Below, in pieces: positions 1 through 32,806 of a stretch of DNA of 32,806 nt. The notes beneath the pieces were generated by a model that saw nothing but the letters and a program-made list of their open reading frames with translations, did not search any database and was not told the origin of the DNA. Where the stretch lies: assembly GCF_000332215.1 (NCBI RefSeq), contig NZ_ALWB01000030.1, forward strand, positions 1-32,806, given 5' to 3'. Origin of the DNA: Pseudanabaena biceps PCC 7429 (GTDB taxonomy: Bacteria > Cyanobacteriota > Cyanobacteriia > Pseudanabaenales > Pseudanabaenaceae). Position numbers and translations under genes: made by a program. Positions within the stretch are counted from its first letter, which is position 1. Each line of letters starts with the position of its first letter.

Positions 1-49
1 TTAATCTGTAACAACCATCTAGATATTTTCCCTCATCCTTTCCTTTTTA

Positions 50-120
50 GGACTACCCCTGACTTAAGTGAATATCGCTATAATTCATTGAGGTGCTGGC
101 TCACTTCAGTGAATTGGTAT
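50..120. repeat. Partial family B end plus family E palindrome
   Basis: The 169 bases before the first gene hold no ORF. Positions 57-70 contain the motif CCTGACTTAAGTG that bounds the family B hairpins elsewhere in the window (near 20600 and 32155). Positions 82-120 form an imperfect palindrome, attcattgaggtg pairing with cacttcagtgaat. It recurs inverted at 5852-5890 with 3 differences in 39 bases. The promoter of bvdR should lie here, but no convincing -35/-10 pair was identified. Confidence 0.6.
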
Positions 121-169
121 AAGCTCAAGATGGCTAATTCCAAGCTGCCCATACGTCTAATCTTCAATC

Positions 170-1174
170 ATGACCAGTTCTTCTTCTATTTATCAGAAAT
201 TTCCTCAACCTCTGCGGGTTGGCATTGTTGGCTCAGGCTTTGTGGCTAGGTTACGGGCTGAAATCTTGAGTCAAGATTCGCGCATTGCCCTAACTGCGAT
301 CGCGGGTACACCTGAAAAAGCAGGAGCGATCGCGCAGGATTTGGCGATTCCCCACATATATCAATATTGGTCTGAACTGGTCATGCGTCCCGATCTTGAC
401 TTGGTGGTGATCTGTAATGTCAATCGCGATCATGGGGCAGTAGTCGGACAGGCTTTGCGATCGGGCAAACATGTGATTGTGGAATATCCTCTATCCTTTC
501 ATCTCGCAGAGGCAGAAGAATTAGTCAATTTGGCCCAACAGCAGAATTTGTTGTTACATGTCGAGCATATTGAGCTACTGGGTGGTGTACATCAATTGGT
601 AGTGGAGCATTTAGCAAAGATTGGCAATCCTTTTTACGCACGATATTCCACCAAAAGTCCGCAGCACCCCGTACCCGACAAATGGACCTATAAACCCGAC
701 CTATTTGGGTTCCCTCTGACAGCAGCCGTATCGCGTCTAAATCGAATCATCGTTCTCTTTGGGAAGGTAAAGGCTGTTACCTGTCAGTTACGCTATAGTG
801 GCGATCATTTGCCCCATCATTTTACATCCTGTGTTTGTAACGCTCAACTTCAGTTTGAGAATGGCGTGCTTGCTGATGTTAGCTATAGCAAAGGCGAAAA
901 TTTCTGGCAGCCAGAGCGGATTATGGAATTACAGGGTAGCGAAGGCGCGATTATCTTTTCGGGAGACAAGGGCAAGTTAATTTCGGCGGCAGGAGAAAGG
1001 GAACTTGATGCAGGCTCCACCAGAGGGTTGTTTAAAAAAGATACAGAAAATGTTCTTTCCCATCTATTCGATGGGACACCGCTATATACTAGCCATGACA
1101 GCATTCTCCATGCGCTGGCTATTGCCAATGCTGCCGAAAAGTCAGCCCTAAGCAATCAAACCGTTATGCTTTAG
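170..1174 (+). CDS. bvdR: Biliverdin reductase (Gfo/Idh/MocA fold)
   Basis: Predicted NAD(P)H-dependent reductase converting biliverdin IXalpha to bilirubin in the cytoplasm, linked in cyanobacteria to phycobilin and heme turnover. The 334-residue length fits the family. An N-terminal Rossmann fold begins at about residue 16 with the dinucleotide motif GSGFVA (21-26). The central segment LLHVEHIELLGGVHQ and the later stretches KIGNPFYARYST and GSTRGLF closely match remembered cyanobacterial BvdR sequence, which separates it from generic Gfo/Idh sugar dehydrogenases. The ATG at 170 was taken; no strong Shine-Dalgarno precedes it. The next gene starts 13 bp after the stop, so the two are probably co-transcribed. 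The assignment rests on recalled family sequence rather than a search. Confidence 0.88.
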   Translation: MTSSSSIYQKFPQPLRVGIVGSGFVARLRAEILSQDSRIALTAIAGTPEKAGAIAQDLAIPHIYQYWSELVMRPDLDLVVICNVNRDHGAVVGQALRSGKHVIVEYPLSFHLAEAEELVNLAQQQNLLLHVEHIELLGGVHQLVVEHLAKIGNPFYARYSTKSPQHPVPDKWTYKPDLFGFPLTAAVSRLNRIIVLFGKVKAVTCQLRYSGDHLPHHFTSCVCNAQLQFENGVLADVSYSKGENFWQPERIMELQGSEGAIIFSGDKGKLISAAGERELDAGSTRGLFKKDTENVLSHLFDGTPLYTSHDSILHALAIANAAEKSALSNQTVML

Positions 1175-1187
1175 ACAATATAAAATT

Positions 1188-3461
1188 ATGGCTGACTCGA
1201 CATCCTCCGAAACAGCGATCGCCAATTCCCTCGGTAGCCCAAAGCCAGAAATGGGCGGAGGTTTGCCCGTGATTGGCTATTGGGCGGAGAAGACTCTCGA
1301 TCTGAAGGGAGGGCTCTTATGGAAAACCCTGTTACATAAAAGTGCTTGCCTATCCTGCGCTTGGGGAACGGGCGGACAAAAGGGGGGATTTCAGAATGAG
1401 GATGAGGAAAATTTACAGCGCTGTGCCAAGAGTGTTGAAGCGATCGCTTCAGAATTAATGGAAGCCATTCCCCCCCATTTTTTTGAGAGGTTTACCTTAG
1501 CAGAACTACAAAATCTTAATTCAATGGAAGCCGATCGCCTCGGTCGATTGAGTTTTCCTGTTATTAAACGTGCTCATCGCGATCGCTATGAAAGGATCTC
1601 ATGGGATGAGGTCTATGAAATTGTTGTCCGCGCCTTTCAAAAATCTCCTGAGCGCCTCGCCTCCTATAGCTCAGGGCGATCGTCTAACGAAGCCGCTTAC
1701 CTATTGCAACTGCTAATGCGATCGCTAGGTTCTAATAACCTAGCGGATTGCTCCGATCTTTGTCATGCCCCCTCAACGGTGGGATTAAATCAGGTATTTG
1801 GTTCTGGCACTTCCATGGTCAGTCTTGGAGATTTAAAGCAGAGTGATTGCATTGTATTAATTGGCTCCAATGCCCCTGCCAACCATCCGCGTTTGATGAA
1901 TGAATTGATTAAACTCCGCGATCGCGGTGGCAAGATCATCATCGTCAATCCTCTGATCGAAATTGGGCTAGTTAAATTTGCATCGCCCGCCTATCCGATT
2001 AAATCTTTGCTCAAGGGTTCCGACATTGCTTCCCATTACATTCAGCCAATATCGGGAAGCGATACGGCGGTTTTTCTGGGAATTCAGAAGGTTCTGCTGG
2101 AGAATAATTGGATTGATTATGATTTCCTGCGGCAATATACGGAGGAATGGGAAGAGGTAATCGCACAGGTACAATCTCTGGCTTGGGAGGACATTATTCG
2201 TACCTGCGGAGTCTCTCGCGAAGAATTGGAAATTGCCGCTGAAATGATTGGCACTTCGCAAAGGGTTGTTTTTGCTTGGGCTATGGGAATCACCCAGCAT
2301 TCCAATGCCGTAGATAATATTTTTAGTATCACTAATACGGCGCTTTTAACAGGCAATGTGGGTAAGGAAGGGGCAGGGACGATGCCAATTCGCGGACATT
2401 CTAACGTACAGGGATTTGGCTCGATGGGCGTAACGATTCGGCTCAAAGAGGAGATTATGCAAGCCCTAGAGAAGTTGCTACAGCGATCGCTCAGTCGAAA
2501 AATGGGCTACGACACTCGCGCTTTGATAGAGGCAAGTGATCGCTCGGAAATTGATACCCTGCTCTGTCTCGGCGGCAATATCTACGCTGCAAATCCCAAT
2601 CTCACCCAAGCCAAATGCGCCCTCGGCAAGATCGAAACGATTATTTATATTTCCACCAAGCCCAATCTCGGACATTTTCACGGACTCGCCCAAAAGGATA
2701 CATTAATCCTGCCTGTCTTTGCCCGCTTTGAAAATCCCCATAAAACTACTACCGAGTCAGGAAATAATTTCGTGCGGCTCAATGATGAAGGTGCATCCCA
2801 CCTCAGCCAAAAGGAAGGAACCGAATTGATTTCAGAAGTCGAGCTTCTGGCGGAACTTGCCGATCGCCTCCATGGTAATGATGTAATTAACTGGCGATCG
2901 CTGCAAGATCCCCAATATGTGCGGCAACTCATCGCCCAGACAATCCCCAACTACGAAAAAATCGGAGAAATTGATGCGACCAATCAAGAATTTACAATCC
3001 CCGATCGCATCTTCCATACGCCTAAATTCCCGACTCCATCGGGAAAAGCCAAAATGTTTGTAACGCCTTTGCCCCAGCTAGAATTACCTGATATTGCCAG
3101 CTTTGACCTTCCCACAGATACTGCTCAAGTGATCGTCCTTGTTCTCGGTACGGGACGCAGCTATTCTCAACACAACACCGTTGTCTATAAAGATGGTGAC
3201 TATTATCGCGGAATGCCCCATCGCAATTGCATTTTGATGAATCCGATGGATGGCGATCGCGCAGGCTTTCAAGAACATCAACGAGTTACGGTCAAGGGCA
3301 ACGCTGGCAAAATGGAGCAGGTAGAAATCATCTACGGACAAATCCGTGAAGGCTCGGCACTGATGTTTTATCCCGAAGTTAATACAATTTTTAGCGTTCC
3401 TATTGATGAGCGCTGTGGCACGCCAGCCTTTAAGCGAGTGCCCGTAGCTGTATATAGCTAG
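1188..3461 (+). CDS. Molybdopterin oxidoreductase, FdhF/YdeP family
   Basis: A 757-residue member of the formate-dehydrogenase-like molybdopterin superfamily. Near the N terminus C54-x2-C57 (ACLSCAWG) and C79 could ligate a [4Fe-4S] cluster. The motif LCHAPSTVGL places C192 where FdhF carries its selenocysteine molybdenum ligand, so this is probably a Cys-type enzyme. Later segments with the typical superfamily look include GNVGKEGAGTMPIRGHSNVQG, and a C-terminal molydopterin-binding domain covers roughly residues 640-757. No signal peptide is seen, so it is probably cytoplasmic. The substrate is unknown: YdeP-type proteins are often labelled formate dehydrogenase without proof. It lies 13 bp after bvdR, and no partner subunit is present in the window. 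A pair of hairpins follows the stop. Confidence 0.85.
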   Translation: MADSTSSETAIANSLGSPKPEMGGGLPVIGYWAEKTLDLKGGLLWKTLLHKSACLSCAWGTGGQKGGFQNEDEENLQRCAKSVEAIASELMEAIPPHFFERFTLAELQNLNSMEADRLGRLSFPVIKRAHRDRYERISWDEVYEIVVRAFQKSPERLASYSSGRSSNEAAYLLQLLMRSLGSNNLADCSDLCHAPSTVGLNQVFGSGTSMVSLGDLKQSDCIVLIGSNAPANHPRLMNELIKLRDRGGKIIIVNPLIEIGLVKFASPAYPIKSLLKGSDIASHYIQPISGSDTAVFLGIQKVLLENNWIDYDFLRQYTEEWEEVIAQVQSLAWEDIIRTCGVSREELEIAAEMIGTSQRVVFAWAMGITQHSNAVDNIFSITNTALLTGNVGKEGAGTMPIRGHSNVQGFGSMGVTIRLKEEIMQALEKLLQRSLSRKMGYDTRALIEASDRSEIDTLLCLGGNIYAANPNLTQAKCALGKIETIIYISTKPNLGHFHGLAQKDTLILPVFARFENPHKTTTESGNNFVRLNDEGASHLSQKEGTELISEVELLAELADRLHGNDVINWRSLQDPQYVRQLIAQTIPNYEKIGEIDATNQEFTIPDRIFHTPKFPTPSGKAKMFVTPLPQLELPDIASFDLPTDTAQVIVLVLGTGRSYSQHNTVVYKDGDYYRGMPHRNCILMNPMDGDRAGFQEHQRVTVKGNAGKMEQVEIIYGQIREGSALMFYPEVNTIFSVPIDERCGTPAFKRVPVAVYS

Positions 3462-3463
3462 CT

Positions 3464-3496
3464 AGAGGATGGTGGCGCTTTGCACCACCATCCTCT
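3464..3496. terminator. Hairpin after the Mo-oxidoreductase gene
   Basis: A 12-bp perfect stem (agaggatggtgg with ccaccatcctct) around a 9-base loop begins 2 bp after the stop codon at 3461. Its place between convergent genes suggests transcription termination. There is no clear T tract. Confidence 0.6.
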
Positions 3497-3508
3497 ACTG
3501 GGGTTTGC

Positions 3509-3545
3509 GGTTAAAGAAGTAGCGTCCAGCGCTACTTCTTTAACC
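3509..3545. terminator. Hairpin between convergent genes
   Basis: A 16-bp perfect stem (ggttaaagaagtagcg with its complement at 3530-3545) and a 5-base loop abut the stop codon of the minus-strand gene at 3546. With the previous hairpin it fills the 84-bp convergent spacer, so it probably serves as a terminator, possibly in both directions. Confidence 0.6.
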
Positions 3546-4028
3546 CTACTTGAGCCATTCTTCGAGGCTATTGGTTAATTTGCCTGTAATTTGTGCCGTA
3601 AGGCGATCGCGTTTTTGTTTTTGCTGCCACTTTTGGAATTGTTTTTGGTATTCTTCGCTTTCAGTTTGATAGGTTACCCATGCATCTAATGCCACCGCTA
3701 AGCCCCAAAACAATAGCGGATAGATTGCCCACCCAATTTTTCCTGATGTGAAAAAATTTAATGCTACTAAGAAGGAATTCACGATCGCATATTTTAAGAG
3801 GTTTGATTGAAATGATTTCTTTTTATATTTATCAAACTCTCCATACTCTTGGCGGACGACTTGGGTTGATTGCCATTCCTGCACGGATGCTAAGAAATCG
3901 GCTTCACTAATGCCCATATCGGAAGCAATCTCATATACCTGCTGTTTCGTCAGACTTTGACCATTAGTTCTTTTGGCTAGGGCATAGCGGAGAATCTGAT
4001 CGACTTGCTCTTCTGAATAAGTTTCCAT
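3546..4028 (-). CDS. Small 2TM-domain membrane protein
   Basis: Predicted inner-membrane protein of unknown function, 160 residues from the chosen start. The N-terminal half is charged and helical. Two hydrophobic segments (about YAIVNSFLVALNFF and AIYPLLFWGLAVALD) are separated by a short turn, then a Lys/Gln-rich tail runs to the C terminus. This layout matches the 2TM-domain family. An in-frame ATG at 4049 would add seven residues. METYSEEQVDQIL (4028) was preferred because it resembles the usual start of cyanobacterial relatives and has GGAGG upstream, although that spacing of about 14 bases is long. No functional neighbour is apparent: it converges on the Mo-oxidoreductase and is separated from idi by a family A repeat. 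Confidence 0.75.
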   Translation of the reverse strand: METYSEEQVDQILRYALAKRTNGQSLTKQQVYEIASDMGISEADFLASVQEWQSTQVVRQEYGEFDKYKKKSFQSNLLKYAIVNSFLVALNFFTSGKIGWAIYPLLFWGLAVALDAWVTYQTESEEYQKQFQKWQQKQKRDRLTAQITGKLTNSLEEWLK

Positions 4029-4069
4029 ATGTTCTTCTATTACCTCCATTACATTAGTTAAGCATTAAT

Positions 4070-4171
4070 AAGTAGTTCGGCATAATTAAAAACCAAAACC
4101 AGAGAGCATACCGCCCGCGCAGCGGGCGGTATGCTCTTCTTGGTTTTAAGTTTACTTATGCCTAGCTACTT
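4070..4171. repeat. Family A palindromic element, copy 1 (MITE-like)
   Basis: A 102-bp element whose ends are imperfect inverted repeats, AAGTAGTTCGGCATAA on the left and TTATGCCTAGCTACTT on the right. The centre is a strong hairpin (gagcataccgcccg with its complement). The 12-base string agttaagcatta occurs immediately outside both ends (4056-4067 and 4172-4183), which looks like a target-site duplication. Further copies lie at 16982, 21494 and 31136, with divergent or composite forms at 5749, 5900 and 14002. Confidence 0.8.
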
Positions 4172-4249
4172 AGTTAAGCATTATAGTTAAATCACCCTTG
4201 AAGTAGCTAAACGAAAGCAAGGTTTACTTAGGACATAAAACGCCAATGC

Positions 4250-4792
4250 TTACTGTATGGCAGTAATAAAGCGATCGCAGCAGTCGCGAAGCCAATAGGT
4301 ATAGGCTTGGGGATTTTTGAGAAGATCGGCTTGTAAAATTTTTAAATCTATCCATTTCCAATCTTCGGCTTCTTCAGGATTGAGAATTGGTTCGCGATCG
4401 CTATAGCCGACAAACACATGGTCAAATTCATGCTCTGTTAGATCATTATCTAGTTGAGCGTGATAGACAAAACTAAATATTTCCCGCAACTCACAGTCAA
4501 AGCCCATTTCTTCTTGCAAACGTCGGTGGGCAGCCAGCACAGTTGTCTCTTCATGACGGGGGTGACTGCAACAGGTATTTGTCCAGAGTCCTCCCGAGTG
4601 ATATTTATGTTGGGCGCGTTTTTGTAATAAAAGTTGTCCCTGAGAGTTCAACACAAAAACCGAAAAGGCTCGGTGTAATAAACCATCGCGATGAGCCTGT
4701 AATTTTTCTGCAACCCCAATTTGGCGATCGTTAATATCTACTAAGACAACTTTTTCTTCCAACTTTGTAGCCGCTTGCAGCCCTGTACTCAT
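4250..4792 (-). CDS. idi: Isopentenyl-diphosphate delta-isomerase, type I
   Basis: Interconverts isopentenyl and dimethylallyl diphosphate, the step that balances precursors for carotenoids, phytol and quinones; soluble and cytoplasmic. The 180-residue protein is a Nudix-fold type I enzyme. WTNTCCSHPRHEE (about 70-82) contains the catalytic Cys (C75 by alignment with E. coli C67), and RLQEEMGF (91-98) is the Nudix helix. TEHEFDHVF (about 119-127) supplies the glutamates that bind metal and protonate the substrate. The ATG at 4792 fits the usual family length. Many cyanobacteria instead encode the unrelated FMN-dependent type II enzyme, so a type I gene here is notable. It stands alone, with repeat-rich spacers on both sides. 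Confidence 0.92.
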   Translation of the reverse strand: MSTGLQAATKLEEKVVLVDINDRQIGVAEKLQAHRDGLLHRAFSVFVLNSQGQLLLQKRAQHKYHSGGLWTNTCCSHPRHEETTVLAAHRRLQEEMGFDCELREIFSFVYHAQLDNDLTEHEFDHVFVGYSDREPILNPEEAEDWKWIDLKILQADLLKNPQAYTYWLRDCCDRFITAIQ

Positions 4793-4910
4793 GATATTTA
4801 CAAATAATTACAAATGATATTTACAATAATTAAAGAGTAAAAACATATTAAAAACCTTATTTAGCAAGGCTCCTAACATATTATCTGGTTTTGATGCAGA
4901 AAGTAGTGTT

Positions 4911-4957
4911 AAAAGGTAGGGATGGGCGGCGCTAAGCGCCGCCCATCCCTACCTTTT
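4911..4957. terminator. Strong hairpin with T tract
   Basis: A stem of about 22 bp runs from aaaaggtagggatgggcggc to its complement, which ends in cctttt followed by further T residues. It lies between the divergent genes idi and the CAP protein, so it terminates neither in an obvious way. It may be another mobile palindrome. Confidence 0.55.
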
Positions 4958-4994
4958 TTAGCAATACCCAGAAAGTAATAGGCGATCGCCTCAT

Positions 4995-5105
4995 TAATTG
5001 GCTAGGCATAATTACAGCAATTAACGATCAAACCCGTAAAGTTGCCTCCCGAAGGGAGGCAACTTTACGGGTTTGGGCAATTTATTTTGCGCAAGTAGTT
5101 AGATT
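4995..5105. repeat. Palindromic repeat with family A-like left end
   Basis: A perfect 22-bp stem (5029-5050 with 5054-5075, loop gaa) lies between a left arm containing GGCTAGGCATAATT and a right arm containing tttattttgcgcaagtagtta. The right arm, read in reverse, resembles the arm at about 20388-20405 (gcttgcgcaaaataaatt), which carries a different hairpin core. The rest of the 363-bp gap 4793-5155 shows no gene; it should hold the two divergent promoters. Confidence 0.6.
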
Positions 5106-5155
5106 TAACATTGGGAGACTAGAATATTATTCGATCAGTTTAGGTATTTCATAAA

Positions 5156-5734
5156 ATGTTCATCAACAAGCAGCTATTTATCGGTTTAGCATTAACCAGC
5201 TTGACTATTGGGCTGGGTACTAACCATGATTCCGTATCGGCTCAAACGGTTAATTTAAGTACTTTACGCAGTACGTCTCTCTCCAAACACAATACCTATC
5301 GCAGTATCCATCGTAGTCCTGCGATGTCTCTCAATAACTCCGTGAATAGCACAGCGCAAGCTTGGGCAGATAATCTAGCGGCTACGGGAACATTTGCCCA
5401 TAGTTCTTCCGCTCAGAGAAACGGGGCTGGGGAAAATCTGTATGTCTACTACACCACAGCCCCTTCGATCGCTTCAGATACCCTCGCCAAGAATGCGATC
5501 GACTCTTGGTATAACGAGGTGAAACTTTATAACTATGCCGCTCCTGGATTTTCCTCAGCGACTGGTCACTTTACGCAGGTGGTATGGAAGGGCAGTACCA
5601 AACTAGGCTGTGGTGCATCTAAGGGAACGAAAACACTTAATGGCACTAGGTATAACGCTTTTTATGTAGTTTGCCAGTACAGTCCTGCGGGAAATGTCAT
5701 GGGGCAGTTTCCTGCAAATGTGTTAAAGCCTTAA
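5156..5734 (+). CDS. Secreted CAP/SCP-domain protein
   Basis: Predicted exported protein of the CAP (SCP/PR-1/CRISP) superfamily, 192 residues. The N terminus has a signal peptide: Lys-containing start, hydrophobic LFIGLALTSLTIGLG, and a likely cleavage after VSA near residue 29. The mature CAP domain includes HNTYRSIHRSPAMSLN, FAHSSSAQRNGAGENLY with a conserved His and Glu, the signature GHFTQVVWKGSTKLGCG, and YVVCQYSPAGNVMG at the end. Bacterial CAP proteins are generally secreted or periplasmic, but their activity is mostly unknown, so no substrate is assigned. The ATG at 5156 gives a well-formed signal peptide. It appears to be monocistronic. Confidence 0.9.
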   Translation: MFINKQLFIGLALTSLTIGLGTNHDSVSAQTVNLSTLRSTSLSKHNTYRSIHRSPAMSLNNSVNSTAQAWADNLAATGTFAHSSSAQRNGAGENLYVYYTTAPSIASDTLAKNAIDSWYNEVKLYNYAAPGFSSATGHFTQVVWKGSTKLGCGASKGTKTLNGTRYNAFYVVCQYSPAGNVMGQFPANVLKP

Positions 5735-5748
5735 AAAAGTGCTCTGCT

Positions 5749-5850
5749 AAATGGCTAGGCGCAATTAAATGTAAAACCCTAAAACCTGTGGCGGACGCGT
5801 AGCGATCGCCGCAGGTTTTAGTTCAGGATTTTAACTATGCTGAGGTACTT
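5749..5850. repeat. Divergent family A-like palindrome
   Basis: About 102 bp, the same size as family A copies 1 and 3. The left end ATGGCTAGGCGCAATTAAA and the right end AACTATGCTGAGGTACTT are weak inverted repeats related to family A ends. The core hairpin differs: ctaaaacctg...gcg pairs with cgc...caggttttag at 5779-5821. It lies 15 bp after the CAP gene stop and could terminate it. Confidence 0.5.
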
Positions 5851-5851
5851 A

Positions 5852-5890
5852 ATACCAATTCACTGAAGTGAGCCAACACTTCAATAAATT
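5852..5890. repeat. Family E palindrome, inverted copy
   Basis: This 39-bp stretch is the reverse complement of 82-120 with three mismatches. It is itself nearly palindromic (attcactgaagtg with cacttcaataaat). It sits directly between two family A-type elements. Confidence 0.6.
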
Positions 5891-5899
5891 AAAAAATAT

Positions 5900-6035
5900 A
5901 AGTAGCTAGGTAGAATTAAAAACCAAAACCAGAGAGCATACCGCCCGCTACGCGGGCGGTATGCTCTTCTAGGCATAAGTAAACTTAAAACCCAAAAAAC
6001 TGTAGCGCACGCGCAGCGTGCGCTACAGTTTTTGG
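5900..6035. repeat. Composite family A element overlapping the glcF stop
   Basis: The left part (from 5900) is a family A left arm and core hairpin, ending at about 5969. Instead of the expected right arm, the sequence continues with CTAGGCATAAGTAAACTT, the left arm seen in the opposite-orientation copies. A second hairpin follows (aaaaactgtagcgcacgc with its complement, about 5995-6033). The glcF stop codon (6023-6025) lies inside this second hairpin. This looks like one element inserted into, or recombined with, another. Confidence 0.7.
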
Positions 6036-7390
6036 CCGCGAATGGAATAGTCCAGCAGTTCCATGGGATGCATGAGTGGAGTATTTTTATTTTGCAATTT
6101 TAAATGTTTGCGAATTTGGGTAATGCAGCCAACATTGGCGGAAGCAATTAACTGAGCGCCAGTATCGGTGAGGTTCGTTACTTTCATTTCTCCTAACTCA
6201 TGCCCGACCTCAGGTTGCAAGATGTTATAAATTCCCGCACTACCACAACAAAGAGCCGCATCAATGGATTCCCTTAGCTGAACATTCGGAATTTGGCGTA
6301 GCAAACGACGGGGCTCAAGACTGATTTTTTGCCCGTGCAGCATATGGCAGGCATCTTGATAGGCGATCGTTAAGGGGCGATCCTGCAAAGGGGATAGCTT
6401 GGCAGTGAGCCCAACGCGATCGAGAAATTCCTGTACGTCTTTTACTTTCTGCGAAAATAGCGCTGCTTTGGCGGCATAATCTGGATCGTTTTTTAAAATA
6501 TGACCGTATTCCTTGAGAGTATGTCCGCAACCCGATGCGTTCACCAATATTGCGTCGAGATTTAAATCGGCAAAAGCATCGATAGTTTGTTTAGCAAGTT
6601 CTAAGGTTTGCGCTTCCTGACCTTGGTGATGGGACAAAGCCCCACAACAACCTTGCAGTTTCGGGACTACCACTTCACAACCATTTGCCGTTAACACCCG
6701 CACCGTGGCATTATTCACCTCTGGCAAAAATACCCGTTGCACGCATCCCAATAACATGCCTACGCGATAGCGCTTTTCACCTTTTGCCGCAATAACTTCA
6801 GGAAAATTATCTTGAAATGATTGGGCAGTGAGGTTGGGCAGGAGCGATTCCATCGCTAAAATCTGCTTGGGCAATAGTTTTTCTAGCCAACCGAGCGATC
6901 GCTGTAATTTTTGTAAACCTAGTTTTTGATAAGCCAAGAGGGGCGCAAGCAAAACCCTGAGCCTTTTGGGATAGGGAAAAGTGGCAAAAATAAATTTTCG
7001 TAATAATTGCTCAGGTAGCGATCGCCTATGATTTCTTTCCGTTTGGGCGCGTGTTGCTTCGATGAGTTGGTCGTACTCCACGCCCGAAGGACAGGTAGTG
7101 ACACAGGCCAAACATCCCAAACAGGAATCAAAATGCTGGGCGATCGCTGGAGAAAGAGGGATCTCACCCTCATTAATACCATCCATTAAATAGATGCGTC
7201 CCCTTGGAGAATCAGTCTCTTTGCCAATGACGCGATAGCTCGGACAGGTAGACAAGCAAAAGCCACAATGAACACAGGCATCAATTAATTGCGGATTGGG
7301 TGGATTTTTGCTATCAAAGGCTGGAAACAGAGAATCGCTCCTCAAGTCAGTATTTCGGTTCTCAGAGTTTGGCTGGTCGGGAACTTGCAT
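6023..7390 (-). CDS. glcF: Glycolate dehydrogenase iron-sulfur subunit GlcF
   Basis: Electron-transfer subunit of glycolate dehydrogenase, which oxidises photorespiratory glycolate to glyoxylate together with flavin subunits GlcD and GlcE. The 455-residue protein has two ferredoxin-type [4Fe-4S] motifs: C39-x2-C42-x2-C45-x3-CP, and C90-x2-C93-x2-C96-x3-CP. Two CCG-type modules follow (LQGCCGALSHHQG and ALCCGSAGIYN), as in GlcF and heterodisulfide reductase subunit B. MQVPDQPN at 7390 was chosen; an in-frame ATG at 7456 would add 22 residues translated from a 12-bp tandem repeat and hairpin DNA. glcE lies upstream on the same strand, 233 bp away. The last codons and stop fall inside a repeat hairpin. 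Confidence 0.92.
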   Translation of the reverse strand: MQVPDQPNSENRNTDLRSDSLFPAFDSKNPPNPQLIDACVHCGFCLSTCPSYRVIGKETDSPRGRIYLMDGINEGEIPLSPAIAQHFDSCLGCLACVTTCPSGVEYDQLIEATRAQTERNHRRSLPEQLLRKFIFATFPYPKRLRVLLAPLLAYQKLGLQKLQRSLGWLEKLLPKQILAMESLLPNLTAQSFQDNFPEVIAAKGEKRYRVGMLLGCVQRVFLPEVNNATVRVLTANGCEVVVPKLQGCCGALSHHQGQEAQTLELAKQTIDAFADLNLDAILVNASGCGHTLKEYGHILKNDPDYAAKAALFSQKVKDVQEFLDRVGLTAKLSPLQDRPLTIAYQDACHMLHGQKISLEPRRLLRQIPNVQLRESIDAALCCGSAGIYNILQPEVGHELGEMKVTNLTDTGAQLIASANVGCITQIRKHLKLQNKNTPLMHPMELLDYSIRGQKL

Positions 7391-7420
7391 ATTTACTCGT
7401 GAATTTACTCGTGAATTTAC
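7391..7420. repeat. 12-bp tandem repeat upstream of glcF
   Basis: Two and a half units of atttactcgtga lie immediately upstream of the chosen glcF start, within the presumed leader of that gene. Confidence 0.6.
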
Positions 7421-7435
7421 AAAAGAAAGCTTGTA

Positions 7436-7528
7436 TAGCAAAATCCCAAAGCCCATTTATAGAGTTGTGGCGCGAAGCGCCACAACTCTATAAATGGGCT
7501 TTGATAAAGGTTTTTGGGGATTTTGCTA
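7436..7528. repeat. MITE-like palindrome between glcE and glcF
   Basis: The ends are inverted repeats TAGCAAAATCCC (7436-7447) and GGGATTTTGCTA (7517-7528). The core is a perfect 27-bp stem (7447-7473 with 7477-7503) with loop gaa and the inner sequence ggcgcgaagcgcc. The core resembles family B but the ends differ. It lies in the 233-bp gap of the glcE-glcF pair and may lower read-through or process the transcript. Confidence 0.7.
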
Positions 7529-7585
7529 GCATAACTCGATACCGCTATCGGTGGTGGATAAAGGAAGAAAACATTTGCTAAAAGT

Positions 7586-7618
7586 AAAAATAAGACAAAA
7601 ATAAGGCAAAAATAAGGT
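7586..7618. repeat. 11-bp tandem repeat after glcE
   Basis: Three units of aaaaataaggc (the first reads aaaaataagac) lie just downstream of the glcE stop, with a partial fourth unit. The A-runs recur roughly once per helical turn, so the DNA may be bent here. Confidence 0.6.
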
Positions 7619-7623
7619 AAAAA

Positions 7624-9012
7624 TCATGAAAACATGCGATTGGGACTCAATAGCCCTCTCGCATCGAACTGTTGGCGAATTTTGCCCATCAAATCGCTGG
7701 CATTGCCCTGATATCCCCACACATTAGTTTTAAATTTCAACTCTTGGGGGGCTTCGAGAATTGTCAAAAATCCTTGGTGAGCTTCAACAAGACTCCTGAC
7801 CTTAGCTATCTGGGTCGCGATCGCCTCTAAATCCCCAACCTCCTCTACCCGTAAAATGCCTAAACCACTACCAGTATGGATTTGGAGGTAATAGGATTGG
7901 CTATCAAAGATTTGTTCGCATTGCTGAAGAAAGGCAACGCTCACTGAGGGCAATATGCCTAATTTGCAAATTATATAATCCTCATTGTCAGTAGATGGAG
8001 TAGATGGAGTAGATGGAGCCAAAGCTGGAGCCAAATTCCGTAGCTCATCTTGCCAGATGAGGATCTCTAGCAATTCCCAAAATTCGCGCGTTTCACCCAG
8101 TACCTGTACTTCTAAATTTAGTTCCTTGGCAAGGGTCGCTAAGCGATCGCCCTGTTCGATTACGCTAGCTTTGAGACTGGAAAATTGCATTACTAAGCCC
8201 ATCTCTTGCCCCAACCCCAGATCGGCGATTGCCGTTGCCGATAGTAGATCGCAGGCTGTGGGTGTAAGTACTGAGGTACTAATTTGTTGTTGAGCGGCGG
8301 CGATCGCTTCGGCAGTACCAGTCAGTACGACGATCTGAGTAGATTCAGGTAAGGGATAAAGTCGAAAGGTAATACTGGAGACGATCCCTAAAGTGCCGTA
8401 AGAACCCGTTAGTAATTTCATCAAGTCGTAGCCCGCCACATTTTTGACGACACGACCTCCTGCCTTGACCAATGCGCCATCTGCGCGGACAAACTCGATC
8501 CCCAAGCACATGTCCCTCACACTGTTATAGCGGTGGCGTAATGAGCCTGAACTGCCCGTCGCGAGGATCCCGCCCATAGTTGCCTCGGCAGCATAGGGCG
8601 GATCGATCGCTAAAAATTGTCCCTGCTTAGCGAGCAGGGTTTGCAAATCCCGATACTTACCCCCCGCCTCAACCGTAACCGTGAGATCACCAACACAATG
8701 CTCGATCGTCCGATCAAGCCCTGCGGTACTGACAACTAGATCCGCTCGACTTACTAAACCACCCCAATCTAATTTAGTCGCATTGCCACAGGGCAAAACC
8801 CGCAAACTGTAATTGTAAGCTAGGGTAATCGCCCCAGATAATTCCGCGATCGTTTGCGGATAAATCACGCAAGCAGGAGGCAAGCTATCGGGAGCAAGAC
8901 TATTGACAATGCGACGATGCAAATTTGGTTCTAGTCTCTCAAATAAAGACACATTATCCTTACCGATTAGGTCAGTGCATAATGCGATCAGTTCGTTATC
9001 AGTAATTCTCAC
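7624..9012 (-). CDS. glcE: Glycolate dehydrogenase FAD-binding subunit GlcE
   Basis: FAD-binding (PCMH/FAD_binding_4) subunit of glycolate dehydrogenase, 462 residues, working with GlcF encoded next on the same strand and a GlcD encoded elsewhere. The FAD-binding segment is clear: LPCGNATKLDWGG, then TVEAGGKYRDLQTLL, DPPYAAEATMGGILATGSSG and GRVVKNVAGYDLMKLLTGSYGTLG. The C-terminal part ends with FDARGLLSPNRMF, typical of GlcD/GlcE. A Ser-Thr-Pro run (STPSTPSTD, about residue 335) is encoded by a 9-bp tandem repeat, gtagatgga three times at 7991-8017, and lies in a variable surface region. The ATG at 9012 gives a full-length N terminus. The protein is too short for a lone GlcD (about 500 residues), which supports GlcE. 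Confidence 0.9.
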   Translation of the reverse strand: MRITDNELIALCTDLIGKDNVSLFERLEPNLHRRIVNSLAPDSLPPACVIYPQTIAELSGAITLAYNYSLRVLPCGNATKLDWGGLVSRADLVVSTAGLDRTIEHCVGDLTVTVEAGGKYRDLQTLLAKQGQFLAIDPPYAAEATMGGILATGSSGSLRHRYNSVRDMCLGIEFVRADGALVKAGGRVVKNVAGYDLMKLLTGSYGTLGIVSSITFRLYPLPESTQIVVLTGTAEAIAAAQQQISTSVLTPTACDLLSATAIADLGLGQEMGLVMQFSSLKASVIEQGDRLATLAKELNLEVQVLGETREFWELLEILIWQDELRNLAPALAPSTPSTPSTDNEDYIICKLGILPSVSVAFLQQCEQIFDSQSYYLQIHTGSGLGILRVEEVGDLEAIATQIAKVRSLVEAHQGFLTILEAPQELKFKTNVWGYQGNASDLMGKIRQQFDARGLLSPNRMFS

Positions 9013-9079
9013 AAGCTTAATGTCCGTAGGTGCGCGGGTATACCACCAAGTGCTACCCCAAGAGATCGATATTACCGCA

Positions 9080-9178
9080 ATTATCGATCAAACTAACCAT
9101 AGGGAAATTTTTGAAAGCGTTGCGAAGCAACGCTTTCAAAAATTTCCTTGGTTTGGGTTTGAGCGCAAAGCGCTGTAA
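9080..9178. repeat. Family C palindrome, copy 1
   Basis: A 21-bp perfect stem (9103-9123 with 9127-9147, loop gaa) is followed by GGTTTGGGTTTGAGCGCAAAGCGCTGTAAATC. The whole stretch matches the reverse complement of about 15599-15701, including the arms outside the stem. Confidence 0.7.
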
Positions 9179-9180
9179 AT

Positions 9181-9536
9181 CATCCAGATAGCTCATCCAC
9201 CTAGAGCTTTGCAAGCTTTGATAAAGCCCATAAATTTAGAAGTAGCCCGAAAAGGCATATCTCTAATTTTATGGGCTTTATTTATGGGCTTTATGCTGTA
9301 GGGGTTAGAAATTATTGCTAAATGTGATGATAATCACTGCAAACCTGACGCTTAAATTACATTCTTATATGGCTTAGGCGATTATCATACAGTTTAGTTA
9401 TATTTCCCCTTTATGACTAAACTGGCAATTAGTCTCTAGGTAACAAGTTTATAAATAGTACTCAGCTAAAGTTCGGGAAACAAAAAGACGTAAATTTTAG
9501 TCACTGCGCTCGTTGGGACAACATTGTTGGAGGAAT
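9181..9536. other. Spacer upstream of the 61-aa peptide gene
   Basis: No convincing gene is seen. Positions 9221-9240 pair with 9262-9281 (ataaagcccataaa...), and ttatgggcttta is repeated again at 9282-9293. Further down are TGATGATAATCACT near 9322 and GATTATCAT near 9380, which weakly resemble halves of Fur/Zur-type operators. Promoter elements are expected here but were not defined. Confidence 0.4.
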
Positions 9537-9722
9537 ATGAAGATGAATAGCACATTTAGCATCAAATCTAGTATCGCCTTGCTAGTTTTGGGTGTTGCTA
9601 TGCTTGCAGCCCCCAAACAACCAGCAAAATCAACGTTAGACGCGCTTATCGGTTACCAACCTGAGATCGCCGCCTCAGCCTTAGGCGCGATCGCTAGTAC
9701 TATGCAATATGAAATTGTTTAG
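9537..9722 (+). CDS. Hypothetical 61-residue peptide
   Basis: No family was recognised. The ATG at 9537 is preceded by GGAGG with a short spacer (ttggaggaatATG), a good ribosome-binding site. An in-frame ATG lies 6 bases later, and one 24 bases earlier has no such site. Residues from about 7 to 24 are hydrophobic (SSIALLVLGVAMLAAP) after a Lys, so the peptide could be membrane-inserted or exported. The rest is short, Ala-rich and ends MQYEIV. A T-rich hairpin follows at 9841-9892. The ribosome site, hydrophobic segment and downstream terminator make it a plausible small gene, but homologues should be sought before trusting it. Confidence 0.5.
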   Translation: MKMNSTFSIKSSIALLVLGVAMLAAPKQPAKSTLDALIGYQPEIAASALGAIASTMQYEIV

Positions 9723-9796
9723 TCCAAAATTCATCCAGTAAACGCGGTAATAATTGTCGTTTTTACTAGATGAATTTTGAAACAAACATTTACTGA

Positions 9797-9892
9797 ACTT
9801 GCTAGAAAACAAACTAGAAAAGAAACTAGACAACAAACTAGAAAACAAAAAAGAGAAGCATCGTCAAGTAATACCTCTCTTTTTTGTTTTTT
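9797..9892. terminator. A-rich tandem repeat and U-tract hairpin
   Basis: Units close to aaactagaaaac are repeated about four times from 9797. A stem then forms, acaaaaaagaga (9845-9856) with tctcttttttgt (9876-9887), followed by more T residues. It reads as a Rho-independent-like terminator for the 61-residue gene, though the stem is A/T rich and the loop is 19 bases. Confidence 0.55.
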
Positions 9893-9964
9893 CCTACAGT
9901 GACCGATAGATAAAACGGTAGAATATTAAAGACAATTTTTGGCTTTGGTGGACAAGGGGCAATT

Positions 9965-12046
9965 TTGGAAAAAGGTACGCTAATCGAAGTGAAATTGCAT
10001 GGCGATCGCCGCCTTGTCGTGATTGATCGTCCTGAAGGGAAAAAGCACTTTCAAGCGATCGATGAAAATGGGAACAGCCATACCATCCATCCCCGTGAAA
10101 TTAATTACACCATCAAAGCGAATGGCGAAAGCTCCAGTTTCACCTACACCCAAATTCCTTCATTTTTACAAAAGGTTGAAAAATTTCTCGATCCCAGCAG
10201 CCTAGAGGTGGCTTGGGAAATTTTGATTGAAGAAAATCAGGCAACAAATCCCACCAACCTTGCCAACCTTTTGTTTTCTGAAGCCTCAGCGGTTACCTGT
10301 TATGCATCCTATTGCTTATTAAATAATGACAAGATTTACTTTAAGCAGAAAGGGGATCTCTACGAGCCGCGATCGAGTTCGCAAGTCTCAGAACTAAAGC
10401 ATCAAGCGGAAGCCGCGGCCCAAAGAGCTAAATTAATTGAAGAGTTTCAACAAAAGCTATCAACTAGGTTATCTGGCGGTGAGGTAACTTGGACTGCGAG
10501 CGATCGCAGTCGGCTGGACTGTCTGGAACGCTATGCTCTCTATGGTGATGAGGCTTCAGATAAGTCCGCCGCCCAAGAGTTATTAACCTTTGCCAAGCGC
10601 TCTAAAAATGAACAGTCCGCCTTTCAAATGCTCGTTGATTTAGGCATTTGGAACGAACATGAGAACCTTAACTTGCTGCGTAGTCAAGTTCCTCTACATT
10701 TTGCCAATGAGGTGGTTGCGGCTGCCCAAGATTGTCTAAATGCGCCAATTCCCGACAATATGCAGGACTTGCGGCGCGATCTCACCCATCTTCATGTTTA
10801 TACGATTGACGATATCAGCACGACGGAAATTGATGATGGACTGAGTATTGAAACGCTCAGTGATGGTGGCAAGCGTATATGGATTCACATTGCCGATCCG
10901 ACTAGGTGGCTTGATCCTGATAGTCCCTTAGACAAGGATGCACGCAAGCGGGGCACAAGTGTCTATTTGCCCACAGGGGTGATCCCCATGTTCCCGATTG
11001 AGTTAGCCGCAGGTCCCATGAGCTTGATCGAAAATAAGGTCTGCCATGCGCTTTCTTTTGCCGTCGATCTCGATCGTGTTGGTGCGGTTTCCCATTATGA
11101 AATTGTGGCAAGTTTAGTAAAGCCGAACTATCGCCTCACCTATGAAGATGTAGAAGAGATGTTGCAACTAGGGGTAGAGGACGATCTTGATCGCCTTGCC
11201 GATTTTGCCCGTCTTCGCAAAAAATGGCGCGTCGAGCAGGGTGCGATCGAAATTCATTTACCCGATACTACGGTCAAGGTCAATTCTCAGAGTGGCGATG
11301 GCTTGACCTTAGAATTAATGGAAGATACTTTTTCGCGGCAATTGGTGGCGGAGATGATGATTCTCGCGGGGGAAGTAGCTGCAAAATTTGCCCAAGCCAA
11401 TAATATTCCCATTCCCTATCGATATCAGGAACAGCCCGAATTGCCTCCTCTCGATACTTTGATGCAATTGCCATCGGGGCCTGTGCGCGAATTTGCGATC
11501 TGTCGCTGCATGACCAAGGGTTCCTTAGGTTTATATGCGTCGCGTCATTCAGGTTTGGGGCTTGATGCCTATGCTCAGGTAACTTCGCCGATTCGTCGTT
11601 ACAGCGATCTGCTTGCCCATTGGCAGATCAAAGCTTTTTTGCGTAAGGAATCTTTGCCCTTTACGGCGGAAATGCTCACGGCAATTTTGCAGGCGATCGA
11701 TCCTGCGATTTGGGATGCTAATCAAGTTGAAAAACAATCAGTTCGTTATTGGAGCCTAGAATATCTGCGACGCAATAAGGATGTGGTGTGGGAAGCTCTC
11801 ATGTTGGATTGGTTGCGCGAAAACGAAAAACTAGCGTTAGTGCTGATCGAAGATTTGGGTTTGAAGTTACCTATGCGAATTAATCGTCAGATTCAAGTAG
11901 GCGATAATCTGCGCATTAAGACTGGTGAAGTCGATCCCCGCAAAGATATTATTTATTTTCAAGAGGCGCAGCAATCTACTTCCCTTTTAGAAATGGAAAT
12001 GGAACGGGATAGCGATCGCCTTGAATCTGAGTACGCAACTCTCTAA
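9965..12046 (+). CDS. RNase II/R-family exoribonuclease, Zam homologue
   Basis: Predicted 3'-to-5' exoribonuclease of the RNB family, 693 residues, cytoplasmic, for RNA turnover. The N terminus (MEKGTLIEVKLHGDRRL and DRPEGKKHF) resembles the cyanobacterial Zam protein, named for acetazolamide resistance in Synechocystis. The RNB domain begins at about residue 270. The metal-binding aspartates sit in DDISTTEIDDGLS (about 281-293), and RGTSVYLP, MPIELAAGPMSLIE-like and SPIRRYSDLLAHWQ segments follow. The start is TTG at 9965; no upstream in-frame ATG is obvious, and the protein starts at the family's usual first residues. lipB follows after 61 bp on the same strand and may be co-transcribed. 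Exact substrate preference cannot be read from sequence. Confidence 0.88.
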   Translation: MEKGTLIEVKLHGDRRLVVIDRPEGKKHFQAIDENGNSHTIHPREINYTIKANGESSSFTYTQIPSFLQKVEKFLDPSSLEVAWEILIEENQATNPTNLANLLFSEASAVTCYASYCLLNNDKIYFKQKGDLYEPRSSSQVSELKHQAEAAAQRAKLIEEFQQKLSTRLSGGEVTWTASDRSRLDCLERYALYGDEASDKSAAQELLTFAKRSKNEQSAFQMLVDLGIWNEHENLNLLRSQVPLHFANEVVAAAQDCLNAPIPDNMQDLRRDLTHLHVYTIDDISTTEIDDGLSIETLSDGGKRIWIHIADPTRWLDPDSPLDKDARKRGTSVYLPTGVIPMFPIELAAGPMSLIENKVCHALSFAVDLDRVGAVSHYEIVASLVKPNYRLTYEDVEEMLQLGVEDDLDRLADFARLRKKWRVEQGAIEIHLPDTTVKVNSQSGDGLTLELMEDTFSRQLVAEMMILAGEVAAKFAQANNIPIPYRYQEQPELPPLDTLMQLPSGPVREFAICRCMTKGSLGLYASRHSGLGLDAYAQVTSPIRRYSDLLAHWQIKAFLRKESLPFTAEMLTAILQAIDPAIWDANQVEKQSVRYWSLEYLRRNKDVVWEALMLDWLRENEKLALVLIEDLGLKLPMRINRQIQVGDNLRIKTGEVDPRKDIIYFQEAQQSTSLLEMEMERDSDRLESEYATL

Positions 12047-12107
12047 ATCTCGCCCATAATTTTGCCCATAATTTCGCTAATAAACTTCTGCATTTCCCTT
12101 AATAGTC

Positions 12108-12806
12108 GTGGAATCTCTATTTAATATGCGTCGCCCCTGTTTGCTTTACCAAAGCGATCGCCCAATTCCCTATCTCACAGCATGGCAATGGCAAAAAGAG
12201 CTAGTAGCGGAGCGGAAACAGGCAAGACGTGAGGGTAAGGATTTACCCGATGTGTTATTGCTCGTGGAACATCCTGCCGTTTATACCCTTGGTCAAGGTT
12301 CAAGCTTAGAATTTCTCAAATTCAAGCTTGATGAACCTGATATCGAGTGTCATCGCATTGAGCGTGGTGGAGAAGTTACGCACCATGCGATCGGGCAACT
12401 AGTCGCCTATCCTATTCTCAATCTCGATCACCATCAGCACGACCTGCATTGGTATTTGAGACAACTCGAAGAAGTAATTATTCAAGTTCTAGCTAAATTT
12501 AAGGTAACTTCGCAGCGCATTCAAGGCTTAACTGGCGTTTGGATTGATAATGCTGGTCAAACTCAAAAGATCGCACAAGTTGGAATTAAAGTAAGTCAAT
12601 GGATTACGATGCATGGCTTTGCGCTAAATGTATGTATGGACTTAACAGGATTTAATCGCATTGTTCCCTGCGGAATCTCCGATTGCCAAGTTTGTAATCT
12701 GAATCAGTTTGTACCAGATATTGAGTTTGTAAAAGTAAAAAAGGCGATCGCGCAAACCTTCGGTGAGATATTTAATTTGGAAATGCAATTTCAAGCGATT
12801 GGCTAA
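12108..12806 (+). CDS. lipB: Octanoyl-[acyl-carrier-protein]:protein octanoyltransferase
   Basis: Transfers octanoyl from acyl carrier protein to lipoyl domains of 2-oxoacid dehydrogenases and glycine-cleavage H protein, the first step of lipoate assembly; cytoplasmic. In the 232-residue protein [18 protein letters not shown] (86-103) is the LipB pocket motif. [17 protein letters not shown] includes K161, and IVPCGI contains the catalytic C188, so the Cys/Lys pair is intact. The start given is GTG at 12108; ATG at 12126 would remove six residues. It follows the exoribonuclease gene by 61 bp, a spacer that contains gcccataattt twice. A VapC relic on the opposite strand begins 34 bp after the stop. 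Confidence 0.92.
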
Positions 12807-12840
12807 AAGATATAATTACCAATTTCTAAGCTTGGATAAA

Positions 12841-13008
12841 TTACCAGATAGTTTTGATGGGATAATGTGCGATCGACCCATCTACTGTTATTAACAATAA
12901 GTCTTCAACTAAACTTTGGGCAATTAATAGGCGATCAAATGGATCTTTATGGAAACTAGGTAAACTGTTAATTCTTAAAATGTGAGACATCTGGACGGGA
13001 TAGTCATA
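12841..13008 (-). pseudogene. VapC-type PIN toxin, 3' relic
   Basis: Translating the minus strand gives an open reading frame with no start that ends at TAA (12841-12843). It contains YPVQMSHILRINSLPSFHKD followed by PFDRLLIAQSLVEDLLLITV and DGSIAHYPIKTIW. The stretch HKDPFDRLLIAQ is the characteristic C-terminal part of VapC/PIN-domain ribonuclease toxins. Only about 54 codons remain. Upstream in frame there is a stop at 13009-13011, 7 bases from the IS630 end at 13019. The region on the far side of the IS does not continue a VapC frame, so the N-terminal half was lost by deletion and not simply by the insertion. No VapB antitoxin gene is seen. Confidence 0.75.
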
Positions 13009-13018
13009 TTATTTATTA

Positions 13019-13948
13019 CAGCCTGTTGAGGCATTAAGGGATACAATGGATAGAAACAGAAAAACAGGAAAAAAAGAGCTATGCCAGCATATTCCCTAGA
13101 TTTCAGAAAGAAGATCGTAACAGCCTACGAAGCAGGAAATACATCAATCCGCGAAGTTGCCAAAAGATTCATGGTAACTAAGCGAACAGTACAAAGATTA
13201 ATATGGTTGAGCAATATCCCGACTGGACATTATGGCAATACTGCGAAGAAATAGCCGAAAAGACAGGATTATCAGTGAGTACAGGCAGTCTATGTCGATT
13301 TCTGGCAAAACAAGAACTGACATTAAAAAAAAGACATTTCGCAGTGAAAAAGTCGTAAGTGAAGAAGTACAACAAGAAAGGGTTGATTTCTGGCAACAAG
13401 TCAAGGATATAGCTCCAGAATCTTTGATCTTTATCGACGAATCCGCCCTATGGGAAGGGATGGAGCGCTCAGTGGCAAGAAGTCCAAAGGGACGCAAAGC
13501 TTTTTCCCTCAGAACTCTGTACAAAGGTCAAAAACATACACTGATCGGTGCTATCTCAATTAAGGGACTGGTAGGCAGGAAAACGATTAAAGGTTCAATG
13601 AAAGGCAAGGACTTTGAAGATTTTATTCGGGATGATTTATGTCCTCATCTATCCTCGGACAATGTGGTGGTGATGGACAATCTCAACTCCCATAAATCGG
13701 CTCAAGTGCAGCAACTGATTACGGCTACTGGCGCAAAGCCTTTGTATTTACCTCGCTATTCTCCTGATTTTAATCCCATTGAAATGCTTTGGTCGGTACT
13801 CAAGTCCTTTGTTCGCAAATTTAAACCGCATTGTTTACTTGTCATCCAGATTGTCTTGAAAACATTCTTTCTTTTGCTCGATAAATCTTTCTTCTCAAAC
13901 TGGTTTTCCAAATGCTGCTATTGTACCCCTTAATTCCTCAATAGGCTG
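13019..13948 (+). mobile_element. IS630-family insertion sequence (930 bp)
   Basis: The ends are inverted repeats of 29 bp with 26 matches: left starts CAGCCTGTTGAGGCATTAAG, right (reversed) starts CAGCCTATTGAGGAATTAAG. Both ends are flanked by the dinucleotide TA (13017-13018 and 13949-13950), the expected target duplication for IS630/Tc1-like elements. A single transposase reading frame on the plus strand is broken (see the pseudogene entry). The element separates the VapC relic from the acyltransferase gene. Confidence 0.9.
13081..13933 (+). pseudogene. IS630 transposase, broken across three frames
   Basis: Frame 1 (ATG 13081, stop 13252) begins MPAYSLDFRKKIVTAYEAGN and covers an N-terminal helix-turn-helix up to TKRTVQRLI. 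Frame 2 (ATG 13203, stop 13356) carries MVEQYPDWTLWQYCEEIAEK and the rest of the DNA-binding part, ending HFAVKKS. Frame 3 (13232-13933) contains the DDE domain: IDESALWEGM, VVMDNLNSHK and NPIEMLW supply the D, D and E. Between RTVQRLI and MVEQYPDW about 30 residues of linker normally present in relatives appear missing, so a deletion is likely. The frame 2 to 3 change at the A-rich site near 13326 could be programmed frameshifting, which occurs in IS630 elements. With the deletion, the enzyme is probably inactive. Confidence 0.8.
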
Positions 13949-14001
13949 TACTTAGAATAACAATCGCAACAACTCCAACAGCTAGAGTTCTAATCATTAT
14001 G

Positions 14002-14072
14002 CAAAACCTGTAGTGCATAACCAGCAAGTGCTATAGGTTTTGACTTTGTTTTTTAATTATGCCCAGCTACTT
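14002..14072. repeat. Degenerate right half of a family A element
   Basis: The stretch ends with TTTTTAATTATGCCCAGCTACTT, matching the right arm of family A. The preceding core is reduced to a weak stem (caaaacct with aggttttg). The left arm is not recognisable. Confidence 0.5.
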
Positions 14073-14112
14073 ATAGCTATAATTCGATATTCCTACCAAA
14101 ACATCGGAAATC

Positions 14113-15495
14113 ATGGCAGTAGACCTGACTCGTGTCCAACCCCCCCTTAAAGTTTATCCACCGAAAGCCAATCAATTTATATTGAAAATCATCAGGCTTT
14201 TAACACCTTTCTGGTTACGTTGGCAATGCGGGATCAAGCAGATTGAAACCCGCTATATCGATCGCCTTGTGGAAGCTACCGAAAAATTTCAGAATGGGAA
14301 GGCAAGGTATATGCTTGCCTTTAGGCATCCGACCACAGACGATCCCTTCGCGATGTTGTATTTACTTGCCTATGCAGTGCCAGAGCAGGCGCGGGAAATG
14401 GGCATCAAATTAACCACCAAGCCCCATAGCGGATTTGTCTACGATCGCGGCATTTCTCTATGGGCAGGGGACTATATTAACTGGCTGTTTCCCGCACTAG
14501 GGGGTATTTCCATCTTTCGCGGTAAATTGGATCGCCCTGCCTTAAACCTAATGCGTCAGCAAATCACCAATGGCGATGTCCCTCTGTCTATGGCTCCTGA
14601 GGGTGGGACAAATGGCAAAAGTGAAGCCGTTGCTGAACTAGAACCTGGCATTGCGCAGATCGGCTTTTGGGCAACCGAGGACTTAGTCAAAGCAGGGCGT
14701 ACGGAGGAAATGTTAATTATTCCCGTGGGCATTCAATACGAATATGCCGCTGATGCTTGGGGCAAAATCGATCAAACCATTGCCATGATCGAAAAAGAAT
14801 GTGGCATCAGTAAACCCGCAATTACTGAGGATAACCGCTATCAAAGGCTCTATGACTTGGGGGGTTACCTCGTGCAATGGGTCAGTGATTATTACAAAGC
14901 CTTTTATGGTAATTACTTCAAATCCGATGCAGCCCCAACTACCGATGACTTGGCGATCAGTTTGCAGGATCTAGCCGATCGCATTCTCAGTGTTGCCGAA
15001 ATGAATTTTGGGATCAAAGCAAAAGGCACACCCGTTGATCGCTGTCGTCGTCTTGAGCAAGCAGGGTGGGATCGGATTTTTCGCAATGACATCGAGAATA
15101 TCCAAAATTTGTCCGAGGTCGAACGGGGCTTTGCGGATCAACTAGCCCTCGAAGCTAGTTACAGTAACTGGCATATGCGCATTGCCGAAAGTATCATTGG
15201 GGTAACGAGCAATTACGTGCGACAACATCCCAGTCCTACACGCTATGTCGAAGTTTTGAAATTAATGTGGAGCGTCTTGAAGCGGATCACCGATCGCAAT
15301 CCAGAGTCGATTTTCAAAAAAGATCCCAATTTTGGCGATCGCAAATTGATTATCTCGGTTGCACCGCCACTCTCTGTTTCCGAGCGTCTGGAGGAATATC
15401 AATCCAGTCGTATGGCTGCCAAGGAATGCACCCGCAAACTTACTGAGGAGATCCAGAACTCCCTGAAAAACCTAATCATTCCATCAGTCATCTAA
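14113..15495 (+). CDS. PlsC-like acyltransferase domain protein
   Basis: Predicted glycerolipid acyltransferase-superfamily protein of 460 residues. The catalytic-type motif H-x4-D is present as H72-PTTD-D77 (FRHPTTDDPF), and APEGGTNGKS (161-170) fits the second acyltransferase motif. A region around 115-137 (WAGDYINWLFPALGGISIFRG) supplies the glycerol-phosphate-side segment FRG. The C-terminal 230 residues are long compared with ordinary PlsC (about 250 residues in total) and have no domain I recognise. No signal peptide is seen, although the segment near residue 25-40 is moderately hydrophobic and could associate with membrane. The exact acceptor is not evident. It stands alone between the IS630 element and a repeat-rich convergent spacer with tsaD. 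Confidence 0.8.
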   Translation: MAVDLTRVQPPLKVYPPKANQFILKIIRLLTPFWLRWQCGIKQIETRYIDRLVEATEKFQNGKARYMLAFRHPTTDDPFAMLYLLAYAVPEQAREMGIKLTTKPHSGFVYDRGISLWAGDYINWLFPALGGISIFRGKLDRPALNLMRQQITNGDVPLSMAPEGGTNGKSEAVAELEPGIAQIGFWATEDLVKAGRTEEMLIIPVGIQYEYAADAWGKIDQTIAMIEKECGISKPAITEDNRYQRLYDLGGYLVQWVSDYYKAFYGNYFKSDAAPTTDDLAISLQDLADRILSVAEMNFGIKAKGTPVDRCRRLEQAGWDRIFRNDIENIQNLSEVERGFADQLALEASYSNWHMRIAESIIGVTSNYVRQHPSPTRYVEVLKLMWSVLKRITDRNPESIFKKDPNFGDRKLIISVAPPLSVSERLEEYQSSRMAAKECTRKLTEEIQNSLKNLIIPSVI

Positions 15496-15518
15496 ATTTA
15501 ACAATTACCAATTTTGAT

Positions 15519-15598
15519 GTTAGGACAAACGTCAAACCCAATATAGAGTTGCGGCGCTTCGCGCCGCAACTCTATATTGGGTTTGATGTCCTGACTTA
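15519..15598. repeat. Family B palindrome, copy 1
   Basis: A perfect 26-bp stem (15532-15557 with 15561-15586, loop ttc) has the family B pattern, tcaaacccaat...attgggtttga, and the flank TGTCCTGACTTAC. It is located 24 bp after the acyltransferase stop and may act as its terminator. Confidence 0.75.
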
Positions 15599-15701
15599 CA
15601 GCGCTTTGCGCTCAAATCCAAACCCAGAAACTTTTTGAAAGTGTTGTTTTGCAACACTTTCAAAAAGTTTCTAGTGGTTCTTTTGATCGAAATTGGTATA
15701 A
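15599..15701. repeat. Family C palindrome, copy 2 (inverted)
   Basis: The 21-bp perfect stem at 15626-15646 pairs with 15652-15672. The arms (gcgctttgcgctcaaatccaaaccc and gatcgaaattggtataag) match the reverse complement of 9080-9178. It abuts family B copy 1, so two different elements lie back to back. Confidence 0.7.
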
Positions 15702-15725
15702 GAGATAGCTAAGACAAATCAAAGC

Positions 15726-15772
15726 CCCGAAAGATGAGAGGCGGCGCTTCGCGCCACCTCTCATCTTTCGGG
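15726..15772. terminator. Hairpin downstream of tsaD
   Basis: A stem of about 22 bp with one mismatch (cccgaaagatgagagg... with its complement) and inner ggcgcttcgcgcc ends 10 bp from the tsaD stop codon. It is placed to terminate tsaD transcription from the minus strand. Confidence 0.6.
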
Positions 15773-15782
15773 TAAGCAAACC

Positions 15783-16814
15783 TTACGTTGCTATATATAG
15801 ACTCTGGCAATCTTCAAGATTGAGACGCGATCGCGTGGCAATACTCATGGACGAAGTCTCCCCACGGGCAAAATGAATCGCGCCCGCGCAGCCAATCATG
15901 GCGGCATTATCAGTACATAGACTCAAGGGCGGAAAAATTGCCCGAATGTGATGTTCTTCAGCGCTTGCGAGTAGACGCGATCGCAAAGCACTATTTGCCG
16001 CAACCCCACCGACCGCCACAATCGTTGAGAGATGATGCTCGATCGCGCATTTAATTGTGCGATTGGCAAGGGCGATCGCCACCGTCTCTTGGAAACTCGC
16101 CGCAATATCGGCGATCGGTAAAGCTTCGCCATTGGGACTTAACTTTTGAGTGAGGCGCAGGACGGCAGTTTTTAGCCCGCTAAAGCTAGAGTCGTAGGGA
16201 AAGTCAGGAATTCTACCCTGAGGTAATTTGTAGGCTTTGGCATCCCCCATCTTGGCAATCTGGTCGATCGCAGGTCCGCCTGGATAACCTAACCCTAACA
16301 GTCGCGCTACCTTATCAAAGGCTTCCCCCGCCGCGTCATCGCGAGTTTTCCCCATTACCCGATAGTCCGTATAGTCTTTCACTAAAATAATGCTGCTATG
16401 ACCACCAGAAACTAATAAGCATAGGAAAGGTGGCTCTAAGGTCGGTTCGGCGAGTAATGCCGAGCAAATATGCCCCTCAAGGTGATGTACGGCTATGAGC
16501 GGCTTGCGATGGAGCATTGCCAAGGTTTTTGCAGCCGTAACCCCAATCATCAGAGAACCGATCAATCCTGGTGCGGTAGTCACGGCAATCCCGTCGATTT
16601 CAGCCCATGTTTTACCTGATTCGCGATAGGCTTGGGCGATCGCAGGATTAATCGTCTCCACATGTTGCCGCGCCGCGATCTCAGGCACAACACCACCATA
16701 GAGGGCATGGGTTTTAATTTGGGAGGAAACGACACTACTGAGGATTTGGCGATCGCATACTACTGCTGCCGCCGTTTCATCACAACTGGATTCGATCGCG
16801 AGGATAGTGGGCAT
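15783..16814 (-). CDS. tsaD: tRNA N6-threonylcarbamoyladenosine synthase TsaD
   Basis: Transfers threonylcarbamoyl to A37 of ANN-decoding tRNAs, acting with TsaB, TsaE and TsaC in the cytoplasm. The 343-residue length is typical of TsaD/Gcp. The ASKHA fold opens with [14 protein letters not shown] (6-19). The metal-binding histidines are H111 and H115 (HLEGH), followed by [29 protein letters not shown] (about 165-183) and CTDNAAMIG near the C terminus, which carries the conserved Asp. The ATG at 16814 gives the normal family start [11 protein letters not shown] 14-bp tandem repeat lies immediately upstream. A promoter was not identified in it. Confidence 0.95.
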
Positions 16815-16821
16815 AGTTGGG

Positions 16822-16897
16822 GATTAGCGATTAGCTTTTAGCGATTAGCTTTTAGCGATTAGCTTTTAGCGATTAGCTTTTAGCTTTTGGCTTTTGG
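16822..16897. repeat. 14-bp tandem repeat upstream of tsaD
   Basis: About four units of gattagcttttagc (perfect units at 16829, 16843, 16857 and 16871), with partial units on both sides. It lies 8 bp in front of the tsaD start codon on the opposite strand, so it occupies the leader or promoter region of that gene. Copy number could vary between strains by slippage. Confidence 0.85.
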
Positions 16898-16981
16898 GTA
16901 ACTGATTTATGATAGCGAAATGCTTACCCATCTTAAATTTTTTGAGCAAATTCACTCAAAATTGCCCAAATTAATGCTGCT

Positions 16982-17083
16982 AAGTAGCTAGGCATAAGTA
17001 AACTTAAAACCTAGAAGAGCATACCGCCCATTGCGCGGGCGGTATGCTCTCTGGTTTTGGTTTTTAATTATGCCGAACTACTT
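16982..17083. repeat. Family A palindromic element, copy 3
   Basis: 102 bp with ends AAGTAGCTAGGCATAA and TTATGCCGAACTACTT. The core hairpin pairs agagcataccgccc with gggcggtatgctct. Orientation is opposite to the copy at 4070: the arm taagtaaacttaaaacc lies at the left here and at the right there. Confidence 0.8.
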
Positions 17084-17136
17084 ATCAAAAATAATGTTTA
17101 CAGCCAGAGAAGCCCTATATAGGCATAATAGCTTAA

Positions 17137-17177
17137 AGCTATTGTGCTTAAAGCTATTAGCTTTAAGCACAATAGCT
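17137..17177. repeat. Perfect 19-bp palindrome
   Basis: agctattgtgcttaaagct (17137-17155) pairs exactly with 17159-17177 around the loop att. The string ttaaagctatt occurs repeatedly in it. The remaining part of the gap to 17359 shows no gene and should include the promoter of the HTH gene. Confidence 0.7.
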
Positions 17178-17359
17178 ATTGAGATAAAATTAGTTTTGGT
17201 ATAATTTGCTGTGAAAACTTTGCAGAATGTTATATTAGTTAAGGTAGGTAATCTAAACTAAATTCGATTGCTCCATCCAACAACGCTCTACATAGAACTT
17301 GTGGTTGTCCAAGTTCGACTGAAAGCCCATTTGAGTCAGTCAGTCCAATCTCTTTCTAA

Positions 17360-18466
17360 ATGTCTGTGAGTATTGTGAATATTACAACCTCGAAGCAAGC
17401 AGAGAAACTAGCAGAAATCGGAGCGCAATTTAAGCGAGTTCGCGAAGATAAAGAGCTATCAATTCCTCACCTAACTGCGACCACATTAATTTCTGAACGA
17501 TACCTACGGGCGATCGAAGATGGTGAAATGGAATCGTTGCCTGAGCCTGTGTATGTGCGTGGATTTATTCGCAAGTATGGTAATGCTTTAGGAGTTGGCG
17601 ATCTTTCTGAGGAATTTCCCCTCAATCCAGTTTTGCCAGAACAAAAATGGGCTGGTAGCGCTGCTGCCGAGCTAAGACCCTTACACCTATACGCGCTTTA
17701 TGTTGGGGTGATCGCGGGGGCGGTTAGTTTGTTGGCAACCTTTATGAATTCCCCTGATGCTAACAAGATTAACGACAGTCAAACTAACTTTAGTAACGCT
17801 GCTCAGCTCGGTAACTCCAGATCAAAGCTCGTTGAGCCCACCGAAAGCCTCCTACCCAAAATTGGTGGTCTAGAAATACTCAAACAAGGCGTTACTGACC
17901 CAACGGCTATGGCATCTCCGATCAATTTAAATTTGCCCGTAGTCAATTCAGTCCCAGACCCTAAAGTTTCCACCCTTCCTAAGGATAATCTTGGTAAACC
18001 GCCAGCTAATGCCACAGTTGAAACTAGCTCTAGCCTCAATAATTTGCTTATGAGTTGGACTATGGGTAGTGGGATTGCTGCAAATAATAATTCGCCCAAT
18101 AATGCCAAGATAGGCGCTAACGGTGATTTTACCTTTGTTGGTAATAAGCCTGTTAATGTGGGGCTGGTCATGCAAGGGGAATCTTGGATGCGCGTTACGG
18201 TTGATGGAAAGACTGAATTTGAAGGTGTACTGAATGAAGGCAAAAAGGTCGCTTGGTCTGGCGATCGCCTAATTTCCATCAGAGTTGGCAATGCGTCCTC
18301 GGTTGCCCTAAGCTACAACAATCAACCAACAAAGGTCTTAGGTAAAGAAGGCGAAGTTGCCGAAAGACAGTTTGGGATCAATCAAACCAATAATGATCTC
18401 AAGCCTAGTGAATCTCGTTTGCGCGGAATTATTAACCTAGTCTCTAATACTAATTCTGCCAACTAG
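17360..18466 (+). CDS. RodZ-like HTH, single-TM protein with DUF4115
   Basis: Predicted bitopic membrane protein of 368 residues with the RodZ plan. A cytoplasmic helix-turn-helix covers about residues 15-80 (GAQFKRVREDKELSIPHLTA and ISERYLRAIEDGEMESLPEP, with YVRGFIRKYG). A transmembrane helix lies at 109-129 (LYALYVGVIAGAVSLLATF). A Ser/Asn-rich linker covers about 130-245 and a C-terminal DUF4115 beta domain about 250-325 (MQGESWMRVTVDGKTEFEG). RodZ links MreB to the cell-wall elongation machinery and maintains cell shape; this role is inferred from architecture. The ATG at 17360 is the first plausible start. It does not neighbour mre genes in this window. Confidence 0.82.
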   Translation: MSVSIVNITTSKQAEKLAEIGAQFKRVREDKELSIPHLTATTLISERYLRAIEDGEMESLPEPVYVRGFIRKYGNALGVGDLSEEFPLNPVLPEQKWAGSAAAELRPLHLYALYVGVIAGAVSLLATFMNSPDANKINDSQTNFSNAAQLGNSRSKLVEPTESLLPKIGGLEILKQGVTDPTAMASPINLNLPVVNSVPDPKVSTLPKDNLGKPPANATVETSSSLNNLLMSWTMGSGIAANNNSPNNAKIGANGDFTFVGNKPVNVGLVMQGESWMRVTVDGKTEFEGVLNEGKKVAWSGDRLISIRVGNASSVALSYNNQPTKVLGKEGEVAERQFGINQTNNDLKPSESRLRGIINLVSNTNSAN

Positions 18467-18544
18467 CCTATCGCCAAGTTCATGTTTTTTAGGCAAGTTC
18501 CGCAGGGGAGTAACTGCCCTATGGCTGTTGCCAATCAAAATGGG

Positions 18545-18676
18545 TTAAGCTGGCAAATTTTAAAAGCCCAAAAGTAAAAGCCCTGCGTAGCAAGGCTTTT
18601 ACTTTTGGGCTTTGAGAAAGAGTTTGCTACGCAAACCCTTTCTCAAAGCCCCTTTCAAATTATCCCGAACTCACGT
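18545..18676. repeat. Family D double-hairpin repeat, copy 1
   Basis: A 132-bp unit from ttaagctggcaa to gaactcacgtt recurs at 31831-31963 with few differences. It has two hairpins: agcccaaaagtaaaagcc...ggcttttacttttgggct, and gggctttgagaaagagtttg...caaaccctttctcaaagccc. The right end reaches the stop codon of the nuclease-family gene at 18676, so it may terminate both converging genes. Confidence 0.8.
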
Positions 18677-19173
18677 TAATTACTTTCTAACCCACTTTTT
18701 TTTACTAACTCTTCTGGGGTGAGTTTTGCTAAAAATTCGCGAAATGCTCTTCTTTCGGCCTCATCGGCATCTTGATCCACAGGGATTGAGGCTTCGAGAA
18801 TTACCTCTTCCATGACCCAGATCGGACATTTAGCCCGAACTGCGATCGCGATCGCGTCACTAGGTCGTGCGTCCATATCCTTTTTGATATCTCCTTGTGA
18901 TACCGTTACCACAGCATAAAAAGTACTGTTCTTGAGAGCATGAACGACGACTCGTTCCACAGTTATGCCCCACGCATCCAAGAAATTCAGCATGAGATCG
19001 TGGGTCATCGGACGTTCTAAGGGTCTGCCCTCGATCGCGCCATTAATGGCTCTTGCTTCAGCCTCGCCGATCCAGATCGGTAAGGCTCTCCGTTCTAAAG
19101 TATCTCGCAGTAGGACGATAGGATTACGGCTGACCGCATCAATAGCAATCCCAGCCACCTTCATTTCGATCAT
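18676..19173 (-). CDS. Bifunctional nuclease (BFN/DUF151) family protein
   Basis: A 165-residue soluble protein of the DUF151/BFN family, known in plants as a bifunctional nuclease; in bacteria the activity is largely uncharacterised, so the function stays tentative. The family pattern is clear. MIEMKVAGIAIDAVSRNPIV is the start, LPIWIGEAEARAI follows at about 31-43, RPMTHDLM lies near 54-61, and DARPSDAIAIAVRAKCPIWV is at about 101-120. The Glu-rich tail RAFREFLAKLTPEEL follows. The ATG at 19173 gives the normal start. It converges on the RodZ-like gene with the family D repeat between them and diverges from gpsA. Confidence 0.88.
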   Translation of the reverse strand: MIEMKVAGIAIDAVSRNPIVLLRDTLERRALPIWIGEAEARAINGAIEGRPLERPMTHDLMLNFLDAWGITVERVVVHALKNSTFYAVVTVSQGDIKKDMDARPSDAIAIAVRAKCPIWVMEEVILEASIPVDQDADEAERRAFREFLAKLTPEELVKKSGLESN

Positions 19174-19381
19174 TGTTGCCAGCCTTCCTCAAGAAATGAG
19201 CGAAAGTACCCCTCATCAATCAATGCTCTTGATGGGATATTGATAGTTAAAGTAAATCAATATCTCACCTATCAGAGTTTTCAGACTTGAGGGGCTTTTG
19301 CACGCTATTATATCACCGTCTCGATTTGGAGTCTGGCTTCTAGTCTTGTTTTTGCTAATGCCTGACTTCTAACAAAGGAAA

Positions 19382-20380
19382 ATGGTTCAAACTGGCTATT
19401 CTCCTTTGGGTTTAACTAAAATAATTATGCAAAACATGAAATCAGACTTAAAGAATGTGACGATCATTGGATCTGGGGCATGGGGATCGGCGCTAGCTGA
19501 TCTCGTTCAAAGAAATGACTGCCATGTTCAAATCTGGTCGCGCCAAAGTCAATCTTCACTCGCGGCATTAGTAAGTAATAGTGATGCGATTATATCCGCA
19601 GTTTCGATTAAGGGTGTAAGAACGATCGCTGAAAAATTACAAACTGCTAAGTTACTCCCCCACGCTGTTTTGGTTAGCGCCACTAAGGGGCTAGAACCCA
19701 CGACGGGAAAAACTCCCTCCCAAATTTGGCAATCCTTAGTCCCCAATCATCCCCTCGTCGTTTTGTCGGGACCCAATCTGTCCAAAGAAATTATGGAGGG
19801 TAAGCCTGCGGCGACAGTGGTTGCCAGCTATAACGATGATGCTGCTCAATTTATTCAAAATATCTTTGCATCGCGAAATTTTCGAGTCTATACAAATTCC
19901 GATCCCATCGGGGTGGAGTTAGGTGGCACGCTTAAAAATGTTATTGCGATCGCAGTGGGTGCTTGTGACGGTTTAAATTTGGGTACAAATGCGAAATCGG
20001 CATTGATTGCCCGATCTCTGATCGAAATTATTCGGGTCGGCGTTTATTTTGGGGCGCAACCTGAAACTTTTTGGGGCTTATCGGGTTTAGGCGATTTGCT
20101 GGCTACCTGCAATAGCAACCTCAGTCGCAATTATCAAGTGGGCTATGCGATCGCGCAGGGTCTGAGTCTTGACGAGGCGATCGCGCAGGTGCAGGGTACG
20201 GCTGAGGGGGTAAATACTGCCAACGTACTAATCGAAATTAGCGATCGTGAAAAAATAAGTGTCCCCGTATCGCGTTACGTATACCGACTGCTAAAAGGAG
20301 AAATTACATTACAACAAGCCGTTGAGGGACTAATGGAACGCGATCTTAAACCAGAAAATTTAGAGAATCTCGAACTATAA
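19382..20380 (+). CDS. gpsA: Glycerol-3-phosphate dehydrogenase [NAD(P)+]
   Basis: Reduces dihydroxyacetone phosphate to sn-glycerol 3-phosphate for membrane lipid synthesis; cytoplasmic. The 332-residue protein has the Rossmann motif IIGSGAWGSALA (about 29-40), SGPNLSKEIMEGKPAA, GGTLKNVIAIAVGACDGL with the catalytic Lys, and GLSGLGDLLATCNSNLSRNY. The segment between the first strand and SDAIISAVS is short; the NPxYLP part of E. coli GpsA is absent, as I recall for cyanobacterial GpsA. The listed start is ATG 19382; ATG 19427 or 19436 would remove 15 or 18 non-conserved residues, and none has a strong ribosome site. A 23-bp hairpin follows. Confidence 0.92.
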   Translation: MVQTGYSPLGLTKIIMQNMKSDLKNVTIIGSGAWGSALADLVQRNDCHVQIWSRQSQSSLAALVSNSDAIISAVSIKGVRTIAEKLQTAKLLPHAVLVSATKGLEPTTGKTPSQIWQSLVPNHPLVVLSGPNLSKEIMEGKPAATVVASYNDDAAQFIQNIFASRNFRVYTNSDPIGVELGGTLKNVIAIAVGACDGLNLGTNAKSALIARSLIEIIRVGVYFGAQPETFWGLSGLGDLLATCNSNLSRNYQVGYAIAQGLSLDEAIAQVQGTAEGVNTANVLIEISDREKISVPVSRYVYRLLKGEITLQQAVEGLMERDLKPENLENLEL

Positions 20381-20387
20381 GTGCTTG

Positions 20388-20470
20388 CGCAAAATAAATT
20401 ACCAAAAGCCGTAAAGCTGAGCCTCTACGGGGCTCAGCTTTACGGCTTTTGGTTTGTAATTTAGCTTTTG
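20388..20470. terminator. Strong hairpin after gpsA
   Basis: accaaaagccgtaaagctga (20401 on) pairs with its complement ending at 20453, giving a 23-bp perfect stem and a 7-base loop. The outer arm gcttgcgcaaaataaatt matches in reverse the arm near 5080-5100. It sits 20 bp after the gpsA stop and is likely to terminate it. Confidence 0.7.
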
Positions 20471-20529
20471 CTAGTCATTCTTTTTGCCAGTCCCTTATGT
20501 CCTGATATATGTCCTGATAAACTTGGTGT

Positions 20530-20623
20530 TATAGCTATAGACAGTAAACCCAATAGAGAGTTGCGGCGCGAAGCGCCGCAACTCTCTATTGGGTTTGTCC
20601 TGACTTAAGTGACTATAGCTATA
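20530..20623. repeat. Family B palindromic element, copy 2, overlapping pheA
   Basis: 94 bp with perfect 11-bp terminal inverted repeats TATAGCTATAG (20530-20540) and CTATAGCTATA (20613-20623). The core stem is 24 bp (20546-20569 with 20573-20596, loop gaa). The flank TGTCCTGACTTAAGTG recurs at 32151-32166 in reverse. The last five codons and stop of pheA lie inside it. Confidence 0.85.
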
Positions 20624-21465
20624 TCATCGACAGCGATCGCATAACTACCAAGAATCTTCAGGTTTTCAGTAACATTTTTTAGCTCTTCTAGGGCTTCATC
20701 TAAATTGGGATCGGCGATCGGCGCTTCGATATCGATGAAAAAAATATATTCGCCTAGCGATCGCTTGGTGGGACGCGATTCAATGCGACTTAGATTGATT
20801 TGGCGCTCGGCAAATACGGATAAGGTCTTGACTAAGGCTCCTGGCATATTGCGATCGAGGCTAAAGGCAAGAGATGAATGGGTTCCCTGCGTAGTAGGAG
20901 CAGTGCGCCCTAAAACTAAAAAGCGGGTGCAGTTATCGGGGCGATCGTTAATCGGAAAGTTCAGGATCGGTAAGCTATATATTTCCGCAGCATATTTCGA
21001 GGCGATCGCCGCTAACGTGGCATCCTCCGCGACCTGATGGAGTCTATCGGTATTGGAGTCCGTAGCAATCTGTCGAGCCTTGGGTAAGTGGCGTTCGAGC
21101 CATCGCTGACACTGGGCTAGGCTTTGGGGATGGGAATATACTGTCTGGATATCCTCAAGATTTTGGGCGCAGCTAATCAGGGCATGGGCGATCGGCAAAA
21201 CGATCGCCTGCTGAATTTGCAAGGACTCCGATTGCCAGAGGCTATCAAGGGTCATCGTTACCCCCCCTTGGATGGAGTTCTCCACAGGCACGACAGCTAC
21301 CTCCACCTGTCCCCGCTCAGCCGCATCGATCGCTTGGGGAATGGTGGAATAGGGAATCATCCGTGAACTATCTGGCTCTAAGTCTGGATAAATAAGCTGC
21401 AAATACCGTAAGGCTGCTATTTCTGAATAGGTACCCGCAGGTCCAAGGTAAGCAATCGTCGTCAT
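20605..21465 (-). CDS. pheA: Prephenate dehydratase
   Basis: Converts prephenate to phenylpyruvate in phenylalanine synthesis; cytoplasmic. The monofunctional 286-residue form has no chorismate mutase domain. Residues 1-190 form the dehydratase domain: YLGPAGTYSE near the start, VVPVENSIQGGV (58-69), and T180-R181-F182, the conserved TRF catalytic motif. An ACT domain at about 200-280 holds GALVKTLSVFAERQINLSRI and ESRPTK, the segment that binds phenylalanine for feedback inhibition. The ATG at 21465 fits the family. The C terminus DDIAIVT and the stop come from a family B palindrome, so the natural end has probably been altered at a tolerant position. Confidence 0.95.
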   Translation of the reverse strand: MTTIAYLGPAGTYSEIAALRYLQLIYPDLEPDSSRMIPYSTIPQAIDAAERGQVEVAVVPVENSIQGGVTMTLDSLWQSESLQIQQAIVLPIAHALISCAQNLEDIQTVYSHPQSLAQCQRWLERHLPKARQIATDSNTDRLHQVAEDATLAAIASKYAAEIYSLPILNFPINDRPDNCTRFLVLGRTAPTTQGTHSSLAFSLDRNMPGALVKTLSVFAERQINLSRIESRPTKRSLGEYIFFIDIEAPIADPNLDEALEELKNVTENLKILGSYAIAVDDIAIVT

Positions 21466-21493
21466 AGGGTAAATAACTAATAATATCGCGAGT

Positions 21494-21596
21494 AAGCAGC
21501 TAGGTATAAGTAAACTTAAAACCCAGAAGCGAGTACCGCCCGCTCAGCGGGCGGTACTCGCTTCTGGGTTTAGTTTTTAATTATGCTGAACTACTT
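21494..21596. repeat. Family A palindromic element, copy 4
   Basis: 103 bp with ends AAGCAGCTAGGTATAA and TTATGCTGAACTACTT. The core stem, gaagcgagtaccgcccgc with its complement, differs from the other copies, but both arms have changed together so pairing is kept. It fills the 139-bp gap between the cyclase stop and the pheA start on the same strand. Confidence 0.8.
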
Positions 21597-21604
21597 ATAG
21601 CCCA

Positions 21605-24600
21605 TCAAACGTTCGTAGAGTTTAACTCTGGGATTTCTAAGGAAGACAAGGGGAACTTTCGATCTAGCAGCATGTAGGTATCCATTTCACCTCTTCCTTT
21701 GATAAAGACCTTACCGCGATACCAGAAGGAATATTTATCTTGAATTAAGTCGTAGGTAGATTGCGTGACTTGAATACCGCCTGCCAAACCGTGAGATTCC
21801 ATGCGACTGGCAATATTAACCGCATCCCCCCAGAGATCGTAAATAAATTTGCGGATGCCAATTACCCCCGCAACGACCGCTCCCGTGTTAATGCCAATGC
21901 GTAACCGAAAAGTTGTGTCATCTCCCCGTTTAAACTGAGCAATAGCTCTTTGCATCGCCAAAGCCATTTCCGCGATCGCTTCTGCATGATCGGCTCGGGC
22001 GGTTGGCAAACCACCAACCACCATGTAAGCATCCCCAATGGTTTTGATTTTTTCTAATCCCAAACGATCGGCTAACAAATCAAAGGAAGAGAAAATCTCA
22101 TTCAGCATCGTTACTAGATCGTTAGGAGAAACTTGGGTGGATAGCGCCGTAAAGTCCACAATATCTGCAAACAAAATGGTTACGTTATCCGATCTAGAGG
22201 CGATCGTATTATGTCCTAATTTCAACTCGCTCACGATCGCCTTGGGCAAAATATTGAGCAATAAATTTTCCGATTTTTCCTGTTCCGCTTTTAGAGCTTG
22301 TTCGGTTTGCTTGCGTTCCGTAATATCTTGCACTAGCCCTTCGTAGGAAATGAAATTCCCCTGTTGATCGTAATTAGCCTTGGCATTAATCAAAATCCAA
22401 ATGATACTGCGATCGCTCTTATAAACCAGAGCCTCAAAGCTATTGACCGAACCATTAGTAGAAATCTGATGTAGGAGATCTTGATAGCGCTCAGGCTCTG
22501 TAAATAAACGATAGGGATCGTCTGCAACTTTAGTTAGTAAGTCGCTAGGTGTGTCATAACCATAAATATTGGCGAGTGCGGGATTGGCATTGATATAGCA
22601 GCCATCGGGCTGCGCTTGAAAAATACCTTCGATCGCCCGTTCAAAAATGCTGCGATACTTCTCCTCCGCTTGGCGAAGTGATTCTTCAATTTGCTTTTGA
22701 TGACTAATATCAATAATCACGCCATCCCAAACTGTATCGCCATTTTCATGCCGATGGGGCTGAGAAATAATTCTGACCCATTTCACTTTCTCAAACAGAC
22801 TGGAAACCCGATACTCATGCTCGAAAGTGATCAAAGCTTCAGCGGAATTTTGGACGATCTCATTGAGTTCGGCACGATCCTCAGGATGAGCCATATCAAA
22901 TACCCATTCCAAATGCTCGGTGAACTCCTCCACCGATATGCCAAATATTTCCTGTGTACGGGGGCTGATATAGGGCATGGAGACTTCGCCATCGGGGTGT
23001 AAGACGGCTCGATAGACTACTCCTGGCACATTGTCAGCGATCGCCGAAAATCTTTGTTGGCTTTCCCTTAATAGCATCTCCGCTTGCTGTCGATCTGTGG
23101 CTTCATTTTGAAGACGCTTGATCGTTTTCTGTAATTGGATCGTCCGCTGCTCAATGCGCTGTTCTAGCAACTCATTAGCATCCCGCAAGGCTCCTTCGAC
23201 ATTTAACAAATCCGCCTGTGTCTTCAGCAAACGTTGATTGGCATTAAATAACTTCGACATCACCGCACGGGTGATCTCGGGAGCCAGTTGATTCCGCCCC
23301 TTGCCATGTCCTCGCCCTAAGAGCTCCGCGATCGTCATTTCCAAATCTTGCGCATCTTTTTCGAGTTGCCAACTCTGCTGAATGCCTTGGGTGATATCAG
23401 CAAGCATCTCGATCGCTACGGTTGATGTCTTTGCAGGCAGATCTTCTACACCCAACCAAGGCATTGGCTTAATGGGATCAATAGTATAGAGAATTTCAAA
23501 ATGGCCCACATTGGAAATTTCGGCAATCCGACAGGCTGTCCAAATATGTTGGTTGCGATCGCAGACAATTTTTCCCGCAGGGGAGTCAAAGCTCTGACCA
23601 TAGGCGGCTTGGCGAACCGCAATCCCATCAAAGGTTTGGGCAGACTCTACCGCCTGTTTCCATAGAAACACCTGACTATAGGCGGACTGCATCGTTACAT
23701 GCACCGCTGGCAGTGGCTTTTGACTTGCCTCAAACCAATGGGCAACTTTCCGCAAAAAATCTTGATTTTGACTAGTATCTAGACTCTGAAAATAATTAGC
23801 GCTAGCCAAATGCCCCGCGATCGACCCTAACTCCAGATGGTCTTGCCTAAGGCGATCGCATAGCTGCCGCAATTCTAAATCGGTAAACCGTAAAGCAAGC
23901 ACGGGAATTTCCGCCGCCGTAATTCCCGCTTCAGCATACTGCTGCAAAAAAGCGACAGAATTTGCTAAGGAAAGGGTTATAACTACCGTAGTTGGCTCAA
24001 TATGCTTGATTTTGGCAATAATATCGCGATAATTAGTGATATTACGCGGAACATAGTCTTCACCTAAGAGAAGCCCATTTTGCAGCTTGAGTTGGGCGCG
24101 AATAATCTTATTAACCGTACGGGAATAAATACCATCTGTCCCTATTAAGTACAAGCGATCGCCCTTATGTTGCAGCAGCCAATCAATGGCGGGTTGGACG
24201 ACTTGGTTCGGACATGTACCTGTATAAAAGACATTAGGCGAGCATTCTAGCCCTTCATAGCCATAGGGATACCATAGTTGCGATTGCGTCTTGACCAGCA
24301 GGGGAATAACACTTTTGCGATTCGAGGATGTACCGCAACCAAATAAATTTTTAACTTCTAGTTCAGTAATTAAAGCTCTTGTTTGCAAGGCAATATTCTG
24401 ATCGTTAGGGGCAATATCCACTACGATGGGCTCGATGGTTCGACCTAATATGCCGCCTGACTGATTGATTTCGGCGATCGCCATCAAGGTGGCATCTTTG
24501 ATGAGGGTCTCGCTGCCCAGATCATCACCCCTTAAGTCAATTCTTGAGTCACTCAAGGAGTTTATGACTCCAACTCGAATGACTTCAGTCCTACTTTTAT

Positions 24601-24634
24601 TTTCAGTATTTAAGGACTTAGCCTTTCGATCCAT
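21605..24634 (-). CDS. UrtA-like sensor, PAS-PAS, adenylate cyclase fusion
   Basis: Predicted cAMP-producing signalling enzyme, 1009 residues. Residues about 15-390 resemble UrtA/AmiC-type urea and amide binding proteins (IAEINQSGGILGR, GCGTSSNRKSVIPLL, WYPYGYEGLECSPNVFYTG). A coiled-coil linker (about 450-515), two PAS domains (about 520-645 and 650-775) and a class III cyclase (about 800-985) follow. The metal aspartates (D824 in LFADIVDFT, D868 in IGDAYM), adenine-specifying K864 and D933 (YDLWG), and N940/R944 (VNIASR) are present, predicting adenylate rather than guanylate cyclase. No signal peptide or membrane helix is visible. ATG 24634 is preferred because AGGGAG lies about 10 bases upstream; GTG 24646 sits against that site. 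The ligand is inference. Confidence 0.88.
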   Translation of the reverse strand: MDRKAKSLNTENKSRTEVIRVGVINSLSDSRIDLRGDDLGSETLIKDATLMAIAEINQSGGILGRTIEPIVVDIAPNDQNIALQTRALITELEVKNLFGCGTSSNRKSVIPLLVKTQSQLWYPYGYEGLECSPNVFYTGTCPNQVVQPAIDWLLQHKGDRLYLIGTDGIYSRTVNKIIRAQLKLQNGLLLGEDYVPRNITNYRDIIAKIKHIEPTTVVITLSLANSVAFLQQYAEAGITAAEIPVLALRFTDLELRQLCDRLRQDHLELGSIAGHLASANYFQSLDTSQNQDFLRKVAHWFEASQKPLPAVHVTMQSAYSQVFLWKQAVESAQTFDGIAVRQAAYGQSFDSPAGKIVCDRNQHIWTACRIAEISNVGHFEILYTIDPIKPMPWLGVEDLPAKTSTVAIEMLADITQGIQQSWQLEKDAQDLEMTIAELLGRGHGKGRNQLAPEITRAVMSKLFNANQRLLKTQADLLNVEGALRDANELLEQRIEQRTIQLQKTIKRLQNEATDRQQAEMLLRESQQRFSAIADNVPGVVYRAVLHPDGEVSMPYISPRTQEIFGISVEEFTEHLEWVFDMAHPEDRAELNEIVQNSAEALITFEHEYRVSSLFEKVKWVRIISQPHRHENGDTVWDGVIIDISHQKQIEESLRQAEEKYRSIFERAIEGIFQAQPDGCYINANPALANIYGYDTPSDLLTKVADDPYRLFTEPERYQDLLHQISTNGSVNSFEALVYKSDRSIIWILINAKANYDQQGNFISYEGLVQDITERKQTEQALKAEQEKSENLLLNILPKAIVSELKLGHNTIASRSDNVTILFADIVDFTALSTQVSPNDLVTMLNEIFSSFDLLADRLGLEKIKTIGDAYMVVGGLPTARADHAEAIAEMALAMQRAIAQFKRGDDTTFRLRIGINTGAVVAGVIGIRKFIYDLWGDAVNIASRMESHGLAGGIQVTQSTYDLIQDKYSFWYRGKVFIKGRGEMDTYMLLDRKFPLSSLEIPELNSTNV

Positions 24635-24948
24635 AATGACTCGCACTCCCTGAGTACAACTTAATATATAGCTTAATATTTAGTGATAGTGAGATTTGCT
24701 AGTTCGTACTATTACTCAATCAAATACTCAATTCACTCTTTGTATTTACAAATAAAAATTATTACTGGTTATTAATAGAACTGTTAATATAACCAGCACT
24801 CATACTTAAAAAATTAGTAGATCTATTTTTAAAATCCTTCAGAATCTAAATAATATCTCCTAAATCTAGCTTGATCGCTGTCCAAATTTGTTCCGCGAAA
24901 TGGCTCAAACTCTATATAACTAATGTTTTTGCATTTTTACTTAGATTA
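24635..24948. other. AT-rich spacer upstream of the cyclase gene
   Basis: No ORF, strong hairpin or family A-E repeat is seen, unusual for this window. The only clear signal is the AGGGAG ribosome-binding site at the cyclase end. It should contain the cyclase promoter and the terminator of the hybrid kinase gene, neither of which I could define. Confidence 0.5.
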
Positions 24949-27357
24949 TCATAGACTGCGGTCTAGGGTTCGAGTATCAAGCGGAGACTGGGGTAAAACA
25001 TAGCACATGGCATTAGAGATTGACTGATGTAAAACCAACAAAATCTTATCTCTAGCCGTATCTAAATGATCTAGATCGAGCCCTAGACAATCATATAAAT
25101 CTAAGTTTGCAAATCTTTTTTGAAGCCAATTTATTTCCGCGATCGCCGATTTAGTAACGATCAAAATCGGCAAATCGGCAAGTATCTCTAACTGACTAAT
25201 ATCTTCTAGACATTGCAATAAAGACTGATTATCGCCATCAAGTAAAAATAGATCTGGCAGCCAGATCTTAGCTAAAATATCGCATTGAGCAAAGTCTTCC
25301 GCCTCCAAAAGACAATGCCCTAGCTCTTGCAATAGTTCAATAACCGACTCTTCCAAATTCTGATTTAAGTATAAAAATTTGAGAGGTTTAGGCGTAGGGA
25401 CATGGTTGGGTAAAAAGTGGCTAAGTTCGTTTGCCTTCAGTGGCTTGAGCAAAATTCCATCAGCTTGATGAACCGCTATTTTCGGTTCATCTGGGCGTTT
25501 CATCATCACCACGCGGATATGTTGCGTTACTAAATCTCCCTTGAGTAAAGCTAAAACATCCCATCCCGATAACATCGGCACATGGGGACTTAAAAGAATT
25601 AAACATGGCTGCAATCGCCGAGCTTTTTCGAGGGCTTCTGTCCCCGATCGCGCAACTACCACCTGATACTCTAGCTGCGTCAGAGTATTTCTCAGCCAAT
25701 CGACTACTTCAGTCGAAGTTTCCACAATCAAGACCAAACGGCTATGACTCATATCAAGCTGGCGATCCTGTCCCAACTTTACATGAGGATTGTTGGGCTC
25801 AGGAGGTAATAGAATGGTAAACTGGCTACCCACATTCACCTGTGATACAAAGGTAATATCCCCACCATGCAAACGGGCTAAATGTCTAGTCAATATCAAA
25901 CTCACACCCGTCCCTTCAAAACGGCGCGTGAGAACACTTTCTACCTGTTGAAATTTTTGAAATACTAGGTTCTGTTTCTCCTCAGGAATCCCAATCCCTT
26001 GATCCCAGACTGTAATTGCCAACCAACCTTCCCACCATTTTGCGGTCACTCCAATTTTGGGAGGCGTAGCTGGCTCATCATCCACCAATTCCGATGGCAA
26101 AAAGCTAAATTTAAAGGCATTAGAAAGAAGACTCACCAGCATTTGCTGCAATCGCGTCTCATCGGCATAAACAGTTTGGACTGTGGGCTCGATATCGAGC
26201 TGAATATCCAGTTCCCATCCTTCCTCAAAGTGATAGTTACGGAAAATCGTAGAATCCTGTTGAACGAGCTTCTTGACCTGCTGAATACTTTTTTGGCAAA
26301 CTTCTCGGACGGAAACCGTCTCGGCATATAACTCTAATTGCCCCGACTCAGCCTTAGCGAGGTCGAAAATATTATCAATGATCGAAACCAGTTGCCGCCC
26401 ACTTTGGTGAATCATTTTTACATAGCGGCTTTGGCGATCGTTCAATTCCCCAAAAGTATGGTTGGTCAATAAACTAGCAATGCCAATTACCGAGGTTAAT
26501 GGCGTTTTCAGCTCGTGATTGATGCAGGTTAAGAATTCATCCTTGACCCGACTTAAACCTGATAATTCTTGCGCCAGATTTTTTTGCGCCGTAATATCGT
26601 AGGCGATCGATAGATCTAACCCTTGCAAAGCCCCCTGTAAAGAAACATTGATTACTTGCCATGTAAAAGATGCGCCATCGGTCGTGCAGAATTGGTGAGT
26701 TACGGGAGTAGTTTGCAGCAATTGCGGATCGTTAGCCGCAAATCCCGCATTCATAGCTTCCTCTTCCTGCAATAGTTCAGTGGTTGTAGAACTGACAATA
26801 TTAGCTAAGCTTTCATGCAGACTATTGCGCCAAGCCGCATTCATGCCCACGATCTCCCCATCTAAATCGCTAATCATTACAGGTAAGGGCAATTGATAGA
26901 TCAGGGGTAATAGCAGCGAAGTAATCGATGGGCTTTGACTTTGTTCAATTTGAATGAGCGATCGCAGTAATTTCGTGACTTCGAGAAGAGCAGTGAATTT
27001 GCCCTTGGTATCTACCAAAGCCCAAACTTCAGCGGAATGCCGATATTGCGAAATTCTTTGCAAAAAATCAGCGATCGTCATCGCCATCGAAATCGCAGGC
27101 AATGGCTCTAGATCAATGTCTTCTAACGCGATCGATGGTGCAACAAACGAGAAACTAACCGATTCAGATTGCCAATTTAGCAAACATCTTGCATTAAATA
27201 ATCCTTGTGGCAGATCGTTGTGATCGAGCACTACAACATTAGACCATCCTTTTTTAAGCAAGGCTAATGCTTCGGAGACATCAGTGGGCAGTCGGCAAAT
27301 AGCGACTAGCGACTGTCCATATATCTCTAAAGATTGATTTAAGATGAGGGAGTCCAT
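24949..27357 (-). CDS. Hybrid histidine kinase, CBS-PAS-HK with degenerate receivers
   Basis: Predicted cytoplasmic sensor kinase, 802 residues. Residues about 20-135 look like a CBS-domain pair (TDVSEALALLKKGWSNVVVL and a second similar unit). A PAS-like domain covers about 150-260, HisKA has the phosphorylated H281 (INHELKTPL), and the ATPase has N413, DQGIGIP (452-458) and FEGTGVSL. A first receiver-like domain (about 538-650) has S590 where the phospho-acceptor Asp should be (LILLSPHVPMLSGW), weakened acidic residues (LIVETST) but retained K638. A second one (about 658-780) keeps D707 but lacks the acid pair. No membrane helix is seen. It diverges from kaiA across 162 bp, which invites a clock role, but only position and the CikA-like pseudo-receiver support that. 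Confidence 0.85.
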   Translation of the reverse strand: MDSLILNQSLEIYGQSLVAICRLPTDVSEALALLKKGWSNVVVLDHNDLPQGLFNARCLLNWQSESVSFSFVAPSIALEDIDLEPLPAISMAMTIADFLQRISQYRHSAEVWALVDTKGKFTALLEVTKLLRSLIQIEQSQSPSITSLLLPLIYQLPLPVMISDLDGEIVGMNAAWRNSLHESLANIVSSTTTELLQEEEAMNAGFAANDPQLLQTTPVTHQFCTTDGASFTWQVINVSLQGALQGLDLSIAYDITAQKNLAQELSGLSRVKDEFLTCINHELKTPLTSVIGIASLLTNHTFGELNDRQSRYVKMIHQSGRQLVSIIDNIFDLAKAESGQLELYAETVSVREVCQKSIQQVKKLVQQDSTIFRNYHFEEGWELDIQLDIEPTVQTVYADETRLQQMLVSLLSNAFKFSFLPSELVDDEPATPPKIGVTAKWWEGWLAITVWDQGIGIPEEKQNLVFQKFQQVESVLTRRFEGTGVSLILTRHLARLHGGDITFVSQVNVGSQFTILLPPEPNNPHVKLGQDRQLDMSHSRLVLIVETSTEVVDWLRNTLTQLEYQVVVARSGTEALEKARRLQPCLILLSPHVPMLSGWDVLALLKGDLVTQHIRVVMMKRPDEPKIAVHQADGILLKPLKANELSHFLPNHVPTPKPLKFLYLNQNLEESVIELLQELGHCLLEAEDFAQCDILAKIWLPDLFLLDGDNQSLLQCLEDISQLEILADLPILIVTKSAIAEINWLQKRFANLDLYDCLGLDLDHLDTARDKILLVLHQSISNAMCYVLPQSPLDTRTLDRSL

Positions 27358-27519
27358 ATGCTAAAACCCTTACGGGTCATTTTTAGTAAGTGCTATTCAT
27401 CGTTAACAGTCTATAAATTTATATATATAGTTCAATCATCAATTTCACATGATTTCGCTATTTAAGTGCGAAAATAAAGATTAAGATAAAGTCCCAGCCA
27501 TTCCAACCACCAATAGCCA

Positions 27520-28401
27520 GTGCCTGTGTTGTCCAATCTACAAGTATGCTGTTTGGTGGCAGAAGCAAATGTCAACCAAACTAAATCTACCCTTGCCATC
27601 TTTTTACCTGAGGAGCGATACACCTTTACGGTGGTTTCAGATGTTGAAGCAATTGTAAGTTTACTAACAAAAACTCAAAATGCCCAAGATTGTCTAGTTA
27701 TATTTAAAGATATCAGGAGAGATATTGAGGCTGTCTTCGATCGCCTCGGTAAGTTAAATATTTTCATACCTACCATACTAGTTCTAGAAGATCTGTACGA
27801 ACAAAGCGAACCTCCCTATGAATACAGCGAATCAAAAGACTTTTACCGAGCTAGTATCAGCATTCACCGCGATCAGCTCCAAGATCTACCAATTATTATC
27901 GATCAGGCGATCGCCACTTTTATTAAGATCTCGCCACAAATTCAACATCAAGTCTTCGTCAACATTCCATATACTGCCGCATCAGAATCTTTAAATGTCC
28001 AACAACAGAGACTAGCGCAAAAGCTTAATGAAAGATTGGGGTATTTGGGGGTGTATTACAAACGCGATTCACGATTATTCCTACGCAATCTATCTCCTGA
28101 AGATAGAAAAGAGTATATTGAACGCTTAAAGAACATCTATCGGTCGATCGTCCTTGAGTATTTCTTAGAAAAAAATGACAACCTCAATCAAAAAATTGAT
28201 GAATTCGTTAATTTATCATTTTTTGCCGATATCTCCGTATCCCAAGTTCTAGAAATTCATATGGAACTAATGGACGAATTTGCCAAGCAATTAAGACTAG
28301 AGGGTCGAAATGATGAAATCTTACTGGACTATCGCATCACGCTAATCGACATGATTGCTCACCTCTGCGAGCTATACCGCCGCTCGATTCCGCGATCTTA
28401 A
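27520..28401 (+). CDS. kaiA: Circadian clock protein KaiA
   Basis: Stimulates KaiC autophosphorylation by holding the KaiC A-loops in their exposed state. The 293-residue protein has the full two-domain form: an N-terminal pseudo-receiver (about 1-150) and a C-terminal four-helix KaiA domain (about 175-293). The C-terminal domain closely matches the Synechococcus sequence, for example QRLAQKLNERLGYLGVYYKR, FFADISVSQVLEIHMELMDE and LLDYRITLIDMIAHLCELYR, ending RRSIPR. The start is GTG at 27520; a second GTG at 27526 is possible. kaiB follows after 268 bp, probably with its own promoter, and the hybrid kinase gene diverges from here. Confidence 0.97.
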   Translation: MPVLSNLQVCCLVAEANVNQTKSTLAIFLPEERYTFTVVSDVEAIVSLLTKTQNAQDCLVIFKDIRRDIEAVFDRLGKLNIFIPTILVLEDLYEQSEPPYEYSESKDFYRASISIHRDQLQDLPIIIDQAIATFIKISPQIQHQVFVNIPYTAASESLNVQQQRLAQKLNERLGYLGVYYKRDSRLFLRNLSPEDRKEYIERLKNIYRSIVLEYFLEKNDNLNQKIDEFVNLSFFADISVSQVLEIHMELMDEFAKQLRLEGRNDEILLDYRITLIDMIAHLCELYRRSIPRS

Positions 28402-28669
28402 TACATCTTTAGCTTGGCTTTAATTCCACTGAGAAACCATTGAGAAACCATCTTGCCTCAAACACCTCTCTATAAATATTCACAAATCTAAGGTTGTTTG
28501 AATTTTCAGCAATCTTGAAACTCTACATATATTTTGTCTACACTTTGTTCATATCTGTATTTATATTCATCCAAATATCCATCCAAAGCACAGGAAGCAA
28601 TGCAAAGATTTATTCTGTAGAAGTTTAAGAGATACGTTATAAATAGCCGAAGCAACCCAAATTAATGAA
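28402..28669. promoter_or_regulatory. kaiA-kaiB spacer, probable kaiBC promoter region
   Basis: 268 bp with no gene. An 11-bp unit attgagaaacc (ctgagaaacc in its first form) occurs twice near 28429-28450. In other cyanobacteria kaiBC is transcribed from its own rhythmic promoter, so one is expected here; no -35/-10 pair stood out. Confidence 0.4.
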
Positions 28670-28969
28670 ATGATTCGTAAAACCTACGTCCTAAAACTCT
28701 ACGTCGCAGGCAACACGCCAAACTCGGTGAGGGCGCTGAAAATGCTCAACGATATCCTTGAGAAAGAGTTTCAAGGAGTTTATACATTGAAGGTCATTGA
28801 TGTGCTTAAAAATCCACAACTAGCTGAAGAAGATAAAATCCTCGCTACGCCAACCTTAGCAAAGGTTTTACCTCCCCCAGTTAGAAAAATTATTGGCGAC
28901 TTGTCCGACCGAGAGAAAGTATTAATCGGACTAGATCTACTATATGAGGAATTAATTGGCAATGACTAG
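28670..28969 (+). CDS. kaiB: Circadian clock protein KaiB
   Basis: Binds phosphorylated KaiC in its rare fold-switched thioredoxin-like form and sequesters KaiA, closing the negative loop of the oscillator. The 99-residue length is close to the Synechococcus protein (102 residues). Typical segments are [59 protein letters not shown] and [12 protein letters not shown]. The ATG at 28670 gives the conserved N terminus; no strong ribosome site precedes it. The stop codon overlaps the kaiC start, so the two are translationally linked. Confidence 0.98.
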
Positions 28970-30533
28970 CTCACCCATCGAAAACAATAACAACATCAAT
29001 ACCGATAATAAAAGGCAAGAGCTAGGTGTCCAAAAACTACGCACCATGATTGAGGGGCTAGACGACATCACCCATGGTGGGCTACCCAAGGGGCGATCCA
29101 CGCTTGTAAGTGGTACATCTGGCACTGGAAAAACGCTACTAGCAATGCAGTTTCTCTACAACGGCATCACGGGGCTAGACGAGCATGGGGTATTTGTTAC
29201 TTTTGAAGAATCTCCTTCTGACATTATTAAAAATGCCCATAGCTTTAACTGGGATCTCCAAGAACTCATCGATCAAGGTAGATTATTTATTCTTGATGCT
29301 TCTCCCGATCCTGAAGGGCAAGAAGTAGTGGGAGATTTCGATCTTTCCGCGCTGATCGAAAGGATTCAATACGCCATCATTAAATACAAAGCAAAGCGGA
29401 TCTCGATCGATTCCATGACCGCGATCTTCCAGCAATACGATTCCTTAGGTCTAGTCCGTCGCGAAATTTTTCGTATTGTTGCGAGACTAAAATCCTTAGG
29501 TGTTACCACAGTCATGACCACCGAGCGCGAGCTGGAATATGGTCCCGTAGCAAGATTTGGGGTAGAAGAATTTGTTTCCGATAATGTAATTATTTTAAGA
29601 AATGTCCTCGATGGAGAACGTCGCCACCGAACAGCGGAAATCCTAAAACTCCGTGGAACCACTCATATGAAAGGCGAATTTCCTTTTACAATGACCAGTA
29701 AGGGGATCAATATATTTCCCTTGGGAGCTATGCGCCTTACTCAAAAATCCTCCAATACAAGAGTTTCTTCTGGGATTGCAACCCTTGATGAGATGTGTGG
29801 CGGTGGCTACTTTAAGGATTCAATTATTTTAACCACAGGGGCAACAGGTACTGGTAAGACCCTAATGGTAAGCAAGTTTATTGAAAACGGCTGCGAAAAT
29901 GGTGAACGCGCAATTTTATTTGCCTATGAGGAATCTCGCCAGCAGCTTACCCGTAATGCTTCTTCTTGGGGAACTGATTTTGACAAGTGGGAGAGTTCGG
30001 GTTTATTAAAAATTATCTGTGTTTACCCTGAATCCTCTGGGCTAGAAGATCATCTACAAGTAATCAAATCTGAAATCGAGTCCTTTAAGCCATCCCGCAT
30101 TGCGATCGATTCTCTCTCAGCCTTGGCAAGAGGTGTAAGTAATAATACTTTTAGACAATTTGTAATTGGCTTAACGGGCTATGTTAAGCAAGAAGAGATC
30201 ACTGGTTTATTCACAAATACAACCGATCAGTTCATGGGGTCGCATTCAATTACGGAATCCCATATCTCTACGATCACAGACACAATTATTCTGTTGCAAT
30301 ATGTAGAAATTCGTGGACAAATGTCCCGCGCAGTCAATGTCTTTAAGATGCGGGGATCGCGCCATGACAGCCGCATTCGTGAATATATCATCACCGATCA
30401 AGGCGCGCAGATTAAGGATTCATTCCAAGGATTTGAGAGAATTTTAAGTGGTTCGCCAACCAGAGTATCCGTCGATGAGAAATCTGAGCTTTCAAGAATC
30501 ATCCGAGGAGTATCTGTTGAACCCTTAGAATAA
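28962..30533 (+). CDS. kaiC: Circadian clock protein KaiC (ATPase/autokinase)
   Basis: Central oscillator protein: a hexameric double-domain RecA-like ATPase with autokinase and autophosphatase activity. From the chosen ATG it is 523 residues. The CI domain has Walker A GTSGTGKT (51-58) and the catalytic pair E82/E83. The CII domain has GATGTGKT and FAYEES with the matching glutamates. The phosphorylation sites are intact: S436 and T437 in [10 protein letters not shown], equal to Synechococcus S431/T432, and T431 equal to T426. The C-terminal A-loop region ends [16 protein letters not shown] at 28956 is also in frame, but ATG 28962 gives the usual MTS start; GAGGA at 28946-28950 serves it. 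The start overlaps kaiB by 8 bp. A strong terminator follows. Confidence 0.98.
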
Positions 30534-30534
30534 G

Positions 30535-30603
30535 AAATAAGAAAAACTCAAATTAAGTAAGGGTATCCTTGATTATTTGAGTTTTTCTTATTTGAGTTTT
30601 TTT
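30535..30603. terminator. Terminator after kaiC, probably bidirectional
   Basis: A perfect 19-bp stem, aaataagaaaaactcaaat (30535-30553) with 30575-30593, is followed by ttttttt. It lies between kaiC and the convergent pentapeptide gene, and its A/T symmetry means it could end transcription from both sides. Confidence 0.85.
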
Positions 30604-31096
30604 ATGGACATCCCAAAGATTCGCGAGTACTTACACCTGTTTTAGAGTTAGTACCCGATGCATTAATACAAAGTTTTTTTAGTTGTTGGATATCTAACAA
30701 TGCATTTGTGAAGTCAGCACCAGTTACCTCAACATTATCAAAGGTCGAGCGCAACATATTGGTATCATTAAGGACCGCATCGCTGAGATCGACATTTTTA
30801 AATCTAGAAATATAAGCTATACCCGAACTAAAGTCGCTCCCATGCAAATTCGCTCCATCCAATAACACGCCATTAAAAATAGCCCCACGCAAATCAGCGT
30901 TAGTAAAATTAGCATTCTTTAAAGTAACGCTAGTAAACTCAGCACGAATTAGATTCTTACCAGAGAAGTCTTCACCACCTACCGCATTTAAAATTGAGCG
31001 AGTAACGCTAGAAGAACTGGCAGCTTGAACGGGCAATGGCATTAAAAACACGAATATAGATAAGACGATACTTGTAATTAATTGCCAATATTTCAT
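30602..31096 (-). CDS. Exported pentapeptide-repeat protein
   Basis: A 164-residue protein with an N-terminal signal peptide (hydrophobic IVLSIFVFLMPLPVQAA, likely cleaved after VQA near residue 25) followed by pentapeptide repeats of the A(D/N)LXX type from about residue 40 to 130 (for example NANFTNADLRGAIFNG and LDGANLHGSDFSSG). The repeats should form a right-handed beta helix. The C-terminal tail holds two cysteines about 20 residues apart (KKLCINAS... and SLGC), which may form a disulfide after export; similar tails occur in cyanobacterial lumenal or periplasmic pentapeptide proteins. The ATG at 31096 fits the signal peptide. Its function is unknown. It converges with kaiC across the shared terminator. 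Confidence 0.88.
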   Translation of the reverse strand: MKYWQLITSIVLSIFVFLMPLPVQAASSSSVTRSILNAVGGEDFSGKNLIRAEFTSVTLKNANFTNADLRGAIFNGVLLDGANLHGSDFSSGIAYISRFKNVDLSDAVLNDTNMLRSTFDNVEVTGADFTNALLDIQQLKKLCINASGTNSKTGVSTRESLGCP

Positions 31097-31135
31097 AATC
31101 TCTTGAGAATAATTCAGAATGATTTTTGTATTGCT

Positions 31136-31236
31136 AAGTAGCTAGGCATAGGTAAAATAAAATCTAGAAGAGTGTATCCCCCGCATAGTGGACAGTACGC
31201 TCTACGGTTTTGGTTTTTAATTATGCTGAACCACTT
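31136..31236. repeat. Family A palindromic element, copy 5, decayed
   Basis: 101 bp with intact ends AAGTAGCTAGGCATAG and TTATGCTGAACCACTT. The core (agagtgtatcccccgca... and ...tggacagtacgctct) has accumulated mismatches so the stem is weak. This shows that ends can outlast the palindrome when pairing is no longer maintained. Confidence 0.7.
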
Positions 31237-31317
31237 ACTTAATAAATATTAACCTGTAATAAACCTGTAGTATCGAAATTCTCTTTGCAACATCAAATAT
31301 ATTAAAATTACCGTCAT

Positions 31318-31787
31318 ACGGTTTTGGCGAAAGGCTTTCCCCCACTTGGTAAGTTATACAAGATTTGTGGAGTTAATGCCTTGGATATTGATGTTGCTCT
31401 GCTGTTTCCTGCATACACGCAAAGGGGAAGTGACAGGGATATCTTTATTGATGTCTGTGTAATTGATGTCTGTGGCTATATTTCCCAAAAACTATTTGAG
31501 TAGTTGTATCAGCAGGGTTTACAGCTGATTACCAAGCGTGAGAAAAAATGAAAAACTGTCTGGTCAAGCTAATCGATAAGATTTTGCTTCGCAACTGAGC
31601 AATTATTGAAGCGGTCAATGATCAACTAAAAAACATTTCTCGGATTGAGTATTCAAGACATCGCAGTATTTTCAATTTTCTCGTTAACCTTTTGGCTGGT
31701 TTGGTTGCTTATTCCTATTGTGAGACTAAACCTGCTTTGGATCTTCTGGTCAAAGGCTTGCCTGCTCTCCATCCTGCTTGCTTTTAG
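31318..31787 (+). pseudogene. IS982-family transposase, decayed with internal deletion
   Basis: Reading the plus strand through stops gives RFWRKAFPHLVSYTRFVELM, then GEVTGISFID, then after a short join GYISQKLFE, a stop, LQLITKR, and in another frame KLIDKILLRN, a stop, [20 protein letters not shown] and [18 protein letters not shown]. These are recognisable IS982 transposase blocks. The stretch between SFID (first catalytic Asp) and GYISQKLFE is missing, roughly 60 or more residues by family memory. The 13-base string attgatgtctgtg occurs twice in tandem at this join (near 31446-31474). At least two stop codons and a frameshift confirm decay. Terminal inverted repeats were not identified. 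Confidence 0.75.
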
Positions 31788-31815
31788 TTCGTCGAACTCA
31801 CGTTTAATTACTAAG

Positions 31816-31964
31816 TAACGTCAGTTCGGATTAAGCTGGCAAGTTTTAAAAGTCCAAAAGTAAAAGCCTTGCGTAGCAAGGCTTTTACTTTTGGGCTTGG
31901 AGAAAGGGTTTGCGTAGCAAACCCTTTCTCCAAGCCCGTTTCAAATTATCCCGAACTCACGTTT
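31816..31964. repeat. Family D double-hairpin repeat, copy 2
   Basis: Its ends are inverted, TAACGTCAGTTCGG on the left and CCGAACTCACGTT on the right. Two hairpins lie inside: aaaagtaaaagccttgc with its complement, and gggcttggagaaagggtttg with its complement. Bases 31831-31963 match 18545-18676. The motif AACTCACGTTTAATTACT also occurs just upstream (31797-31812), as if an older end remains. Confidence 0.8.
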
Positions 31965-32034
31965 TATTAAGGCAACTTCAGCTTAAAGGCATTATTAGTT
32001 CTCATTAATCATAAAGCAACTTAGGACATACCCT

Positions 32035-32077
32035 CCAAGGATGAGTAGCTGCGCTCTGTGCAGCTACTCATCCTTGG
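32035..32077. repeat. Palindrome, 18-bp stem
   Basis: ccaaggatgagtagctgc (32035-32052) pairs with 32060-32077. It is one of a row of palindromes between the IS982 relic and glutaredoxin; no gene is supported across 31797-32400. A 75-codon open frame here is made of palindrome sequence. Confidence 0.7.
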
Positions 32078-32104
32078 GGGGCTGATTTTCCCTTGCTATC
32101 TCTC

Positions 32105-32147
32105 ATACCAAGTTAAGAAATGGCGTAGCCATTTCTTAACTTGGTAT
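32105..32147. repeat. Palindrome, 20-bp stem
   Basis: ataccaagttaagaaatggc (32105-32124) pairs perfectly with 32128-32147 around a 3-base loop. It directly precedes family B copy 3. Confidence 0.75.
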
Positions 32148-32253
32148 ATTCACTTAAGTCAGGACATCAAACCCAATAGAGAGCTGCGGCGCTTCACGCC
32201 GCAGCTCTCTATTGGGTTTGATTTTTGTCCTAACATTACTGACTATAGCTATA
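32148..32253. repeat. Family B palindromic element, copy 3
   Basis: It contains CACTTAAGTCAGGACA on the left, a stem (32166-32191 with 32197-32222) whose inner loop is changed to cttca, and GACTATAGCTATA on the right end (to 32253). The arms and ends match the copy at 20530-20623 in inverse order, so the two are in opposite orientation. Confidence 0.75.
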
Positions 32254-32285
32254 ACTTAAAAATCCTTACTAGGCTTAGTTTTTAA

Positions 32286-32326
32286 TTCACAAAAGTGTTA
32301 TCACACTTTCGTGAATTGGTATTACA
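32286..32326. repeat. Family E-like palindrome
   Basis: aattcacaaaagtgt pairs with acactttcgtgaatt with one mismatch, followed by ggtatta. The GTGAATTGGTAT end matches the family E copies at 82-120 and 5852-5890. Confidence 0.55.
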
Positions 32327-32400
32327 TTGCTATATTCTCGATGCTGCGACTATTGATGTTGGATACTCCTTATCAGTGTGAGTTCCATTAATCTGTAAAC

Positions 32401-32658
32401 TTAAGCAAGCAGAGCATCGAGCTTACCTTGAGAATCTAAATCGTGAATAGCATCACAACCACCAATATGGAGATCGTTAATAAAAATTTGTGGCACAGAA
32501 CGTTTGCCATCGGAACCTCTTTTAACCATCGCCGATCGCGCAGTTTCATCGCCATCGATCACATATTCGGTGTACTTTACCCCCTTCTTATCGAGTAAAT
32601 GCTTTGCTCTGATGCAAAAAGGACACATCCGCCATGTATAAATCTCAACCTTTGCCAT
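32401..32658 (-). CDS. grxC: Glutaredoxin (dithiol, GrxC type)
   Basis: Small cytoplasmic thiol-disulfide oxidoreductase that uses glutathione to reduce protein disulfides and mixed disulfides. The 85-residue thioredoxin-fold protein has the dithiol active site C12-PF-C15 (MCPFC), the cis-Pro loop RSVPQIFIND and the glutathione-binding GGCDAI near residue 67. This is the class I GrxC/Grx3 pattern. The ATG at 32658 gives the standard start MAKVEIYT. It is transcribed towards the palindrome-rich spacer and appears monocistronic within the window; what lies upstream is outside view apart from a family B repeat at the edge. Confidence 0.95.
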   Translation of the reverse strand: MAKVEIYTWRMCPFCIRAKHLLDKKGVKYTEYVIDGDETARSAMVKRGSDGKRSVPQIFINDLHIGGCDAIHDLDSQGKLDALLA

Positions 32659-32770
32659 AACAATTATTCAGCGATTGCCTAAATGTTTAAAATCACCCCT
32701 TGATTTTAACAAAATTTTAACAAATCTTAATCCATAGAATTGATTGCGATAGCAACGCAAGAGAAAACAA

Positions 32771-32806
32771 ATCAAACCCAATAGAGAGTTGCGGCGCGAA
32801 GCGCCG
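32771..32806. repeat. Family B palindrome, cut by the window end
   Basis: The left arm tcaaacccaatagagagttg and the start of the ggcgcgaagcgcc centre are present. The right arm lies beyond the window. The sequence is the same as the copy at 20546 on. Confidence 0.7.

Follow-up and report, generated by a model that had tools for sequence, protein, structure and literature searches.

A cytoplasmic UrtA/AmiC-type flytrap joined to a class III adenylate cyclase in Pseudanabaena, with a pocket probably re-specified away from urea

The window, that is, the whole stretch of 32,806 nucleotides analysed here, encodes on its minus strand a 1009-residue fusion protein (21605..24634) in which an UrtA-like sensor precedes two PAS domains and an adenylate cyclase. 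Its orthologues begin with the same methionine (MNRE/MDRK), which supports the ATG at 24634; an alternative GTG start is possible 12 bp upstream. The neighbouring gene on the same strand encodes a hybrid histidine kinase with PAS, HisKA and HATPase domains (24949..27357). Its receiver-like domain has Ser instead of the usual phospho-acceptor Asp (LILLSPHVPM) and is followed by a second receiver-like segment. Beyond it lie kaiA (27520..28401, plus strand), a kaiB-like reading frame (about 28670 to 28956, plus strand) too short for the ORF list, whose cut-off is 100 aa, and kaiC (28956-30533). The window also holds a DDE_3 transposase gene (13232-13933, plus strand) and a 460-aa ORF with no Pfam match (14113-15495, plus strand). 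No RNA elements were found within the window. Its source is a cyanobacterium of Pseudanabaena type, with Pseudanabaena species as the nearest named relatives.

Pfam identifies Peripla_BP_5 at residues 38-395 of the fusion (334 bits), PAS_3 at 555-639, PAS_9 at 669-773 and Guanylate_cyc at 813-989 (215 bits). The domain order is thus the one proposed in the first-pass annotation: sensor, two PAS domains, class III cyclase. Together with structure prediction and Foldseek hits to 8tg1, the Pfam match delimits a Venus-flytrap sensor of the type I periplasmic-binding-protein fold (residues about 19-395; 23450..24580, minus strand, as for all domains of the protein). Then comes a helical linker (396-545; 23000..23449), defined by conservation and the predicted model, with a fusion-specific motif, PWLGVE...LADITQGIQQSWQLEKDAQDLE, common to other soluble UrtA-like sensors. 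PAS domain 1 is encoded at 22718..22972 and PAS domain 2, missing from four orthologues, at 22316..22630. A pre-cyclase helix conserved among orthologues (EQEKSENLLLNILPKAIVSELK; 22220..22285), which we take to resemble a cyclase transducer element, leads to the catalytic domain (21668..22198). The full-length model is of moderate confidence (pLDDT 69.5, pTM 0.42), so domain packing was left uninterpreted.

The catalytic domain is competent as judged by its residues. The two metal-binding aspartates D824 and D868, the adenine-specifying K864 and D933, and the transition-state residues N940 and R944 are all present, as in class III adenylate cyclases, and are invariant in 26 sequences. K864 and D933 confirm the earlier assignment as an adenylate cyclase and led us to reject a guanylate cyclase identity. 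On these residues, the fusion is predicted to make cAMP from ATP. Since the genome contains 17 class III cyclase and nine cNMP-binding family matches, cAMP signalling is plausible in this organism.

For the sensor, an AlphaFold2 model of residues 1-545 was computed with 44 aligned sequences. Its mean pLDDT is 82, and most sensor blocks exceed 85. The top Foldseek match is 8tg1, a urea-binding protein from Caldicellulosiruptor (E 4e-38, TM by target 0.86), followed by the UrtA structures 7s6e, 8hic and 7s6f, and then by AmiC 1pea (1.7e-29, 0.87). The nearest solved chains are therefore those of urea-binding proteins, with AmiC (1pea/1qnl) behind them, and the UrtA/AmiC fold claimed from the sequence is borne out. 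The protein is nevertheless not UrtA itself: its TIGR03407 score is 323.1 bits, under the curated cut-off of 492.75, and while UrtA is exported and encoded with urtBCDE, the fusion has no export signal and the urt genes lie on another contig.

In hydropathy analysis of the fusion, the highest mean over 19 residues is 1.44, and neither a membrane helix nor an export signal is seen. With the N-terminus, this led us to reject an exported or membrane-anchored protein and agrees with the cytoplasmic location first suggested. By the same measure, the 25 Pseudanabaena orthologues are all free of transmembrane segments and export signals, and so are the other soluble fusions. Hence, the idea of a cytoplasmic binding-protein sensor in the manner of AmiC holds, as an UrtA/AmiC fold lacking an export signal. 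The separate UrtA-type protein of the same genome has an N-terminal twin-arginine/lipobox-like sequence.

The ligand is where the initial proposal weakens. Nine pocket residues are named in the Prochlorococcus UrtA-urea structure, in which Ser122, Gln144, Tyr190 and Asn246 make six hydrogen bonds to urea; mutants at any of these four positions have reduced or abolished urea binding, and W120A fails to bind it (PMC10392092). We mapped the pocket by alignment to 8hic, in the order W120, S122, Y141, Q144, E146, Y190, F192, N246, S274. The resulting string is GSYGEGYSR in the fusion, WSYQEYFNS in UrtA and YSYPEYYVT in AmiC. Of the four hydrogen-bonding residues only Ser122 is kept, Gln144 and Tyr190 having become Gly and Asn246 Ser. 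In addition, Trp120 is replaced by Gly, Ser274 by Arg and Phe192 by Tyr, so that among Trp120, Ser122, Tyr141, Gln144, Glu146, Tyr190, Asn246 and Ser274 only Ser122, Tyr141 and Glu146 remain. In fusion numbering, these positions fall in four segments, all on the minus strand: G101 (UrtA Trp120), T102 and S103 (Ser122, kept) at 24326..24334; Y122 (Tyr141, kept), G125 (Gln144, lost) and E127 (Glu146, kept) at 24254..24271; G168 (Tyr190, lost) and Y170 (Phe192 to Tyr) at 24125..24133; and R249, at the Ser274 position, at 23888..23890. The last three segments were supported by conservation as well as by alignment.

The changes do not restore an AmiC pocket either. We take Tyr83, Ser85, Tyr104, Pro107, Tyr150 and Tyr152 to be the AmiC residues with roles at the UrtA pocket positions; the equivalents of Tyr83, Pro107 and Tyr150 are all Gly in the fusion, and Ser85, Tyr104 and Tyr152 are kept. 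The hallmark segments GCGTSSNRKSV and WYPYGYEG...FYTG, from which a urea/amide-binding protein had first been recognised, are indeed present, but substituted pocket positions lie inside them. On the other hand, a pocket lacking all ligand contacts, named in the first-pass annotation as grounds for abandoning its reading, is not quite what we see, given the kept Ser122, Tyr141 and Glu146.

This pattern extends across the genus. In the 25 Pseudanabaena orthologues, the window's included, Tyr141, Glu146 and the Tyr at 192 are invariant, and Ser122 and the Arg at 274 are each found in 24, the P. cinerea orthologue lacking the Arg. Position 190 is Gly or Ser in all 25; positions 144 and 246 vary freely. 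The earlier version of the hypothesis, a cytoplasmic urea or short-chain amide sensor turning a nitrogen signal into cAMP, can draw on the proximity of the sensor to urea-binding proteins and then AmiC in sequence as well as fold, on the three kept residues, and on the urease, urtABCDE and formamidase genes of the genome. Yet the genus-wide loss of Gln144, Tyr190, Asn246 and Trp120 and the entry of Arg affect the very positions at which UrtA mutations weaken or abolish urea binding (PMC10392092), and one species, estimated to be 99% complete (G282), has the fusion with no secreted UrtA-type protein at the threshold used. We therefore consider a urea or short-chain amide ligand distinctly improbable for this protein.

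Because the pocket has been re-specified, with large side chains lost and an Arg gained, its ligand is probably a metabolite other than urea, and possibly an anionic one. Arg is also found in the C-lobe wall of other cyclase fusions that have lost Tyr190, replacing Asn246 in L044-L046 and Ser274 in L137; this makes an acidic ligand a reasonable, if speculative, guess. A changed pocket need not rule urea out in every case, however, since the protein encoded in the urt operon of this genome likewise deviates from the UrtA pattern. That protein, the genome's one strong transporter protein of UrtA type (L064:8900-10306, minus strand, contig C20), has the AmiC-like, non-urea pocket YSYYEYYVP, unlike the canonical UrtA of other Pseudanabaena species. 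Its gene is the first of a urtABCDE operon, with a formamidase gene alongside and ureC in the vicinity.

The full-length fusion is present in 25 of 26 Pseudanabaena species, and the 26th genome, 82% complete, contains a broken fragment; a chance or single-genome fusion was accordingly rejected. Mean conservation among orthologues is 0.75 for the sensor, 0.86 for the linker and 0.90 for PAS1, the span from PAS1 and linker to cyclase being 0.86-0.90. In six close pairs, dN/dS ranges over 0.08-0.28 in the sensor, 0.04-0.11 in the middle region and 0.01-0.12 in the cyclase, and the sensor value exceeds both others in all six. The sensor is thus the fastest-evolving part of the protein. With PAS1 as conserved as the cyclase (0.90), these figures would also suit a flytrap domain that has lost ligand binding and now acts as a scaffold or a dimerisation module, in which case the true input would come from the PAS domains, PAS1 especially. 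We regard this as unlikely, because sensor dN/dS is still well below 1, because five cleft positions (Ser, Tyr141, Glu146, the Tyr at 192 and the Arg at 274) hardly vary, unlike their neighbours, and because inspection of the PAS domains recognised no cofactor motif. Values of 0.08-0.28 indicate a constrained, not a decaying, sensor and, with the invariant cleft residues, do not favour a pseudogene-like domain. The sensor is undergoing retuning or is under looser constraint, but it is not dead, and the altered pocket is maintained within Pseudanabaena under purifying selection.

Gene order around the fusion is also stable. Each of the 21 Pseudanabaena loci examined, two of which are nearly identical, has a divergent kaiA followed by the hybrid histidine kinase and the fusion, both on the same strand. 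By comparison, pheA, on the other side of the fusion, is conserved in five of 19 loci with room for it. Such a fixed neighbourhood, together with the precedent of AmiC docking AmiR (1qo0), could mean that the sensor mainly docks a partner protein, for instance the adjacent kinase or a clock-associated protein. We find this very improbable: gene order within one genus may reflect history only, and gaps of 123-1105 bp between kinase and fusion across the 21 loci do not suggest one tight operon.

A family survey was carried out on a sample of 386 cyanobacterial genomes (best candidates, so that counts are lower bounds) and complemented by a GTDB contig scan. The architecture search found soluble UrtA-like fusions in several cyanobacterial families, whose outputs include multi-PAS adenylate cyclases (Moorena, Symploca, Lyngbya aestuarii), histidine kinases with or without GAF (e.g., Coleofasciculus, Spirulina) and GGDEF diguanylate cyclases. 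Nearly all soluble members have a linker after the sensor with a consensus near (K)PLPWLGVEE...VVI(D/E)MLAEVSQ.IQ...QLEQKSRELE. The motif spans the cyclase, histidine-kinase and diguanylate-cyclase fusions and is absent from proteins with membrane helices. The Pseudanabaena fusion has the features of this group, namely an N-terminal UrtA-like domain, no transmembrane segment and a PWLGVE...LAEVSQ linker before the output. In a sensor-domain tree, built by a quick method and containing several long branches, the soluble fusions stand apart from secreted UrtA, AmiC and membrane-bound kinases (starred branch, 99), the sole exception being a histidine-kinase fusion (L093); a sister-genus protein (L095) sits on a very long branch and its placement is unsure. 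Soluble UrtA-like sensors with the shared linker motif thus form a wider, apparently undescribed group, and the literature searched yielded nothing relevant on the flytrap-cyclase architecture.

Within the survey, the full UrtA pocket pattern is seen in 24 of 27 shorter, mostly secreted transporter-type proteins, in all three diguanylate-cyclase fusions, in 11/26 soluble histidine-kinase or other fusions and in 6/14 other soluble cyclase fusions. Many of the remainder differ from it at one position, often by Gln144 to Glu, so that secreted UrtAs and most soluble fusions outside Pseudanabaena read WSYQEYFNS or a one-position variant. The urea/amide reading, weakened for the Pseudanabaena fusion, looks reasonable for several relatives with an intact urea pocket in other parts of the phylum. 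Seven proteins of another type (L048-L054) have an UrtA-like domain with no signal peptide before it, then two membrane helices, HAMP, a histidine kinase and, in most, a receiver; the urea pocket is intact in six. A contig labelled Chloroflexaceae encodes a fragment of a soluble UrtA-like sensor (L150) and may be mis-binned cyanobacterial DNA.

Overall, the explanation we favour, and hold to be somewhat more probable than its rivals taken together, is a class III adenylate cyclase, soluble and probably a homodimer, that is gated by a cytoplasmic UrtA/AmiC-type flytrap of urea-type descent, re-specified to a probably non-urea, possibly anionic metabolite. By analogy with homologous systems, which suggest both the cyclase dimer and the gating path, a small intracellular solute would close the two lobes of the flytrap. 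Passing along the long, helical linker, through the PAS domains and on through the pre-cyclase helix, this movement would set the alignment of the cyclase dimer and thereby the rate of cAMP synthesis. The sensor would descend from a urea-type module common to many soluble cyanobacterial sensors, its pocket having presumably been re-specified in Pseudanabaena by loss of large side chains and gain of Arg, with Ser122, Tyr141 and Glu146 kept. A bolder version, which we hold as possible but doubtful, envisages an undescribed cyanobacterial sensor module, an UrtA-derived flytrap plus transmitter helix with three output types, that mostly reads urea; in Pseudanabaena it would have switched to an anionic metabolite and become a fixed neighbour of clock genes, so that metabolite level would be tied to cAMP and perhaps to the clock.

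Cytoplasmic binding-protein sensors are already known from AmiC; here a flytrap is joined covalently to a class III cyclase. If such a ligand-gated cyclase is real, it illustrates a route by which the binding proteins of transporters become receptors inside the cell. The family would then constitute a natural experiment in pocket change, and would provide candidate intracellular urea sensors in cyanobacteria as well as a new input to cAMP signalling. As urea pockets are intact in some lineages and rewritten in others behind the same linker, ligand and output are testable by domain swaps.

The fusion can be set beside several known systems. It shares with UrtA (8hic, 7s6e, 8tg1) the fold, 32-39% identity over the structural alignment and Ser122/Tyr141/Glu146. 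Unlike UrtA, it is not exported, is joined to an output, falls under the family cut-off, retains just one of the four residues that hydrogen-bond urea, has lost Trp120 and has gained an Arg. AmiC, the cytoplasmic amide sensor of Pseudomonas aeruginosa (1pea, 1qo0), has the same fold and likewise controls an output instead of transport, but it is a separate protein acting on AmiR and its pocket differs (YSYPEYYVT versus GSYGEGYSR). CyaC-type cyanobacterial class III adenylate cyclases, with PAS/GAF inputs, resemble the fusion in their C-terminal catalytic domain, PAS input and conserved pre-cyclase helix; the N-terminal flytrap sensor, found in no paper searched, sets it apart from them. Finally, in receptor guanylyl cyclases such as the ANP receptor, a type I binding-protein fold also gates a class III cyclase. 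These receptors are, however, transmembrane proteins with an extracellular hormone site, whereas the fusion lies entirely in the cytoplasm and its predicted product is cAMP.
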